In this document: piece after piece, positions 1 through 64,000 of the stretch | Position numbering within the stretch: position 1 is the first letter of the stretch | How the letters are laid out: each line of letters starts with the position of its first letter | Assembly (NCBI GenBank): GCA_937136395.1 | Contig: CAKZOI010000021.1 | Location: forward strand, 124,001-188,000 | Length of the DNA: 64,000 nucleotides | From: an uncultured Opitutia bacterium | GTDB lineage: Bacteria; Verrucomicrobiota; Verrucomicrobiia; Opitutales; Coraliomargaritaceae | Direction of reading: 5' to 3' | Translations under genes and position numbers: made by a program | The notes under the pieces: model-generated | The model's database searches: none | The model's input: only the letters and a program-made list of their open reading frames with translations | What the model was told of the DNA's origin: nothing

Positions 1-895
1 CGAGAAGCGGTGCCCCCGCATGTTGATCGGGGCTAAGGCGCACCTTCATATCCTTAAATGCAGAAGCGGAAAGGGCGGCGCCAATTTTTCGCTTTGGATT
101 GCGTAATAGCTCCTCCTTGATGGTGCTACCTATAAAACCAAAGAGCGCTTCGCTTGATTTGAGCACAATGTTGCCAACGAAACCATCGCAGACCACGACA
201 TCAACATTGCCATCGAATAGCTGAAAGCCTTCGATCGGTCCGACATAGTTAATGATGCCTGTTAGCTTTTGAAGCTGGAGGTGCGTCTCATTTATCAGAG
301 TGTTGCCTTTACCTTCTTCAGTGCCGATGGTGAGTAGAGCCACTCGGGGATTTTCGATGCCGAGTGCCGCCTTGGCATAATTGGAGCCTAGGACTGAGTT
401 GTGAACGAGATTGATTGCTGTCGATTCAGGGTTGGCTCCGACATCGGTGAGCACGAAAGGTTTTTTTCGACTCGGCACAATCGTAGCTAATGCTGTTCGA
501 TCCAGACCAGGTAGTGGGCGCATACGTAGTGTGCCGCCCGCCATGAGTGCTCCTGTGTTTCCGCAACTAACGACTGCTTGTGCATCACCATCTTTTAGTA
601 ATTTGATGGCCTGCACCATCGAAGAATCTTTCTTTTGCTTGAGTGCTTGGATCGGTTTCTCGTCCATGCCGATCACTTGAGTCGCATTATGTATTTTAAT
701 ACGCGCTGGATCGATGCTAAGTTTGCGCACCTTTAAAAGGCGTGTCAGTAAACGCTCTTTGCCTACAAGAATGAAGTTGCTCTGCAGCTTGAGCTCTTCG
801 GTGGCATAAAAAAGCCCACGGATGAACTCCGTGGGGCCTAGGTCACCTCCCATAGTGTCGACTGCAATGGTGCAGTTCACCGTGCTGTCGACCAT
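1..895 (-). CDS. plsX: Phosphate acyltransferase PlsX (C-terminus cut off by window edge)
   Basis: PlsX makes acyl-phosphate from acyl-ACP, the first step of phosphatidic acid synthesis in most bacteria; it is a peripheral membrane enzyme. The reading frame begins at an ATG on the minus strand at 895 and runs off the left edge, so about 298 residues are visible of an expected 330-350. The N-terminus carries the family signature AVDTMGGDLGP. The gene lies 41 bp downstream of rpmF on the same strand, and rpmF-plsX is a widely conserved order, which supports the call. The C-terminal end cannot be judged here. Confidence 0.93.
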   Translation of the reverse strand, partial: MVDSTVNCTIAVDTMGGDLGPTEFIRGLFYATEELKLQSNFILVGKERLLTRLLKVRKLSIDPARIKIHNATQVIGMDEKPIQALKQKKDSSMVQAIKLLKDGDAQAVVSCGNTGALMAGGTLRMRPLPGLDRTALATIVPSRKKPFVLTDVGANPESTAINLVHNSVLGSNYAKAALGIENPRVALLTIGTEEGKGNTLINETHLQLQKLTGIINYVGPIEGFQLFDGNVDVVVCDGFVGNIVLKSSEALFGFIGSTIKEELLRNPKRKIGAALSASAFKDMKVRLSPDQHAGAPLL

Positions 896-936
896 GGGAA
901 GTTTACAATGCAATAGTGCGTGGGAACGGCGAAGCC

Positions 937-1116
937 CTAAACGTCTACGTCTAGAACTTGGCGTCCGCGATACATGCCGTTGGCAGGATTCACGCGGTGT
1001 GCACGAAAACGAGTGCCATCTTGTGGATCCTTAGCGAGTTGTGGAAGTGCGAATGTGACTGCACCACGGCGCTTAGCGCTGCGTTGCTTAGATTGTTTGC
1101 GTTTTGGCTGTCCCAT
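937..1116 (-). CDS. rpmF: 50S ribosomal protein L32
   Basis: A 59-residue basic protein beginning MGQPKRKQSKQRSAKRRGA and ending GMYRGRQVLDVDV, the start and end patterns of L32. The zinc-binding cysteines found in many L32 proteins are absent, so this is the cysteine-free form. It sits just upstream of plsX in the conserved rpmF-plsX order. No YceD (DUF177) gene, often found upstream of rpmF, is seen; the next gene upstream is elbB. Start: ATG at 1116, which gives the expected length and N-terminus. Confidence 0.93.
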   Translation of the reverse strand: MGQPKRKQSKQRSAKRRGAVTFALPQLAKDPQDGTRFRAHRVNPANGMYRGRQVLDVDV

Positions 1117-1226
1117 AAAAATAGTGTGTTAGAAATAAAAAATGATGCGATGACTCGGAAAGTGCGCGGATTAAAGGGGCAAAAAGCAGTCAGTCAAGCA
1201 CTCAATGAGGAATCATGCACATTCTT

Positions 1227-1883
1227 TCACGCAATTTCAAGCACGGCCTTGACCAGTTTATTGATTCCACTTTCGGCTTCTAATATATTTGTTGCGAGCA
1301 TGTAAGCTGGAGTGCTGACTACTTTATTCTCGGAATCGATAACGATGTCATCGACGGGGCATTCTAGGTGTTGTGCTCCTTTGGCCTCAAGCGCTGCGGC
1401 CGCATCTGCATCGTTACCGATAGTGAGCGTTACGTGCTGTGCCCCCAAGGCGCGGGCAGCGAGCACTGGCGCAATACACATGAAACCTTGCGGCAATGCG
1501 GCATTATGCGCGCTTTGGATAAGATTTACGGTGGCAGGATCGGCATCATATTCTGCGCCATCAAAGGCATAACTAGAAAGGTTTTTAGCCACCCCAAAGC
1601 CGCCTACGTAGATGAATGCGTCGAATTGTTGTGCATTGATTGCGTCGAGCGAAAGAATTTCTCCACGAGAAATGCGTGCAGCCTCTTGCAGCACATTGCG
1701 ATCCTCATCGAGCATGACTTCACCTTTACTATGGTCGATGACGTGTTTTTGGGCGATATCGGGTGCGACACAGGTAACTTCGGCACCGGATCGATTCAGC
1801 GCAAGCAAAGTGAGCACAGCTTCGTGAATTTCAGAACCATCGTATACGCCGCAACCGGAGAGAACTACTGCAACATTCTTCAT
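1227..1883 (-). CDS. elbB: ElbB-like DJ-1/PfpI-fold glyoxalase
   Basis: 218 residues matching the ElbB branch of the DJ-1/PfpI superfamily. The N-terminal strand KNVAVVLSGCGVYDGSEIHE is characteristic, and a nucleophile-elbow-like cysteine lies in QGFMCIAPVLAA at about residues 134-138. E. coli ElbB has weak glyoxalase activity and was linked to isoprenoid synthesis by early genetics; its physiological substrate is uncertain. The length matches the family (about 217 residues). It lies between uppP (50 bp upstream, same strand) and rpmF, but the 110-bp gap to rpmF suggests separate transcription of the latter. Confidence 0.88.
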   Translation of the reverse strand: MKNVAVVLSGCGVYDGSEIHEAVLTLLALNRSGAEVTCVAPDIAQKHVIDHSKGEVMLDEDRNVLQEAARISRGEILSLDAINAQQFDAFIYVGGFGVAKNLSSYAFDGAEYDADPATVNLIQSAHNAALPQGFMCIAPVLAARALGAQHVTLTIGNDADAAAALEAKGAQHLECPVDDIVIDSENKVVSTPAYMLATNILEAESGINKLVKAVLEIA

Positions 1884-1933
1884 ACTACTGAGCAGAAAAT
1901 AGTTTTTGAGGACTGCAATATTTTAGCACACAA

Positions 1934-2950
1934 TTAAGCGAGAAAGAGCAGCACTACTATCGCTAGAGCAATGCGATACCAAGCGAAGGGGGCAAGTCCG
2001 TGTTTATTGAGAAAGCCGACAAGCCATTTTACTGCAAGTGCTGCGGAAACAGTGGCAACCAGGATACCCAATAAGATCGGCCCCATCGGGACGGTTTGCA
2101 CAATTAGGGGGCCTACGCTCAAGGCCTTGTAGGCGGATGCGGCGGAGAGAGTGACCAGCCCGAGCAAAAAGCTGAACTCTGCGGCCCGCACCGGGTTGAG
2201 TCCGATTAAGTAGCCACCCACAATAGTCATCATCGAGCGACTGGTGCCGGGCCACATAGCTATGCATTGCAGGAAGCCCACGGTTAGGCATTGTTTGATT
2301 GTGAGCTCGTGCAGATCGGGGCAGTCTACGTCTTTGCTGGAGTGCTTTTTCTTGTGCCAGCGGGCAACGAAGAGCATGAGAATGCCTCCGGCGACCAGTG
2401 CTGTGATCACTGGTAATATGCCGAACAGCATCGACTCAATAATGTCGTCGAGCAAAAGCCCCAGCACTGCTGCGGGCAGGAATGCCACGATCAAGTTACG
2501 CAAGAGCATGAGCCCGTTCGGGTCTTTGCCCAGCATGCCGAGAGCAATGCTTAGTATGCGACGCCAATAAACGACCACCACCGCCAGGATAGCACCGAAC
2601 TGGATAATGATTGCGTAGGCATCTGCCGCATTTGCCAGCGTGAAGGGGACTTCAGTGCCGTCATCACTTTCGACCATTACGAGATTACCGTTCTTATCAG
2701 GCAATGGAGTATCAGCGTCGAGACCGAGGATGTGGTTGGTCAAAATGAGGTGTCCGGTCGAGGAGACGGGCAAGTATTCGGTAATGCCTTCAACCAGCCC
2801 CAGCACGATCGCATCCGTGTAGGTAACAGGAGTGCTGACTTCCTTCGTATCATGCAGCTCATGATCGATAAGTTCTTGGGCAGAGCTTAACGCCTGTGTG
2901 CAAAAAATACCTAGAAAGAAAAGTAAAAATAGACGTAAGCAATGATACAT
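1934..2950 (-). CDS. uppP: Undecaprenyl-diphosphatase UppP/BacA
   Basis: Integral membrane phosphatase that recycles undecaprenyl pyrophosphate to the lipid carrier used for peptidoglycan and other cell-wall polymers, and gives bacitracin tolerance. Two active-site motifs are visible: LGLVEGITEYLPVSSTGHL near the N-terminus and PGTSRS in the second half; most of the rest is hydrophobic helices. Two oddities: an N-terminal leader resembling a signal peptide precedes the first motif, and a polar insertion (about 20 residues, DKNGNLVMVESDDG) sits in the loop after it. The length of 338 exceeds the usual 260-290. An in-frame ATG lies further upstream at 3028, but the start at 2950 puts the hydrophobic leader at the N-terminus and leaves room for a promoter before divergent trpD. 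Confidence 0.92.
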   Translation of the reverse strand: MYHCLRLFLLFFLGIFCTQALSSAQELIDHELHDTKEVSTPVTYTDAIVLGLVEGITEYLPVSSTGHLILTNHILGLDADTPLPDKNGNLVMVESDDGTEVPFTLANAADAYAIIIQFGAILAVVVVYWRRILSIALGMLGKDPNGLMLLRNLIVAFLPAAVLGLLLDDIIESMLFGILPVITALVAGGILMLFVARWHKKKHSSKDVDCPDLHELTIKQCLTVGFLQCIAMWPGTSRSMMTIVGGYLIGLNPVRAAEFSFLLGLVTLSAASAYKALSVGPLIVQTVPMGPILLGILVATVSAALAVKWLVGFLNKHGLAPFAWYRIALAIVVLLFLA

Positions 2951-3062
2951 AGGTCGTCGCAACTTAGTTAACCGCCACAGCAAGGGAAGACGGAAATATT
3001 TAAATTGGATTTTTGCTGGTGAAAACATGGAAGCTTTGCTTAGCGTTTATTTACAGATTATT

Positions 3063-4115
3063 ATGCAATTATTGGAACAACTTACAGGTCAATTAAACGG
3101 GGGCGTTCATCTTGAATCGGAACAAGTCACACAAGCGGCAGCTGCCCTAAGGGATGGCGAGGTTACGGCCTCATCAAAAGAAGCATTTTTACTGGCACTT
3201 GCTCAGAAGGGGGAGAGCGCGCAGGAAGTGGCTGCTTTTGCTGCTGCGTTTCGTGATTACGCGGTAAACCCAGATGTTGAAGCATGGGCGAGCCAGGCGA
3301 TTGATGTTTGCGGGACAGGTGGAGATGGTTCTGGCACATTTAATATTTCAACTGCTGTGTCCTTCATTGTCGCTGCTGCGGGTGTCCCCGTTTTCAAGCA
3401 CGGCAATCGATCGATTACATCTAAGTGTGGTAGTGCTGATCTAATGGAAGCGCTTGGTATCCGTTTGGATGCACCGCATGATGTGCTGCGAGCTTCGCTC
3501 AAAGAGTTGAATTTTTGCTTCTTTTTTGCACCCGCGTTTCATCCTGCTTTTAAAGAGATCATGCCCGTGCGCAAATCCCTCGCGGCACAAGGTAAGCGGA
3601 CGATCTTCAATTTGCTCGGACCGTTGATCAATCCCGGGCGACCTGCGCATCAATTGTTGGGAGTATTCTCTAAAGATTGGGTGGCGCCATTAGCGAGCGC
3701 ACTTGACACTCTGGGTTTGCAGGCAGGGCTTGTCGCGCACGGCACACCCAAGGCTGGTGCGGCTCTGGATGAGTTGAGTTGCGCAGGGAGTAATTATGTC
3801 GCAGGTTTTGGGCGTTTGTCTGATACGAAGGGCGCACTGTCTACGCTCGATGCAGGTCTATCTAGCTGCGATTTCGACGAACTTGCAGGCGGCGACGTCG
3901 CCGAAAACTTAAAGACAATGGAAGCTCTTTTGAGTGGTGAGGCATCGGTCGTCCCCGCGGGCTTACGTGATAGTGTGCTGCTTAATGCGGGTGCAGCACT
4001 TTGGATTGTTGGAAAAGCGGATGATCTTCAAGGAGGTGTCACGCAAGCGCGTTCGCTGCTTGATAGTGGTGCAGTGGCATCGTGGCTAGAGCGTGTTCGC
4101 CAGTTTTATAGTTAG
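3063..4115 (+). CDS. trpD: Anthranilate phosphoribosyltransferase
   Basis: Second step of tryptophan synthesis: transfers phosphoribose from PRPP to anthranilate. The PRPP site CGTGGDGSGTFNIST and the segment KHGNRSITSKCGSAD are both intact, and INPGRPAHQLLGV is present in the second half. The chosen start gives 350 residues beginning MQLLEQLTGQLNGG, matching the family N-terminus; another ATG at 3027 would add 12 residues and cannot be excluded. No other trp gene is nearby, so this is a stand-alone trpD. It is followed after 12 bp by glmM, which suggests co-transcription although the pathways are unrelated. Confidence 0.93.
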   Translation: MQLLEQLTGQLNGGVHLESEQVTQAAAALRDGEVTASSKEAFLLALAQKGESAQEVAAFAAAFRDYAVNPDVEAWASQAIDVCGTGGDGSGTFNISTAVSFIVAAAGVPVFKHGNRSITSKCGSADLMEALGIRLDAPHDVLRASLKELNFCFFFAPAFHPAFKEIMPVRKSLAAQGKRTIFNLLGPLINPGRPAHQLLGVFSKDWVAPLASALDTLGLQAGLVAHGTPKAGAALDELSCAGSNYVAGFGRLSDTKGALSTLDAGLSSCDFDELAGGDVAENLKTMEALLSGEASVVPAGLRDSVLLNAGAALWIVGKADDLQGGVTQARSLLDSGAVASWLERVRQFYS

Positions 4116-4127
4116 ACGGTAAGAATT

Positions 4128-5480
4128 ATGGGTAAATATTTTGGAACAGACGGCATCCGTGGTCAATTTGGCGGTGCGCACATTAATCCTGAGTTTGCAT
4201 ATCGAGTGGGCGCTGCACTGGGCCGCTATCTTCAGCAGGTAAACCCTGATACTCCGCAAACTGTCATCTTGGGGCGTGACACACGCGTGAGTGGGCAAGT
4301 TCTCAGTGATGCGCTGACTCAGGGCTTCAATTCACAAGGGGTGCATGTTCATGACTCTGGAATTGTGCCGACACCAGCGGTCGCGCTTGCGATCATTCAG
4401 CGTCAAGCTGATCTGGGGGTCGCAATCACAGCCTCGCACAACCCTTCCACGGATAATGGTATCAAGCTCTTTAATCAGCTCGGTCATAAATTAAATGATG
4501 CGACTGAAGCTGACATTGAAACCTTGATTGATGAGATGGTTTTTCCATCGGAAACTTTGCCATTGCCGCAAGCAACCGAATTCGACGGAGCCTCTCTGTA
4601 TATAGATAGTGTGCGGTCGATGATGGAGCAGAACTGCTTGCGCGGCTGGTCTATTGTTTTGGACACCGCAAATGGTGCGACGGCTGAAACATCGCCAGCA
4701 GTTTTTAAACGCTGGGGTGCCGATCTACACTTACTCGGCAATAATCCAGATGGAGAGAATATTAATGCGGGTGTCGGTAGCGAATATCCGATTGCATTGG
4801 GCGAGGCGGTTCGTGCGCATAAGGCAAATATAGGGATTGCACATGATGGTGATGGCGATCGATTGGTTGTCTGCGACGAAAAGGGCGCCATTGTCGATGG
4901 CGACGTGCTCTTGGGAATCTTTGGTGTGCATGCTCTGCGAACAGGCGCTTTGTCAGAAAAAACCCTCGTATCGACGATCCAGAGTAACTTAGGTTTAGAT
5001 GCAGCGATTAAGGCTGCCGGTGGCAGGGTGGATCGTGTCGATATCGGTGATCGTAATGTGGCAGAACGTATGCGTGCCAGTGGCTCCAATATTGGAGGTG
5101 AAAATTCCGGTCATATCATATTTTCAGATTTTGCGACTACTGGCGATGGCCTGCTCGCGGCGGTTAAAATAATCGACTTAATGCGGCAACTTCAGAAGCC
5201 GCTCTCTGAATTGGTCAATGAAGTCCAACTGTTCCCGCAACAAACTTTAAACCTTATCGTTGCTGAAAAGACGCCATTGGCCCAGCTTCGCACGCTAACA
5301 GACACGATCACAGCCGTGGAAGCCGATTTCGGCGAGGAAGGCCGTGTCTTAGTGCGCTATTCTGGAACAGAGCCAAAATTACGCTTGTTGGTCGAAGGTA
5401 AGCACGAAGAGGCCGTATCTACAGCCCTGAAAGCGATAGAAAGGGCTGCTAGGAATGATTTGAACGTAATTGATAGTTGA
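4128..5480 (+). CDS. glmM: Phosphoglucosamine mutase
   Basis: Converts glucosamine-6-phosphate to glucosamine-1-phosphate for UDP-GlcNAc and hence peptidoglycan. All hallmark segments of the alpha-D-phosphohexomutase family are present: FGTDGIRG at residues 5-12, the phosphoserine loop TASHNPSTDNGIKLF with the catalytic serine at residue 103, the metal-binding HDGDGDRL near residue 243, the sugar-binding GGENSGH, and the C-terminal phosphate-binding VRYSGTEPKLRLLVE. The length of 450 is standard. The stop codon overlaps the upstream part of the following TPR open frame, but that gene most likely starts further downstream. Confidence 0.95.
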   Translation: MGKYFGTDGIRGQFGGAHINPEFAYRVGAALGRYLQQVNPDTPQTVILGRDTRVSGQVLSDALTQGFNSQGVHVHDSGIVPTPAVALAIIQRQADLGVAITASHNPSTDNGIKLFNQLGHKLNDATEADIETLIDEMVFPSETLPLPQATEFDGASLYIDSVRSMMEQNCLRGWSIVLDTANGATAETSPAVFKRWGADLHLLGNNPDGENINAGVGSEYPIALGEAVRAHKANIGIAHDGDGDRLVVCDEKGAIVDGDVLLGIFGVHALRTGALSEKTLVSTIQSNLGLDAAIKAAGGRVDRVDIGDRNVAERMRASGSNIGGENSGHIIFSDFATTGDGLLAAVKIIDLMRQLQKPLSELVNEVQLFPQQTLNLIVAEKTPLAQLRTLTDTITAVEADFGEEGRVLVRYSGTEPKLRLLVEGKHEEAVSTALKAIERAARNDLNVIDS

Positions 5481-5529
5481 CCGAATCATCTTCAATAATC
5501 AGCTATATATATTTATCCCCGAAATTATT

Positions 5530-6936
<1,407 letters not shown>

Positions 6937-6958
6937 CGCTCCGCTCATTTTAATAACC

Positions 6959-6992
6959 AGAAGCACCGGATTAACGCCGGTGCTTCTTTGCT
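6959..6992 (+). terminator. Rho-independent terminator after the TPR gene
   Basis: Perfect 11-bp stem AGAAGCACCGG / CCGGTGCTTCT with a 7-nt loop, followed by a T-rich stretch. It ends the trpD-glmM-TPR transcription unit. Confidence 0.85.
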
Positions 6993-7201
6993 TTTATAAA
7001 GCTTGAAGCAACTTGCATTGACGAGGCCAAGTAGTGTCGTTTTCAGGCGAACTTGCTTACCATTAGCTTCTGTCTGCTGACTCCTATCTCCTGAATTCTG
7101 ACTACTGTCCCCTTCATTCTAAGCTTCAACTCCCTTTTTAGGTGCATTCAGTCGAATTCCGCTTGCCTCAATCGTGAACTCGCCTAACTCATACTTTCAG
7201 T

Positions 7202-8455
7202 ATGAAAATCGTTCTCGCTTACTCTGGAGGTCTCGACACCTCCGTCCTCGTTAGCTGGCTCAAGGAGCATTATTCCGCTGAGATTATTACCTATGCGGCC
7301 GATGTTGGCCAAGAGGAAGAACTCGACGGTCTTGCCGAAAAAGCCAAGGCTACTGGCGCTTCGGCGCACTATACACTCGACCTCGTCGACGAATTTGCCC
7401 GTGACTTCATTTACCCAATGATGCGCGCTAACGCTATCTATGAAGGCCAGTATTTCTTAGGCACATCAATCGCGCGCCCATTGATCGGCAAAGCACACGT
7501 TGAAATAGCAGAAAAAGAGGGTGCTGATGCCGTCGCTCACGGTGCCACTGGTAAAGGCAACGATCAAGTTCGCTTTGAATTGGCATACGCGGCACTTGCT
7601 CCGCAACTGCAAATCATTTCACCATGGCGCATGGATGTCTTTCGCAAGGCGTTCCCAGGGCGCACCGAAATGATCAACTACTGCCGCGAGCATAATATCG
7701 ATGTCGAAGCCAGTGCTTCCAAGCCGTATTCGATGGACCGCAACTTGCTCCACATCTCTTACGAAGCAGGTATTCTAGAAGATCCTTGGTTTGACCCAAC
7801 GACTGAGGACAACAAGAGCATGTATAAGCTCACAGCGGATCCGCAGGATGCACCTGATGAAGCACAATACATCGAGCTCGATTTCGAACAGGGTGATTGT
7901 GTCGCAGTCGATGGCATCGCAATGACTCCTGCGCAAGTGATGAAGCACTTAAACAAAGTTGCAGGTAAACATGGCATTGGACGTGTCGACATCATCGAAA
8001 ACCGTTTCGTAGGCATGAAGAGCCGAGGTGTATATGAGACACCAGGTGGCACGATTCTCATGCAAGGCCACCGAAACATGGAATCGTTGACAATGGACCG
8101 CGAGCTCATGCACCTGCGTGATAGCTTGATCCCGCGCTACGCGCAACTTGTGTATAATGGTTTCTGGTATGCGCCAGAACGTGAGGCCCTTCAGGCCTTC
8201 ATTGACGACTCGCAAAAAACAGTCACTGGCACCGTTCGCCTGAAGCTCTACAAGGGCAACATCACGACTGTTGGACGCAAGTCTCCGCTATCACTTTACG
8301 ATGAAGACATCGCATCCATGGAAGGGGTCGATAGTGATTACAATCCAGATGATGCTAGCGGCTTCATTCGCTTGAATGCACTTCGCCTCCGCCGCCGCGC
8401 GATTGCTCAAGGTGGTCCAGAAATCGCCTCTGAAAGCAAAGTAAAGCGTAGCTAA
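7202..8455 (+). CDS. argG: Argininosuccinate synthase
   Basis: Joins citrulline and aspartate with ATP in arginine synthesis. The N-terminal ATP pyrophosphatase loop [17 protein letters not shown] is intact, as are the conserved segments [53 protein letters not shown] and [21 protein letters not shown]. The length of 417 is typical of the non-E. coli type. It stands alone with its own 200-bp upstream region and a strong terminator directly downstream, so it is probably a single-gene unit. Confidence 0.96.
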
Positions 8456-8480
8456 GCGTTCTTTATCCAATTCTTCGTCA

Positions 8481-8514
8481 AAAGCCTATCGGAAGTCTCC
8501 GATAGGCTTTTTTG
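8481..8514 (+). terminator. Rho-independent terminator after argG
   Basis: Perfect 13-bp stem AAAGCCTATCGGA / TCCGATAGGCTTT with the tetraloop AGTC, followed by TTTT. The symmetric A/T flanks mean it could also act on transcripts from the opposite side. Confidence 0.9.
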
Positions 8515-8645
8515 TGATTTATTGACGATTACTCAGACCGTCCTGTGAAATCATGACTACCGTAGTGTAGCTCTGGAGGCAAACGCTAGCCGTTATCGCG
8601 AGGTCACAGATAGCATGGCTTACTCTGTTAATAGCACCGAAACAT

Positions 8646-9704
8646 TCAGCTGCGGCGTATACGAACGGCTGCGGCCAATTCTTCGAAAACAGCATCCGTA
8701 GCATCGAAGTCGATACACGCATCGGTAATGCTTTGTCCATACACGTTGTCGCCATTTTGCTGATAGTCTTGGCGACCGGCGACGAGATGGCTTTCGAGCA
8801 TGACGCCTGCGATACCCGTTTGACCTGCCTTGATTTGTTCAGCGAGCACGTGGGCGACCTGAGACTGGCGAGTGTAGTCTTTGTTACTGTTGCCGTGGCT
8901 GCAGTCGACGATCAAGTATGGAGGGAGGTTGACGGCTTTGAGTTGTTCAAGCACGGGCTCGATATCTTTTGCTTCGAAATTGGGTCCAGTGCGATTACCC
9001 CCACGTAGAATGACGTGAGCGGAGGGGTTACCTGTGGTTTGGAAAATGGCGGTGACCCCTTGCTTAGTGACCGATGGGAACCAGTGTGGTTGTGCGGATG
9101 AACGGACCGCGTCGAGTGCGATTTGCACGTTGCCGCTGGTGCCGTTTTTGAAGCCCACGGGCATCGAGAGGCCTGAAGCGAGTTCGCGGTGCACCTGGCT
9201 TTCGGTGGTGCGTGCACCAATCGCCGACCATGCGATTGCATCGGCAATGAATTGCGGAATGATGGTGTCGAGAAACTCCGCTCCAGTCGGTAGTCCGAGT
9301 TCGCAGATGTCGACTAAGAGTTGACGCCCGATACGTAAACCTTTGTTGATCTCGAAACTGCCGTCGATATGTGGGTCGTTGATGAGGCCTTTCCAGCCGA
9401 CAACAGTGCGTGGTTTCTCAAAGTAGACCCGCATAATGATTTGTAGCTCGCCTTTGTATTTTTCGGCGTAGGGCACTAAGCGCTCTGCGTATTCGATAGC
9501 TGCTTTTGTGTCGTGGATGGAGCAGGGGCCAACGACGACGATTAAACGATCATCATCACCACGCAGGATGGCTTCGCTCTCTGCACGTCCTTGATCGATG
9601 ACTTTGGTGGCTTTATCGCTAAGCGGGATTTCTTCGATAAGAATCGCGGGAGCTAGAAGAGGGCGCATGCCTGCGATGCGAGTGTCGTCGTGTTGATTCA
9701 GCAT
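8646..9704 (-). CDS. 3-deoxy-7-phosphoheptulonate (DAHP) synthase, AroF/G/H type
   Basis: First step of the shikimate pathway: condenses phosphoenolpyruvate with erythrose-4-phosphate. 352 residues of the type I-alpha (E. coli AroF/AroG/AroH) class, with VVVGPCSIHD, MRVYFEKPRTVVGWKGLINDP, SAIGARTTESQVHRELASG, GFKNGTSG, HVILRGG and the metal-binding VDCSHGNSNKD segment. The closest E. coli subtype, and so the likely feedback inhibitor, cannot be settled by eye, so no symbol is given. It lies 44 bp downstream of the CPBP protease gene at the end of the pyrB-pyrC run. No leader peptide is seen. Confidence 0.94.
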   Translation of the reverse strand: MLNQHDDTRIAGMRPLLAPAILIEEIPLSDKATKVIDQGRAESEAILRGDDDRLIVVVGPCSIHDTKAAIEYAERLVPYAEKYKGELQIIMRVYFEKPRTVVGWKGLINDPHIDGSFEINKGLRIGRQLLVDICELGLPTGAEFLDTIIPQFIADAIAWSAIGARTTESQVHRELASGLSMPVGFKNGTSGNVQIALDAVRSSAQPHWFPSVTKQGVTAIFQTTGNPSAHVILRGGNRTGPNFEAKDIEPVLEQLKAVNLPPYLIVDCSHGNSNKDYTRQSQVAHVLAEQIKAGQTGIAGVMLESHLVAGRQDYQQNGDNVYGQSITDACIDFDATDAVFEELAAAVRIRRS

Positions 9705-9748
9705 AATTAAAAAAGTTTAGAAGGTGAAATGAGTTCAGGTCGTAACGT

Positions 9749-10621
9749 CTATTGAGGCAAGTTTGCATGACTTAGGATGTAGAGCATGAGCAAACTAAAA
9801 CCGTTGAAGAAGGCGTGAAAGCACATCGGCACTAGTAGATTACCGGTTTTTTCGTAGATTCGTGCGAGGATAATACCGATGACAACTAGGGGGATGAATG
9901 TCATCAAGTTAAAGTGCATGATCGAGAAAACGATGCCGCTAAGCACTTGAGCGGCGATAAAAGTGGTTTTACTTTTTAGAAAGCGGTAAATGCAGCCGCG
10001 GAAGATAATTTCTTCCACGAATGGTGCGAGTAAGACGGCAAAGAGCACAAGGATCGTAATCGTGATTGGTTCGCCTCCGTCTTGAAAGATTTTAACTAGG
10101 TCTTGAACCGGCACTTCATTGATGACGCCAAGTGATTGTAAAGTGCCCAGCAATCGACTCCATAAATAATTAGCAATCCAGATAACAGGAAGGAACATGA
10201 TGAAGAGTGACGCTGCTTCACGTAGTGCTGCTGCAAGGCTGTAAGCCTGTGTATTTAACTGGCTGGCATATAGGTTTGGGAAAAATCGTCGCGCTAGATA
10301 AAACACTCCGAGCATCGGGATTTGAAGCAAGAGCACCGCTGCGATGGCAAGCCCTGGGGTGAGTTGCTCGTCGGCAGCCTCGATCGTGTCTGTGAGTAAA
10401 TGGAAACCAATTAGTTGAACACTTGAGACGATCACGATTTCAGCACAAATAAAGAGTAGGAAATCGACCCAAGGAATATTCCACGGGCGTGCCTCGGCGT
10501 CGGGAATGATCTCGTTGCGCGGGCGTTGGATACGGTGTATCCACAAAACCGCACTAGTGAGAAGAACCCCTAGTATGATGATGTATGCGGCGATTGCCGC
10601 GGCATTCAATTCTTCGAGCAT
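9749..10621 (-). CDS. CPBP family intramembrane metalloprotease
   Basis: 290-residue polytopic membrane protein. The C-terminal half holds the CPBP (CAAX protease and bacteriocin-processing, formerly Abi) motifs: EEIIFRG (motif 1, EExxxR), then a histidine in the HFNL segment, and FHAFFN near the C-terminus. Some six to eight hydrophobic helices are visible. Family members cleave or process membrane-associated peptides; the substrate here is unknown. It starts 11 bp after the pyrC stop, so it is likely expressed with pyrBC, which is presumably incidental to its function. Confidence 0.87.
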   Translation of the reverse strand: MLEELNAAAIAAYIIILGVLLTSAVLWIHRIQRPRNEIIPDAEARPWNIPWVDFLLFICAEIVIVSSVQLIGFHLLTDTIEAADEQLTPGLAIAAVLLLQIPMLGVFYLARRFFPNLYASQLNTQAYSLAAALREAASLFIMFLPVIWIANYLWSRLLGTLQSLGVINEVPVQDLVKIFQDGGEPITITILVLFAVLLAPFVEEIIFRGCIYRFLKSKTTFIAAQVLSGIVFSIMHFNLMTFIPLVVIGIILARIYEKTGNLLVPMCFHAFFNGFSLLMLYILSHANLPQ

Positions 10622-10632
10622 TGGGGTGTCAC

Positions 10633-11928
10633 CTACGCGGTAATCGTCGAACCGTCGAAGACTTGTTTGCCGGCTACGTAGGTCGCTTTGACTTTGCCTT
10701 TAACGGTCGCTCCATGCCATGGGCAATTGCGTGATTTGCTGAAGAATTGCTCTGCGTCCACTGTCCATGCTTCATCTGGGTCGAAGATACAGATGTCTGC
10801 GGTTGCGCCTGTGCTCAAGGTGCCAGCGTCTAGTTTGCAGATCTCGGCACCTTTATGTGTCATTAAGGCGATCACTTCGCTAAGTGTCAGACGCTTGCTG
10901 TGATAGAGTGTGCCCAGTGTGCTCGCGAGTGAGTTCTCGAGGCCGATAATCCCGAAGGGTGCATAGTCGAACTCGCAGTCTTTCTCGGTTGCGGTGTGCG
11001 GTGCGTGATCAGTGGCAATACAATCGAGAGTGCCGTCGCACAGCCCTTCAATAAGTGCCTCTCGGTCTACATCGCTTCGTAGCGGCGGGTTCATCTTAAA
11101 ACCAGTATCGTAGTTGGCGAGTTTGGCGTCGGTAAATTCGATATGATGGGGGCTGGCTTCTCCGCTGACTGGCACGCCGCGGTCTTTGGCACGGCGTAGG
11201 ATGTCGACTGAGGCTGCCGAGCTGACATGCTGCATGTGGATATGCGCGCCGGTAATTTCCGAGAGTATCACGTTTCGAGCCACGATGATGTCTTCCGCTG
11301 CCTTAGGCCAGCCGCGTAGTCCGAGACGTAAAGACCATTCGCCTTCGTTCATAACGGCACCTTCAGTCAGGCTTTCGTCTTGGCAATGATCCATGATCGG
11401 GAGATCGAACATTTTGGCATATTCGACCGCACGGCGCATGATCTCATTGCTCTGCACGCAGGCACCGTCGTCGGTCATCGCAACGACGCCTGCAGCCTTG
11501 AGCTGGCCGGTTGGAGCTAGGCTTTCACCTTTCATGCCTAGGGTGAGACAACCCGTCGGGTAAACGTTAATGACCGCATCGCGGCTGACTTTGTCGATGA
11601 TACGTTGAATGGTTCCGGCGTTGTCACAGACCGGGCTTGTATTGGGCATACACACGACACTCGTGAAACCACCAGCTGCGGCCGCTCGTGTGCCACTGCT
11701 AATGTCCTCCTTGTGTGTTTGACCTGGGTAGCGAAAGTGCACGTGGATATCGACCAGACCAGGGGCGACGACGAGTCCCTGCGCGTCGACTTTTGTGGCG
11801 TCGGCTTGTTGTTGATCGGTTAAGCTGCCGACCAGTTTACCATCGACAGCGAACACGTCGCCTACGGCATCGCGACCATTTGCTGGGTCGATCACTCGAC
11901 CATTTGTAATCCAGAGAATGTGGCTCAT
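10633..11928 (-). CDS. pyrC: Dihydroorotase (class I)
   Basis: Cyclises carbamoyl aspartate to dihydroorotate in pyrimidine synthesis. 431 residues with the amidohydrolase metal-binding pattern: VDIHVHFRYPG, DHCQDES, HMQHVSS and CIATDHAPHT. CMPNTSPVCDN, the substrate loop, is present. The length and the motif set fit the long bacterial class I enzymes rather than the short E. coli PyrC. It lies 32 bp after pyrB on the same strand, a common pyrB-pyrC pairing in which the two proteins often associate. Confidence 0.94.
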   Translation of the reverse strand: MSHILWITNGRVIDPANGRDAVGDVFAVDGKLVGSLTDQQQADATKVDAQGLVVAPGLVDIHVHFRYPGQTHKEDISSGTRAAAAGGFTSVVCMPNTSPVCDNAGTIQRIIDKVSRDAVINVYPTGCLTLGMKGESLAPTGQLKAAGVVAMTDDGACVQSNEIMRRAVEYAKMFDLPIMDHCQDESLTEGAVMNEGEWSLRLGLRGWPKAAEDIIVARNVILSEITGAHIHMQHVSSAASVDILRRAKDRGVPVSGEASPHHIEFTDAKLANYDTGFKMNPPLRSDVDREALIEGLCDGTLDCIATDHAPHTATEKDCEFDYAPFGIIGLENSLASTLGTLYHSKRLTLSEVIALMTHKGAEICKLDAGTLSTGATADICIFDPDEAWTVDAEQFFSKSRNCPWHGATVKGKVKATYVAGKQVFDGSTITA

Positions 11929-11960
11929 TTTAAGCGTTTCAAAAGTGGTGGTTCAGCGTT

Positions 11961-12920
11961 TCAGGTAGGCAGTTCAATCGGTATACCCTTGTGGTGGCAG
12001 TAACATAGGTGAAGCACCGCCATGCGCACGACGATTCCATTCGTGACTTGTTGTAAAATGACGGACTGCTCGGAGTCGGCGAGTTCGGAGTCGATCTCAA
12101 CACCTCGATTGATTGGGCCTGGGTGCATGATAATCGCCCCGGGTTTGAGCCATTTCGCGCGCGCTTTATTGAGCCCGAACATACTCGTGTATTCACCAAT
12201 CGATGGAAAGTGCGTGGACGTCTGGCGCTCGTGTTGAATGCGAAGCAGCATTACTGCGTCGGCGTTCTCTAGTGCCTTCTTTAAGTCGTGGCAGACGGTG
12301 GCACCCATGGCTTCGAAGCCTTTGGGCACCAATGTGCTCGGCCCGGCTACAGTGACCTTGGCACCGAGCTTTTGTAGGCAAATGATGTTTGAGCGTGCCA
12401 CTCGGCTGAAGAGGATGTCGCCAAGAATAGTGATTTCTTTGCCATTCAGAGAACCGAACTTTTCGAGCAGTGTAAATGCATCGAGCAATGCCTGAGTTGG
12501 GTGCGCATGTGAACCATCTCCAGCATTAATCACAGGGATGTCGACGACTTCGCTTAAGTAGTGTGGGGCGCCGGATGCCGAGTGCCGCATGATGATCATA
12601 TCCGCTTTAAGAGCAGCCATGTTCTGTGCTGTGTCGCGTAGGGTTTCACCCTTTGTTAAGCTGCTCGCTGCACCCGTCACCGTAATGGTGTCTGCGCTTA
12701 AGCGGCTGGCGGCGACTTCGAAGGCGAGGCGCGTGCGCGTGCTTGGCTCTAGGAAGAGGTTCACTACAGTGCGCCCATCAAGATAGGGCTGCTTATTGTC
12801 GTCTGCTTCCATTGCTTTTTTAAACGCAGTGGCAGCCGTGAAAATCGTCTCGATTTCTTCACGCGAGAGAAATTCGACGTCAATTAAGTCTTTTCGGTTC
12901 CAGGATAAACTTTGGCTCAT
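11961..12920 (-). CDS. pyrB: Aspartate carbamoyltransferase catalytic subunit
   Basis: Commits carbamoyl phosphate and aspartate to pyrimidine synthesis. Carbamoyl-phosphate loop EPSTRTRLAFE, the K-containing loop LTKGETLRDTA, HPTQALLDAFTL and MHPGPINRGVEI are all present; length 319 is typical. The start at 12920 (MSQSLSWNRKDLI) is chosen because translation from an upstream in-frame codon at 13022 would add 34 residues without family resemblance. No pyrI regulatory-subunit gene is adjacent. It is first in the likely unit pyrB-pyrC-CPBP-DAHP synthase. Confidence 0.94.
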   Translation of the reverse strand: MSQSLSWNRKDLIDVEFLSREEIETIFTAATAFKKAMEADDNKQPYLDGRTVVNLFLEPSTRTRLAFEVAASRLSADTITVTGAASSLTKGETLRDTAQNMAALKADMIIMRHSASGAPHYLSEVVDIPVINAGDGSHAHPTQALLDAFTLLEKFGSLNGKEITILGDILFSRVARSNIICLQKLGAKVTVAGPSTLVPKGFEAMGATVCHDLKKALENADAVMLLRIQHERQTSTHFPSIGEYTSMFGLNKARAKWLKPGAIIMHPGPINRGVEIDSELADSEQSVILQQVTNGIVVRMAVLHLCYCHHKGIPIELPT

Positions 12921-13152
12921 GTGTCTGTGGGTGTGCTGTGGGACAAAAACAATCCCCAGCTCCGAAGATGGAAATGTGTCTTTCAATCGTGAAAGGGCAA
13001 TGAGAAAGCGCGCAAAGTGCAATTACTAGGAGAACGTCTACCATTGAGTGGTGAATGAATAGTGAACTCCGGTGGAGTCGCCTAGGCGCACTATATAGGA
13101 TTAAGCTCGCACGCCGCAAAAATGTAGAAACTCGACTAAGTAGCGCGCCGCT

Positions 13153-13695
13153 TCAGCAAACGAGCTCGGACCCGAAACGTGCTTTATGCCCAGCGGACAC
13201 GTGCACATATTTCTTCGCAAGTTTGCGCCCCGAGGCGCGTTCTTCAGGTGAGAGTGCGCGCACGATCTTAGCAGGAGAGCCTAGCACTAGCGAACCTTCG
13301 GGCACGATAGTGCCCTTAGTGACCAGTGTGCCGGCGCCGACGATCGATTCTGCGCCGATCACTGCGCCATCGAGCACTGTGGCTTGCATGCCGATGAGGC
13401 AACCATCGCCGATTTCGCAGGCGTGTATCATCGCCGCATGACCAATTGTGACATAGGCACCGACCTTGACGCCGTAATTGTCGGCTAGGTGCACTATCGT
13501 GCCATCCTGCACATTCGAGCCTTCGCCGATTTCGATTGTGTTGATGTCTCCACGCAAAACACATCCGTGCCACACACTTGAGTGGGGCGCCAGTGTGACC
13601 GCGCCGATAACGATGGCGCCTTTAGCCACATAGGTCGTTTCATCCACGGTTGGCGTTTGGTCGAGATACTTCGCTAAGGCTTCTTCAATACTCAT
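13153..13695 (-). CDS. Gamma-carbonic anhydrase family, left-handed beta-helix protein
   Basis: 180 residues of hexapeptide repeats forming a left-handed beta-helix, followed by the C-terminal helix typical of the gamma-carbonic anhydrase (YrdA/PaaY) group. The three histidines that bind the metal are visible in GTIVHLAD, TIGHAAM and IHACEIGD. Whether it has carbonic anhydrase activity is unknown; many bacterial homologues show little. Start ATG at 13695 lies behind a 550-bp gene-free stretch. It is transcribed towards pyrB but is separated from it by about 230 bp. Confidence 0.88.
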   Translation of the reverse strand: MSIEEALAKYLDQTPTVDETTYVAKGAIVIGAVTLAPHSSVWHGCVLRGDINTIEIGEGSNVQDGTIVHLADNYGVKVGAYVTIGHAAMIHACEIGDGCLIGMQATVLDGAVIGAESIVGAGTLVTKGTIVPEGSLVLGSPAKIVRALSPEERASGRKLAKKYVHVSAGHKARFGSELVC

Positions 13696-13947
13696 ACCTG
13701 TGTTGTAGTATTTTTATGACATGAACCAAGTATAGAAACAGCCGTCTTTATCTTAGTCCTACACTGAATCGTTCTTCTCTTTACCTGGTGAGCATTCAGA
13801 CCGTTTCGAAAAAGGATAGATCGGCTCATTTACAGGGTAGCGCAGCACCGTGCTCGGTGCGCATAGACGTTTGCGAGGGCACTTTAAACTTTCGTGCGGC
13901 GTGAGGCATGTCGAATAGCACTACTCTTAAGAGAATTTGTTGGTGGG

Positions 13948-13968
13948 GTCGCCTCGCCGAGGCGACCG
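13948..13968. repeat. REP-like palindrome, copy 1
   Basis: Perfect palindrome with 10-bp arms (GGTCGCCTCG and its complement) around a central C. Copy 2 at 14066 is its exact reverse complement. Confidence 0.75.
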
Positions 13969-14065
13969 TTTGCCTGCTGCTTACGACTCGCCAAAAGATT
14001 GTGGATGGCAGTCTATAGAGTTGGATCATCCATATTCTTTAGGTATACGGTGTCTGTTGCCGCAC

Positions 14066-14086
14066 GGTCGCCTCGGCGAGGCGACC
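14066..14086. repeat. REP-like palindrome, copy 2
   Basis: Same 10-bp arms as copy 1 but with a central G, so the pair is inverted, in the arrangement of bacterial interspersed mosaic elements. Confidence 0.75.
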
Positions 14087-14247
14087 CCACCTCTTATAAT
14101 GGCTGAAAACATCCTAAAGGTGGTGCCATTCGAGACACGCCTGCGCTACCGAATCAAACAATACTAGAAATGGTATTCAGACGGAATCTAAAGAACTCAA
14201 GATTGACAGTGGCTCGGGGCTAACATTGCTTTCTCCAAGTAACTTTA

Positions 14248-14330
14248 GCTCAGGTGGTGGAACGGCAGACACGCCACGTTCAGGTCGTGGTGCCCGCAAG
14301 GGCGTGAGGGTTCAAATCCCTCCCTGAGCA
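14248..14330 (+). tRNA. tRNA-Leu, anticodon CAG
   Basis: 83 nt with a 7-bp acceptor stem (GCTCAGG / CCTGAGC), an anticodon stem CCACG / CGTGG around the loop TTCAGGT (anticodon CAG), a long variable arm as in class II tRNAs, and the T-arm loop segment GGTTCAAATCC. No CCA is encoded. A tyrosine integrase gene follows within 61 bp, and a 20/23 copy of the tRNA 3' end occurs at 48079-48101, so this gene is the apparent integration target of the element to its right. Confidence 0.95.
14308..14330. other. Putative attL core (tRNA-Leu 3' end)
   Basis: T-arm and acceptor 3' half of tRNA-Leu. It matches 48079-48101 at 20 of 23 positions and lies just before the integrase gene. Confidence 0.6.
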
Positions 14331-14354
14331 CTCTATTTTATCGGCTTTTGGCGC

Positions 14355-14382
14355 AGATTTGCCATTTTGAAATGGCAAATCT
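14355..14382. promoter_or_regulatory. Perfect inverted repeat just upstream of the integrase start
   Basis: Two 13-bp arms, AGATTTGCCATTT and its exact complement, separated by TG and ending 8 bp before the integrase ATG. No T-run follows, so it is not a simple terminator. It could be an operator, a recombinase or excisionase binding site, or an mRNA hairpin that limits integrase translation. Confidence 0.6.
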
Positions 14383-14390
14383 GACAAGCC

Positions 14391-15686
14391 ATGCCGAAAT
14401 CTAAATTCAAAATCTCGCCTTTTACCAATCCTAGTGGAATCACTGCTTGGCGCCTCTCGGGGACGCTGAACGGTAAGCGTATCAGGCAAAACTTCAAAAC
14501 GCGCCCAGAAGCCGTTGCCCAGCGTCAAGAATACGACGTAGAGCATTTGAATGGTGAGCCTGAGGGAAGAACCGTCTGGACGACTCTGACCCCAGAAGAG
14601 AATCGTGACGCAGTCGCTGCCATCAATTCTTTGAAAGCTCGTGGCTCAAAGTGCTCGCTCGCGTTCGCGGTTGATTACCTGTTGCAGCACTATCGGCCAC
14701 CAGACTTGGAGCGGCTCGCTGGCGAAGTGGCGCAAGAATACCTCAATAAGCGCGATCGTGACTGCCTGAAAGGTTTCATTACTGAGTTGCAGTATAAGAC
14801 CATCAAAAACGAAATGCAGTGGTTTAAGCGGTGTTTTGAGGGGCGCTTGATCTCGTCCATTACGGCAGATGATTATCGAGACTACTTGGAAAAGCCAAAG
14901 AATCAGCTGAACAACCGTCGCAAGCTGCCCAAGGTGCTGTCGGCCAAGACGTGGAACAACCGGCGAGGGACTTTGAACACGTTCTGTGTGTTCTGCCTTG
15001 AGCAAAAATACTTGGCCGAAAACCCGATTGCTCGGCTGCCGAAGCATAAGCATCGCAGTCATCGAGGCACTGCCGAAACTTTGAAAGCTGAGGATGCCAT
15101 TGCATTGATGGAATTCTTGGAAACTTATAGTGGATTGACAGAGTCCAAACGCTCGCATCGTCAGAAGCCCGGCTTCCTTGTCCCGTTCTTTGCGCTCACT
15201 TTGTTTGCTGGGATTCGACCCGATTGGAAAAGCGGTGAAATCAGCAAGATCGAGCCAAAGGACATCGATCTGACCACGGGCGTTATTCGTGTTGAACCCG
15301 AAGTCTCGAAGGTGAATGAAAAGAGAACGATCAAGATCCAGCCCAATCTTAAGCTTTGGTTGGAGAAATACCCGATTGACGAGTTTCCTCCGATTCCGCG
15401 CGGGAACATCGACCGCCTCTTGCGGGAAGTTCGCACCAAGTTTTCGATCGGTCACGACGTTTTGCGGCACACCTACATTTCGATGACGGTCGGCGCGTTT
15501 CGCTCGGTGGGTGATGCTGCTTTGCAGGCGGGAAACTCTGAATCTGTCATTAGGAAGCACTACCTCGACTTGAAGAGCACTGAGGAAGCTGACAAATTCT
15601 GGCAAATCGCCCCCGGAGGCCAAACGCAGCCGGCGTTGGAGAAAAAGGACGGGCGTTTCGCGCCAAAGAAGAAAGGAGCCTCCTAG
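14391..15686 (+). CDS. Tyrosine recombinase (integrase)
   Basis: 431 residues. An N-terminal arm-binding-like part (KFKISPFTNPSGITAWRLSG and following) precedes a SAM-like core-binding region around residues 100-215 and a C-terminal catalytic domain. Candidate catalytic residues: Arg in LFAGIRP, the HDVLRHTYIS segment with His-x-x-Arg-His, and Tyr in RKHYLDL. It should integrate and excise the element at the neighbouring tRNA-Leu by site-specific recombination. It is the only gene on the plus strand in this part of the element, and its stop overlaps the stop region of the convergent HEPN-like gene by 4 bp. Confidence 0.92.
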   Translation: MPKSKFKISPFTNPSGITAWRLSGTLNGKRIRQNFKTRPEAVAQRQEYDVEHLNGEPEGRTVWTTLTPEENRDAVAAINSLKARGSKCSLAFAVDYLLQHYRPPDLERLAGEVAQEYLNKRDRDCLKGFITELQYKTIKNEMQWFKRCFEGRLISSITADDYRDYLEKPKNQLNNRRKLPKVLSAKTWNNRRGTLNTFCVFCLEQKYLAENPIARLPKHKHRSHRGTAETLKAEDAIALMEFLETYSGLTESKRSHRQKPGFLVPFFALTLFAGIRPDWKSGEISKIEPKDIDLTTGVIRVEPEVSKVNEKRTIKIQPNLKLWLEKYPIDEFPPIPRGNIDRLLREVRTKFSIGHDVLRHTYISMTVGAFRSVGDAALQAGNSESVIRKHYLDLKSTEEADKFWQIAPGGQTQPALEKKDGRFAPKKKGAS

Positions 15687-16549
15687 GCCTTGGGCGACGC
15701 TGCTTCATCGACTTTCGGATCAAGCACGCTCTCCACGTAGCTGAGAAGTGAAATTGCTTTCAGGCTGTTCACCTTAGTCCCGTAGTCGGTCGAGTTGCCG
15801 TGCATGATGGCGTGTCGTTTAAATTCCCCAGGCGCGTCCGTCTGGGGATCTGAATTACCGTGCAGCTCGAATTTCTCAGTCAATGGGCTGAGTGCGGCCG
15901 CCGTGTAGGATTCCGGCGGTATACTGTCTACATATTTAGCGGTTGCCGGGCGTTTGTCGCATGTGCGGAAAAAGCACAAGTCGATGCGCTCTTTGCAGAT
16001 GCCGTCGGCTTGAGCCAGAAAGACGGGGATGGACAAAATAAATTCTTCTCTGCAGTGCGCATTGAAGGCTGCTTCAAAGATGTGCGCTCGCTCGGGACAG
16101 CGCTTGACGAGCCTCGACTGTATTGCGCTCAGATTACTCTTATAGTATTCCACGAGCTCATTCTTTGCGTTTTCGAGATCGCCCTGATTGATCGCTCGAT
16201 CCAAGCCAAATGCTTGGCTCAGGGGCATTTCCGGGTCGATGAACCAGCCAAATTTCGCGAGATTTAGCAGAGCCTTACGTGTCCGTGGCGGTAGTTCTCT
16301 TAAAGCTTTGTTCGCAGGCTCGAGGGCGCGGGTCACGTGCTCGGTGATGCTACTGATACGCTTTTGCGCCTCCAAGACTTCTGGAGGTAGGGAAAAGCGG
16401 TAAGTTGGGAGCTTTGGTATTTGAACTGACGCTTTCAAACGATCCTCCGTCGATTTTATACCCTCCAAAACCTTATTCATGGGTGCCAGCTGACGGTTCA
16501 AGCTGTTTTGAAATTTTTCGATCTGCTTGAAGTAGTTGCCGAGTTCCAT
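15683..16549 (-). CDS. HEPN-like protein of unknown function with an RX4H motif
   Basis: 288 residues, mostly helical, beginning MELGNYFKQIEKFQNSLN. Near the C-terminus, at about residues 245-250, lies RHAIMH followed by GNSTDYGTKVNSLKAISLL. The R-x4-H spacing and helical setting recall HEPN RNases, many of which act in abortive infection or toxin systems (family knowledge); the assignment is by motif only. Position between the integrase and the head genes is where accessory 'moron' genes often lie. Start ATG at 16549 is favoured; a longer frame upstream has no support. It could also be an uncharacterised structural or regulatory protein. Confidence 0.5.
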   Translation of the reverse strand: MELGNYFKQIEKFQNSLNRQLAPMNKVLEGIKSTEDRLKASVQIPKLPTYRFSLPPEVLEAQKRISSITEHVTRALEPANKALRELPPRTRKALLNLAKFGWFIDPEMPLSQAFGLDRAINQGDLENAKNELVEYYKSNLSAIQSRLVKRCPERAHIFEAAFNAHCREEFILSIPVFLAQADGICKERIDLCFFRTCDKRPATAKYVDSIPPESYTAAALSPLTEKFELHGNSDPQTDAPGEFKRHAIMHGNSTDYGTKVNSLKAISLLSYVESVLDPKVDEAASPKA

Positions 16550-16583
16550 GATTGCAGCACATTGGCAGTGCTTCTGAATGGAA

Positions 16584-16757
16584 TCAAGGTTTTCGCAGTT
16601 CCTTGCGAATCCGCACAATGAGATAGACAAGCGTAGCCAGGCCAACGAGGATGCCAACGATTGCGTTGGCACCCTCAAGAATAGCTGTAGCTCCCGTTCC
16701 AGCCGTTCCGATGAGCGCGGGGCGGATGTCGTGAATGGTTTCGATTAGGCGGCGCAT
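16584..16757 (-). CDS. Small membrane protein, possibly holin-like
   Basis: 57 residues from MRRLIETIHDIRPALIG with a hydrophobic stretch of about 35 residues that could form one or two membrane helices (GATAILEGANAIVGILVGLA and following), ending in a basic tail IRKELRKP. Small size, charged end and position beside head genes are compatible with a phage holin or another element membrane protein, but there is no sequence proof. An upstream in-frame start at 16802 would add 15 residues. Confidence 0.4.
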   Translation of the reverse strand: MRRLIETIHDIRPALIGTAGTGATAILEGANAIVGILVGLATLVYLIVRIRKELRKP

Positions 16758-16986
16758 TGGATTGATGAAGAATGAGTGATAAATGATGACTGAACTCTGC
16801 ATGGGACTAATTCGGACGGAGCAACTCAGGAGAGTAGCGACCCTAGAAATTTAGGCTCATCGCGCCTAGCGATATAGGCCGAAGGCCGTAGCCCCGTAGA
16901 AGGTGCGTAGCTTACAAGGTGAAGCTTTAGAGTTCCCGCAGCCCTTACCCTGCAAACCGCATCCCCTTCTAAGCAAACTTCGTCAC

Positions 16987-17493
16987 TTAGGTATCCAGCT
17001 GGATAGGCTTCTTGGTGGGTGTTGCAAAGCGTTCGAGCAGCTTCGTGATTTCTTTCTGCACTTGTAGTGCGTTTTGATGTTCTCGCAGGGTTTCGGTCAA
17101 GCGTGTATCAATTTTCTCGCCCTGTGGTGTTTGGTCGAGCACATCGCGGAAGGTGTCGATGCCTTGGATCAAGCTGGCCGATACTTTGTCGGCTGTGCGT
17201 TTCCGCTTTGCAAACCACAGTGCTCCAATGGCCAAGGCTCCATTCAACACAGTGCTGGCCAAAGGCGCGACTCCGGGTGCAGGCGCGACCGCAGTAACGG
17301 CGTCGATCAGCGGTGCAATCGAAGACTTAGGACGGACGACGCCAAGAGCCTCGGCCTCTTCGAGTGTGATACCACGTTCCACGGCAATTTCGTCGTAGGG
17401 AACAGGCTCGTAGAGTGTGTTCTTGACGGTTTCACAGCCCGTGAAAGCGAAGAGTGAGAAGAGAGCGAAGGTGAGAAGAAGGAGGTTTTTCAT
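16987..17493 (-). CDS. Putative lipoprotein of the element
   Basis: 168 residues beginning MKNLLLLTFALFSLFAFTGC, a signal peptide with lipobox FTGC, so the mature protein should be lipid-anchored at a conserved cysteine near residue 20. A second hydrophobic segment (VLNGALAIGALWFAKRKR) lies in the middle and a helical charged C-terminus follows. Located directly downstream of the capsid gene. A role in lysis (spanin-like) or superinfection exclusion would fit the position but is inference only. The start at 17493 places the signal peptide correctly; a longer frame overlapping the capsid gene is rejected. Confidence 0.6.
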   Translation of the reverse strand: MKNLLLLTFALFSLFAFTGCETVKNTLYEPVPYDEIAVERGITLEEAEALGVVRPKSSIAPLIDAVTAVAPAPGVAPLASTVLNGALAIGALWFAKRKRTADKVSASLIQGIDTFRDVLDQTPQGEKIDTRLTETLREHQNALQVQKEITKLLERFATPTKKPIQLDT

Positions 17494-17519
17494 ATTTGTA
17501 TTGGTTGTAGGCCGAAGGT

Positions 17520-18440
17520 CTAGGTGATGGTGATGCGTTTCGCGGAAATCGAGGAAGTGAGTTTGATGTCCTCCGTCCAATCGACGGCGAGCACGTCGGA
17601 ACGACTGGATTCTTCGCGGTATGTGCGGACAACATCTACGCCGCCTCTGCGGGTGCGGAAGGTTTTCATGAAGCAGGGATCGTAGAGCGTGGGTGCGTTG
17701 TTGCCGTGGAAGAGGTAGAGTTCACTGCCGACGATGTTCTTCGCGCTCTTCTGTTTTCCCCACTTGTTCTCGTCGTGGGAGAGCACTCCGACTCGGATAT
17801 CCAAGTCGGGATTAAGGAGCAGCGAAGCAAACTGGTTGCGGGTGACTCCGACCGAAGCGGCTCCCGGAAAACGGGCGATGACTTGTGGGTTGTGACGGAT
17901 GGCCGCCCACGCCGGAAGACCGATGACCATACGGTTGGGCATCATGCCTGTGTTGGTTGCCAGAGTTTCGATTTGGGCGTCGATTTCAGCGATCGGGTCT
18001 CTGTCGTTGTCGGCACCGCTCCAAGCGCCGATGCCGCCGACCGCATTGACTGCGCTGGCCACTGCTTTGAAGACTTTAACCTCGTGCGACGCGACTGCCG
18101 AAGAAACCAAAGTGCGGGTCTTCGCTTGCTCGATGCCGAGAGGATCGCCGCGCCCGGATTCGTCGCGCTCGTGGTCGTCGATGGGGATCTCAAGTGCTTG
18201 CGGCAAACAATTGTATGTCGGATCGGTGGCCGCAAAGTCGAGCCGACGCGCGGGGCCGCCCACGGCACGGGACGTATCCAGAATCTGAAAAGCATTCTTG
18301 TCAGAGAAGTCTTTGTATTGGCCAGTGGCGGCTGGAACGATGACTTCGGGCGCGATGAAATCGGCCAAGGAAGAGCGCAAGTCTTGCGCGATGCCTCGGG
18401 CGTAGTTGGTGAGTGTGACGTGGAATTTAGAAGCGGACAT
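17520..18440 (-). CDS. Major capsid protein
   Basis: 306 residues with the composition and segment pattern of Mu-type major head proteins: an N-terminal LRSSLADFIAPEVIVPAATGQYKDF region, a central EIDAQIETLATNTGMMPNRMVIG helix and strand before a GLPAWAAIRHNP segment, and a C-terminal part with WGKQKSAKNIVGSELYLF and strongly charged strands. This belongs with the HK97-fold capsids by context: the gene order terminase, portal, protease, decoration, capsid is the standard head module. It forms the icosahedral shell. No tail or connector gene follows it, which is unusual. Confidence 0.8.
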   Translation of the reverse strand: MSASKFHVTLTNYARGIAQDLRSSLADFIAPEVIVPAATGQYKDFSDKNAFQILDTSRAVGGPARRLDFAATDPTYNCLPQALEIPIDDHERDESGRGDPLGIEQAKTRTLVSSAVASHEVKVFKAVASAVNAVGGIGAWSGADNDRDPIAEIDAQIETLATNTGMMPNRMVIGLPAWAAIRHNPQVIARFPGAASVGVTRNQFASLLLNPDLDIRVGVLSHDENKWGKQKSAKNIVGSELYLFHGNNAPTLYDPCFMKTFRTRRGGVDVVRTYREESSRSDVLAVDWTEDIKLTSSISAKRITIT

Positions 18441-18473
18441 AGTTTGAAAATTTGAAGTGTTTATGGTGGAAGG

Positions 18474-18890
18474 TTATGCGATAGTCAGGGATTCAGGCTT
18501 GGTTGGGATCGCCTCAATCATCTCTCCGGCGACTCCGCTTTCGACTGCGACTGCGCAGATGAATGTTTCGCCTGGGAAATTCTGCTCACTGGCATCGGCA
18601 AAGCCGTATGTTCCATTGTCATCGACCAGACAAAGCTGTCTGCCTGGGCTTGTTTCATCGAGAATCTTGACTTTGAAGGTTCCGGCCACGCCGCCATGAA
18701 AAGGCGCGACAGTGACTATGGCTGGGTCTGCGTGGACGATAACCCCGAATGGCTTTTCGTCTGTCATCCAGAGCTCTGCAGTCGCACCATTCGGTGAAGG
18801 GCCGACGAGGACGGCGCAGCCGATATAGGCAGTCAGGTCAACGTTTGTCTGGAACGGAAGGAGTGCGTTTTCGCGTGTTAGTTTGCTCAT
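18474..18890 (-). CDS. Capsid decoration/cement protein (DUF2190-like)
   Basis: 138 residues, rich in beta-strand and small residues, with a pattern common to head decoration proteins placed between protease and capsid genes: LPFQTNVDLTAYIGCAVL, a segment FGVIVHADPAIVTVAPFHGG and a C-terminal CAVAVESGVAGEMIEAIP. Such proteins stabilise the expanded capsid. The call rests on size, composition and gene order rather than a decisive motif. Confidence 0.6.
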   Translation of the reverse strand: MSKLTRENALLPFQTNVDLTAYIGCAVLVGPSPNGATAELWMTDEKPFGVIVHADPAIVTVAPFHGGVAGTFKVKILDETSPGRQLCLVDDNGTYGFADASEQNFPGETFICAVAVESGVAGEMIEAIPTKPESLTIA

Positions 18891-18931
18891 GTGCTATGAT
18901 GACTAATGGGTGATGAGGGATTGCGGGTGAA

Positions 18932-19978
18932 TTAACGAAAGAGGTCAGGTGCCTCGGTTTGCGCCTTGGCGAAGACGGTTTGAAAATCAGCTTGCGGGTT
19001 GGCTGCGCGGACTTCCGCGAGCTTCTTTTGCTGGAGCTGCATTTTATCGAGCACGCCGCTCTTGGGGTCGTCGCTATCGGTAATCTTGGCTAGGACGGGA
19101 TTGATCGGGAGGGCTTCGAGTGCTTTAAGCGCGGCTGTTTCGTCGCGGATGAGCGAATCTTGCCAGAAGTTCTTGGTGTCGTCGTTGGGAGCGATGCGAC
19201 CTTCTTTGACTGCGGCTTCGACGTGAGCGGAAGCACGCGACTTAACAGCTTCAATTTTCTCGGCTTCGAGGGTATCGACCTGAGATTGAAGCTCGATGAA
19301 TCGGGCTTCGATTGCCTGAGCGACGGATTCATCAGAAGCGTTCACCGAGTCGATGAGCTTAAGGGCGTAAAGTTTGGCTTGTATTGGTTTCATGAAAGAT
19401 GATGGATTAATGACGGTGGGTAGATTAAGGTCTTGCTTTGCAAAGAGAGGCTGGATCGATTTGAAAGCGGCACGGTTGACTAGGCCTCCCATGTTGGTTG
19501 CTGAACCAATCACACGGCCTTCGTCGTCGGGAATGAAGGTAGGCGAAAAGCGGCGAAAGGTTTTGTCCTTTACCGCGGCTTGGCCTGCGCCGCTCCATTC
19601 CACTTTGGCACGGACACCCCCTGTCTTGAGATCGTCACCCGCCCAGTAAAACTCGGTTGGCCATGCGGCGGCTTCGCGGTCTTCATGGTTAAAGTCGAAG
19701 AAAGGTCGATCTTCGCTGCCTTCATTTGCCTTGGTCAGATGGTCTTGTAGGAACTGGTTGAGCGTCTCGGCCGTCGCTGCGTCGACAACGATGTCCAAGC
19801 TAACAGGCTTACCACTGCGCGAGGCATTGATGCGGTGCTTGCCTGGCGGCATATACTGAATGTCGTCAGGACATTCAGAAGTTGATTGGCTGTTTACCAG
19901 TTCGAGGCTGGAGGTAAGCGCGGCTTTGATCGCATCGGGCATACAGCCATGATTGCGCGAAGAAAAAAGCTTCATCAA
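18932..19978 (-). CDS. Mu I-like prohead protease/scaffold
   Basis: 348 residues. The N-terminal half carries RPFFDFNHEDREAAAWP and the region AKVEWSGAGQAAVKDKTFRRFSPTFI, which match Mu-like I proteases; the C-terminal half is helical and charged (from about residue 200) as expected for a scaffold portion. The protein would direct capsid assembly and be cleaved during maturation. It lies between portal and decoration genes in normal head-module order. Confidence 0.78.
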   Translation of the reverse strand: MMKLFSSRNHGCMPDAIKAALTSSLELVNSQSTSECPDDIQYMPPGKHRINASRSGKPVSLDIVVDAATAETLNQFLQDHLTKANEGSEDRPFFDFNHEDREAAAWPTEFYWAGDDLKTGGVRAKVEWSGAGQAAVKDKTFRRFSPTFIPDDEGRVIGSATNMGGLVNRAAFKSIQPLFAKQDLNLPTVINPSSFMKPIQAKLYALKLIDSVNASDESVAQAIEARFIELQSQVDTLEAEKIEAVKSRASAHVEAAVKEGRIAPNDDTKNFWQDSLIRDETAALKALEALPINPVLAKITDSDDPKSGVLDKMQLQQKKLAEVRAANPQADFQTVFAKAQTEAPDLFR

Positions 19979-20008
19979 ACGCAGGGTTTCACTGCGTTTA
20001 ATTCAGTT

Positions 20009-21664
20009 TCACTGTTTGCTCGTGTTTTTCGCCTGAGCACTCACTGAGCAGTCGCAGTTGTGGTGTAAAGGAGGCGGTGTCGTCCAGCCGGAACCGTAAG
20101 CCGTGCCATTGTAGGGAGCGCATTGAGGACAATCACCACCCGACCAGATCAGATCATGCGTGTCTAGGTCTGTATTGGCCAACTGGTCTAAGAAATCGAC
20201 GTAAGCGCTAAGTTTTCGCTCGTTTAGTGATGCTGTGGATTCGCTGGCTCCTTCGACACATTCGGGACAAGTGCACCTGTCTTTTGCGGACGATGGGGGC
20301 AGCGGCTCTCGCAAATCGGCAGGTGCGTCGACCTGCGATTCTGGAGCTGAAGCCGTGGGGTTCGGATTGAGAGTGTGCTTATCGATAGGACTGAACAAAT
20401 CCTCCTCGGGGCCAGGGGCTGGAACTTTGTGGCGGTCATAAAGCCATTGCTTGCTGACGGGCAAAGCCATGTCGCTGAAGAGCAGCTTGTCCCGCTCCAC
20501 CAGCTGTCGGTCTTTCTCCGGGCGATTGAGTTCGACTTCCAGAAAGGGCAATTCGGTTGCTTCTCCCCAGTTCAGTTCGACCAAGCTGTGAATCAGCTGA
20601 CTATTGACCACATCGATGACATAGGTTGCGTAGTTTTCGTATAGATCGAGCTCTACCTCGCGATGCACACTCCCCAAAGCATAAGAACCGGAACCGCCTT
20701 CTTCACTCGTTAACGTCTGGCCGAGAAACAGTAAGTCACACGCGCGATCGGCCAGTGCCATCAAGCGCTCCGTTGGTTCCGACTTCCCCGCAACTCCAGG
20801 AGTGCTTCCGTTCAAGATCTGTAACTCGGTGCCGGCGGGAAACGCTCCCCACGCGGCGGTGCCCATATTGCGCAGCATATCAGAAACCTGGTCGATTTGT
20901 GTTTGCGGTGCATTCGGGTCATAAGTCGCCCAGCGGATCGGCAGACCGAACAGTTCGGCTTTGTGCGCCATCCACTCCCAGCCGAGCATACGCCCCAGCC
21001 ATAAGTGCGCCAGTGCACGAAGTTGCGCCGTCTCTGCGATATGACCAGACTTCGCACGATACACGCCGACCAGAAATTTATGAGGATAGCGGTTGAAAGC
21101 TTTCGGACTGTTAGGGTCTCTGTCGGGAAAGAGCCGTAGTGCATTCGGGTTGCGACTCGATGAGTGAATCTGGTTGCTGGGCTCAAAACCTAAGCAAGTC
21201 CACGGAACGCGCCGTGTCCCTGCGGGGATGTATTTGCCCGCCTGAATAGTCCAATCGATCTCAAGCACAGATACGCCCCGCGCAACTGCATCAAGTAACT
21301 CATACAAAGTGCCGTGGAAGTTGTTCTGCCCTTCCCACGTGGCGGCTTTCTGGTTGTGGATGACATGTTCGACGAACGCGGCTTTCTCAAGAGCCGAAGC
21401 GGTCGGCTCTTTTCCCTTCTCTGTCCATGGCTGGAGATTAAACGGTAGCTTGCAGACAGCTTTCTTGAATTTGTTCAGATTCGAGCGCAACCGTTCCCAC
21501 GTATCTTCCATCGTATTGAAGAGTTCGTTTTGGAGCATTAGATTGCCTCGACCGCCTTCGTCGAGGACCCAGCCGAGGGTATCCGGATCAAAGTCGATGG
21601 GGATTGGTGAAAGTTGCTGATCGCGGACGTGCGGGCGGATGATGGTTCGGTTGGTCTGACTCAT
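20009..21664 (-). CDS. Portal protein (DUF935, Mu gp29-like) with a MuF-like C-terminal motif
   Basis: 551 residues. The body matches the DUF935/Mu gp29 portal family: DTWERLRSNLNKFKKAVCKLPF, GVSVLEIDWTI, WEWMAHKAELFGLPIRWATYD, and GSGSYALGSVHREVE. The portal forms the ring through which DNA enters the head. The C-terminus (about residues 490-550) contains paired cysteines and histidines (SGGDCPQCAPYNG, PPPLHHNCDC), the pattern of the end of Mu gpF/SPP1 gp7 head-morphogenesis proteins, which normally form a separate gene. Start ATG at 21664 overlaps the terminase stop as ATGA, so translation is probably coupled; an alternative start lies 9 bp upstream. Confidence 0.85.
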   Translation of the reverse strand: MSQTNRTIIRPHVRDQQLSPIPIDFDPDTLGWVLDEGGRGNLMLQNELFNTMEDTWERLRSNLNKFKKAVCKLPFNLQPWTEKGKEPTASALEKAAFVEHVIHNQKAATWEGQNNFHGTLYELLDAVARGVSVLEIDWTIQAGKYIPAGTRRVPWTCLGFEPSNQIHSSSRNPNALRLFPDRDPNSPKAFNRYPHKFLVGVYRAKSGHIAETAQLRALAHLWLGRMLGWEWMAHKAELFGLPIRWATYDPNAPQTQIDQVSDMLRNMGTAAWGAFPAGTELQILNGSTPGVAGKSEPTERLMALADRACDLLFLGQTLTSEEGGSGSYALGSVHREVELDLYENYATYVIDVVNSQLIHSLVELNWGEATELPFLEVELNRPEKDRQLVERDKLLFSDMALPVSKQWLYDRHKVPAPGPEEDLFSPIDKHTLNPNPTASAPESQVDAPADLREPLPPSSAKDRCTCPECVEGASESTASLNERKLSAYVDFLDQLANTDLDTHDLIWSGGDCPQCAPYNGTAYGSGWTTPPPLHHNCDCSVSAQAKNTSKQ

Positions 21665-23016
21665 GAGTTCCATGCCTTTCTAAAGCGGGTTTGCAAAGGG
21701 CGGTGGCGACGCCTGTTCGCGCCGATTCTTGGAGGATTGTTTTCTGAAATACCCATGCCCTCGGGTGATCTTTCCGCTGCGTGTAGTGCCAAGGCTAGAG
21801 CCGTGGCGCGGTCGGCATGCCCGTCGCGCGTTCTCGCCGCCATGAATTTGACAAGCCCTTGCTGGGTGACGATGCGCTGAATGCTGGCGAGATCATCGCG
21901 TAGTTTTGGTTGGCTCGGTATGCGAACCGAGCGACTCTGAAATGATTTCTTAGTGCGGCTGAACAACTCCCGCTTTCGCTCATTGGTGAAGTTGACCGCT
22001 TCCAGTTTGAAATCTCCCAGTCGTTTGGCTAAATACTCAGAAACGGGGCCGCCAATACCTGTCGAATCAACTGCGACGAAACGAGCGCGGTTGACTCTCT
22101 CGGAAAGCAGAGCCTCTTGTTCGGGGAAGGGAGTGTTTTCCATCACTTGGATTTCTCGCGTCCAAAGGACACCCGCCACGCGTTCCAAAGTCCATGCGAC
22201 GGTCAGGTCTCTACGCCTGCCGATGTCGATGCCGACAAAGAGCGGGTTCGGCGTTCTTGTTTCCCAAGGGCCAATGGATGCTGCGGGATCTTCCACAGAA
22301 CGGATTAAATCCATGGGAAAGACCTGCGCAGCATGTTCCATGAACTGGCACTCGAACTCCTGTGCCCATCCATCCGCGTCAGCCAAGTTCGCTTTGAGCT
22401 CTTCAATATCTAGTCCAAGACCTTGCTCCACCGCATCGTAAACGCTTGTTTTGTGGCGTTTGAAATCGGGGGCTTCGTTCCACAGCTCGTAGAACTTGTT
22501 GTTCATTCCGGCTGGCGTGGAGATGACACGTAGTTTCAACTCTCCGCGCAGTGGATTGGTGATGATTGGATAGACCGCTCGCCAGATTTCCTCCGGGTTC
22601 TCGTGAAAGGCGAATTCATCGAGCACAAGATTGGCTGAGTAGCCCCGAGCGGTCGATGCGTTGGCCGGAAGCGCGAGAATCCTTGCGCCATTTGGAAAGC
22701 GGATTTGCGAAGCCTTGGTTTCGGCAACGAAGGGTTTCCCGGTTTCGTGACTGATCGCTTGGCAGAAGATTTGCCCCACGCGGTGAACTTTTTCCATGAA
22801 CTCCAAAGCTTGCCGCTCGCCAGCGGAGAGAATGATCCAATCGGAACCACTTTGAATGGCATCGGACACAACCTCAAAAGCGGCTGCAAGTGAGCCGCCG
22901 ATTTGACGCGATTTTAGCCAGATCTTGAATCGAGATGTATCCAGAACCCAACTACGTTGATACGGCAGGAGTAGATCGAAAGGAGATGCCGAAAGCTTTT
23001 TTCTTTTAGCTGCCAT
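21661..23016 (-). CDS. Terminase large subunit (Mu gp28-like)
   Basis: 451 residues with an ATPase domain then a nuclease domain. ATPase: a degenerate Walker A KSRQIGGS at residues 35-42 and Walker B LVLDEFAF at 130-137 (Asp133, Glu134). Nuclease (RNase H fold): VGIDIGRRRDLTVAW, VAVDSTGIGG and DGHADRATALALAL supply the acidic metal ligands. It cuts concatemeric DNA and drives it into the prohead through the portal. The small subunit gene overlaps upstream by 11 bp and the portal gene downstream by 4 bp. Confidence 0.92.
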   Translation of the reverse strand: MAAKRKKLSASPFDLLLPYQRSWVLDTSRFKIWLKSRQIGGSLAAAFEVVSDAIQSGSDWIILSAGERQALEFMEKVHRVGQIFCQAISHETGKPFVAETKASQIRFPNGARILALPANASTARGYSANLVLDEFAFHENPEEIWRAVYPIITNPLRGELKLRVISTPAGMNNKFYELWNEAPDFKRHKTSVYDAVEQGLGLDIEELKANLADADGWAQEFECQFMEHAAQVFPMDLIRSVEDPAASIGPWETRTPNPLFVGIDIGRRRDLTVAWTLERVAGVLWTREIQVMENTPFPEQEALLSERVNRARFVAVDSTGIGGPVSEYLAKRLGDFKLEAVNFTNERKRELFSRTKKSFQSRSVRIPSQPKLRDDLASIQRIVTQQGLVKFMAARTRDGHADRATALALALHAAERSPEGMGISENNPPRIGANRRRHRPLQTRFRKAWNS

Positions 23017-23533
23017 CTGCGTCGGGTTTTTCAGGAGCGGCTCCGAGTTTCTGGCGCCAGTCCGCCAAAATCTCCTTTTCGTTTTTAGCCGAGATGTTGA
23101 CGTTGTTCTGAACCAATGCCTGTGGCTTGTCGGCGAAGACTTCCGGTTTCAGGCTCTTGAGCATGAAGATCAAACAGGCATCGGAGTATTTGCGCTTGTT
23201 GCCACAGTGGTTGCCTTTGACATCGAAGACAGGTTCCTCCCAGCCGTTGATGGCACGTCGCGCCAGTTCACGTTCGGCTTCTTCAATGCGCTTGGCGTTG
23301 CGAACTTTGTCGCGTTGCATCTGTGCGTCTTTGAATTTGTGCGCCAGCTCGGGACGGCGGGAAAGTTCGAGGTAGAACTGACTTTTACCGATACCCTCTT
23401 TTTCGATGGCCGGGTGTGTATCGCTTCCGTGGATGATGCTCTGAACCGTTCGTTCGAAAAGCGTGGTTGAGAATTTGCGCCTAGTCGCGAGGACGGATTT
23501 TGCAGGAGCTGATTTGGATGTTGGTTGAGGCAC
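23006..23533 (-). CDS. Terminase small subunit-like protein
   Basis: 175 residues, basic, with an HTH-like N-terminal region (HPAIEKEGIGKSQFYLELSRR, a pattern seen in small terminases), a helical middle (KRIEEAERELARRAINGWEEP) and YSDACLIFMLKSLKPEVF, which is common in phage terminase small subunits. It would recognise the packaging site and recruit the large subunit, whose gene it overlaps by 11 bp. The region directly upstream is a long G-rich stretch without genes, which could hold its binding site. Confidence 0.72.
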   Translation of the reverse strand: MPQPTSKSAPAKSVLATRRKFSTTLFERTVQSIIHGSDTHPAIEKEGIGKSQFYLELSRRPELAHKFKDAQMQRDKVRNAKRIEEAERELARRAINGWEEPVFDVKGNHCGNKRKYSDACLIFMLKSLKPEVFADKPQALVQNNVNISAKNEKEILADWRQKLGAAPEKPDADGS

Positions 23534-25321
23534 TGTGCATTTTCGGGTGCGCTTGGAGCCGTATGCAAAGTGTCGGTTTCACTGCTTGTGACTGGATTCA
23601 ACGATATAGGCGCGGGCGCGGACGAAACGGAGGAAGAAAAAACGCGCGTAAGCGCGGTGGCGGCGTAGCCGACACCCGCGCGAGGGCTAGGCTCGTGTAA
23701 TTGGCGAGCTTGCGAGTAGGTTTTGATTGAATCGGCGCAGGCGCGCCGCTGGGTTGAGGCGCGGTAGCGCCTGCGCTAAGCATGCGCGGCTTGCCGCGCT
23801 ACGCGGAGCGAGCGAAAGCGCGGGGCAACCGCGCCGGGAGGCGGGGGGTAGGCCCCCTTTCATTCAAATGGGGGCCGCCTGGCGGATCGGCGGCGGCGAT
23901 GGGAGGAACGACCTTGAGCGGGCAGCGGTGGTTGATCGGCACAGGCATCGTTCGATTTCAAGAGCGTCCAGGGCGGGGGCGGGGGAACAAACTGTAGCCC
24001 CCGAGTGCAAGGAGCCTAAGCGACTGAAGCGAGATGAGCGCGAGCGAATGCAGGGGCGTTGCGGTGGACTGGTTGCCGCGCGGTCGCCGGAACGCTCGGG
24101 GTGAATCGAAGCTCGGGGAAACGTAGCGACACAATGTCCGTTATGTCAAATGAGCGCAGCGGCTGCTAGGAATACGACGCAGCATTCGGCATAATGCGAC
24201 ATTGTGCGCGAGGCTTCGGGGCCTGAGCTGAGAGATTCCCCGTTGTGTGGAGGCGGGCAAGCGGCATTGGGAGGTTGACGAGTATCCGAATCGGATACGA
24301 GCAGGCTTTGCGTAGTGGCCGTAGCCGTGTGGGAGCGGAAGCCGGGCTGTGGAACTGGAGCGGCGGGAATCGCCGCAGAGAGGCACGAATGAAGGCGTTG
24401 ACCAGAGCGGAGGTGGAACTGAACGGCTGGAGTCGAGCTCTCGGCGGAGGGCACGTAGCGTGGCGGGTTGGCAGGGGTTGTTTGGGGGGAGGTGATTTGC
24501 AACTATTGGCTAGCGCTCTTCGGCTGGAGCGAGGGAGGCACGACGGAGTGAAGGCGGAATGCGCGGTTGGTTGACTGTCGGGAGCGACCGGAGCGCGGGT
24601 GTCTGAGGGAGCTTTAGCGACTGGTGACACCGGCGCGATGGAAGCGGTTGGTTGGCGCGTTAGCGTTGGCGGCTGGATTGCAACGGTGGGTAGCAGTCGG
24701 GGACGCTACGGCGCAGCGGAGGTGAAGCGTAGCGACTGTCCGTAGGTCGGCGGGAACGGAGAGGCACTCCATCGGGAGAAGCGAAGCACCTGGAACGCGA
24801 TCAGCGGAGGCGATGGAGCGAGTGGCGGGGACTGTGCGATTGCCGAGAGCGTGACGCTCGCTCTTTCGCCGTAGCCGCGTGGAAGGTGTTGAGCGCCGAT
24901 GGTGTGCCTCGCAGTGGGAGCCGACCGAAGGGAAGTCGTGGAGCGGAACCGGAGAGGCGACGGAGTGGCAGCGTCTGCGGTTGGCGTTCCTTGCGGGTAG
25001 TGACCGGAGCCGTGCTGCCTCGAAGTGAGGCACGAACGCAGTGGCAGATCGGCGGAGGGAACGGTTGATTGTCGCGACAGCGTTGGCGGGAAGGCTTCGA
25101 TTGCCGATGAGGTAGCAGATGCGCCCGTCGGGAGCCTTGGCGACTAGAGGGGGCTGCTGCGGTGATATTGGCGAGGGCGTTGTGGCGTTGCAGAGGATGC
25201 GCCGCGCGGGGTGCCACAAGTGAAAGTGAAAGTGAAGGTGAAAGTGTGAGATTGCTTCGGCGACGATGCCGAGGGCGCATCCGTCCCCAAGCGAGCGAAG
25301 CGAGTGCGGGGTTTGTTCAAT
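23534..25321. other. 1.8-kb G-rich, hairpin-rich stretch without a convincing gene; possible large structured RNA
   Basis: Base composition changes abruptly: the plus strand is very rich in G and GCG/GGAG-like words and poorer in C and T, unlike the flanking genes. Several overlapping open frames exist on both strands, but all have erratic composition (Arg/Pro/Ser/His or Gly/Arg-rich), no domain and no consistent frame. Perfect small hairpins occur: AGGCGC-GGTA-GCGCCT at 23757-23772, GCGCGGC-TT-GCCGCGC at 23784-23799, GTATCCG-AAT-CGGATAC at 24282-24298, GAGCGT-G-ACGCTC at 24847-24859 and TGCCTC-GAAGT-GAGGCA at 25016-25032. A GTGAAA-type tandem repeat lies near 25219-25247. G over C suggests a plus-strand RNA if it is transcribed. 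Alternatives are degenerate repeats, a pac/origin region or very fast-evolving DNA. Confidence 0.45.
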
Positions 25322-25507
25322 CTACTCCAACCGCTTCCGCCAATCTGGGTTATCTTCGAGCCATTTCAAGGCGGCTTCCAATGTGGAGCGATAACCTGGC
25401 ATGGTGTAGCCAGCTTTCTTCATCAGGTAAACGTAATTGGGGTGACGGTTGAGACGCCATGCCAGTTCCTTGACGGAGAGCATTTGAGTGTCGTTGTGTT
25501 TGAGCAT
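25322..25507 (-). CDS. Small HTH protein (excisionase/AlpA-like)
   Basis: 61 residues, MLKHNDTQMLSVKELAWRLN and onwards, with a MerR/excisionase-type helix-turn-helix (SVKELAWRLNRHPNYVYLMKKAG). The C-terminal GYRSTLEAALKWLEDNPDWRKR is consistent with DNA binding. A likely excisionase or transcription activator of the element, comparable with AlpA-like regulators of satellites. It is the last gene of the replication block before the G-rich gap. A longer frame from 25579 crosses the intergenic space and is not favoured. Confidence 0.6.
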   Translation of the reverse strand: MLKHNDTQMLSVKELAWRLNRHPNYVYLMKKAGYTMPGYRSTLEAALKWLEDNPDWRKRLE

Positions 25508-25670
25508 TGCGGTTCCTTGTTTTTGGTTGGTTCCCGCCCGGGCTATGACAATGACACCCTTATAAAGGGTGGGTGTCATAGTGTCATAATGACGGGTAAT
25601 TGTGATGTGTCGCTATGACGTGTCATAAGAAGTGTCATAGCTGTTTTGTAGTTAATTGATGGATAGGGGA

Positions 25671-26810
25671 TTATGTGATAATCTTGCGGCCTTTTTCGGT
25701 GAGTTTATACCCTGCTTTTCCTGTCCGAAAATACCCCTCAGTTTTTCCCTTGGCTAAAATTCGGTCTAAAGAGCGGCGTGAACCTGCTTCTGAACCGCCT
25801 AATTCTTCGTGGATTTCGGCGTTCCTTGTCGCGCCGCCGTCGATGACTTGAGCGACTTCCACGAGTGTGAAGTTGGCATTTGATCGCTTGCCTTCGACAT
25901 CGTCTTTCCATGCGTTGAGGTCGAAACTGGTGTCGGTATCGTAAAGCATGGTTTCGTCGTTCAATTTAAGCCCCACAGGATCGAAGGGTTTGGCATCGTT
26001 GGACTTGCCACAGGAAACGACGATACGGGCATGGTCGTCGGGATCGGCGGGGGCGATATTGATCTGAGAGCGCGTTCCTGAGTAGAGTGCCTTAGAGCCG
26101 AGGCCGAAGTTGCCTTTGTCCCAACCGACCGCCTGAGCGATATTCTGGCGGCCTGTGCGGCCATGGTGGACAATGATGATGGCCGTCGTTGGATCGAAGC
26201 GGCGGCAGACCTTGGTGAGTTCGCGCAAGGTGTGGCGAACGTCGGCATCTTTGTTGATGTCCCCCACGTTCACCTCTCCGAATGGATCGACATAGATGCA
26301 ATTGGGCTCGGTGAGTTGAATGGTATCGAGCCAGCGGCGACGGATGTCATCTGAACCCAAGTGAATGAAGGCATCATCAATTTGACGGACGATGTGAAAG
26401 AAGATGTGAGCATCGACTTTCTCGCGTTGAGCGTCCGTCAAGCCCCCCGTCATCTTGAGATAGTCGGATTTCTGGCGATAAATGCTGTTCTCGGTGCCGA
26501 TCAGCAAGTGCCTGAGCGGTTCGGGATGCGTGGACATTCCCGCGAAGTGCCAGCCCAGCACTTGTGAAATAGCGATCTGCATGACAACGCGGCTCTTCCC
26601 CGTGCCGCCTTGACCGATGAGAGTGGTCATTTGACCGAGCGAAATAACCCCCTCCCCGAGAACATTAGTTTTCGGAGGGACGGTCTCTTTGCGAAGCTCT
26701 GCACCGGACAACACCGTGAAGGGCTTAGGCTGCGGATGGATCGCATTTTCAGCGGCGGTGAAGTTGGGGTCTTCGATGCTTCGCCAAAGTTCTTGCAAGT
26801 CTTGATTCAT
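25671..26810 (-). CDS. RepA-like AAA ATPase (replicative helicase type)
   Basis: 379 residues. RecA-fold ATPase with Walker A LIGQGGTGKSRVVMQ, Walker B NCIYVDPFGEVN and the motif AIIIVHHGRTG, as in plasmid RepA / AAA_25 hexameric helicases. The C-terminal 80 residues form a winged-helix-like region (LVEVAQVIDGGATRNAEIHEE...YKLTEKGRKI). It should unwind DNA at the element origin. Its ATG overlaps the primase stop by 4 bp (ATGA), so the two are translationally coupled. Confidence 0.82.
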   Translation of the reverse strand: MNQDLQELWRSIEDPNFTAAENAIHPQPKPFTVLSGAELRKETVPPKTNVLGEGVISLGQMTTLIGQGGTGKSRVVMQIAISQVLGWHFAGMSTHPEPLRHLLIGTENSIYRQKSDYLKMTGGLTDAQREKVDAHIFFHIVRQIDDAFIHLGSDDIRRRWLDTIQLTEPNCIYVDPFGEVNVGDINKDADVRHTLRELTKVCRRFDPTTAIIIVHHGRTGRQNIAQAVGWDKGNFGLGSKALYSGTRSQINIAPADPDDHARIVVSCGKSNDAKPFDPVGLKLNDETMLYDTDTSFDLNAWKDDVEGKRSNANFTLVEVAQVIDGGATRNAEIHEELGGSEAGSRRSLDRILAKGKTEGYFRTGKAGYKLTEKGRKIIT

Positions 26811-27679
26811 TGAGAATTTGAAGGTTGAAAATGAAAGATGTGCTGCGTCTCTCCTGATGCGCGGCGGCCGCCTGGCATTCGGACAAGCTTTGCGGGATCC
26901 CAGAGTGTGGCATCGGCTCCTAAATAGACGGCGTGACGGAAGAAGCGCAGTTTGGCGTAGTCGGGGAGCGCCTGAATGTTGAACCAGCCATGGAGTGACT
27001 TGCCTCCTGACCAGACGACGAGCACGAGCTGAGTCATTGAGGAATGGAGGGAGGACAGGATAGCGGCTTGTTCGCTCAAGGAACCTCGGTCAAATTCCAC
27101 GACCAGATAGGTTCGATCCTTAGTTGCGTTGTCATGGCAACGGTTCGACTGCTTGCCTGATTGATTCATGCCAGTCTTGGCAATCATTGGATTGGCGACG
27201 ATGAATTGCATTCCGGATTCTTTGCCCCGCCATGCTTCCCTTTCTTGCGTGATTGCGGAGCGGGTATCGAGAGCGGCACAAATCAAGGCATCCTCAGGGA
27301 ATAGAGCATCGACTACTTCTTCAGACGTGATGGGCAATGGCTTTTCAGAAAACCCCACGGGGCAATCGAGTCGTCGATTCCATGCTTCAGGATTGAACTC
27401 AGGCCACGGGAGGCGCGTAGAGGCCTGAGAGTTGATACCTGAAGCCTGAGTTTTTTCATTGAAGGCACGAGCGATAGCTCGATCGATTTCCGGCTCAAAG
27501 TCCCGGTCGTTCCACTGTGAGGCGACGGCGGTCAAGAGCGCCCTGACTTTCTCGGGGGAAGCAATATGTCTGGCTCGAAGCGCGACGGTGAAGAGCCAGA
27601 CATTGCGATTGCCAGCTGCGGGGGGATTGGCCAGACACTGACTCAAGCCAGAAGGTATTTCAGAGAGAACAGCCATCAC
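26807..27679 (-). CDS. Primase-like protein (AEP/RepB'-type)
   Basis: 290 residues. A helical N-terminal part is followed by a catalytic-looking region with TYLVVEFDRGS (acidic residues), VVWSGGKSLHGWFN and the late motif AKLVRMPGGRR; GKSLHGW and RxPGG are recurrent in archaeo-eukaryotic primase domains of phages and plasmids. It would make primers for the neighbouring DNA polymerase. It overlaps both neighbours by 4 bp, forming a coupled polymerase-primase-helicase cassette. Confidence 0.7.
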   Translation of the reverse strand: MMAVLSEIPSGLSQCLANPPAAGNRNVWLFTVALRARHIASPEKVRALLTAVASQWNDRDFEPEIDRAIARAFNEKTQASGINSQASTRLPWPEFNPEAWNRRLDCPVGFSEKPLPITSEEVVDALFPEDALICAALDTRSAITQEREAWRGKESGMQFIVANPMIAKTGMNQSGKQSNRCHDNATKDRTYLVVEFDRGSLSEQAAILSSLHSSMTQLVLVVWSGGKSLHGWFNIQALPDYAKLRFFRHAVYLGADATLWDPAKLVRMPGGRRASGETQHIFHFQPSNSQ

Positions 27680-29553
27680 TTGCAGTATGCTTGAGATTCA
27701 GAGGCTTCGGCATCCACAGGAAGACCGGGCATCCATTCGGGAGTCTGAGCCAGTAACTCAGACACAACGTCGGGCGTGACATCGGAATCCTCGGGCACTT
27801 CGCAGATCACTTCATCATGCACCGTCCATAAGATGCGAATGCCTGCGCGGTGGATTCGTAAAAGCCCCTCGGCAAAGACATCTCTGGCTGTTGCTTGAAC
27901 TAAGTTCTCTGTGAGTTTGCCCCCATACCATTTGAAGCGGCGTCCGCCTCGTTCAGTGGCGGCGGTGATACCTCCGCTGAAGGCATGCACTCCAAAGTAT
28001 CGGAGCAAACGACCACTTGGCAGCTGCATGAAGAATGTTTGCTCGTGCTGCTGACGCATGGATTTTTCGAGCGAACTCCAGACCGCCAGAATCTTTGGGT
28101 TCTGCCGACGGAAATCATCCACCGTTCCTTTGGCTTCGGAATAGGAAATCGTCAGCCCATAAGTCTTGGCTAAATTCTGGAAGGTCTTGCCTCCCGCCCC
28201 ATAGCCGAGACCGATGACGCGACACTTGGCGAGCAGATAGCGGCGTGGTGCTTCCTTCTTCAAATCCCCGCCCGTGAAGCCCATCGAAGTTTCGGCGTGG
28301 GCTTGATAAATGGGCAAGCCGTTACGAATCTTCTCCAACAACTCGTGATCTCCAGCGATCCATGCCAGCACACGCGGCTCGATTTGCGACAAGTCAGCAA
28401 TGATAAGCTTGTGGCCGGGACGTGCGATCAAACAACGGCGCGGATCGACCTCATGCAGAGCTTCGCGGTTGAAATTCTGGAGATTGAGCCCCGCATCCCC
28501 CGACCAGCGCCCAGTGGCAATCGCTCCAAAATACTTGAGCGAAAACGGCAAGCTGCCATCTGCGCGGCAACGGTCGCGCATCGTCTCCAAGACTTTGAGC
28601 ATGCGGTTCGACTTGCGCCAATTACGAATATGCCGAATCCACGGGGCTTGTTGGCCGTAGCGTTCTTCCCATTCATCGCAACCGGGATCGTCTTCCGCCG
28701 TCGAAGGCGGTGCGGGAATGTTGCGTTCGCGGCAAGCGTGGGCGAGTGCTTTGGCACTAGTCGGCTTCTCGCGGCCATACCAAGGCAGACATTGCGCGGA
28801 CTGGTCGCGCTGCGTAGTGAGAATTTGAATGCCTAGACGGATGCGTTCACTATCCAGCTGAATGCCATACTCGCCTTGTTCCACTGTGAGCAGAGAGAGC
28901 GTTCGCTCATCCGCTGGCCATTTAACGCTATGAGCGAGCCAGAGTTGGCAAGCGAGCCTGGCATCATTGAGCGCGTATTCGAGAACGCGATCTTCTTCCA
29001 GTAGGAGTTTAGCCTGCATCCAATCGACACCCTTCATCAGGTCGCGGACGGATTTGTCAGGAGTTACGCCTAGCAATTGCTTGGCGCCACCTTCCAGATT
29101 ACGAGGTGCTTGCAGATAGACACAAAGCGCTGCCGTGTCGTGCCACTCGATGGGCTGGATTGACGGCGGGACAATGCCAAGCTCTTGCAGACGGCGAAAG
29201 ACAGCGCGGTCGAAGCGGCTATTGTGCGAGAGCCAGACGCAGTCGGTGAATCGCTCCCAAGGGCAATCTTTCGGGTGGCCTACGAATTCATCGTGTGGCC
29301 CCCAGAAAGAAACCAGATAGCAATCGAAACGCTTGTCGGCAACATAGCGATCTACGCCCAGCGTTCTGACGCTGTAGTTCTTAGCGTAGTAGGTCTCGGC
29401 GTCGAAGCCGAAGACTTTACTCTGCTGGATACGTGATTCCATATTCCGACCATAGGTCTGCTCGGGCAGACTCATTTCCATCTGCGGCGAGATCCATGAG
29501 TCCTGCGAGGCGCATGTCTTCGAGGTTGTTTGAGCTTTGCTTAGAGAGGTCAT
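27676..29553 (-). CDS. Family A DNA polymerase with 3'-5' exonuclease-like domain
   Basis: 625 residues. N-terminal DEDD-type exonuclease domain: VFGFDAETYY (first acidic pair) and WLSHNSRFDRAVFRRL, then an ALNDARLACQLW-type segment. Polymerase domain: motif A LIIADLSQIEPRVLAW, motif B region CRVIGLGYGAGGKTFQ, and motif C WTVHDEVICEV with the HDE core. The 5'-3' exonuclease domain of cellular PolI is missing, as in many phages. It gives the element an own replicative polymerase. The stop overlaps the primase start (ATGA); the upstream HTH gene ends 3 bp before it. Confidence 0.92.
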   Translation of the reverse strand: MTSLSKAQTTSKTCASQDSWISPQMEMSLPEQTYGRNMESRIQQSKVFGFDAETYYAKNYSVRTLGVDRYVADKRFDCYLVSFWGPHDEFVGHPKDCPWERFTDCVWLSHNSRFDRAVFRRLQELGIVPPSIQPIEWHDTAALCVYLQAPRNLEGGAKQLLGVTPDKSVRDLMKGVDWMQAKLLLEEDRVLEYALNDARLACQLWLAHSVKWPADERTLSLLTVEQGEYGIQLDSERIRLGIQILTTQRDQSAQCLPWYGREKPTSAKALAHACRERNIPAPPSTAEDDPGCDEWEERYGQQAPWIRHIRNWRKSNRMLKVLETMRDRCRADGSLPFSLKYFGAIATGRWSGDAGLNLQNFNREALHEVDPRRCLIARPGHKLIIADLSQIEPRVLAWIAGDHELLEKIRNGLPIYQAHAETSMGFTGGDLKKEAPRRYLLAKCRVIGLGYGAGGKTFQNLAKTYGLTISYSEAKGTVDDFRRQNPKILAVWSSLEKSMRQQHEQTFFMQLPSGRLLRYFGVHAFSGGITAATERGGRRFKWYGGKLTENLVQATARDVFAEGLLRIHRAGIRILWTVHDEVICEVPEDSDVTPDVVSELLAQTPEWMPGLPVDAEASESQAYCK

Positions 29554-29556
29554 GGC

Positions 29557-29778
29557 TTAGTGCTTTCGGGTTCTTACGGTGCAGGTTTCGTTGAGGGCGT
29601 TTTGAACTTCCTCGACATTGAAGCGGACGAGATGGCCGATCTTCACGTAGGGAATCTTGCGTTGGGCTTGCATCTGGCGTAGCCAGCGCAAAGAGGGTCT
29701 GCTGGTTTCGTCGAAGAGCGCTTCGAGTAGGCCGTTGGCATCGACTAGCTTGGCTGTTTGAATTGTGTTGGTTTGCAT
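29557..29778 (-). CDS. Small MerR/excisionase-type HTH protein
   Basis: 73 residues with a winged-helix DNA-binding pattern: SRPSLRWLRQMQAQRKIPYVKIGHLVRFNVEEVQNAL. The sequence around IPYVKIGHLVRF is the typical wing of excisionase and AlpA-like proteins. Could serve as recombination directionality factor or transcriptional regulator. It is placed in the middle of the replication operon, directly before the DNA polymerase. Confidence 0.7.
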   Translation of the reverse strand: MQTNTIQTAKLVDANGLLEALFDETSRPSLRWLRQMQAQRKIPYVKIGHLVRFNVEEVQNALNETCTVRTRKH

Positions 29779-29845
29779 TTTTAAGAATCATTTTGAAGTG
29801 AGTTCCCCGCCGTCCGCATTTCAGACAGCGGGGAGGTTTTTAGTT

Positions 29846-30133
29846 TTAGAGCGTCGTAAGATCGTCGGAGTGAACGACGATCCAGAAGCCAGGTCTGCCT
29901 TTCTCAGAGAGGCAGATGACGGGCGTTTTGTTTTCCTTGTCGGCGAGCCGCTTAGTCGCATCCCAGAGACTGACTGCGGCGAATCGTTTGCGCTGCTTGC
30001 ACTCGATGAAGAGTTCTGGGTGCAGCGTGTCGGATCGGGTGAGCTTTGAGTTTCCACCAGAGAGCGCGTTGCGCTCGGTCTTGAAGAAACGGGCGACTCT
30101 GCGCTCAAACTGTTTCCAGGCTTTATCACTCAT
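29846..30133 (-). CDS. Small PD-(D/E)XK nuclease, possibly resolvase-like
   Basis: 95 residues from MSDKAWKQFERRVARFF. The segment RSDTLHPELFIECKQRKR supplies a PD-(D/E)XK core (Asp, then E-x-K), preceded by ALSGGNSKLT, an arrangement seen in phage Holliday-junction resolvases and VRR-like nucleases. Likely trims or resolves replication intermediates before packaging. The start at 30133 lies inside the end of the preceding 45-residue frame (overlap), consistent with coupled translation. Confidence 0.62.
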   Translation of the reverse strand: MSDKAWKQFERRVARFFKTERNALSGGNSKLTRSDTLHPELFIECKQRKRFAAVSLWDATKRLADKENKTPVICLSEKGRPGFWIVVHSDDLTTL

Positions 30134-30263
30134 GATTAAACCCTCCAACAGTTGGCTTTGTAGATTCGACCGTCCAAAGGGCACCCGTCGAATCAACCCT
30201 TCGGGCACGCCTACGGCGCACCATCTCCGCGCTGTCGCGCTTCGTCCCAGTCTTATCAGCCAT
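30126..30263 (-). CDS. Possible 45-residue basic protein
   Basis: Short frame starting with ATG at 30263 inside the last codons of the upstream nuclease gene and ending with TGA at 30126 inside the start of the next nuclease gene. The N-terminal half is strongly basic (MADKTGTKRDSAEMVRRRRA). Overlap at both ends is the signature of coupled translation and fills an otherwise empty 122-bp gap in a tightly packed operon. No family is recognised. Confidence 0.42.
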   Translation of the reverse strand: MADKTGTKRDSAEMVRRRRARRVDSTGALWTVESTKPTVGGFNHE

Positions 30264-31068
30264 GGTTAGCTACCTTTCTCGGATCATAGTTCTTGCTGTG
30301 TCGCCAGATAGCACAGGCCATCTTAAACACTTCCCATTCAGCCATGAGCTGTTGCGGCGTGTAGCTGCAAACTTCCATGCGTCCAGGTTCGGTTCGGGAG
30401 ATATAGACATTGGCTCCAAACATCCGAGACAGTGACTCTTCGCCCCAGTAGGTCGCGCCGTAGGCGGCGATCTGCATCGCTTGGCCATCGTATGGTGTGA
30501 CCTTTACGTTTGGCTTCGTCTTGCGGGTCTTGAAATCGATCACTCCGATTCCATTGCTGCCATAGCGACAAGCTACGTCCATGGTTCCGGCAAAGCCGTG
30601 CTCTTGGTTCACAAGGCAGGTTTCCCGCTCTACGAATTGCAGTGATTTGCTAACTTGCCACTCGAGAACTGGCTCGGTGTAGATCTGCAAATCTTCGGGA
30701 ACTTCGGTGCCCTCGAAGTGCTTTTCGAGTGCATCGTGAATGCGACTGCCTAAGTCGGCTGCTTGCTCGACTTGGGCAAAGGCTTCTTCGATGATGCGGT
30801 CGGCGAGGTAGTCGTCAGACTCACCTTCTGTGCGGTCGATACGCATGGAAGCGAGCGCGACTTGCTTCATCTTCCACTTATCGAGCTGAGGTTTGGAGAA
30901 GATACCAAGTATCGAAGTGACACTCGGGAACAGCTTGAGACGACGGGCATCTCTTAGCGTGGTGGCGCGGAGGCCACCACCGCTCGCGCGGGGCAAGCGG
31001 TGGCAGGGAGTTCCGTCGGCGCGATACCAGTGCGAGGACTGGTTTTGGTCTTTCTTTAGAATAGCCAT
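30256..31068 (-). CDS. RecB/Cas4-like PD-(D/E)XK exonuclease
   Basis: 270 residues. The nuclease core is visible as LGSRIHDALEKHF (motif I His), HGFAGTMDVACRY (Asp), GVIDFKTRK (D-x-K) and AMQIAAYGATYWG (Q-x-x-x-Y). This pattern is that of the PDDEXK_1 / RecB-family exonucleases that work with phage single-strand-binding and annealing proteins. The upstream gene is SSB-like, so the pair probably processes DNA ends during replication or recombination. Its last codons overlap the 45-residue frame. Confidence 0.8.
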   Translation of the reverse strand: MAILKKDQNQSSHWYRADGTPCHRLPRASGGGLRATTLRDARRLKLFPSVTSILGIFSKPQLDKWKMKQVALASMRIDRTEGESDDYLADRIIEEAFAQVEQAADLGSRIHDALEKHFEGTEVPEDLQIYTEPVLEWQVSKSLQFVERETCLVNQEHGFAGTMDVACRYGSNGIGVIDFKTRKTKPNVKVTPYDGQAMQIAAYGATYWGEESLSRMFGANVYISRTEPGRMEVCSYTPQQLMAEWEVFKMACAIWRHSKNYDPRKVANHG

Positions 31069-31108
31069 TTTTCAGATTCCTGATGAATGATTGTAGATGG
31101 CGGTTGCC

Positions 31109-31771
31109 TCAGAAAGGACACTCGGCGTCTGAATCGACGGCGGGATTCCATGCTTGCTGCGGTGCTTGTGGCTGACTCTGCGGCGGCGTTTGAGGCGTTG
31201 CGGGTGCCAGACCTTGCGGCGGCAGGCTGGGCTGCTGATAGCTGTTAGCGGCTGCGGCGGTGTTCTGCGGCGGTGCTGCTTGCTGTGTAGCAGGTGCGGA
31301 AGCCTGTGTGTTCGGACTTGTGGCGAAAGCGGTGATAGGAATCACCTGCGCTTTGAGTTGATCCATGACGGGCGCAATTCCGATCAGGTTTGCGTAGGTC
31401 TTGCTGCCGTCCCGGCTTTGCTTGTGCGAGACGGTGATCATCGCGCCTTGCGCTTTGAGTTCGCAGTAGTCCCATCCGTATTTGGGTGGATGACCGAGCC
31501 AGCTGGTCAGGAATTTGAAGAGATTACTCTTCGGGGAGCCGCTGATACGAAACTCAAAGGATTGCACCAGATGTGGCTGGCCGTCCTGCCCCTTGAATCC
31601 GAATAGGAAGCGGGTGACGTCGAGATTCTCCTTTTCCTGAGGGTTCTCGAATTTAGGACGCTCAACTCCAAACTGGTCTTGAGCGTCGATACATGTGGCG
31701 ATATAGGTTCCTGCTGGAGCCAACGCGCTGATTTCGAATCCGTTGGATTCGGGTTGTTTTAACTGTGCCAT
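31109..31771 (-). CDS. Single-stranded DNA-binding-like protein
   Basis: 220 residues. An OB-fold-like first part of about 140 residues (APAGTYIATCIDAQDQFGVERPKF, FEFRISGSPKSNLFKFLTSWLG, GAMITVSHKQ) is followed by a long Gln/Pro/Ala-rich disordered tail and the acidic tip DSDAECPF. A disordered linker ending in acidic residues plus Phe is the arrangement of bacterial SSB proteins, whose tip recruits partner enzymes. As first gene of the replication operon it likely coats single-stranded DNA. Confidence 0.7.
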   Translation of the reverse strand: MAQLKQPESNGFEISALAPAGTYIATCIDAQDQFGVERPKFENPQEKENLDVTRFLFGFKGQDGQPHLVQSFEFRISGSPKSNLFKFLTSWLGHPPKYGWDYCELKAQGAMITVSHKQSRDGSKTYANLIGIAPVMDQLKAQVIPITAFATSPNTQASAPATQQAAPPQNTAAAANSYQQPSLPPQGLAPATPQTPPQSQPQAPQQAWNPAVDSDAECPF

Positions 31772-31859
31772 GATGGTTTATATGCATCAGGCAAGGCCTT
31801 CCGTGCTTCCACAGCGTGTGGTCGCGTCTCGGTGGACTTACCTGCATGCCACCAAGGCG

Positions 31860-31895
31860 CGACTTTTCGCGTCGCAGGAACGACTTATCGCGTCG
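31860..31895. repeat. Two direct 15-bp repeats with a hairpin upstream of the replication operon
   Basis: CGACTTTTCGCGTCG and CGACTTATCGCGTCG start 21 bp apart (two helical turns) and differ at one base. They lie between the QueC-like gene and the SSB start on the minus strand, where an operator or iteron-type origin could be expected. The first copy also overlaps a CGCGA-CTTT-TCGCG hairpin. Confidence 0.5.
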
Positions 31896-31907
31896 TCGCG
31901 ATTTTTT

Positions 31908-34031
31908 CTAAATTTTTTCGCCAGCGAGCGAGCCAGAGGCTCGTGTGCTCCAGGCGATTTCTTCGCCTGGCAGGTAATGGAGGATTTCGCCTTTTCCCAG
32001 ACTCGCTTCCAGATGTTTAGCAAAGACTGGATCGGCTGCCGCAATTTCCTTTATCGTGCGGCGCATAGACACGGCAACTTTGTCGCGCTGGCGTTTTTTG
32101 TCGTCCTGAGCTTTGCGGGGACGACCGCCGATGCCTGTCCGCCGACCCAGTTCGGCGTTAATCTCAATGGCTTCCTCTGCCAGCTTGTCTGCTTTGGCAT
32201 GGTCGCCTCTTTCTCGAGCATCCTGAGCGGCTTCAATTTTTTCAACCATTGTTTCGCGATACTTGCGGAGAGCGGAAGCGGTTGTGTGGTCTCCAAGATC
32301 AGACACCTTTTCGCCCTGAGAAATTTCATAGCCTTCCGCAACGTCGGCAATGTCCACGACACCCGATTCGATTTCTGTGACCAGATCGACGGTTAGATCG
32401 CCAATCACTTCATAGACAGGAAAACGCTGATTGGGGCGCGCCAGAAGATACTGTATGTATTCGCAGCCCTTCTGGTTGTTTTGAATCAGTCGAGCATCAC
32501 CGCCTTTGAAACGAAACTCCCAGACACTGCCTCGTTTCCAGAAGAAGTTCTTTGGCTTTTCGTTTTCTCCGACAGCTGGCAATCGAAGGGAATTGCCCAT
32601 CTGGTGGATGGCGTAGAGCAAGCTGCCGTCAGGAAGCGTCCTCAATCGCAGTGCTTTACTGTGCAGCACTGTCAATTTGTCGATGGCTTCTCCGACTTCG
32701 TTGGCATGCCTTTTATACAGCTCGAAGACTCTGGCTGGACTGCCATGAGAACGTTCTGGCAGAGCGGCCAAGGCACGCAATACAGCTGGGTATTGCGAAG
32801 CGAGTTCGATCGGGGATTTGAGTCGAGCCACAGTGTTAGCTCGGTTGATGTAGTTCGACGCAAGAATTTTATCGTCTTCGTTGGAGCGTTGCTCCGTGAA
32901 TGCGTCGATCTTGTAGCGGTCGAGTGGATCATGCTCTTCCGCATCAGCGGCCAACATGGCCAAACGCCTATCCAAACACTGCGAGCACGTGCCGCAATGG
33001 GTGACGGTATTTTTGCGTTCCCATGTGTGCGCACAACTCACCGACTCGGCGATGCTGCTCCCGAATCCGGCATCCACGATGACCTTGATCACCTCGGCCT
33101 TAGTCTTCCAAAGAAAGGGATTCTCGACTGTAAATGATTGCTCCCCGATGAGTGAAAAGAGCTTTTCAAAGCCGACTAAAACTCGCGGATGAGTGGTTCG
33201 TGTCGCACGGCTCCCCACGACTTGGGCGCAAATAGGGAGATTGAGACTGATCACGCCGTTTTCGTAGAAACGTAAATTGTCTAGGCGCAGCATTTTCGCG
33301 AGAGCGACACCGAAGCTGGCAAAAAGAAACGAACGCGTCCGCTGCGTGTATTCACGAGCGGCCTTGTTTTGCAGGCTGGCGCGAATCTTAACCGACTGCG
33401 GTTCGAGTTTGGTATCGGCCCGGTCTCGAATCGTCCGAATCAAGGTGTTCAGAATGCGGTTGTTCTTGGCGGTCGGTCTATGGGAGACGAGCAGCGTTTT
33501 GCGCTTCTGGTTGATTGTTTCCTCGATGGCACCTGCCAGCGAGTCCAAGCCTCCTGAAAACATAACGACTTGTTGCACATCAATCGCGGGTTCCACCGGA
33601 TCGGATATGTCGAGATAAGTTTGCAGGGCGGGTGGCCGTTTGGCCTGAGTAAACTCAAAGGTATAATAGTCGTCTGAAATGAAGTTGAGTAGATCCGTCA
33701 GGCAGTTGTTTACCTCCGGGCTTTCCCAAAGGGCTTTGCATCGAACAGGTATGCGGAAGTGCAGATTGCGTCGCCACTTGCCGCCGAAACTGTCTGCGTC
33801 TTTGAAGCTACGCTTCGCTTTTTGATCGGCCGCATAGACATAGGCCGCGATTTCGATCAAATCATGGAATGGGCGTGGGATGTCGGTGTAGAGCGGCTGA
33901 TGAACATCTTCGATTTTGAGCGTGATATTTTCATGCGCTTGTCCCGCCCAAAGCTGAAGTTTGATCACATCTTCTTGAACTTCAGTGGTGGCTTGGGCGT
34001 GCTCGCCGCAATAGATGTTAAAGTCACGCAT
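31908..34031 (-). CDS. QueC-like (QatC-like) protein with C-terminal extension
   Basis: 707 residues. A helical N-terminal region of about 150 residues precedes a QueC-type ATP-dependent domain: PP-loop FSGGLDSLAG at residues 158-167 and the zinc cysteines C333, C346, C349 and C352 in SCAHTW...HCGTCSQC. QueC makes preQ0 from CDG, but a long multidomain version beside a small partner is typical of defence proteins such as QatC rather than queuosine synthesis. A charged region from about residue 580 ends in a module with GGRPRKAQDDKKRQRDKV, then DPVFAKHLEASLGKGEILHY, like C-terminal tails of some bacterial regulatory proteins. No other queuosine gene is present. Overlaps the partner gene by 8 bp. 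Confidence 0.8.
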   Translation of the reverse strand: MRDFNIYCGEHAQATTEVQEDVIKLQLWAGQAHENITLKIEDVHQPLYTDIPRPFHDLIEIAAYVYAADQKAKRSFKDADSFGGKWRRNLHFRIPVRCKALWESPEVNNCLTDLLNFISDDYYTFEFTQAKRPPALQTYLDISDPVEPAIDVQQVVMFSGGLDSLAGAIEETINQKRKTLLVSHRPTAKNNRILNTLIRTIRDRADTKLEPQSVKIRASLQNKAAREYTQRTRSFLFASFGVALAKMLRLDNLRFYENGVISLNLPICAQVVGSRATRTTHPRVLVGFEKLFSLIGEQSFTVENPFLWKTKAEVIKVIVDAGFGSSIAESVSCAHTWERKNTVTHCGTCSQCLDRRLAMLAADAEEHDPLDRYKIDAFTEQRSNEDDKILASNYINRANTVARLKSPIELASQYPAVLRALAALPERSHGSPARVFELYKRHANEVGEAIDKLTVLHSKALRLRTLPDGSLLYAIHQMGNSLRLPAVGENEKPKNFFWKRGSVWEFRFKGGDARLIQNNQKGCEYIQYLLARPNQRFPVYEVIGDLTVDLVTEIESGVVDIADVAEGYEISQGEKVSDLGDHTTASALRKYRETMVEKIEAAQDARERGDHAKADKLAEEAIEINAELGRRTGIGGRPRKAQDDKKRQRDKVAVSMRRTIKEIAAADPVFAKHLEASLGKGEILHYLPGEEIAWSTRASGSLAGEKI

Positions 34032-34812
34032 CGTTGGTTTCCGCTCTCATTTTCAATTCGGCTCGCATTTTGGTCATCGCGTAGGCACCGAAACCTTTGG
34101 TTTTTCTCGCTTGGATGTCTCCATCATCGAGATAGAAATTCTTGGAAAACCACATGCCGCTGAAACGTTCGACGATTTCGGCGGCCTCATTGCAATGCGT
34201 CTTCATGGCTTGCTCGAACTGATCCATTCGGTTCACGGTGGCGAACGGTTGATCTGCGCCGACTTGTGTCCCGATGTGTTGTGACAAAAAGTAGCTAAGC
34301 GAGTCGTTGGTTGCTTTGCCAAAGAACGCGCGGGAGAGCCTGCCGAACTCGGAAGGCTTACCGAGATCTGCCAAAGCGGAAAGGACTTCGTCGCCAGTTG
34401 CGGGGAACATGGAGCCAAACCGCTCATCCAGATGCGACATCACCGCGCTCGATAAGGCTCCGTGAGCCAGCTCGTTGAAGTCACTACGGATGCCCTTGGT
34501 CTCTACGATCCGGTCGACTGCTTCAGTCAGGGCGATGCCGACATCGATCACGCTGGGCTTTTCTGGTAAATTGATGCCGACTGTTTTGAGGTGTTCTAAC
34601 GGATCGCTCGACTTGGCGGCGACTGCCAACTCCTTCATCAGTTCGACAGTCTCCAGGAATCCTTTGTCGTTTTGGATGGTTTCAAAAGCTGTGTCTGCCG
34701 CCTGAGAAGTGGCCGCCGCGATGTCTTCCACATCCGCTTCGTTGGCGATCAACTCGATCACGTTTTTCCAAGCCCTTGTTTTCGGCAGGAGTCCTAATCT
34801 GACATGCCCCAT
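34024..34812 (-). CDS. Partner of the QueC-like protein, possible modification target
   Basis: 262 residues starting MGHVRLGLLPKTRAWKNVIE, otherwise helical and without a known catalytic motif. Stop and downstream start overlap (ATGCGTGA), so the pair is coupled. QatB, the gene before QatC in Qat, is likewise a protein of about this size starting Met-Gly. For QueC-like enzymes of defence systems, attachment of a deazaguanine to a partner N-terminus has been proposed; here that is only an analogy. The second half carries repeated helical segments (FGRLSRAFFGKATNDSLSYF). Upstream 120 bp should hold the promoter of the pair. Confidence 0.6.
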   Translation of the reverse strand: MGHVRLGLLPKTRAWKNVIELIANEADVEDIAAATSQAADTAFETIQNDKGFLETVELMKELAVAAKSSDPLEHLKTVGINLPEKPSVIDVGIALTEAVDRIVETKGIRSDFNELAHGALSSAVMSHLDERFGSMFPATGDEVLSALADLGKPSEFGRLSRAFFGKATNDSLSYFLSQHIGTQVGADQPFATVNRMDQFEQAMKTHCNEAAEIVERFSGMWFSKNFYLDDGDIQARKTKGFGAYAMTKMRAELKMRAETNDA

Positions 34813-34933
34813 TGATTAATATTACTGACGACCGTTTCGACCACTGTTGTCAGTGAGGATGCGCAAGTCGTTTACGTCAATGCGTTTTGGAGCACGTTAG
34901 TGAAATTAGATGAACCGATTAGCTTTACTGTTA

Positions 34934-35584
34934 TTAGTCAAAATTAAGCCTTATTGGTGTCCGTATGTCGGCGGTGACTCCGTCTTCGATTTGATAAAAG
35001 CCTCTCCTGAAACCTTGGTCGAATGCTTTCACGAAGAGCTGCCATTCAGGTTCATCTAATTCAAATTTGCTTACGAGTTTCTCTTTATGTAATGCGAGTT
35101 CTCGCTTGATCGATGCTAAGCCAGGGAATCGGCGGATCGCTGGATCGAATTTCAATCCAAACTCGTAGCCCAAGCTGCGAGCCGTAGAAGAGTCGAAATA
35201 GTCTTCAAACCTTTCAGAGTAGCCTCGATAATATTCCTCGACGAAGGCTTTGATTTGAACATCGCTTGCGCCATCGAATGTGGAATCGCGCTGTATCATC
35301 TTTACGCAAATATTACGCACCCAGTCGTCTTCGAATTCAGGCATCGTCATGGGATGTTCGCTGAGCGCGTCCATCTGCCCCTTGAGATAAGCCTGTTCTG
35401 GTAGCGAAAGCTGTTTTTCGGGAATTATGACTGTCTCCGCTACAGGCTCCGTGCTTACCGGGTCGCCGGTTCTTCCAAAGATTAGCCACGCGGCAATTAG
35501 GAAGGCGAATAGACTGAAATTCGCAATGAATAGCCGCTTGGCGCGGGTAAGACTTTCAGACTGAGCTGGCTCCTTTCGAGACAT
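34934..35584 (-). CDS. Membrane-anchored protein of unknown function
   Basis: 216 residues. A charged N-terminus is followed by one membrane helix (LFIANFSLFAFLIAAWLIFG, residues 18-37) and a soluble, helical C-terminal domain rich in aromatic residues (EYYRGYSERFEDYFD, AFDQGFRRGFYQIEDG). Topology is probably N-in with the main domain outside the cytoplasm. No family is recognised. It follows the next gene upstream (35590-36468) by 5 bp, and both begin MSRK, so the two form an operon. Confidence 0.6.
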   Translation of the reverse strand: MSRKEPAQSESLTRAKRLFIANFSLFAFLIAAWLIFGRTGDPVSTEPVAETVIIPEKQLSLPEQAYLKGQMDALSEHPMTMPEFEDDWVRNICVKMIQRDSTFDGASDVQIKAFVEEYYRGYSERFEDYFDSSTARSLGYEFGLKFDPAIRRFPGLASIKRELALHKEKLVSKFELDEPEWQLFVKAFDQGFRRGFYQIEDGVTADIRTPIRLNFD

Positions 35585-35589
35585 GCCGT

Positions 35590-36468
35590 TTACCTCTCAA
35601 GAATACTTCGAACGAGTTGCTCTTGCTCTGGCGTGGTTGCTTGGATGCTTTCAATCCATACAAGGTCGGTATCAGCTGGCTTTGATGCGGCGAGCAATTG
35701 GAGCAAAGCGACTTTCAAACGTTCAGAGTTTGTGCCGTCGAATGCTTCTCGAATTTCGCGTGAATCGGGGAATTCTCCGAGCCATAAGAGAGTGTTGGCA
35801 GCTGTCAGGCGATTTGAGGTCGGAGCTGTCGGGTCGAGCAGAGTCGCTTCCGCGCGGTTGGCGAGAATATCTTGTCTTGCACCACCTGCGGTGCGCTTGA
35901 TTTCCTTCTCTCGCAAAAAGCGTTCGGCTTGCATCGCGGTGGCCGAAAGACTGTTACTTTCACTGAGTAGTTCATCAATCAGCGTATAGGCTTGGTCGGA
36001 AGTGGATGGATCCAGTCGGCTGAAGTTTTCTATGTAACTACGAAATGCCAGATTTCGAAGCGTCAACGCCTGATCCGTTTGTAATGCAAGTCGCCTGAGC
36101 GCCCCTAGATTGTTAATGGATTCCGAAAGATTTCCATGGAACTGTATCAACGCCTCAAAGTAAGGCCAATTTTTAAAAGGAGGGGTAGCACCACTTTCAA
36201 CGAGCCGATCAATTTGCTTTGCTGATTGATTCGAGGTATCAGAATTCGAAGTGATTTGTTGCAAATATTTGTAAGCTTCATGTGCCGTCGAAGCTTCCTG
36301 TGCCTTCGTCCATAGCTCGGTGTCGGAATATGCCGAGGCGTAGGTCTTCGCGGAAGGCTGTAAGGCGTTTGGGATGGGCGACTTACGCGGCGTTAAAACG
36401 AACCATAATACGCCAACGCCGAGCAGGACATTGAGACTGCAAATAAAAATGATCAGTTTACGTGACAT
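35590..36468 (-). CDS. Membrane-anchored helical-repeat protein of unknown function
   Basis: 292 residues. N-terminal membrane helix or signal anchor (LIIFICSLNVLLGVGVLWFV), then an all-helical region with short repeated helices like HEAT/TPR folds (LGALRRLALQTDQALTLRNLA, TSNRLTAANTLLWLGEFPD). Likely a scaffold outside the cytoplasm. It is the first gene of a two-gene unit and lies at the junction between the minus-strand genes of the element and the plus-strand cargo. The upstream region holds the divergent promoter space up to 36724. Confidence 0.58.
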   Translation of the reverse strand: MSRKLIIFICSLNVLLGVGVLWFVLTPRKSPIPNALQPSAKTYASAYSDTELWTKAQEASTAHEAYKYLQQITSNSDTSNQSAKQIDRLVESGATPPFKNWPYFEALIQFHGNLSESINNLGALRRLALQTDQALTLRNLAFRSYIENFSRLDPSTSDQAYTLIDELLSESNSLSATAMQAERFLREKEIKRTAGGARQDILANRAEATLLDPTAPTSNRLTAANTLLWLGEFPDSREIREAFDGTNSERLKVALLQLLAASKPADTDLVWIESIQATTPEQEQLVRSILER

Positions 36469-36723
36469 ATGATTTTTGGACCTAATAAAGGTTGGGAGTG
36501 CAAGCCAATTTCAGAACTAGGGCAGACTAGGGAGTCTAGGTAAGTTTGTCCCGATTAGCTAGCTAGATTGAATCACTTATTTAGCGATACTGATATCTGT
36601 TAGCAGCCCTCCGAATTATTGTAAGTTTTGGGTAACAGAACGAAAAGGGGCTTGCATGAGGATTTAGGTGGGAGCATTCATTGGTGCGCACTTGCATTCA
36701 TCCCTTGTTTAAATTCAACGCCC

Positions 36724-36936
36724 ATGAAACTCAAAGCCTATTTCGCCCTTCTTTGCCTTTCGCCTACGTTAGCTCTCGCGGGAGAGCCTTCAAAAGGCAC
36801 CGTTATTATGATCTCTGGAGTCTCCGGCTGGCTCGTGGTCAGTTCTGGTTTTCTACTCTGGAAGGAAATTCGTAAAAGCCGCAGTTCTAAGCACGACGAT
36901 CCGTCTTCAGAAGATTACGCCGAGACTAGCCAATAA
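36724..36936 (+). CDS. Small exported membrane protein of unknown function
   Basis: 70 residues: an N-terminal signal peptide (MKLKAYFALLCLSPTLALAG), a second hydrophobic helix (VIMISGVSGWLVVSSGFLLW) and an acidic, Ser-rich tail. It resembles small membrane proteins placed ahead of surface-protein genes but cannot be assigned. The chosen ATG at 36724 starts the signal peptide; a longer frame upstream has no support. It ends 20 bp before the large secreted protein and is likely co-transcribed. Confidence 0.6.
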   Translation: MKLKAYFALLCLSPTLALAGEPSKGTVIMISGVSGWLVVSSGFLLWKEIRKSRSSKHDDPSSEDYAETSQ

Positions 36937-36956
36937 TTCAACGAAAGGACTATCCC

Positions 36957-39900
36957 ATGATTTCGTTGAAAACCGGCCTATGCCTCCAAGCCGTCGGAAC
37001 GGCGCTCGTCCTCGCTGCCAGCGGGCTGAGTGCGCAGACAGCGGCGATCTTACCCTTTGAAACTGACTTTGAAAGCGACGAGGGCTACACGCTCGGGCCT
37101 TTGGCTAGTGATGGCTGGTGGCAGCTTGGTTCTGGTCTGGATGCTTCGATTGTCGCACCAGGTGCGGCTAGCTCGCAGACGCTCAGTTTTTTCGGCGGTG
37201 ACTGGCTAGATTTGCTCACCGATTCGGGGAATGCACCCGTCTCTTGGATCGATTTTTACCTCAAGCCTGTTTTTGTCGATCTGTTGGAGCTTCCTGAAGT
37301 CATTGAAACGGAGCAATCCGCCGTCACTGGTTTCGTCAAGGTGAATACTCAGGGCGAAGTGTATGCTATTGATGGCGACGGGCTTGGAGGCGGAAATTGG
37401 GTGCCCTCAGGAGAGCTACGAAATCTTCAAGGGGACTCGTCTGCCGACTGGATACGGCTGACCTACCGGCTGGATTACACCACCAAGAAATGGGATTTGT
37501 TTGTCGATGGCGAGATAGTCATGGTTGATCTGGGCTTCCTCGATCTTTCAATCACAAGCTTAGGCTCTTTTTCAGCTCGTGCGGATGGTGAAACAGCAAC
37601 GCAGCTCGATTATTTTTATGTCGGCAACGAAAATCCTCTTTATGCTGATACTTCTAATGACGGACTCCCCGATGCGTGGCTGACCGCTCAAGGCTTGAGT
37701 ATCTATTCCAATCAGCGCTCAGGCGATTCCGATCTGGACGGTCTAGATAACCTTCTCGAATACCGAATTGCTTCCGATGCAGGAAACCCGGATTCGGACG
37801 GAGACGGTGTCAATGATGGTGCTGAGTATTTCGCAGGTGCCGATCCGGTCACTACGGATGCGTATAGTTTGAGCGCATTGCCTTTCACTGAAAATTTTGA
37901 AGCTTACGCTGCTGGATCGCTAGGGTCGCAAGGTAACTGGACGGTAGAGGGAACCAGTGCCGAGATTCAAACCATGGATGCGTGGGGTGGTTCGTCCTCG
38001 TTGTCATTGGGCGGTGATGCCACTGCCTCGAACGCACTCGACGGCTCTGGACAGTCGGTCGTTTGGATTGATCTTTATCTGAAACCAACAGCTGCAAGCG
38101 AGTCGCCCGATCTTGCCGGAGATGCGGCAGTTGGCTATTATTTTAATGAAGAAGGCCGTCCAATCGTCTTCGACGGTTCTGGGGGTAATGGCTCTGGTTT
38201 TTGGAAACTCCTTGATGCTGCCCAGTCTTCTGGCTGGCGACGCGTCACCGTGAAAATGAACTACGCTGCTCAGGCTTACGATTTCTACCTCGATGGTGAA
38301 CGCCTTGGAGCAGGTCTCGGTTTCGCCCATCCACAACCTTTTATTTCCCGCATCAGCGCCTCTGGCACGACTACAGTCGATGATATTTCCGTCGATACGG
38401 TGGAGCCTGCGGCACTTGACGACGACCGCGATGGCTCGACCAATGCGGAGGAAATCGCGGCAGGCACCAATCCCACCGCTTTCGATACGGACGGCGACGG
38501 CTTGGCCGATTCCCTCGAAATTTTGTGGGGCCTCGATCCGAATGTAGCCGACGCCACGCTGGCGCAACCCGTCGAAGTCACTTCGGGCGTTTATGTTTGG
38601 ACGACCTCATTCGCGGTGTCGGAAGGCTACACTACTGGAGGTCTGGCCGGCCAGAACGGCTGGGCGGCATCGGGACAGAACGAGATCACCGCGCTTGAAG
38701 AAGCTTCGATTTCCGACGATCCCGCTACGGACGCAACACTCGAACGCATGGCAGGTATGGGCGAACTCCGCCGTGTGTGGATCAGCTTCCGCGCCAAATT
38801 GATTGCGGGAGAACTTCCAACGTTCGAATCAAGCACGGATAGTTTTGCAGGTGCTTTCGGCGCATCCTCCGCCTCGACGCTAGCTGTCTGGGATGATGCC
38901 TCCGCAGATTGGAATGCACTCATAACCAATGCAGATTTAACCGAGTGGAATGACTACGCACTTCATTTTGACTACGTTGACCAAGTCTGGGCGCTTTGCC
39001 TCAACGGAGTGATCGTGGCGGACGGAATGGCATTCCGTGACCAAACCCTGGTCACCTTCTCTCGCTTCAAAGCACTACAAGCGAAGGTAGAAGAAGCCAC
39101 TGCTGATTTCGAGGCGGCAACCGCATATTTTGACGACATCCGCTTTGCCAACACTGAACCAGCCAACATGGATTTTGACGACGACGGCCTCCTGAATGAA
39201 CAGGAACGACAGATCGGCAGCGATCTGCTACTCGCCGACACTGACGGCGATGGCATGGATGATCTCTGGGAATTTCAGAATGGCCTAGATATTCTGGTCG
39301 ATGATGCGGATGTCGATTCAGATGGTGATGGCGTCATTAACTCTGCAGAATATAAATATGGGCTGAACCCACAGGCGGATGACGCTGATGGCGCTCTTGG
39401 ATTTGTTCGTCGTGACGTATGGACTGGAATTGAAGGTGGTTCTGTCGTCGATCTTACAAAGACAGAAGGTTTCCCGAATGCACCCGATCAGCGTCTTTGG
39501 TTGGATTCTTTAAATCTGCCAACTAGCGCAAGTCGTGGTAACAATTACGGGCAGCGTATCTTTGGTTACATCATTGCGCCTGAAACGACAGACTACACAT
39601 TTTGGATTACAAGCGCTGATTCGAGTGAATTCTGGCTTAGTTCTGATTCAAGCTCGTTTAATCGTGAGCGCATGTGTTATTTGAGTGGACGTGTTGCGAA
39701 CATGGAGTGGGATCGTCTACTTACTCAAAAGTCTCAGAGTGTTTCTCTGCAAGCTGGGCAGGCCTATTATTTTGAAGTGCTGCACAAGGACGACAAAAAG
39801 TCAGACCGTGTTGCAGTCGCATGGCAGTATGGCAATCAATCACGCAAGGTCATTTCAGGTGAATTTCTTGGAACGAGTATCCCCGAGGCTGGAGACCAAG

Positions 39901-41591
39901 ATCAAGATGGATTGCCCGATGATTGGGAAAGCGCAAATGGCCTTGATCCTCAAAAAGGATATGGTGTTGACGGCTACGCAGGCGATCTAGACGGAGATGG
40001 CCTCTTGAATCATCAAGAAAGAAAAGTTGGCACGGATCCCGAATTAGCCGATACGGATGGAGATGGATACAGTGATCTATTCGAAGTTGAGGAACTGGCA
40101 TCCGACCCGCTATTTCCAAACGAAACACAGTGGTCGAGTGTCTCAACGCTGGCTCCGTCACAATTTTCGGTAGTTTCCGGGGAATGGGAATTGCAAACCA
40201 CTATTCGAGGTAGCGGTTCCGGTGGAGGTGTGCTCACTGCTGAGCTGAATCTTACAGAGGATGCTATTTATCAGTTAGAGGGTGTGCTGACTCGCATTGA
40301 GGATTCACCCGCTTCGGCTTTGAAACCAGTTGAATTCCTGTGGTATGTGGATGGTGAGTATTACGGCAGATCATCGATTGCCCCTGATAGTTCCGCTCAA
40401 AGTTCTGATTTGTTCAAGAGGTTGGGGCATCTCAAGGCTGGCAACCATATACTGTCTTTGCGTTGGCTTAATGTTCACCGTGATGCTGTGATCAGTATTG
40501 AGTCATTGAGTCTGCTCAAGCCTGTCGCCGAAACTCCAGAAGCATTGGCTGCTTCGACAGAGGCCGAAGTTGCTAAGTTTGCATATTCAACAGTGGTTCC
40601 ACAAACATCTCAGGTTTCACCGGTTTGTATTGAAGGTCGTGCGGATGTTTTGTCTGCGCTGCAAATTTCACCGATAGCACAACCTATTCGAGCCGGAGTA
40701 GGTCACTGGTATGCCGATGTAGCGTTGTCGGAAGATGAAGCAACTGCTGTTTCGATTTCCTTCCAAAATGGTGGTTACGTTGAAAATCACAGCATCGAAT
40801 GGGTTGCGACTAATGTGTTTGAGCAGGATGCAATTACAATTCGCGTAGGAGACTCTTTGAAGCTTGGAGGGACTCCGGTTGATTCTGTTGGCGGTAGCTT
40901 TGATCTAGCGCTTAACGGTGTTAGCTTGAGCAATGGCCTGAGCCATGATGTTGCCTATCTATTCGATACCGCTGGTGAGTTTACGGCAAGTGTGACATAT
41001 ACGGCATCTGATGGTGTGGTCAGTTCTGCATCAACTACAATTACAGTTGTCGATGTCCCTGTTGTTCCCGACTCGGCAGTGGTTTGGGCTGGTAGAAGCC
41101 GCAATTGGGAGTGGCCGCAATTGCCATCAAGTCTTGTGGTTGAGGCTGAAGGTATGGGGCTGAACATGTTATCTCAGAGTCAGTCAGTGACTAAGTTTAC
41201 ACTTGGTCGAGATGAAATCTTTGAGGAGTTGTCAATCGTTGCTCGTCTTGAAGATAGCGGATCAATTATTGCATCTGTTCCTGTTCAGGGATTCTCGCTT
41301 CAAGCTTCGGTTGAAGGCTATTTGAGAGCATCGAAACTTGATGATGCGACGCACCTTGTCGAAAATGAAATCCATGTATTCAGTCTGTCTAATGACGTTG
41401 AAATCAAGATCAATGTATTCCGTGCAGGAGTAGTTTTAGATGATGGTAATCGCTACCGTTACCTGAGTTCTCAAGATTTCGACTCACTCGGACGCTACAC
41501 GTTCCACATGGTCAAGCCTAGCTCTCTTGGTGGGGGCGCTTGTCACCACATTGAGGTTTATGAAGACGGAGATTTTATTGGACGCCGATAA
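36957..41591 (+). CDS. Large secreted multidomain protein: LamG-like, TSP3, PA14 and Ig-like domains
   Basis: 1544 residues, signal peptide at 1-27. Three LamG/concanavalin-like domains (about 30-225, 310-485 and 545-735) alternate with thrombospondin type 3 calcium-binding repeats rich in DxDxDG (about 235-300, 490-530, 740-820 and 985-1060, for example DSDGDGVNDGAEYFAGADP). A PA14 domain follows the third TSP3 block (about 835-975: ETTDYTFWITSADSSEFWLS, QAYYFEVLHKDD). The C-terminal third has further beta-sandwich, PKD/Ig-like segments (DTAGEFTASVTYTASDG). Such architecture suggests a carbohydrate- or surface-binding calcium-dependent protein. No catalytic domain or clear C-terminal sorting signal was seen. 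It heads a run of exported-protein genes. Confidence 0.82.
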   Translation: MISLKTGLCLQAVGTALVLAASGLSAQTAAILPFETDFESDEGYTLGPLASDGWWQLGSGLDASIVAPGAASSQTLSFFGGDWLDLLTDSGNAPVSWIDFYLKPVFVDLLELPEVIETEQSAVTGFVKVNTQGEVYAIDGDGLGGGNWVPSGELRNLQGDSSADWIRLTYRLDYTTKKWDLFVDGEIVMVDLGFLDLSITSLGSFSARADGETATQLDYFYVGNENPLYADTSNDGLPDAWLTAQGLSIYSNQRSGDSDLDGLDNLLEYRIASDAGNPDSDGDGVNDGAEYFAGADPVTTDAYSLSALPFTENFEAYAAGSLGSQGNWTVEGTSAEIQTMDAWGGSSSLSLGGDATASNALDGSGQSVVWIDLYLKPTAASESPDLAGDAAVGYYFNEEGRPIVFDGSGGNGSGFWKLLDAAQSSGWRRVTVKMNYAAQAYDFYLDGERLGAGLGFAHPQPFISRISASGTTTVDDISVDTVEPAALDDDRDGSTNAEEIAAGTNPTAFDTDGDGLADSLEILWGLDPNVADATLAQPVEVTSGVYVWTTSFAVSEGYTTGGLAGQNGWAASGQNEITALEEASISDDPATDATLERMAGMGELRRVWISFRAKLIAGELPTFESSTDSFAGAFGASSASTLAVWDDASADWNALITNADLTEWNDYALHFDYVDQVWALCLNGVIVADGMAFRDQTLVTFSRFKALQAKVEEATADFEAATAYFDDIRFANTEPANMDFDDDGLLNEQERQIGSDLLLADTDGDGMDDLWEFQNGLDILVDDADVDSDGDGVINSAEYKYGLNPQADDADGALGFVRRDVWTGIEGGSVVDLTKTEGFPNAPDQRLWLDSLNLPTSASRGNNYGQRIFGYIIAPETTDYTFWITSADSSEFWLSSDSSSFNRERMCYLSGRVANMEWDRLLTQKSQSVSLQAGQAYYFEVLHKDDKKSDRVAVAWQYGNQSRKVISGEFLGTSIPEAGDQDQDGLPDDWESANGLDPQKGYGVDGYAGDLDGDGLLNHQERKVGTDPELADTDGDGYSDLFEVEELASDPLFPNETQWSSVSTLAPSQFSVVSGEWELQTTIRGSGSGGGVLTAELNLTEDAIYQLEGVLTRIEDSPASALKPVEFLWYVDGEYYGRSSIAPDSSAQSSDLFKRLGHLKAGNHILSLRWLNVHRDAVISIESLSLLKPVAETPEALAASTEAEVAKFAYSTVVPQTSQVSPVCIEGRADVLSALQISPIAQPIRAGVGHWYADVALSEDEATAVSISFQNGGYVENHSIEWVATNVFEQDAITIRVGDSLKLGGTPVDSVGGSFDLALNGVSLSNGLSHDVAYLFDTAGEFTASVTYTASDGVVSSASTTITVVDVPVVPDSAVVWAGRSRNWEWPQLPSSLVVEAEGMGLNMLSQSQSVTKFTLGRDEIFEELSIVARLEDSGSIIASVPVQGFSLQASVEGYLRASKLDDATHLVENEIHVFSLSNDVEIKINVFRAGVVLDDGNRYRYLSSQDFDSLGRYTFHMVKPSSLGGGACHHIEVYEDGDFIGRR

Positions 41592-41612
41592 TTTAACAGG
41601 AGCATTTGAACA

Positions 41613-42704
41613 ATGAATTTTAGACCTTACATGAATAGCAAATTCCGCATCGCACTGTTTGCTTTGATGATTTGCGTTACGAGCGGTGTGAGCGCTGACG
41701 ACGCGGCTGAAAAAGTTAATGACCGAAGCTTTTTTGAGGAGTATGAACTTCTGGAGAAGCAGTATCATAAGAAGCGTGTTGCTAGTAACGCTACTCGCAC
41801 TGCTAATCATGCAGACAGCAAGCCTTTTAGGGCTCTTTCTCAGAGTGATGCATTACCTGGGTTCGCAAAGACATCTGACAGGCTTGCGGCTGCTTATGAT
41901 GTCCATTTTTATTTACTGAGTTCCGAGGATGCCTCCTTTCTAGAAAAAGGCAGCTTGCTTGGGAGTCTCCGTCATGGCGTGCTGACAGACGAGCAGTGCG
42001 ATGGCCTCTTGCATTTTATTCAAACTGATCAGTTTCAGGAGAGTGGAAAAGAGAGTAGCCGTTTTTTGTCGCTCAAAAATGATGCCTTGGAATGTTTGAT
42101 CGAACTACCTGAACCACCAGTTGGCTTAACTGCGGCGATGATCCGTATGGTTCGCGATGAGTCGAAAGACCCGATTTGGCGTGAATATGTATTGCAGCAT
42201 TTTGTGATGCTCTACCGTGCTAAGTGGCCAGCTGACTCGCCGCAGGACACCAAGAAAGGTCAGCGTGAGCGACGCGCCATTCAGCGTGCACTAGCCGCAT
42301 CAATATTTCACTGTGACAGTGGGCTTGCTGGGACTGCCTTGATCGTTGTTGAGGACTTAAGTCGTGATTATCCTGAATTTGCGAACGTGTTATCTCGTTC
42401 AGCTAAGATGATTGCTCGAGATGAAAAGGCCTGTATGTCGTCACGGATCACTGCTTTGTCGATGATTGAAGGAAGCGCCGAGCCAGAAACAATTGCACTT
42501 GCTGGAGAATTGGCATCGAATCAACAGCATCCTTTAGCGATTAGAATTGCCGCAACTGGGCGTTTGCGTGAATGGTCTCACGCTTCAGCCCAAGCCCATG
42601 CAGAGCTTCAAAAGGTCAAGAGTGTTCAAAATGAAGGGGGAAAGGCAAGAATGCTTCAGGCTGTCGCAGAAGAACGGATCTTCAATGGCCGACCTGCGAA
42701 ATAG
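41613..42704 (+). CDS. Exported helical protein of unknown function
   Basis: 363 residues with a signal peptide (SKFRIALFALMICVTSGVSA) and a helical, HEAT-like body (for example LSSEDASFLEKGSLLGSLRH, ITALSMIEGSAEPETIALAG). No catalytic motif is seen. It follows the giant secreted protein by 21 bp and is likely in the same operon. Its last 150 bp are duplicated, nearly unchanged, at 45037-45188, where the rest of the gene is missing. It resembles the cargo protein at 35590-36468 in general character only. Confidence 0.6.
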   Translation: MNFRPYMNSKFRIALFALMICVTSGVSADDAAEKVNDRSFFEEYELLEKQYHKKRVASNATRTANHADSKPFRALSQSDALPGFAKTSDRLAAAYDVHFYLLSSEDASFLEKGSLLGSLRHGVLTDEQCDGLLHFIQTDQFQESGKESSRFLSLKNDALECLIELPEPPVGLTAAMIRMVRDESKDPIWREYVLQHFVMLYRAKWPADSPQDTKKGQRERRAIQRALAASIFHCDSGLAGTALIVVEDLSRDYPEFANVLSRSAKMIARDEKACMSSRITALSMIEGSAEPETIALAGELASNQQHPLAIRIAATGRLREWSHASAQAHAELQKVKSVQNEGGKARMLQAVAEERIFNGRPAK

Positions 42705-43077
42705 TTGATTGATTCAAATATTACGACGAAAGCTTTAATGGATAAAACATCGAAATATAGCCTTTGGTTAGGCCTGTATGCAGCGTTCGCAGGAACTAGT
42801 TTGTTTGCTACTACTGGAACGAATGTGCCGAATATCACATATACTGTGTCGATTAGTAGCCCGACAGATGGCGGGACTTACGAGAAAGATTCTGGCGAGA
42901 CGGGCAGTGCTACCGCCCAGAAGGATGAAGATGGCACGATTACTAATATTACTGCAGATATTAGTTGGTCAGATGATGTAAGTGGTAATGGCGGCACTTC
43001 GAGTGACTTTACTACTAGCTTGGGCTCGAAAAGTCTGACTGCGACTGCAGAGTCGAGTTCTCATTCTGTAACTGTGG
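42553..43077 (+). repeat. Duplicated segment, copy A (gene 3' end plus next gene 5' part)
   Basis: Covers the last 150 bp of the exported helical protein gene, the short spacer and the first ~113 codons of the HEXXH protein. It matches 45037-45564: the first part is nearly identical, the coding part is clearly similar but diverged, with near-identical protein blocks. Confidence 0.85.
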
Positions 43078-43880
43078 ATGTTGTAGAAATAGAATTAACT
43101 GTGCCGAGTTCAACACAGGATGGAGCAAGCGCAGCGTTTGAGATCGACTTAGATCCAGATAGTTTGACTCCCACCTACAAGTGGGCCTACAAGACACCTA
43201 CCGGCGCTGGCAACCTGCCGACGAGTAATCTTTTTGATGATACAACAAGCGCAAGCCCCGAAATAGGGAATGCTTGGTGGTTTGCTTCTCCTGACAATAA
43301 GGGAAGTGCGGCACCGACTTGCAGTTACACGGTAGAGGTCGAGTTGGATTTCGGCGTTTCTAAAATTATAAAAACGAAAACCTGGAACGTCTTCATATCT
43401 TCCCATCCTTCGGGATATCTCGGTTGGGTGAGGCGGCCTTTCATCTCTGGTGAACCTGCATATGAAATCTATACTCACGCAAATGGAAACGATTACTACA
43501 GGATTAAAGCAGGCAACGGTTCCCTGACACGCAACACCCCTACTAATGGAGATATTCAATACGCTGTTTTGGATTCTGGGCAGTGGAAGAATAAAACCCG
43601 AAAGCATGAGGAAGAGCATGTAAAACAGTGGAGCACGGGGGCTTGGAAAGACTATTTCTCAGTATCCGTAATGCGGGCAAGGATGGATTCAATTTCTGAT
43701 ACTTATGCCCCAAACAGTGCAGGACTGTCAGCACTGAAGCAAGAAGTGCAAAACGAAATTTCAACGTATAATAACGTCGAAACTATACGAGCAAACAATA
43801 CTTCAGCCCAACGCGAGTCGCAAGCTAGAGCAGCAGCAGATAATATCAGTCCACCTTACGACTTTAGTGGAGCCAATTAA
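42738..43880 (+). CDS. Exported protein with shared N-terminal domain and HEXXH-type C-terminus (copy A)
   Basis: 380 residues. Signal peptide at 1-24, then a beta-rich low-complexity domain rich in Thr, Ser, Asp and Gly (TTGTNVPNITYTVSISSPTD and following, to about residue 113) that also begins the gene at 45225. The C-terminal part differs from that paralogue and carries HEEEH at residues 290-294 in the stretch RKHEEEHVKQWSTGAWKDYF, a zinc-metalloprotease-like HEXXH signature; the third ligand is not identified. Shared front, different back is how polymorphic secreted effectors diversify, so a toxin-like role is possible (inference). The next gene starts 8 bp downstream. Confidence 0.58.
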   Translation: MDKTSKYSLWLGLYAAFAGTSLFATTGTNVPNITYTVSISSPTDGGTYEKDSGETGSATAQKDEDGTITNITADISWSDDVSGNGGTSSDFTTSLGSKSLTATAESSSHSVTVDVVEIELTVPSSTQDGASAAFEIDLDPDSLTPTYKWAYKTPTGAGNLPTSNLFDDTTSASPEIGNAWWFASPDNKGSAAPTCSYTVEVELDFGVSKIIKTKTWNVFISSHPSGYLGWVRRPFISGEPAYEIYTHANGNDYYRIKAGNGSLTRNTPTNGDIQYAVLDSGQWKNKTRKHEEEHVKQWSTGAWKDYFSVSVMRARMDSISDTYAPNSAGLSALKQEVQNEISTYNNVETIRANNTSAQRESQARAAADNISPPYDFSGAN

Positions 43881-43888
43881 CAACTACA

Positions 43889-44758
43889 ATGAGATACAAT
43901 ATCTTTTTATATTTCTTATTTTCAACTTGTGCTGTTTTCGCGAGTATAGGCGGCCACGAGTCTGAAGCGATAAATTCATTTGTTGAACAAGCATCATCTT
44001 CAGCGATAGTTGTGATTGGTGAGCCGCAAAGCGTAGTAGCCAACCACCCTGAGTTTCTTGATGTTTACGATTCACATAGGTTTTATTACATTAAGGTTTC
44101 ACGTGTTTTGGCTGCAAATCGTGAATACGTAAATCAAGACGGTGAAATAGAGGTTCCTGAATATTTATTGGTGTGCGATAATCTTGGATTAGGGATGGAT
44201 AATTTCGCGAGACGCTGTGATTCGGTTTTCTTTTTGTGGCCAATTTTCTCGAATGATGATGGTCAGCGCTTAGGTGTTAATCGCGAAACAGTCTCGGATG
44301 TTCTAAAACATCGAAATGTCGAGATCAATTTGCATAATGTCTTTGAATTAGCTTCAGGGAACGTCGTTTTCCCAATAATCGACTTTAGGCGATTCAAGGA
44401 GGATCGCCCTAATTTAGATAGATGGGATGAGAAAAAAGCATTATGGGATTACCGACAATCTGAACTTCAGAGGTATTGGGGGCTGTCTAATTTTTCGGAG
44501 GTAGAGACCTTTGTTACAAAAGCATTGATACCATTCTTTGAGCAGATTGATAATGAGTGGTTTTTTACTGAAGTTGAGCATTACAATTCAGTTAACCCAC
44601 TGCATCTCGTTGTGGACGAGATAAAAAGGAGGCAGATCTCTGAGAAATCTAAGGTGCCTTTTAGTTATGACCGAGCAATCGGTATGTATCGTCGCCCATT
44701 CACAGGAGGCGAGGTTCTGAGTAGCAGAAATTTATCAGAAAGCTTTAAGGGGCTGTAG
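43889..44758 (+). CDS. Exported protein of unknown function
   Basis: 289 residues with a hydrophobic leader (YNIFLYFLFSTCAVFASIGG) and a mixed, acidic soluble part (PEYLLVCDNLGLGMDNFARR, FPIIDFRRFKEDRPNLDRWD). No recognised domain. Start ATG at 43889 is 8 bp after the HEXXH protein, so it is probably co-expressed; by analogy with effector-immunity pairs it could be the cognate immunity or accessory protein, but nothing in the sequence proves it. A+T content looks higher than in the older genes of the element. Confidence 0.5.
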   Translation: MRYNIFLYFLFSTCAVFASIGGHESEAINSFVEQASSSAIVVIGEPQSVVANHPEFLDVYDSHRFYYIKVSRVLAANREYVNQDGEIEVPEYLLVCDNLGLGMDNFARRCDSVFFLWPIFSNDDGQRLGVNRETVSDVLKHRNVEINLHNVFELASGNVVFPIIDFRRFKEDRPNLDRWDEKKALWDYRQSELQRYWGLSNFSEVETFVTKALIPFFEQIDNEWFFTEVEHYNSVNPLHLVVDEIKRRQISEKSKVPFSYDRAIGMYRRPFTGGEVLSSRNLSESFKGL

Positions 44759-45036
44759 TGAACATCGAGGGCAGGCTAAACATGACTGAGGTCAACGAGA
44801 CTGACCGCGTGAAGCGGAATACACGCACCGTCGATTTTAATGGTATTGAGCCACCCTACAAGTATGCCAGCGAAGTTCGGATCACCACCGTCACATATCC
44901 CGCCGGCACGCCCCGTATAACCTTTAAGTATCTGAATGGTTGGGATAAGTTTGTAACTGGCGCAGGTGTAGTCCCGCGATACTATACTTACGGGGTCGAT
45001 ATGAATCGTTCAATGTGGGCACGCGTGGACACGCAT
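44758..45036 (+). pseudogene. Fragment of an RHS/YD-repeat-like gene
   Basis: About 93 codons in frame from 44758: VRITTVTYPAGTPRITFKYLNGWDKFVTGAGVV and onward to YYTYGVDMNRSMWARVDTH. This is the pattern of YD/RHS-type repeat proteins, but without start region, remaining repeats or C-terminal part. At 45037 the frame runs into the duplicated segment out of register, so the continuous frame to 45192 is a chance fusion. It marks an old recombination event between the two secreted-protein genes. Confidence 0.55.
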
Positions 45037-45188
45037 CAACTGGGCGTTTGCGTGAATGGTCTCACGCTTCAGCCCAGGCCCATGCAGAGCTTCAAAAGGT
45101 CAAGAGTGTTCAAAATGAAGGGGGAAAGGCAAGAATGCTTCAGGCTGTCGCAGAAGAACGGATCTTCAATGGCCAGCCTGCGAAATAA
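45037..45188 (+). pseudogene. Remnant 3' end of a copy of the exported helical protein gene
   Basis: Encodes, in the original frame, the last ~50 residues found at the end of the 41613-42704 gene (TGRLREWSHASAQAHAELQK to the stop TAA). The upstream part of the gene is absent and replaced by the RHS fragment. Confidence 0.8.
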
Positions 45189-45564
45189 TTGATAAATCGA
45201 TTCAAATACGCAATGAAAGCTTTAATGGATACAATTTTAAAACGCGGCCTAGGGCTAGCCTTATGTGGTGCTCTTTTGGGAACTGGCGCGTTTGCGACTA
45301 CAGGAACCAATGTGCCAAATATTACTTATTCGGTATCGATCAGTAGTCCGACAGATGGCGAGACCTATGAGAAGGATTCGGGTCAAACTGGTAGTGCTTC
45401 TGCGGAGAAGGATGAAGACGGAACAATTACTGATATCACCAGTGATATTAGTTGGTCAGGAGATGTAAGTGGTAGCGGCGGCACATCAAGTGACTTTACG
45501 ACTAGCTCGGGTTCAAAGAGCCTGACTGCAAGTGCTGAAACAGCTTCTGATTCAGTTTCGGTGC
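45037..45564 (+). repeat. Duplicated segment, copy B
   Basis: Partner of copy A at 42553-43077, about 2.48 kb away in direct orientation. The front (noncoding remnant) is almost unchanged while the coding part has diverged, which suggests recent gene conversion of the front or different selection. Confidence 0.85.
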
Positions 45565-46541
45565 ATATCGCTGAGATGAATACTTTTAGAGCAATTGACT
45601 CGAATACTGTTGGTTCAGCTGGAACCCGCAAAGCTGACTCAGGGGAGACCCTAGTGATGGTTTATTCCAATAGCGACAGATCGGCGGACATTAGATTTGC
45701 CTACACGACTAGCAGTTCGTCTGGCAGCGATTATCCCAAATGGAGTGGTAACGGGCTCCAAACTGCTTCAGACGGAAACATGGCTGTTGGCTATTCATCT
45801 GGCGTCACAGATACAGCTGAGACGATAACTGTTACCTATGCTAGTGGCTCAACATCGACCGTAAGCATAAAAGTAATAGATTATGCCAAAACCTCAGTCA
45901 AACTCTCTACTAATGAAGGTTGGGGGAAGACAATCAAAGAAAAGAGTGAAACTGTCATCAAATCTCTTTTTGGTGATGATAGTGGTATAACCGGCAATGG
46001 TGAGGTGAAATTTGAAACAAAATATGTAGATTTCTACGGCGATGGTTCTAAAGGTGGCCACTTCATTAAAATTGAGGGAACATTTTCTGTATCAGCAGGA
46101 GCAGCTGAAGCAAAATCACCAGATTTCCCTACTCCGCTTCCTGGGGTTTTTTGGTATTGGAAAGTTGGAACCAATGGCTTGACATTTGATTTGGCTGGGA
46201 GCGGAACATACGACGAGTCTCTGCAAAGCCCTGGAGTTATTTCTGCTCAAGGTAGTTTGAATACGACGTTTTCAATAACTGGTGGGGTGACTGCTGGTAA
46301 AGTTGTTAGCATTAATGTCGCTGGTCAGGTCAAAATTGATAAAAGTGCTACCGTCAGCTTCTCGGGCGGTAAAATCGAAGGTTCTGGTTCTGTTGGAATA
46401 GACTCCCCTCAAGTAACAGTCACTGCGGATCTGGACTTGGGTCTTGTTGAAATCTCAAGAGAGCTTGGAAAATATAAATTTAATGTTGCAGCTAAGCAAG
46501 ACTTTGGCCCAGCAACTATTTACCAGTTCCCACAACAATAG
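45225..46541 (+). CDS. Exported protein with shared N-terminal domain and beta-rich C-terminus (copy B)
   Basis: 438 residues. Signal peptide-like start (LKRGLGLALCGALLGTGAFA), then the same N-terminal domain as the copy at 42738 (ATTGTNVPNITY, SISSPTDG, DGTITDITSDISW). From about residue 113 it is unrelated to that paralogue: it is beta-rich with repeated strands (GVISAQGSLNTTFSITGGVT, TVSFSGGKIEGSGSVGIDSP, TVTADLDLGLVEI), a pattern of an extended beta-solenoid or barrel. ATG at 45225 is conserved with copy A; an in-frame ATG 12 bp earlier is an alternative. No enzymatic motif was seen. Confidence 0.58.
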   Translation: MDTILKRGLGLALCGALLGTGAFATTGTNVPNITYSVSISSPTDGETYEKDSGQTGSASAEKDEDGTITDITSDISWSGDVSGSGGTSSDFTTSSGSKSLTASAETASDSVSVHIAEMNTFRAIDSNTVGSAGTRKADSGETLVMVYSNSDRSADIRFAYTTSSSSGSDYPKWSGNGLQTASDGNMAVGYSSGVTDTAETITVTYASGSTSTVSIKVIDYAKTSVKLSTNEGWGKTIKEKSETVIKSLFGDDSGITGNGEVKFETKYVDFYGDGSKGGHFIKIEGTFSVSAGAAEAKSPDFPTPLPGVFWYWKVGTNGLTFDLAGSGTYDESLQSPGVISAQGSLNTTFSITGGVTAGKVVSINVAGQVKIDKSATVSFSGGKIEGSGSVGIDSPQVTVTADLDLGLVEISRELGKYKFNVAAKQDFGPATIYQFPQQ

Positions 46542-46548
46542 CATATTT

Positions 46549-47202
46549 ATGAAGTTTATTATTGTCTCCTCATTATTCTTGTTTTTCTGCAATCTTTGCT
46601 TGGCGGCAGAGGTTGATATATACCGAAAAGATTCTGATATCGTAATGATTGACATCAGTGTTTTTTCTAATCCAATCCAGTTTTCTAAGAGTAGCGTTCT
46701 TGATTTAAATGGGAATTCTGAGCCTGAGTGGCTAAAAGTGTTCTTAGCTAAACATCGACTAGATAATAGTTATGATGAATGGCGTGCACTGTTCAGTGAT
46801 GAGTTAGCAAATGTTCTTAACTTAAGTGCGGAGCGCTTTGAGGAGCTAAAGCGTCAACATGGCGAGGAATTTGGTATTGACCAAAACTCAGTTCTTTTTC
46901 AGGCGAAATTCAAACGTGCAGATGAGGAGTTTTTTTATGTAGTGATTAAGAGAGGCTCGATTGTGTCTTGGTTTTCTAAAGAATCGACAAGCAAGGGCAG
47001 CGGCTATTTTTTTGAGAAAGTCGAGGGTAAATGGCTAATGACAACAATTGGAGCTGATCATTGGTTAAACTATTTTGCATTCAATGATCTCAATTACTTG
47101 GAGGATATAATTGAGCAAAAGCATATAATAGCTCCAAAGGATGGTGAATACGTTCGCTACTTTGATGGGGTGACTCAGGTTTACGATTTTTTCTTAGAGT
47201 AG
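46549..47202 (+). CDS. Exported protein of unknown function, member 1 of a paralogous pair
   Basis: 217 residues with a signal peptide (FIIVSSLFLFFCNLCLAAEV). The mature part is mixed, with RADEEFFYVVIKRGSIVSWF and GKWLMTTIGADHWLNYFAF. The next gene shares this pattern (GDEEYAVVIITRDSNVDNW, GNWLRTALDPGHW), so the two are diverged paralogues. Starts 8 bp after the copy B protein and is thus placed like the gene behind copy A; a cognate accessory or immunity role is possible but unproven. Confidence 0.55.
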   Translation: MKFIIVSSLFLFFCNLCLAAEVDIYRKDSDIVMIDISVFSNPIQFSKSSVLDLNGNSEPEWLKVFLAKHRLDNSYDEWRALFSDELANVLNLSAERFEELKRQHGEEFGIDQNSVLFQAKFKRADEEFFYVVIKRGSIVSWFSKESTSKGSGYFFEKVEGKWLMTTIGADHWLNYFAFNDLNYLEDIIEQKHIIAPKDGEYVRYFDGVTQVYDFFLE

Positions 47203-47236
47203 TTTGTCCTCTCGCTAATTTATAAACTGCAACGTA

Positions 47237-47893
47237 TTGCATATTTTGACAAAATTCATTATTCTTTGCATCACCCTACCCGCTTCTTTACTGAATGCTA
47301 ATGAGATCTGCTTCTATAAGGCTCAGTCCATCATTATAGAGCTAAACCTATATGGTGATGCGCCTAAGTTTGATTTGCCTTTCGAATCGTATGCTGAAAT
47401 CAACAATGATCTGCATCGCGCTCACGTAACCTCGGTTTCAATGCCGATTGTTTCGGTCGATCATTGGTTGTCAAATGTGACTGAAGAATATTTTGCGCTT
47501 AATAAAATGTCAGTAGATGAGTTTAAAGCTGAGGTTGAGCAGTTGAGCCGAGAAAAACGGCGAACAGACACTCTCGTTTATGACGTTCGTTTGAAATCCG
47601 GAGATGAAGAATATGCAGTCGTGATCATAACTCGGGATTCAAACGTAGATAATTGGCAAAAGGGGCTTAGCCTTTCTAGCGCTATTTTTGAGAAAGACCC
47701 TGGGGGGAATTGGCTTCGAACTGCTCTTGATCCTGGCCATTGGATATATTCGATTCCTGTGATGAATATGGATTCGATAAAGCAAATAGCGGGTGGAAAG
47801 TCACTATTGCGTGATCAACACAATGTTATGAGATTTATCTCTAACGCCGACACGAATATGTTAGACCGAGTTCCTTTTATTGAACAGAAATGA
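47237..47893 (+). CDS. Exported protein of unknown function, member 2 of the pair
   Basis: 218 residues with a hydrophobic leader (TKFIILCITLPASLLNANEI). It shares spaced blocks with the preceding protein, including the acidic-aromatic DEEY/DEEF segment and the NWLRT...GHW segment. The frame starts with TTG at 47237; no ATG lies near, so a non-ATG start or a slightly later TTG is required. Last gene before the attR-like site. Confidence 0.5.
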   Translation: MHILTKFIILCITLPASLLNANEICFYKAQSIIIELNLYGDAPKFDLPFESYAEINNDLHRAHVTSVSMPIVSVDHWLSNVTEEYFALNKMSVDEFKAEVEQLSREKRRTDTLVYDVRLKSGDEEYAVVIITRDSNVDNWQKGLSLSSAIFEKDPGGNWLRTALDPGHWIYSIPVMNMDSIKQIAGGKSLLRDQHNVMRFISNADTNMLDRVPFIEQK

Positions 47894-48078
47894 AGAATTG
47901 AGGCGATGATTCTTTGTGGTAGAGAGGTGTGCTATTTTATTATGGATTTGCCAAATATTTGTCATTTTGCCTGCAAAAGTCCGCGTTCCAAAGCATTGTC
48001 TAGCATTTTGTGAATTTCACAAATTGCACATAAGCAACAATAAGTGAATTTAAGTGCAAGATAAGGAAATCTGCTAAA

Positions 48079-48101
48079 GGGTTCAAGTCCCTCTCTGAGT
48101 A
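48079..48101. other. Putative attR, imperfect copy of the tRNA-Leu 3' end
   Basis: Matches the last 23 bases of tRNA-Leu (14308-14330) at 20 positions: GGGTTCAA, then TCCCTC and CTGAG are shared. The rest of a tRNA is absent upstream, so it is a tRNA remnant and not a gene. It fits a displaced tRNA end left by integration, although the mismatches mean the site has drifted or came from a different tRNA-Leu. Confidence 0.55.
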
Positions 48102-48135
48102 TAAGTCGCTTCGCTCCATCCTAAAAAATGAGTTG

Positions 48136-48315
48136 AACCGTTAATGAACGTGACGGAGGTCTGCCGTAGATGGCGAAGCAATGAACATTAATTATGAGTG
48201 CATCAGTTTTTGTCTATGATCGGCTTACAACTAAATTTTTCCGATTTTCATTCTACAATTCTAAGCCAAATTGGCGCAGTCTCTGATTAACGTTAATTGA
48301 CGTCCATTAACGGTT
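48136..48315. repeat. 16-bp inverted repeat spanning 180 bp
   Basis: AACCGTTAATGAACGT at 48136-48151 and its complement with one mismatch at 48300-48315. There is no gene between. A miniature element or the footprint of an excised one would fit. Confidence 0.45.
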
Positions 48316-48368
48316 TACAAGAATACACTCAGGCGAACTGCCGATTTAAGGTTCATAGCTTGTTTAAT

Positions 48369-48893
48369 TTATTCAGCTGCGCGCTGACGATGTGGAGGAG
48401 GGCCGGATCCGGGTTCTCTGTCGTTGGGTGGGCCTTTTTTACCCTTTTTCTGACGTGCAGGTAAGAAACCTTCTTTTTCAAAAACGGCACTGCGTTCTTC
48501 GGGCGACATCTCAGACAGTTTTTGGCGCCAAGCTGCACGCTCTTCTGGGCTCATACTCATCCAGCGCTTACGCATGTTTTTTCGGGTTTCTTCTGGAATG
48601 GCTTTATACTTTTCGCGCATCGCCTCGATGCGTTTTGGATCCATTTGGTGCATCTTGCTGATTCGCTGGCGTAACTGTCCCTTTTCTTCGGGGGTCATCT
48701 TTTCGATCCGTTCGATGGTGAGCCGAAGGTTTGCCAGTTCTTTGCTGTCCATCTCTAAGAGGTGTTGTAGCATGCGCGATTGCGGGTCGGATGGTGGGCC
48801 TTTGGGGCGCTCTGAATTATTTGCAAGTAGGCTGCTTAGGCCGAGGCTAAAGCAGCAGAGTGCGAGACATGTTATCTTTAAGTGCGTTTTCAT
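48369..48893 (-). CDS. Exported helical Met/Pro/Arg-rich protein (DUF3106-like)
   Basis: 174 residues. Signal peptide (LKITCLALCCFSLGLSSLLA), then regular helices with motifs of the type MTPEEKGQLRQRISKM and MSPEERAAWRQKLSEM, and a Pro/Gly/Lys-rich C-terminus. The repeated M-x-PEER pattern is common in exported proteins next to sigma/anti-sigma genes in Verrucomicrobiota. It overlaps the anti-sigma gene by 4 bp and is probably controlled by that pair. A role in envelope stress sensing, as for CpxP/ZraP-type proteins, is inference. Confidence 0.65.
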   Translation of the reverse strand: MKTHLKITCLALCCFSLGLSSLLANNSERPKGPPSDPQSRMLQHLLEMDSKELANLRLTIERIEKMTPEEKGQLRQRISKMHQMDPKRIEAMREKYKAIPEETRKNMRKRWMSMSPEERAAWRQKLSEMSPEERSAVFEKEGFLPARQKKGKKGPPNDREPGSGPPPHRQRAAE

Positions 48894-49294
48894 GATTCGA
48901 TTTCGAAAGTAAGAGCGTCGAGTGTCGAGAGGAGGTCGTTGCCTTGGAAGCTTTCATCGTTGAAATCGGACAGTGCATCCAAGCCCTCTTGGAGGAGAAA
49001 GATTTCTTGAGCTTCGGCAGCGGTGAGATGAGACGTTGGACTCGTTGGAGAGCGGTCTTGGCTATTAAACTGAACGAGTGTCAGAGCAAATGCGACGGCA
49101 GCGGCGATGGGTAAGGCAAACTTAATGACCGGTGCCATACGCTTTGATTTTACAGTGTCTGCGGTCTTGTCGGTCTCGGCATCTAGTGCCTGCATAACGC
49201 GATTGGAGAAGTCTGCATTGCCTTTGATTGGGCGGCTTGCGAGCAGCGCATCAATTTTTTGATCGAGAGGATCGCGTGGGTCGGTGGTTTTCAT
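48890..49294 (-). CDS. Anti-sigma-factor-like membrane protein
   Basis: 134 residues. A short N-terminal cytoplasmic region without a clear zinc motif (DPLDQKIDALLASRPIKGNA) is followed by one membrane helix (VIKFALPIAAAVAFALTLVQ) and an acidic outer tail. Placement 42 bp downstream of an ECF sigma gene and upstream of the exported protein is the usual sigma/anti-sigma arrangement. The N-terminal binding helices are plausible, but no family signature beyond this is visible. Confidence 0.65.
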   Translation of the reverse strand: MKTTDPRDPLDQKIDALLASRPIKGNADFSNRVMQALDAETDKTADTVKSKRMAPVIKFALPIAAAVAFALTLVQFNSQDRSPTSPTSHLTAAEAQEIFLLQEGLDALSDFNDESFQGNDLLSTLDALTFEIES

Positions 49295-49336
49295 GGTAAA
49301 AGTGTGTAAAGGCTAGGTGTGTGCCAAAAAGGTCTA

Positions 49337-49984
49337 TTATTGAAAATCTTTTAGAGCGTCGCGCAGGTGTGTGCGTGCGCGGTGAATCCAAGTTTTAACT
49401 GCACTAAGGCTGCAATCCAAGGCAGTTGCGATCTCATCGTAGGAAAGTCCTTGTTGTTGCAACATAAGGATGGCGTTGCGCTGATTTTCTGGAAGGTCGG
49501 CAAGGGCACGATGGAAGGCTTCTTGTATTTCAGCCGTGTGGTCGATTCGGTCAGCTTGTTGTTGCATCACGAAATCGGTGGGGTCGAGTAAGTCTAGTGG
49601 GCGTCGTGCTTGCTTGCGATAGCTGTCGATCAAGCGGCGACGGGCTAGTGTGAAGATGAAAGCATTGAAGGTGCCGCGTGCTTGATAGCGGGGGGCCGAA
49701 CGGTAGAGCTCTAGGAAGGTCTCTTGTGCGAGATCTTCGGCGTCGCTCCGATTACTGGTGGAACGGTAGAAAAAATTGATCAGGCGGGTCTGCCAACGCT
49801 CAACGATACTTGAAAAGGCGGCGCGATCGCCCTCTGCGATAGCTCGTAAGCACACACTATCAATATCCTCGATGTTTTCTTCAGTCGACTGGGATATTTG
49901 AGCTTCTCTATCCATGGATGGGGTATTGGTGGTTGAAGGATTCAGCCAACCCTCTGCACGGTGTGTTTTTGTAGGGGCGTTCAT
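49337..49984 (-). CDS. ECF-type RNA polymerase sigma factor
   Basis: 215 residues with sigma-70 region 2 (AFSSIVERWQTRLINFFYRS, DAEDLAQETFLELYRS, GTFNAFIFTLARRRLIDSYR) and region 4 (LPENQRNAILMLQQQGLSYD, EIATALDCSLSAVKTWIHRA). It directs RNA polymerase to a small regulon, probably including its own operon. The start at 49984 is chosen; an ATG at 49915 would give a shorter protein of more typical length and cannot be excluded. The two following genes form its likely anti-sigma and output protein. Confidence 0.88.
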   Translation of the reverse strand: MNAPTKTHRAEGWLNPSTTNTPSMDREAQISQSTEENIEDIDSVCLRAIAEGDRAAFSSIVERWQTRLINFFYRSTSNRSDAEDLAQETFLELYRSAPRYQARGTFNAFIFTLARRRLIDSYRKQARRPLDLLDPTDFVMQQQADRIDHTAEIQEAFHRALADLPENQRNAILMLQQQGLSYDEIATALDCSLSAVKTWIHRARTHLRDALKDFQ

Positions 49985-50103
49985 GTGTATATGGCTCGTA
50001 TCGCGTCTAGGTAAAGAAAGTTGCGAAAAAAACACCTTTCTGCGGATTTGTGGTGGAGGATAGCGTTCCATCGCTACTACCTATTTAGACTGGCAATACA
50101 TAG

Positions 50104-50172
50104 GGTAGGGACGGCTGCCCTCTGCCGTCCGCCAACAGTCGATACGGACGCTTGAGGGCACGCGTCCCTACC
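50104..50172. repeat. Small palindromic repeat element
   Basis: Ends are inverted: GGTAGGGACG at 50104-50113 and CGTCCCTACC at 50163-50172, with further partly paired sequence (GGACG, CCGTCC) between. Size and structure fit a REP/MITE-like dispersed repeat. Confidence 0.55.
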
Positions 50173-50385
50173 ATGGAATTGCAAAATAGACCAGTATGCT
50201 GCCATTCCAGCTTAGGTTCCAAATCCGACTGTGAATAAGTGCGAACAAGTTGAATAAGTATCCATTGAGTTGTGAGTGGTGTTGTGCTCTTTTTTGGATT
50301 ATTAGCTAACCCCTGATTATCGGGTATTTACGTAATTTTGATACTAATGCTTATTCACGTGTTTTTTGATTAAGTTACCATGCGG

Positions 50386-50432
50386 TTACTATATATAGTG
50401 TTACAATTTGAAAAAAGTCCGATATATTGTGT
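50386..50432 (+). promoter_or_regulatory. Two tandem NrdR-box-like sites upstream of nrdB
   Basis: Site 1 (50386-50401, TTACTATATATAGTGT) matches the usual NrdR consensus ACACWATATATWGWGT at 14 of 16 positions; site 2 (50417-50432, GTCCGATATATTGTGT) at 12 of 16. Starts are 31 bp apart, three helical turns, the spacing typical of NrdR operators. They lie about 190-235 bp before nrdB. NrdR represses RNR genes when dATP is high. The nrdR gene itself is not in the window. Confidence 0.7.
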
Positions 50433-50622
50433 GGGTTTTATTGACATCAACATTATCGCCTCACAAATTCCTATCCAACCCCTCGATCACCGTTGTTCCG
50501 AAAAGTCTACTAACTTGCTTAATTTTAATATCTTAAGACATGGCGTCAGCTAGCTCTAGTAGGGCGCTTTCAACTTTAATCATTCAACCTGTCAAACCAA
50601 CCACTCAACTAAACTACATTCC

Positions 50623-51705
50623 ATGGAAAAATTATACACAATCGGCGATAAAACCTTCGTTTTAGACGAAGCCAAGGCAGCAGAAGCTTTCAACGCTAAG
50701 AAGATCATTAACGGTAAGGATACGATGTTCTTTAACATCCTGCCGCTGAAGTATCAGTGGGCCTACGATCTTTACAAAACCATGAAGAATAACCACTGGG
50801 AGCCAGAGGACATTCCGATGCAGAAGGATGTGGAACTTTGGCGTAGTGCAGACCTTTCCGATGCAGAGCGCTGGATCATTAAGATGGCGATTGGTTATTT
50901 CTCCGCTGCAGAAGGCATTGTGGGTGACAATATTCAGCACGTTACACGCGAGCTCGTGACAGCCCCTGAGTTGAAGCTGCTCCTCGGTCGCCACGCGCAC
51001 GAAGAAAATATTCATGCGGATTCCTTGGTGTATATGATCAGCTCGCTCGGTATCAACCCGCACGAGTGTGAGGCGATGTTCGAAGACATTCCTACCATTA
51101 AGCGCAAGACTGACTTCGTTGTGACCAACTCCCGGGGTCTGCGCCGTGATATGGATTTGACTACAACTGCCGACAAGCAAGCCTTCACGAAGAATCTCTT
51201 CCTCTTCGGTCAGTGCATGGAAGGCACACAGTTCTATGGCCTCTTCGGTATGGTGCTTTCGCTGTATCGCCAAAACAAGTTCCCTGGTATCGGCCAAATG
51301 TTCCGTTACACATTGCGCGACGAGTCCAACCACATCGAAGTGTTCCGTAACTTGATCATGGATCTGGTCGAAGAGAACGCAGACGTCTGGACACCTGAAT
51401 TTAAAGAAGAGCTTCGCGAGCTCATGCGCGAAGCGATCACTCTTGAGAAAGATTTCATCCGCGACTGTTTGCCAGTTAATTCCGTTGGCCTTAGCGCAGA
51501 TGAGTTCTGCCAATACTGCGACTACATTGCAGATCGTCGCCTAGAAGATGTCGGCCTTGCGCCACTCACACCAGGTGCTGAAAACCCGTTCCCGTGGCTT
51601 GCGGAGATGATGGACATTAAGAAGGAGCAAAACTTCTTCGAAGGTCGCGTCACCGAATACCAAAAGGCATCTGCCCTCGGTCAAGTCGACGACGACGAGC
51701 TCTAA
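50623..51705 (+). CDS. nrdB: Ribonucleotide reductase small (R2) subunit, class Ic-like with Leu at the radical site
   Basis: 360 residues of the R2 family, which generates the oxidant that starts ribonucleotide reduction. Metal ligands fit E97 (SAAEG), E128 and H131 (EENIH), E200 (QCMEG), E234 and H237 (RDESNH). The place of the E. coli tyrosyl radical (four residues after the first His ligand) is L135 rather than Tyr. A Glu as first ligand plus a non-Tyr radical position is the pattern of class Ic enzymes such as that of Chlamydia, which uses a Mn/Fe centre (there Phe). Metal use here is inference. It precedes nrdA by 112 bp with a hairpin between. Confidence 0.93.
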   Translation: MEKLYTIGDKTFVLDEAKAAEAFNAKKIINGKDTMFFNILPLKYQWAYDLYKTMKNNHWEPEDIPMQKDVELWRSADLSDAERWIIKMAIGYFSAAEGIVGDNIQHVTRELVTAPELKLLLGRHAHEENIHADSLVYMISSLGINPHECEAMFEDIPTIKRKTDFVVTNSRGLRRDMDLTTTADKQAFTKNLFLFGQCMEGTQFYGLFGMVLSLYRQNKFPGIGQMFRYTLRDESNHIEVFRNLIMDLVEENADVWTPEFKEELRELMREAITLEKDFIRDCLPVNSVGLSADEFCQYCDYIADRRLEDVGLAPLTPGAENPFPWLAEMMDIKKEQNFFEGRVTEYQKASALGQVDDDEL

Positions 51706-51722
51706 GCCGCTCGATCCTTTTC

Positions 51723-51752
51723 ACGGAGGTCGTCCCGCACGACCTCCGTTTC
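51723..51752 (+). terminator. Hairpin between nrdB and nrdA
   Basis: Perfect stem ACGGAGGTCGT / ACGACCTCCGT with loop CCCGC, followed by only a short T/C stretch. It may be a weak terminator or attenuator that lowers nrdA relative to nrdB, or an mRNA-stability element. Confidence 0.6.
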
Positions 51753-51817
51753 CCCGTTTCTACTACGCTCACTATCCGCACATGCCCCCAACAATAACTG
51801 ACTAACTGACACATTTT

Positions 51818-54800
51818 ATGATTAACAAAATTTCCTTTGAAGAAGATCGCGAGCTCAAGCGTTATGCTGCCACACCTAAAGAAAAGAAGCCACGTTTCGA
51901 TTGGGCAGCCGTTCTCGGTGAAGACCGTTTCCACCGTTCTGAAATCAAGATCGAAGCCGAAGGTGGTGAGCGTGATTTCGACCTCGCTGAAATTGCAGAC
52001 ACCATCGGTGCTGCGTTGACTGATCTGCTGCTTTCTCGTGATGAGGACGATATCTTCAATGAAGTGAATCAAAAGTTTGTTGCCAAGGTCGCTGATAGTG
52101 TTGGCGCCGTATTGGCAGACCAAATTGATCAAGGTCGTTCACTCAAGCTCTCCACGCACGACATCCACTTGCTGATTGAAAAAGCGCTCATCGAGAGCGA
52201 TGCGCACGATGTCGCACGCAGTCTCATGTTCGGCCGCAACAAGTCCAAGCGCACTGATGAGCGTCCGGTCGTTTCGATTCGCCTAATCCGCCGTAACGGT
52301 CAAGTCGTGCCTTGGAGTGAGTCCAAGATCGAGATCGCCGTGCGTAAGTCATTCCTTTCCCTGCATCTCGATTCTGAGCCAGCCGTCGAGATCGCTCGCG
52401 CAGTTACCGACCGCCTCAACGTTGCCGGCCAAGCTTTCATCAACATCGAAGACGTGCAAGACGCCGTTCAAGAAGAGATGATGCGCCAAGGTCACTTCAA
52501 GGTAGCCGAAGCCTACATTCTTTACCGCGCACGTCGTTCGCACGTTCGCGAAGAAGAAGGCACTGCTCCAGAGACTGACAATCAGCAAGAGTCCATGATC
52601 GTCGTCACCGAAGAAAACGGTGAAAACACATTCTGGGATGCCGTCGACCTCAAGCGTCGTATCGACTACGCCATGATTGGTCTCGATCTCAACCTCACCG
52701 CAGATGAAATCGAAAAAGAACTGCGCCGCTCACTCTACCCAGAGATGAAACGCAAGGACTTGCAAAAGACCATCATTCTCAATGCCAAGAGCATGATTGA
52801 GAAAGATGCCGACTTTGCTAAGTTCGCAGGACGTATCCTCGTGACTTACATTTACGAAGAAGTGCTCGATTGGGACATTGTTCGTGACGGTGTCGACAAC
52901 CTCAAAGAAGCACACCGCCGAGGCTTCAAGCCATACCTCAAGCGCGCTATCGAGATCGACCGCGTCAACCCGAAGCTACTCGACTTCGATATCGACCGTA
53001 TCGCCAAGTCTCTCGATCCATCTGCCGACCTCGACTTCGATTACCTCGGTGTGCAGACCATGTATGACCGCTACTTGATCGTCGATAAGACAGGCAAGAA
53101 GCATCGCCGACTCGAAGTGCCACAATACTTCTGGATCCGCGTTTCCATGGGTCTCTTCCATCACGAGAAGGACGACCGCGAGGGCAACGCACTGCGCCTC
53201 TACAACCTCTACAAGAGCCGTCGCTTCTGCTCCTCCACACCGACACTTTTCAACTCGGGCACACTGCACTCACAGCTCTCGTCCTGCTACCTTTATAAGG
53301 TCGACGATAGCATCGAGTCCATTATGCACCGCGGTATCGCCGACAACGCCTTCCTCTCCAAGTGGGCTGGAGGACTGGGTGGTTCTTGGACTGCCGTCCG
53401 CGGCACCGGCGGTTTCATCAAGGGCACCAACGGTGAGTCACAAGGCGTCATCCCATTCCTCAAGTTGCACAACGACCAGCTCGTTGCGGTCAACCAGGGC
53501 GGCAAGCGCCGCGGTTCCGGCTGTGCCTATCTCGAGACTTGGCACAACGACATCGACGATTTCCTCGAGCTGCGTAAAAACACCGGTGACGACCGTCGCC
53601 GCACGCACGACATGAACACCGCCAACTGGATCCCGGACTTGTTCATGAAGCGTATGGAAGCCCGTCAGGAGTGGACCCTGTTCCGTTCCAACGAAACACC
53701 CGACCTCCACGAGCTCTACGGTAAGGCCTTCGAAGATCGCTACACCGAATACGAAGCCATGGCAGAGCGCGGCGAAATCTTCGGCCAAAAGCGCCCGGCG
53801 ATCGACCTTTGGAAAGCGATGCTCAAGATGATCTTCGAGACCGGTCACCCATGGATCACCTTTAAGGATCCTTGCAACGTCCGCAGCCCTCAGGACCACG
53901 CCGGTGTCATCCATAGCTCCAATCTCTGCACCGAGATCACCCTCAACACCAGCGACGAAGAAACCGCTGTCTGTAACCTCGGCTCCGTCGTGCTCGACTC
54001 CCACCTCGATAAGGATGGCAACCTCGACCACGAGAAGCTCCGCGAAACCATCCAAATCGCAGTGCGCGCACTCGACAACGTCATTGACATCAACTTCTAC
54101 CCAACCGAAGCCGCCAAGACAGCCAACAGCCGTCACCGCCCAATCGGTCTCGGTATTATGGGTCTGCAAAATGCCCTCTATAAGAAGGACATCGCCTTCG
54201 CATCCCAGGCCGCAGTCGACTTCAACGACGAGTTCATGGAAGCCATCGCATACTACGCTTACGAAGCCTCCTCCGACCTCGCCGGCGAGCATGGCACCTA
54301 CAGCACATACAAAGGCTCCAAGTGGGACCGCGGCCTCATGCCACAAGACACCCTCGACATGCTCGCCGATGAACGTGGCGAAGAAGTCGACGTGCCACGC
54401 GCCGGTAAGATGGACTGGAAGCCGCTCCGCGAAAAGATCGCCAAAAACGGTATGCGCAACTCCAACGTCCTCGCCATCGCACCGACCGCGACGATCTCCA
54501 ACATCATGGGCACCACACCCTGCATCGAGCCGACCTATAAGAACCTCTTCGTTAAGAGTAATCTCTCCGGCGACTTCATCGTGCTCAACGGCCAGCTCGT
54601 TCGCGACCTCAAGGCACGCGGCCTCTGGACCAAGGAAATGCTCGATCAAGTCAAATACTTTGACGGCGAGCTCGAGTCTATCGAAGGCGTCCCACAAGAC
54701 ATCCGCGAGAAATACAAGACCGCCTTCGATATCGAGTATCAATACTTCATCGACGCCGCAGCCCGCCGCCAAAAGTGGATCGACCAATCACAATCCGTGA

Positions 54801-55078
54801 ACCTCTTCCTCCCCGTTGCCGATATCAAGACACTGTCCCACATGTATCGCAGCGCATGGCGCAAGGGTCTCAAGACCACCTATTATCTACGCACACTCGG
54901 TGCTTCCAATATCGAGAAAGCCACCACCAGCGTGAAGAAGGAAGTCCGCGGCCGCGCCGCCCAAGCCGACCCTTCGACAGGCTCAGGGCAGGCGAAAAAG
55001 GAATACACCGCAGAAGAAGTCAAAGCCTGCTCTCTCGAAGCCATGATGAATGGCGAAGAGTGCGAAGCTTGCCAGTAA
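51818..55078 (+). CDS. nrdA: Ribonucleoside-diphosphate reductase large subunit with three ATP-cone-like regions
   Basis: 1086 residues, larger than E. coli NrdA (about 760). Three ATP-cone-like segments precede the catalytic barrel: about 25-140 (degenerate), 148-245 (VSIRLIRRNGQVVPWSESKI) and 265-360 (DLKRRIDYAMIGLDLNL). The barrel shows the disulfide cysteine in LSSCYLYKV, the radical cysteine segment SSNLCTEITL and the second redox cysteine in AVCNLGSV; the C-terminus ends with the shuttle pair CEACQ. Multiple ATP-cones are known in chlamydial NrdA and mediate dATP inhibition. A 23-bp dispersed repeat is inserted in frame in the linker before the tail (54970-54992). Terminator at 55090. 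Confidence 0.93.
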   Translation: MINKISFEEDRELKRYAATPKEKKPRFDWAAVLGEDRFHRSEIKIEAEGGERDFDLAEIADTIGAALTDLLLSRDEDDIFNEVNQKFVAKVADSVGAVLADQIDQGRSLKLSTHDIHLLIEKALIESDAHDVARSLMFGRNKSKRTDERPVVSIRLIRRNGQVVPWSESKIEIAVRKSFLSLHLDSEPAVEIARAVTDRLNVAGQAFINIEDVQDAVQEEMMRQGHFKVAEAYILYRARRSHVREEEGTAPETDNQQESMIVVTEENGENTFWDAVDLKRRIDYAMIGLDLNLTADEIEKELRRSLYPEMKRKDLQKTIILNAKSMIEKDADFAKFAGRILVTYIYEEVLDWDIVRDGVDNLKEAHRRGFKPYLKRAIEIDRVNPKLLDFDIDRIAKSLDPSADLDFDYLGVQTMYDRYLIVDKTGKKHRRLEVPQYFWIRVSMGLFHHEKDDREGNALRLYNLYKSRRFCSSTPTLFNSGTLHSQLSSCYLYKVDDSIESIMHRGIADNAFLSKWAGGLGGSWTAVRGTGGFIKGTNGESQGVIPFLKLHNDQLVAVNQGGKRRGSGCAYLETWHNDIDDFLELRKNTGDDRRRTHDMNTANWIPDLFMKRMEARQEWTLFRSNETPDLHELYGKAFEDRYTEYEAMAERGEIFGQKRPAIDLWKAMLKMIFETGHPWITFKDPCNVRSPQDHAGVIHSSNLCTEITLNTSDEETAVCNLGSVVLDSHLDKDGNLDHEKLRETIQIAVRALDNVIDINFYPTEAAKTANSRHRPIGLGIMGLQNALYKKDIAFASQAAVDFNDEFMEAIAYYAYEASSDLAGEHGTYSTYKGSKWDRGLMPQDTLDMLADERGEEVDVPRAGKMDWKPLREKIAKNGMRNSNVLAIAPTATISNIMGTTPCIEPTYKNLFVKSNLSGDFIVLNGQLVRDLKARGLWTKEMLDQVKYFDGELESIEGVPQDIREKYKTAFDIEYQYFIDAAARRQKWIDQSQSVNLFLPVADIKTLSHMYRSAWRKGLKTTYYLRTLGASNIEKATTSVKKEVRGRAAQADPSTGSGQAKKEYTAEEVKACSLEAMMNGEECEACQ
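54970..54992 (+). repeat. Dispersed repeat inserted in frame in nrdA
   Basis: The core CCTTCGACAGGCTCAGGGCA is a repeat type found widely in bacterial intergenic DNA. Here it is translated as PSTGSGQA in the flexible linker before the CEACQ tail. Confidence 0.6.
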
Positions 55079-55089
55079 CATTCAAAACT

Positions 55090-55121
55090 AAAGGGCCGCC
55101 CGAGAGGGTGGCCCTTTTTTT
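55090..55121 (+). terminator. Rho-independent terminator after nrdA
   Basis: Stem AAAGGGCCGCC / GGTGGCCCTTT (one G-T pair) with loop CGAGAG, followed by TTTT. It ends the nrdB-nrdA unit. Confidence 0.9.
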
Positions 55122-55196
55122 GATAATCAGAAATAATGAACAATGAATTCTATATATGGCAGCGGTAGGAGGAAATAATGTAACTAAAGGCGGTGT

Positions 55197-55829
55197 GTGT
55201 TAGCATTTATTGATGAGTCAGGCTGTCCGGGAATGAAACTCGGAAAAGGATCTTCAGATTATCTGATCATTACTATGGTAGTTTTTGATACGCAGGATGA
55301 TGCATCTGTGATGGAATTGGAGATGATGGCACACCGTCAGCGCATTGGGTGGAAGAAGGCGAGAGAGTTTCACTTCAATAAAATGGCACCTCGTTATCGC
55401 GAGCAATTTCTAGAAGCAATTGCTCCGTTAAACTTTAGCTATTATACGATGGTGATGGATAAGGCAAAGCTACAGCACGAGGGCTTTCAGAATCCAGCAT
55501 CACTCTACAAGTGCACTTGCAATTATCTCTTTGGAAATGCGAAGCACCATTTACGAGATGCTACTGTCGTGGTGGACGGCAGCGGGAGCAAGCAATTCAA
55601 GAGGGAATTTACTGCTTACCTTAAAAGTAGAGCTAATCAGCATATTGAAGGTGAAGTGACGCTGATCAAAAAGGTCAAAGTTCAAGATTCAGATAAGAAT
55701 GATTTAATTCAACTTGCCGACATGTGCTGTGGCGCAGTTGCTAGGTCTTTCACTGACAAGGCAGATGCAACCACCTATAGGAGGATCATACGAAAAAGAG
55801 AAGCGTGTATCCAAGTTTGGCCTAGATAA
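55197..55829 (+). CDS. DUF3800 protein
   Basis: 210 residues. The conserved DUF3800 features are the N-terminal AFIDESGCPG, VVVDGSG in the middle and the C-terminal LIQLADMCCGAVARSF. These acidic residues suggest an RNase H-like fold and nuclease-type active site; DUF3800 genes are common in defence islands and mobile DNA, but no function is firmly established. The start is a GTG at 55197, needed to include AFIDESG; no ATG is near. A structured RNA candidate begins 8 bp behind the stop. Confidence 0.82.
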   Translation: MLAFIDESGCPGMKLGKGSSDYLIITMVVFDTQDDASVMELEMMAHRQRIGWKKAREFHFNKMAPRYREQFLEAIAPLNFSYYTMVMDKAKLQHEGFQNPASLYKCTCNYLFGNAKHHLRDATVVVDGSGSKQFKREFTAYLKSRANQHIEGEVTLIKKVKVQDSDKNDLIQLADMCCGAVARSFTDKADATTYRRIIRKREACIQVWPR

Positions 55830-55836
55830 AAAAATA

Positions 55837-55893
55837 CCCCGTCTCTATCCTTTCGGAAGGAACACCATACGGTGCCGGTTCGAGAACGGGGTC
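55837..55893 (+). ncRNA. Compact multi-hairpin RNA candidate behind the DUF3800 gene
   Basis: 57 nt folding by inspection into a three-way junction: closing stem ACCCCGT (55837-55843) with ACGGGGT (55887-55893), extended by CTC/GAG with one bulged A; hairpin 1 CCTT-TCGG-AAGG at 55850-55861; hairpin 2 CACC-ATAC-GGTG at 55864-55875; single-stranded CCGGTTC before the return strand. Structured RNA motifs named after neighbouring DUF3800 genes have been published (DUF3800 motifs, comparative genomics); identity with any of them needs a covariance search. No T-run follows, so it is not a simple terminator. Confidence 0.62.
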
Positions 55894-56031
55894 AATTCCA
55901 AGTTCAATATCATCCAGAATTTAGTAAGTTTCAAGTAAAATATGGATTATTCCGTAAGTCTAGGGGGAGTGAGGACTCAAATTGGTGCGTGAAAAATGTG
56001 GAAATTCGAGGCTTGAAAGATTAGGAGGGCT

Positions 56032-56065
56032 CCAAAGGGGGCGAACGCAAAATCTAAAGATGTAA
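56032..56065 (+). repeat. Dispersed motif with GCAAAATCTAAAGAT, copy 1
   Basis: AAAGGGGGCGAACGC joined to AAAATCTAAAGAT. Similar segments occur at 57733-57762 and 61639-61670, all between genes in this end of the window. Confidence 0.5.
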
Positions 56066-56125
56066 GGGGCTTGGGGCGAGTTTTGCATTTGCTAGATACG
56101 GTTACACCTCGCTAAGATCATACGT

Positions 56126-56971
56126 ATGCAATTACGGTTAGTGCTCTTTTTTTTGATCCTTACTCGGATTGCATTTGCCTACACACCTGCACCTTGGGAC
56201 TTGGATAGAGCGTATCAGAATTCAGGGAATATCTTTATCGCAGAAGTAATTGAGTCGGAGGAGTCGCTTGAAATTGAAACGGATCGAGTGGGGAAAAGCG
56301 GTGAGCCCGGCAAGGTAGTTCGTGTTGTTTGGACAGATGCTAGGCGATTTAAACTCAAGGTTCTTGAGGTCTTTAAGGGAGAGCAGCCTGATGTTTTTAA
56401 CGTCTATAGCGGGGGCGGTGTAGAGCTGAAGGAGGAATCTGGCGATTCCGAATCAGCAAGCTCAACATTACATTATAATGATGGTAGTTTTAGTATTCCT
56501 CGACCGATGCTGATAAAGGGGGAGCAATATATTTTCTACATGAATATACGTGATGCTTCTAAGATGACAGAAATTGGTTGGAGAAGTGCGCACAACGTTC
56601 GGTATGCCGAGGAAGACCTAGCGATCTTAAGGATTCTCTCTAGTGAAAACTCTGAATGGTCGGTGACTGATGCGGGCAAAGCTTACAAGAAGGCTGTTGA
56701 GAAAAGAGCTGCTGAGATCAAGGAAATTGATGAAGCCCTCGAATCCGAATATTTAGCTATCCTCAATGCGACTCCTGATCTGGCAGAACGTAAGCAAAAA
56801 TTGTATACACACCTCAAGAAACTAGGATATGGAAATCTCTGGCATGAGTCTAAAGGTTTACATCGAACGCATTCGTATCCACCCAAAAACATGAAAGAAA
56901 AGGTCTCCCCAAGCAGTGGGAGCAGCGAGCAGACAAACGGAAGCAGACAGAAAAGAAAAATATCTCATTAA
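56126..56971 (+). CDS. Exported protein of unknown function, NTR/TIMP-like pattern
   Basis: 281 residues with a signal peptide (MQLRLVLFFLILTRIAFAYT). The following ~120 residues resemble a netrin/TIMP-like beta-barrel: NIFIAEVIES, RRFKLKVLEVFKGEQPDVFN and LIKGEQYIFYMN. The C-terminal half is helical and charged (KRAAEIKEIDEALESEYLAI), ending in a basic, Ser-rich tail. The domain likeness is weak and no catalytic motif is seen. Stand-alone gene. Confidence 0.6.
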   Translation: MQLRLVLFFLILTRIAFAYTPAPWDLDRAYQNSGNIFIAEVIESEESLEIETDRVGKSGEPGKVVRVVWTDARRFKLKVLEVFKGEQPDVFNVYSGGGVELKEESGDSESASSTLHYNDGSFSIPRPMLIKGEQYIFYMNIRDASKMTEIGWRSAHNVRYAEEDLAILRILSSENSEWSVTDAGKAYKKAVEKRAAEIKEIDEALESEYLAILNATPDLAERKQKLYTHLKKLGYGNLWHESKGLHRTHSYPPKNMKEKVSPSSGSSEQTNGSRQKRKISH

Positions 56972-57070
56972 TAACTAGGGCTAATACCCGACATAAAAAT
57001 CGCAAGCAAAACATCCGCCGCTAAAAAAACGTAGATGCGACCGCGAGTCACTATTTAGGGCAGGCTATGT

Positions 57071-57094
57071 AGAGACAGGCTAATAATCATAGAC
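57071..57094 (+). repeat. GACAGGCTAATAAT-type motif, copy 1
   Basis: AGAGACAGGCTAATAATCAT followed by AGAC. Related copies: 57929-57952 and 58066-58089, with a shorter form at 58041-58052. Confidence 0.6.
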
Positions 57095-57137
57095 TTTTAA
57101 ACTTGCGTTTGCCCTCATTTCCGTGCAAAAGGAGATG

Positions 57138-57716
57138 ATGAAAAAGTATATTGTTTTAGTGATGGGTTGTATTTGCCTGCTAGTTCTGAATGGTTGCGCA
57201 AACAGTTCCTCCCCGCTAACAAAGCACTGGAGTCATGTTGTGCAAGAAATGGGTGGCGGTAAAACTATATTGGATATTGACCATACCCACGCCTTCGGCC
57301 CGGCAGGAATCAATTTGCGCATTATGCAGTTTAAACTGAGCGATGCCGGCGCGCGGCAGCTGCGCTCAGAAGGGGTTCAGTTTCTGGAGAATCTATCGAG
57401 CGTACGCAACTTTACACGGAATCCACTGCTCAGCAAAATGTATATGTGGTACCGGGAAACCAAACCCTTTGATACATGGAACGAAACCCCCATGCTTGGA
57501 GGTAATGGCCAGCAACTAACCATCGAGCATCTGCTCGATGCAGATAGACCATCAGCACAGGAGGCCCTTCGGGAATTGCCTGCAGAGGTTTATACTCAGT
57601 TAAAAGAGATTATCTCCACCTCAGGGGCTTACTATTCCTATGGAGGTGCATGGGGAAGGGATTTGTTGATTGTCTCTCCCGATCACAAGATGATTTTCCG
57701 TATCTACAAAGGATAG
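57138..57716 (+). CDS. Lipoprotein of unknown function
   Basis: 192 residues with a lipoprotein signal (MKKYIVLVMGCICLLVLNGC, lipobox LNGC). The mature part is mixed (HAFGPAGINLRIMQFKLSDA, QQLTIEHLLDADRPSAQEAL, SGAYYSYGGAWGRDLLIVSP). No known domain. A strong ribosome-binding site GGAG at 57131-57134 supports the ATG at 57138 (or the adjacent ATG at 57135). Stand-alone gene flanked by repeat motifs on both sides. Confidence 0.65.
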   Translation: MKKYIVLVMGCICLLVLNGCANSSSPLTKHWSHVVQEMGGGKTILDIDHTHAFGPAGINLRIMQFKLSDAGARQLRSEGVQFLENLSSVRNFTRNPLLSKMYMWYRETKPFDTWNETPMLGGNGQQLTIEHLLDADRPSAQEALRELPAEVYTQLKEIISTSGAYYSYGGAWGRDLLIVSPDHKMIFRIYKG

Positions 57717-58089
57717 CTGAACGGTTGGTATTCAAAAGGGGACGGCCGCAAAATATAAAGATTGGAAGTGTGTTCGAGTGAATCGCTAGAGTTGGGTAGA
57801 ATGGATCCCGTAAGTCTGAGATTATTTTATATAGCAAACAGACCGATTTCTAGTCCGTGCGTTTTGCGCGCTCGTCGAGAAGTCTTGAGGCGGATCTGAT
57901 AGTCACATTACTTACAGAAGCATTACAAAGGGACAGGCTAATAATAATTGACGCCGCGAAGATTTGAGGCATAGTTAATTCAACGATGAGGACACGACGG
58001 TTGAAAGTAGGGGGTAGGGGGGCTTAAAAGGAGCTTTAAAGGGACAGGCTAAAGAGAGCTTTAAAGGGACAGGCTAAATAATACTTGAC
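57717..58089. other. Repeat-rich leader upstream of the RAYT gene, interrupted by the IS element
   Basis: Gene-free. Contains the second GCAAAATATAAAGAT motif (57733-57762), the GGGACAGGCTAA motif at 57931, and a 25-bp-period direct repeat (GAGCTTTAAAGGGACAGGCT at 58031 and again at 58056). The last copy runs straight into the left end of the IS element at 58090. Before the insertion this stretch would have ended close to the RAYT start. Confidence 0.65.
58082..58089. repeat. 8-bp target-site duplication, left copy
   Basis: TACTTGAC directly before the left inverted repeat; the same 8 bp follow the right inverted repeat at 59572-59579. Confidence 0.85.
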
Positions 58090-59571
58090 GAACGGTGTCC
58101 AAGTTCGGGGCGAACCGAGTGGGCATGAAGCTGGGTTGGCAATGCGTGGGTATGGGTGACTGAGGTCGATTTTGCGGATCTGGCTTTGACATTAAAATTG
58201 CTTAAAACGCATAATAATACGGGCTCAGAGCGCTTAAAGCTTGACTTTGAGGGTGCCCCGAAAAATTGGGTCTATGCCGCAACCAAATGATTATAAGTCG
58301 CTTACCGAATGCTTTCTGACGCCAGCGCGAGAAGCTCTCCTGCAGTGCTCCCACACTCGGGAATGTCCCGAGCTTGATGATTGGCAATGGATTCGGATGG
58401 GGGTGAACCGTTCGATTAACGACGAACGAAGTGGCCGTAGTTTCTTACAAGACTGGGCGATGTCGGATGAGTCGAGCGTTGGAGTTGGTCACTTCTTCGA
58501 AACGCTCAAGAGCGCGCGTCGCCTACAACTGCTTGAGGAGCTCAACTCGATGCTGGCGGGTTCGATGCCTTCGCATCCGGACAGTTTAATTGATACGCTT
58601 GAAGAACTTCGGGTGATCGACATCTACGCTGGCGACGGCCATTACCATGCAGCCGGGACCCATGATGCACCGATTAAAGGTAAACGTCGTGCAGTCGGGC
58701 ATTTTTACACCTTGAACTATCGCACGCACGCCTTAACGCATCTGACCGCAGCAGACCTTCAAGGTGGGCGCAAGAAAAGCGAGCACGACATGCATGCGCT
58801 CAAACGGATGAGTTCCGGGCAGTTGCGTCAGGGAGCGGCCAAAGGGCGCCAGGTTCTTTATGTTTGGGACTGCGCGGGCACCGATATGCGGCAATGGTAT
58901 AAGTGGAAGCAGGCTGCGGGCGTTTACTTCCTCAGCCGCGCCAAAGACCTGATGAAGATCACTTGCTTTGGCGAAATCGAGTTCGACCGTGAAGCTCCCA
59001 TCAATGCGGGCGTGCTCGCCGATCAACATGCGGCCACCGAGACAAGCGGAGTGATGATGCGATACATTCGTTACCAATGCCCACGCACCGGCACCGAATA
59101 TGAGTTTATTACCAACCACATGAAGATACGCCCCGGAGTGATTGCATGGCTGTATCTGCGACGCTGGGACATCGAGAAGACCTACGATACCTTCAAGAAC
59201 AAGTTATCCGAGACGAAGGCGTGGGCCAGTTCCATGGCCGCTAAGAAGATGCAGGCTCAGTTCCTCTGTCTGGCTCACAATCTTATGGTGCTGTTGGAAA
59301 GCGACATTACCGGTAAGCACGATGTCATTAATCACAAAGAAATCCGCCGCTGCGAGAAACGCGATACTCAGGCAAAGCAGGAATGTAGCCAACAGAACAG
59401 ACCCCACTCCCCGCTACTTTTTAGCAATCCACACAGGCGCTCTCAGCTAACCTTGAAATTTATACGTTGGCTGCGCCATCATCTCAGAGCAGGCAGCCTC
59501 ATGAGCCAAGCACTACAGTCGCTCAGGCGAGTCTACGCTGCATTTTGATAAGGCTAACTTGGACACCGTTC
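58090..59571 (+). mobile_element. Intact IS4-family insertion sequence (1482 bp)
   Basis: Perfect 16-bp terminal inverted repeats GAACGGTGTCCAAGTT (58090-58105) and AACTTGGACACCGTTC (59556-59571), flanked by 8-bp direct repeats TACTTGAC. It carries one full-length transposase gene. Perfect ends and duplication suggest recent insertion. The target was the repeat-rich leader of the RAYT gene. Confidence 0.92.
58274..59548 (+). CDS. IS4-family DDE transposase
   Basis: 424 residues from MPQPNDYKS. RNase H-like catalytic core: first Asp in VIDIYAGDGHYH, second Asp in VLYVWDCAGTDM and the Glu within YLRRWDIEKTYDTFK, which fulfils the IS4 YREK signature (Y, two residues, R, three, E, six, K). It cuts and joins the ends of the surrounding element, whose 8-bp duplication fits an IS50-like subgroup. 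An in-frame upstream start at 58241 would add 11 residues. Confidence 0.92.
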   Translation: MPQPNDYKSLTECFLTPAREALLQCSHTRECPELDDWQWIRMGVNRSINDERSGRSFLQDWAMSDESSVGVGHFFETLKSARRLQLLEELNSMLAGSMPSHPDSLIDTLEELRVIDIYAGDGHYHAAGTHDAPIKGKRRAVGHFYTLNYRTHALTHLTAADLQGGRKKSEHDMHALKRMSSGQLRQGAAKGRQVLYVWDCAGTDMRQWYKWKQAAGVYFLSRAKDLMKITCFGEIEFDREAPINAGVLADQHAATETSGVMMRYIRYQCPRTGTEYEFITNHMKIRPGVIAWLYLRRWDIEKTYDTFKNKLSETKAWASSMAAKKMQAQFLCLAHNLMVLLESDITGKHDVINHKEIRRCEKRDTQAKQECSQQNRPHSPLLFSNPHRRSQLTLKFIRWLRHHLRAGSLMSQALQSLRRVYAAF

Positions 59572-59615
59572 TACTTGACTCCGGATTGCTGGAGTGGCAT
59601 TTTCTGAACCATAGA

Positions 59616-60602
59616 ATGAGGACTCGAAGGACAAAGGTGAGTGGGGCGAGTGCGGTGTATCACTGCATAACTCGCACTGTGAATGGGGATCGGTTATTTG
59701 AGGATCGTGAAAAAGAGATCCTTCGGAAAATGCTCTGGCAGGTGGCTGAATTCTCAGGGGTTGAAATCCTAACTTACTGTATCATGTCGAATCACTTCCA
59801 TGTTCTGGTGCGTGTGTCTGATCGGCAGGAACTTTCGGATGCTGAGCTGATGCGACGCTACAAGATCCTTTACCCCAAACCTACGAAGTATCAGGAGGCC
59901 TCAGCGGTTCAGATGGCAAAAACATTGGAAGCAGGAGGGGAGGACGCGGATTCGATACGTCGAAAGCTCCGGGCTCGAATGGGAGACGTCTCCGAGTTTA
60001 TGAAAGCGGTGAAGCAACGTTTCTCGATTTGGTATAACCGCTCGCACAAACGCTACGGCACACTTTGGGCGGAACGCTTCAAATCGGTGCTTGTTGAAGG
60101 GCAGGGTAACCCTCTGCAAACCATGGCAGCTTATATCGATTTAAATCCTGTGCGCGCGGGGATTGTGGAGGATCCGAAGGACTACCGTTTCTGTGGCTAT
60201 GCCGAAGCGATCGCGGGTGAACCCATGGCTAAGAAAGGTCTGATTCACATTTGGGCAGATCACGGAGCGAAACGTATTGATTCCGCGCTCAAGGCTCACC
60301 GCATGTTGATCTTTGGCAAACGAGCTTCTGAGGTTGGGTTGACTCCAGCGAAACGGAATCAAGCGTTGAAGGTATTGGAAAAAGAAGATGGCTGCTTACC
60401 GAAGGCTACGATTTTACGCTGCCGTGTGCGCTACTTTACGGATGGCGCAATCTTTGGATCGAAGGAATTTGTTCACGGCTTTGTCGGAGCATGGCAATTG
60501 GAGAAGGGGAGAAAACACCCTCCGAAAGTGAACGCATTGCGCGGTGCCGATTGGGGCGACCTTTCTGTTATCAATGGATTGAAGCGGCAGGTCTTTGGAT
60601 AG
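59616..60602 (+). CDS. REP-associated tyrosine transposase (RAYT, TnpA_REP type)
   Basis: 328 residues. Y1/HUH domain: VYHCITRTVNGDRLFEDREK at the start, then MSNHFHVLVRV with the HUH histidines, and KAVKQRFSIWYNRSHKRYGT followed by LWAERFKSVLVEG and AAYIDLNPVRAGIV, a segment typical of RAYTs. These single-copy transposases are believed to spread REP palindromes near them. Start at 59616 (MRTRRTKVSG) gives the conserved beginning; the upstream 57 bp hold the right end of the IS and the remaining leader. The IS separates the gene from its presumed REP-like leader and may have removed its promoter. Confidence 0.88.
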   Translation: MRTRRTKVSGASAVYHCITRTVNGDRLFEDREKEILRKMLWQVAEFSGVEILTYCIMSNHFHVLVRVSDRQELSDAELMRRYKILYPKPTKYQEASAVQMAKTLEAGGEDADSIRRKLRARMGDVSEFMKAVKQRFSIWYNRSHKRYGTLWAERFKSVLVEGQGNPLQTMAAYIDLNPVRAGIVEDPKDYRFCGYAEAIAGEPMAKKGLIHIWADHGAKRIDSALKAHRMLIFGKRASEVGLTPAKRNQALKVLEKEDGCLPKATILRCRVRYFTDGAIFGSKEFVHGFVGAWQLEKGRKHPPKVNALRGADWGDLSVINGLKRQVFG

Positions 60603-60762
60603 TCATCCCTAAGGATGATATTCCGGAATTCCTCGAATGTGTGCGGCTAACGGGTCATGCCATTGTCTTTGTGGTTGAGTGAACTCACTCATGCTTGGCT
60701 TATTTAAGCTCGCGTGAATATGCGTGAACATTTTTGGTTATAACAATCACTAACCAATTCGA

Positions 60763-61278
60763 ATGGCATCAGAGTTACACATTCAACCGCTTGATAAAAC
60801 ACTACATAATCGAGCCAGTTTCGATTGTGGAGTTTCGGCGTTGAATCAGTATCTTGCAACTCAAGCCCGCAATGACGTCGAAAGTAACTGTTGTGCTTGC
60901 CTGGTTGCGACAGACAGTCCGAATTCGAAATCTGTGATGGGGTATTACACGCTTTCTAGCGCATCGATTTTGCGAACTACTCTTTCAGAACAATTAACGA
61001 AGAAATTGCCTCGATATAAGGAGCTGCCAGCGACTTTACTTGGTCGGCTCGCTGTTGATATAAACTACAAGGGGCAGAAGGTTGGTGGTAGGCTCTTGTT
61101 TAGTGCGATGAGGCGTGCTTTTCAAGCATCTGAAGAGGTCGCATCCTGGGCGCTTGTAACGGATCCGAAAGATGAGAGTGCTCGCGCATTTTATAAGCAC
61201 TTTGGTTTTCTCGATCTCGATGCTCAGCGCATGTTCCTGACGATGAAAGAGGTCGAAAAGTGTATCAATGCTCAATAA
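60763..61278 (+). CDS. GNAT acetyltransferase toxin (TacT-like)
   Basis: 171 residues. Family pattern: FDCGVSALNQYLATQARND, VMGYYTLSSASI, LPATLLGRLAVDINYKGQKV with the acetyl-CoA loop, and ARAFYKHFGFLDL. TacT-type toxins acetylate the amino group of aminoacyl-tRNA and stop translation; their antitoxins belong to DUF1778. The antitoxin gene lies on the opposite strand, convergent, with 14 bp of overlap at the 3' ends, while these pairs normally form an operon with the antitoxin first. Confidence 0.88.
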   Translation: MASELHIQPLDKTLHNRASFDCGVSALNQYLATQARNDVESNCCACLVATDSPNSKSVMGYYTLSSASILRTTLSEQLTKKLPRYKELPATLLGRLAVDINYKGQKVGGRLLFSAMRRAFQASEEVASWALVTDPKDESARAFYKHFGFLDLDAQRMFLTMKEVEKCINAQ

Positions 61279-61558
61279 CCGATTCGCGGTATGCTTTCGC
61301 GGCGCGGCGCATTGCAGGAGTCGGTTTTCTTGGTGGAGCGCTCAAAATCTTAGCAAATCGAATGGATTCTTCCTCATTCAAACGAATGGTTTCCGCTTCC
61401 TGAATGATTTTTCGAGCCCGATTGACTAGGTGAGTGACTGCAAAGGGCGCGACCTTACGACCTTCAAGTTCGGCGGCTCGTTCAATGAGTGCTTTTTCAG
61501 AAGGTGAGATGCGAGCGACCAGTCGTTCGGTCTTTAACTCTTCGGTTGCAGTGACCAT
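61265..61558 (-). CDS. DUF1778 (TacA-like) antitoxin
   Basis: 97 residues. N-terminal ribbon-helix-helix (ERLVARISPSEKALIERAAE) followed by the toxin-binding part (IRLNEEESIRFAKILSAPPR). DUF1778 proteins bind operator DNA and neutralise GNAT toxins. Gene order is odd: it faces the toxin gene tail to tail and so must have its own promoter, which would lie in 61559-61700. The antisense overlap could itself add control. Confidence 0.88.
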   Translation of the reverse strand: MVTATEELKTERLVARISPSEKALIERAAELEGRKVAPFAVTHLVNRARKIIQEAETIRLNEEESIRFAKILSAPPRKPTPAMRRAAKAYRESVIEH

Positions 61559-61879
61559 GTTTAATGTGTGCCACAGAGTGACACATTTAGCAAGGTGGAA
61601 TTCAAATTATTTGAGAGGTTCAATAGGTGTGCAGAGCTCATAAGGAGGCGAAAGCAAAATATAAAGATCTCTCACCAAGTCGCAAAGACACGGAGTGAGT
61701 GATTCTATGTTTGGCATGCTCTGTGTTTCCGTGTCTTCCTGCCTTTGCAGTTTTATGCTACGGCGGACAGACCGCGCGAGATTCCATTGCGGCGCTTAGG
61801 ATAAGTGCACAAGAGTGGGAGCTACTTATTCTATTTACGTCAGGCCAGTGTCGTGCGATTAAATGACACAACTGTTTAC
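61559..61879. other. Intergenic stretch with dispersed motifs
   Basis: Holds the third GCAAAATATAAAGAT motif (61639-61670) and a 10-bp inverted repeat AAGACACGGA / TCCGTGTCTT at 61685-61694 and 61728-61737. Presumed promoters of the antitoxin and the next gene. No gene seen. Confidence 0.5.
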
Positions 61880-62515
61880 ATGATGAAGTTCATACTTAGC
61901 TTTGTATTTTTGATTTTATCGATCGGTCTGGTTTTCGGGTTCCCCCAATTGCCGGAACCCTATGATGCTGTGGATTGGTCGGATTATGAGCAATGGCCTG
62001 AGAAGTTAGAGGTCGATGGTAAGGTCTATTTGATTCAAGTTGGGAGTGCTGGTGGTTGTCTCGTTTATAGCGCACCGGAGGGGACGAAACCTGAGCTAGA
62101 AAGTATTCAATCTTGGGGGAATTATTCTGCGTATTATCAGTCCGCCGATCCTGTGAAAGCGGACTATAAATTTAATCTTTATGGCCCCTATGTATGCTGG
62201 GACTCAAATGATGAGTTGATTTCACGTAATTTTGCCGATGGGAAAGGCGCGATTCACTCTTATGACAAGAAGGGGCGAGTATTTCATAAAGAGTGGTCGC
62301 TAATCGATGGGGAGACACGTAGTGAGAGTCGTGGTTATTATGATCGCTATGGTCACATCGCTCTGGAAGATCGAACGACTCGAAGTCCAGATGGTGTCTA
62401 CACCTCTCAGATTTATCGATACCGTAAGCCCTGCAAGGCTAGCGAATTTGAATTCACTAAAGAGCTGTTGCTGGATAATTTTGATCTATACGACCATCCT
62501 TACAGTGTGCGTTAG
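61880..62515 (+). CDS. Exported protein of unknown function
   Basis: 211 residues from MMKFILSFVFLILSIGLVFG, a signal peptide. The body has aromatic-rich, YD-repeat-like strands (YKFNLYGPYVCWDSNDELIS, IHSYDKKGRVFHKEWSLIDG, SRGYYDRYGHIALEDRTTR), suggesting a short beta-sheet repeat fold (MORN- or RHS-like). No catalytic motif. Start at 61880 places the signal peptide at the N-terminus; an earlier codon would add 25 unsupported residues. Confidence 0.6.
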   Translation: MMKFILSFVFLILSIGLVFGFPQLPEPYDAVDWSDYEQWPEKLEVDGKVYLIQVGSAGGCLVYSAPEGTKPELESIQSWGNYSAYYQSADPVKADYKFNLYGPYVCWDSNDELISRNFADGKGAIHSYDKKGRVFHKEWSLIDGETRSESRGYYDRYGHIALEDRTTRSPDGVYTSQIYRYRKPCKASEFEFTKELLLDNFDLYDHPYSVR

Positions 62516-62681
62516 CCATGTCTTTGGGTTACACTGAGTGGTTTTGTGAGACCGCTTAAGAACGATAAATTTCACTGAAAGACTCAGCCTAAAGGCTTAG
62601 GCTAACAGGTGTATTTTATATGAGGAATTCAGACGTGCCTGGAAGCTTGCGAATTTTCAAAGTTTAGAAATAAATGGATCA

Positions 62682-63440
62682 ATGAAGTTATCCACCAGTT
62701 GGCTAATCGTTTCGATGCTTGTTTTTCAGCCAGTTCGGGCGGTCGAGCAGTTGCAATACGAAATCGTTGCTTCGTATCCACATGATCCGAAGGCGTGGAC
62801 GCAGGGACTATTCTATAATAACGGCACGCTTTACGAGAGCACTGGGCTTTATGGGCAGTCGAGCTTGCGGCGAGTTGATTTGAAGACTGGCCGAGTCTTG
62901 CAGAATGAGGCACTCAGTGATCGATATTTTGCTGAGGGCATAACCCTGTTTAAAGATAAGCTATATCAACTGACATGGTTGGCTAATACAGGTTTTATTT
63001 ATAACCCGAAAAGCTTCGAGCGCATTGGTTCGTTCAAGTATTTTGGTGAAGGTTGGGGGCTGACTCACGATAGTTCCCATTTAATTCTGAGTGATGGCAC
63101 TTCAGTGATCCGTTTCATCGATCCCGAAACGATGATGACAGTTCGTCGTATCAACGTTCGCATGGATGAGGAAGCCATGATCGATTTGAACGAGTTAGAA
63201 TATATCGAAGGCTATATTTACGCGAATGTTTGGCATGAAAATATGATTTTGAAAATCGACCCAGCGAATGGTCAGGTCGTCGGTCTTCTAGATTTATCAG
63301 AGCTTTGGCCTGAGCGTCCTAAAGATGAGGGTGCCGTTTTGAATGGGATCGCCTACAATGCTGAGAAAGATGTATTTTACATCACTGGAAAATTTTGGGC
63401 TAAACTATTTGAAATCCGTTTGAAGGAATCAACGAAGTGA
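62682..63440 (+). CDS. Glutaminyl-peptide cyclotransferase, plant/bacterial type
   Basis: 252 residues with a signal peptide (KLSTSWLIVSMLVFQPVRAV). Five-bladed propeller family (Glu_cyclase_2): YPHDPKAWTQGLFYNNGTLY, ESTGLYGQSSLRRVDLKTGR, YFAEGITLFKDKLYQLTW, FGEGWGLTHDSSHLILSDGT, NELEYIEGYIYANVWHENMI and LNGIAYNAEKDVFYITGKFW are all typical. It converts N-terminal glutamine to pyroglutamate outside the cytoplasm, protecting exported proteins from aminopeptidases. Stand-alone gene. Confidence 0.9.
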   Translation: MKLSTSWLIVSMLVFQPVRAVEQLQYEIVASYPHDPKAWTQGLFYNNGTLYESTGLYGQSSLRRVDLKTGRVLQNEALSDRYFAEGITLFKDKLYQLTWLANTGFIYNPKSFERIGSFKYFGEGWGLTHDSSHLILSDGTSVIRFIDPETMMTVRRINVRMDEEAMIDLNELEYIEGYIYANVWHENMILKIDPANGQVVGLLDLSELWPERPKDEGAVLNGIAYNAEKDVFYITGKFWAKLFEIRLKESTK

Positions 63441-63695
63441 GTTTCAGAGCTGATTCCCTGATACGTCAAGCAGGGGGGGCAGAGGACGTAAGTGGCTCAG
63501 AAGATAACATGGGAGTCGTTGCCAGTGGTGAGTAATCTCTAGGCTGACACTTTTACACCATAGAACTCCTTGTTTCGAAGCGTCATTTCAAGAGCGCTTT
63601 AGCGGCTCTAAATACTATCAGACTTCTTTTCTTTATCTTCGGTCTTGGCGATTGAGCACCTAGCAATTATGAATTAGAAACTTACCTCTTACTGT

Positions 63696-64000
63696 ATGTT
63701 AGTGAAAATTTACTTATTGCTACTCTGCTTATGCGTTGTCGCTGGCTGTTCGTCGACTTCGGAAACGGACTCATCCATGTCTACTACAAATCCTATGGGT
63801 AAATCTCCTTCGGCGCAGTCGAAGAAAGTATCACACGCGAAACGCTTTTCACAAAAGCAAACTGTAGAATCTCGCAAACCTGTCGAAGGCCTTACGCAAA
63901 CGGAGTCAGCAAAGCCCATAGCAACAATAAGACCTAAAAGCGAGGAGAGTGCTCCGCCTGAAGTGGAAGTGTCGCTCGTCGCCGAAACGCAGGAACCAAT
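63696..64000 (+). CDS. Lipoprotein, N-terminal part only
   Basis: An ATG at 63696 opens a frame that stays open to the right edge (101 residues visible). It begins with a lipoprotein signal (LLLLCLCVVAGC, lipobox VAGC), then a Ser/Thr/Lys-rich linker (SSTSETDSSMSTTNPMG). The functional domain lies outside the window, so no role can be given. Confidence 0.65.
   Translation, partial: MLVKIYLLLLCLCVVAGCSSTSETDSSMSTTNPMGKSPSAQSKKVSHAKRFSQKQTVESRKPVEGLTQTESAKPIATIRPKSEESAPPEVEVSLVAETQEP

What the first reader, a model, noticed from the sequence alone, without database searches (positions are those of the whole stretch)
31908..34812. Two-gene QueC-like system with a Met-Gly partner as mobile-element cargo
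The 707-residue protein has an intact PP-loop (SGGLDS) and all four zinc cysteines of QueC but is far longer, and is coupled by an 8-bp overlap to a 262-residue protein starting MGHVRLG. No queuosine genes lie nearby. Known: Qat uses QatB-QatC with a QueC-like QatC, and QueC-like enzymes in defence systems have been proposed to attach deazaguanine to partner proteins. Here QatA-like ATPase and QatD-like TatD nuclease are missing. A stand-alone two-gene version, with its own C-terminal module, could be an undescribed nucleobase-conjugation or defence system.
Basis: partly seen in the sequence, partly recalled or inferred. Interest (0 to 1): 0.8.

Follow-up and report, generated by a model that had tools for sequence, protein, structure and literature searches.

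The report
Phage-borne two-gene Qat-like module
A prophage in this bacterium carries a fixed pair of genes that belongs to a large, apparently undescribed, mostly virus-carried branch of the Qat anti-phage family, in which the modifying enzyme is fused to exchangeable DNA-binding or DNA-cutting domains and its partner always begins Met-Gly-His.

Summary
QC (31908-34031, minus, 707 aa) has the PP-loop, the four cysteines and an 8-bp overlap with QB (34024-34812, 262 aa, MGHVRLG). QC is a QatC relative: PADLOC QatC 6e-60, solved QatC 9vlk 1e-29, but below the NCBIfam QatC cut-off. QB matches no family model and is only remotely QatB-like. The pair is not an isolated oddity. Scans found 181 genome and 133 viral-contig relatives. 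In the loci read (80 of each, plus a few more), QB almost always directly precedes QC, and no QatA or QatD homologue lies within 8 kb. QC sequences form one clade (100/99) apart from qatABCD. The partner's N-terminus is near invariant: Gly2 in 126 of 126 distinct sequences, His3 in 124. QC's extra C-terminus is swapped repeatedly: a shared strand/coil module (105 of 138, including the window), OmpR-type winged helices, or a DpnII/MboI-type nuclease. In the window and most relatives the pair sits in prophages, near the integrase or early replication genes. Best reading: a prophage-carried QatBC-type defence module whose DNA-acting domain is fused to QC. Defence, the chemistry and DNA binding are inferred. 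New variant of a known kind.

The parts
34024..34812 (-). QB: 262-aa QatB-like partner, MGHVRLGLLPKTRAW N-terminus, all-alpha
   Evidence: ORF; 145-row family with G2 and H3 near invariant; AlphaFold2 pLDDT 88, pTM 0.87, N-terminal ~14 residues unstructured; remote QatB similarity by hhalign, score 38.9 against at most 17.6 in 100 column shuffles
34804..34812 (-). Met-Gly-His start of QB, proposed modified N-terminus after Met removal
   Evidence: Gly2 126/126 and His3 124/126 distinct homologues
31908..34031 (-). QC: 707-aa QatC-type enzyme with C-terminal module; overlaps QB by 8 bp
   Evidence: PADLOC QatC 5.9e-60; PDB 9vlk QatC 1.3e-29 over residues 57-363; NF041925 220 bits, cut-off 280
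32943..34031 (-). QatC N-terminal extension and QueC-like core (residues 1-363)
33540..33557 (-). PP-loop SGGLDS (residues 159-164)
   Evidence: S159, G160, G161, D163, S164 in 138/138
33189..33203 (-). QatC-type T-R-T-T-H motif (residues 277-281), counterpart of P. aeruginosa QatC T278/T280
   Evidence: R278, T279, T280, H281 138/138; T277 131 T and 7 S; alignment to 9vlk
32976..33035 (-). Zinc-site cysteines C333, C346, C349, C352
   Evidence: 138/138
31947..32543 (-). C-terminal module: strands, HTH-like helices, coiled-coil hairpin, long helix, wing; putative winged-helix DNA-binding domain
   Evidence: shared by 105/138 relatives; model pLDDT 83; the same module ends actinobacterial ATPase regulators; weak profile match to a PF00486-type variant
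31109..31771 (-). Next gene in the phage gene run, possible SSB (tail ...DAECPF); context only
   Evidence: ORF; no family hit; SSB reading from the tail sequence only
14391..15686 (+). Prophage integrase beside tRNA-Leu (14248-14331); context
   Evidence: phrog_1 5e-17, tRNA
17520..23533 (-). Prophage head genes: major head protein, head protease, portal, large and small terminase; context

Best explanation
QB-QC is a prophage-carried, stand-alone QatB-QatC-type anti-phage module that would guard the lysogen against other phages. Proposed working: (1) QB and QC are translated together and form a complex, QB docking on the QatC-type surface. (2) QB's initiator Met is removed, exposing Gly2-His3, and the short flexible N-terminus enters QC's PP-loop active site. 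(3) QC uses ATP to attach a small molecule to Gly2; this may be a deazaguanine or another group. (4) The modified or released complex acts on DNA through QC's C-terminal domain: a winged-helix-like module here and in most relatives, other winged helices elsewhere, and a DpnII/MboI-type nuclease in Leptospira. This domain would take the place of the DNA-binding QatA and/or the nuclease QatD of qatABCD. Shown here: gene pair, homology, invariant residues, N-terminal conservation, prophage context, domain swapping. Inferred: complex formation, modification, DNA binding, defence.
For: QatC homology and conservation of the QatC-specific motifs, with catalytic and zinc residues invariant in 138 sequences. 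QB directly upstream of QC in 153 of 162 loci, with short overlaps of 11, 4 or 8 bp most common. MGH start near invariant in an unstructured tail. QB-QatB remote profile similarity. No QatA/QatD within 8 kb, in line with the report that QatBC alone protects against lambda (PMC13279940). Prophage genes in the window and phage markers in 42/65 genome loci and 63/72 viral loci of at least 9 kb. C-terminal variants hit PF00486 Trans_reg_C (1e-10) and PF18742 REase DpnII-MboI (1.6e-10). A canonical Qat operon with a TatD-like domain fused to the QatC C-terminus exists (L225). Stenotrophomonas acidaminiphila has both canonical QatC and this type.
Against: No assay was possible. Location in an early or integration region fits a phage regulator as well as defence. 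Identification of the window's own C-terminal module as a winged helix is weak: Foldseek found nothing at E below 0.9 and the profile match is marginal. The attached group is unknown; Tepidicella xavieri carries the pair but shows no QueD or QueC hit.
Confidence: 0.5

Rival explanations
1. Lysogeny or phage gene control: QB-QC is a prophage regulator. QC's winged-helix domain binds phage DNA, and QatC-type modification of QB is the switch between lysogeny and lytic growth.
For: Conserved place between integrase and replication genes or next to the integrase. LexA-type HTH protein just upstream of QB in 28 loci. OmpR-type and related winged helices at the C-terminus. The coil module also ends actinobacterial ATPase regulators.
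Against: Very similar QB-QC cores occur with different C-terminal domains, one of them a nuclease, on a plasmid and in loci of 12 kb or more without phage markers (18 genome loci). The nearest experimentally tested relatives are defence proteins (PMC13279940).
Confidence: 0.22
2. Counter-defence: the phage uses QB-QC to interfere with host systems that depend on a QueC-like enzyme, such as type IV CBASS or qatABCD, for example by titrating substrate or partner.
For: Phage-borne; homologous to host immune proteins; a host can hold canonical Qat and this type together.
Against: Catalytic residues and the partner's N-terminus are invariant, which a decoy would not need; canonical qat is rare in the hosts sampled (6 of 388 phylum genomes over the cut-off).
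Confidence: 0.1
3. A decayed or partial ordinary qatABCD system that lost qatA and qatD in this genome.
For: Same enzyme family; many QatC genes lack adjacent qatA/qatD (PMC13329287).
Against: QC belongs to a separate clade (100/99) in which the two-gene state is the rule, with intact frames and invariant active sites.
Confidence: 0.04
4. Nucleobase biosynthesis: QC makes preQ0 or a similar base for tRNA or phage DNA modification.
For: QueC homology.
Against: QatC-type TRTTH in place of the QueC Tyr/Asp substrate motif; no queuosine-pathway genes among the recurring neighbour clusters that were identified; E. coli QatC cannot replace QueC (PMC13329287).
Confidence: 0.04

Closest known systems
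qatABCD anti-phage system, QatB-QatC pair (P. aeruginosa and E. coli; PDB 9zee/9zef, 9vlk/9vll)
   Same: QatC homology with PP-loop, TRTxH motif, zinc cysteines and N-terminal extension; upstream helical partner with Met-Gly start and flexible N-terminus; QatBC alone protects against lambda
   Different: No QatA/QatD; separate QatC clade; partner starts MGHxRLGxLPxTRxW with a tail of about 14 residues, not MGTS with a 30-90-residue tail; QC carries an extra exchangeable C-terminal domain; mostly prophage-borne
Type IV CBASS Cap9 with CD-NTase (N-terminal deazaguanylation)
   Same: QueC-fold enzyme with a partner protein whose N-terminal glycine is, or is proposed to be, the substrate
   Different: Cap9 keeps the QueC Tyr/Asp pocket and acts on a CD-NTase; QB is not a CD-NTase
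[quoted passage not shown]
   Same: PP-loop ATPase fold and zinc cysteines
   Different: 707 against about 220 aa; substrate motif replaced; no Q-pathway neighbours
C-terminal module of actinobacterial ATPase regulators (e.g. Nonomuraea L235, Streptomyces L237)
   Same: The coil-containing module shared with QC's C-terminus (26-33% identity)
   Different: There fused to an ATPase-type regulator, not to a QatC

Membership tests
Qat (qatABCD) system | QatC: QueC-like core with N-terminal extension | tested here: met
   PADLOC QatC 5.9e-60; 9vlk 1.3e-29
Qat (qatABCD) system | QatC equivalog cut-off (NF041925, 280 bits) | tested here: not met
   220.5 bits
Qat (qatABCD) system | QatC motifs: SGGxDS, RxRxxxF/Y, ExG, T-R-T-x-H-P, TK, CGxC zinc site | tested here: met
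   D69(x)4R and WxR also present, with a spacing 4 residues longer
Qat (qatABCD) system | QatB partner, NCBIfam NF041924 | tested here: not met
   no match
Qat (qatABCD) system | QatB by remote homology | tested here: inconclusive
   hhalign 38.9 (E 8e-5, probability 61%) against at most 17.6 in 100 shuffles; no Foldseek hit, but QatB may be absent from that library
Qat (qatABCD) system | QatB N-terminal glycine motif | tested here: met
   MG in all, but MGH instead of MGTS
Qat (qatABCD) system | QatA KAP-type ATPase in the operon | tested here: not met
   phmmer with three QatA found none within 8 kb of any relative
Qat (qatABCD) system | QatD TatD nuclease in the operon | tested here: not met
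   phmmer with three QatD found none near the relatives
Qat (qatABCD) system | Anti-phage activity | not testable with these tools
   needs plaque assays
Type IV CBASS | CD-NTase partner and Cap9-type Tyr/Asp substrate pocket | tested here: not met
   QB has no CD-NTase match; TRTTH motif in QC
QueC / queuosine pathway | QueC equivalog and Q-pathway neighbours | tested here: not met
   TIGR00364 21.9 bits, cut-off 150; own QueC and QueD on contig 40
Winged-helix DNA-binding proteins (C-terminal module) | Trans_reg_C or wHTH domain match | tested here: inconclusive
   Variant C-termini match PF00486 at 1e-9 to 1e-10; the window's own module has only YfeC-like 0.017, score 22.8 against 15.5 in shuffles to the PF00486-type variant, and a few OmpR-type DNA-binding domains among Foldseek hits with E of 1.3 or more

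The most novel reading that the evidence does not exclude
A large, mostly virus-borne class of immune or regulatory modules in which a QatC-type enzyme modifies the N-terminal Gly of a dedicated MGH partner to control an exchangeable DNA-binding or DNA-cutting domain fused to the enzyme itself.
Probability: 0.35. Interest if true: 0.75.

Novelty: new variant of a known kind. Interest (0 to 1): 0.6.

Why it matters
Published work leaves open what QatC attaches to QatB and how the modified complex stops phage. A natural two-gene version with its output domain fused to the enzyme, an almost invariant MGH substrate end and a compact partner may be the easiest form in which to find the modification and its target. 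It would also show that temperate phages widely carry Qat-type chemistry.

Tried and rejected
Viral-contig scan with the QB protein alone found nothing, and an alignment of six QB sequences was too diverged to search; a QC alignment worked. Foldseek of the QB model against PDB and BFVD gave no match. QatB is in the PDB by sequence, but its entries may post-date the fold library, so this is not evidence against QatB kinship. Foldseek of the C-terminal module gave nothing significant. Attachment repeats and an empty site: no repeat of the tRNA-Leu end to the right of the element, and synteny with relatives stops at about 13.0 kb, so the prophage ends stay unset. Rejected: DUF1771 and YfeC hits in QC as families (below cut-off; DUF1771 lies on the coiled coil). 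Rejected: canonical qat remnant, because of the separate clade. One shuffle in each of two control runs gave an isolated score above 130; the QB-QatB control did not repeat it in 100 new shuffles.

Full report
Observation. Both frames are as described: QC 31908-34031 and QB 34024-34812, minus strand, 8 bp shared. QC hits PADLOC QatC over residues 10-389 (5.9e-60) and the solved QatC chains 9vlk and 9zee (1.3e-29 and 5.6e-23), but scores 220 bits against a cut-off of 280 for the NCBIfam QatC equivalog. QB has no meaningful Pfam, PADLOC or NCBIfam match. The extra part of QC is what follows about residue 480.

Setting. The window holds a prophage: integrase beside tRNA-Leu; major head protein, head protease, portal, both terminase subunits, primase and DNA polymerase A; resolvase and exonuclease. 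QB-QC lie at the start of the leftward phage gene run. The outer ends could not be fixed.

A family of two-gene units. Four other genomes of the phylum hold the pair, and a Leptospira noguchii plasmid has a diverged one, MGHERLGILPKTRSW plus a 621-aa QC. A QC profile found 181 relatives among bacterial genomes and 133 in viral contigs; 80 of each were read. They come from Pseudomonadota, Desulfobacterota, Planctomycetota, Verrucomicrobiota, Acidobacteriota, Myxococcota and others. QB precedes QC directly in 153 of 162 loci, usually overlapping by 11, 4 or 8 bp. Searches with three QatA and three QatD proteins found neither near any of them, whereas the canonical plasmid operons read here mostly had both genes. 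All QC members form one branch (100/99) separate from canonical QatC. Two rows first labelled canonical fall inside it: L221, whose partner begins MGHIRLG, and L010, a plasmid copy next to insertion sequences.

Active site and substrate end. PP-loop, R231, R233, E257, G259, R278-T279-T280-H281-P282, T310 and the four cysteines are the same in all 138 distinct sequences. The threonines that in P. aeruginosa QatC replace the deazaguanine-holding Tyr/Asp (PMC13279940) are kept, T277 being Ser in 7. The QB start is Met-Gly-His: Gly2 126/126, His3 124/126, then xRLGxLPxTRxW. The start was chosen by looking for Met-Gly near the aligned start, so the Gly count is somewhat favoured by the choice, but His3 was not part of it. 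QB is predicted all-helical with an unstructured first 14 residues, a much shorter tail than the 30-90 residues of QatB. Profile comparison supports remote QatB kinship (38.9 against at most 17.6 in shuffles); fold searches did not help.

The C-terminus changes. 105 of 138 QC share the window's module; the rest fall into several unrelated groups. One group matches Trans_reg_C, the OmpR-type winged helix (1e-9 to 1e-10); the Leptospira form matches the DpnII/MboI nuclease family (1.6e-10). On the tree of QC cores the C-terminal type changes at least 13 times (6 changes of the main module are forced by well-supported branches). The window's module is predicted as strands, a helix pair, a coiled-coil hairpin, a long helix and a wing. 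The same module ends ATPase regulators of Actinobacteria. I read it as a winged helix with an inserted hairpin, which is likely but not proven. A Bradyrhizobium canonical operon has a TatD-like domain fused at the same end of QatC.

Phage context. Large serine recombinases occur near 88 of 162 loci, along with Sak4, DUF669, helicase, primase and sigma-factor genes. Of loci of at least 9 kb, 42/65 genomic and 63/72 viral ones have such markers. Viral-contig membership partly reflects how such contigs are called, so the genomic figure is the fairer one. Eighteen genomic loci of 12 kb or more have none, so the unit also lives outside recognisable prophages.

Function. QatB and QatC alone protect against lambda, and the QatB glycine motif is essential (PMC13279940). 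By analogy QB Gly2 is modified by QC, and the fused C-terminal domain supplies the DNA-directed step. Whether deazaguanine is attached is open: 23 of 26 hosts have QueD, but Tepidicella xavieri has neither a QueD nor a QueC hit (draft genome). The main rival is a lysogeny switch, which the place and the winged helices allow.

Novelty. No held paper found describes a two-gene, phage-borne QatBC clade or the C-terminal fusions. PMC13329287 reports that only a third of the QatC cluster is next to qatA or qatD, so stand-alone QatC genes were implicitly known. I therefore call it a new variant of a known kind.

Noticed in passing
L225:2818-4947 (Bradyrhizobium ottawaense pBoOM27): QatC of 709 aa in a canonical-type Qat operon, with a TatD-like nuclease fused at its C-terminus (identity read by eye).
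   Followed up: partly
L234 (Listeria phage LM 4-11-1): A 206-aa protein starting MGTN directly precedes a 400-aa QatC-like protein: a second minimal phage Qat type with a different partner.
   Followed up: partly
L063 / G404 (Tepidicella xavieri): Carries the two-gene unit but no QueD or QueC hit in the draft genome, although Tgt is present.
   Followed up: partly
L061 and L214 (Stenotrophomonas acidaminiphila, G403): One genome holds both a canonical QatC locus and the phage-type unit.
   Followed up: no
L191 (G142, Verrucomicrobiota): A 187-aa MGTS-starting partner with a body resembling QB: a possible link between QatB and QB.
   Followed up: partly
L050:15685-17409 (Brevifollis gellanilyticus): A Lhr-type helicase matching DpdJ/BrxHI models lies about 6 kb from the pair.
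   Followed up: no
L018, L019, L020: Broken copies of QB without an intact QC nearby.
   Followed up: no
window 31109-31771: Unassigned phage gene with a Gln/Pro-rich tail ending DAECPF, like a single-stranded-DNA-binding protein.
   Followed up: no
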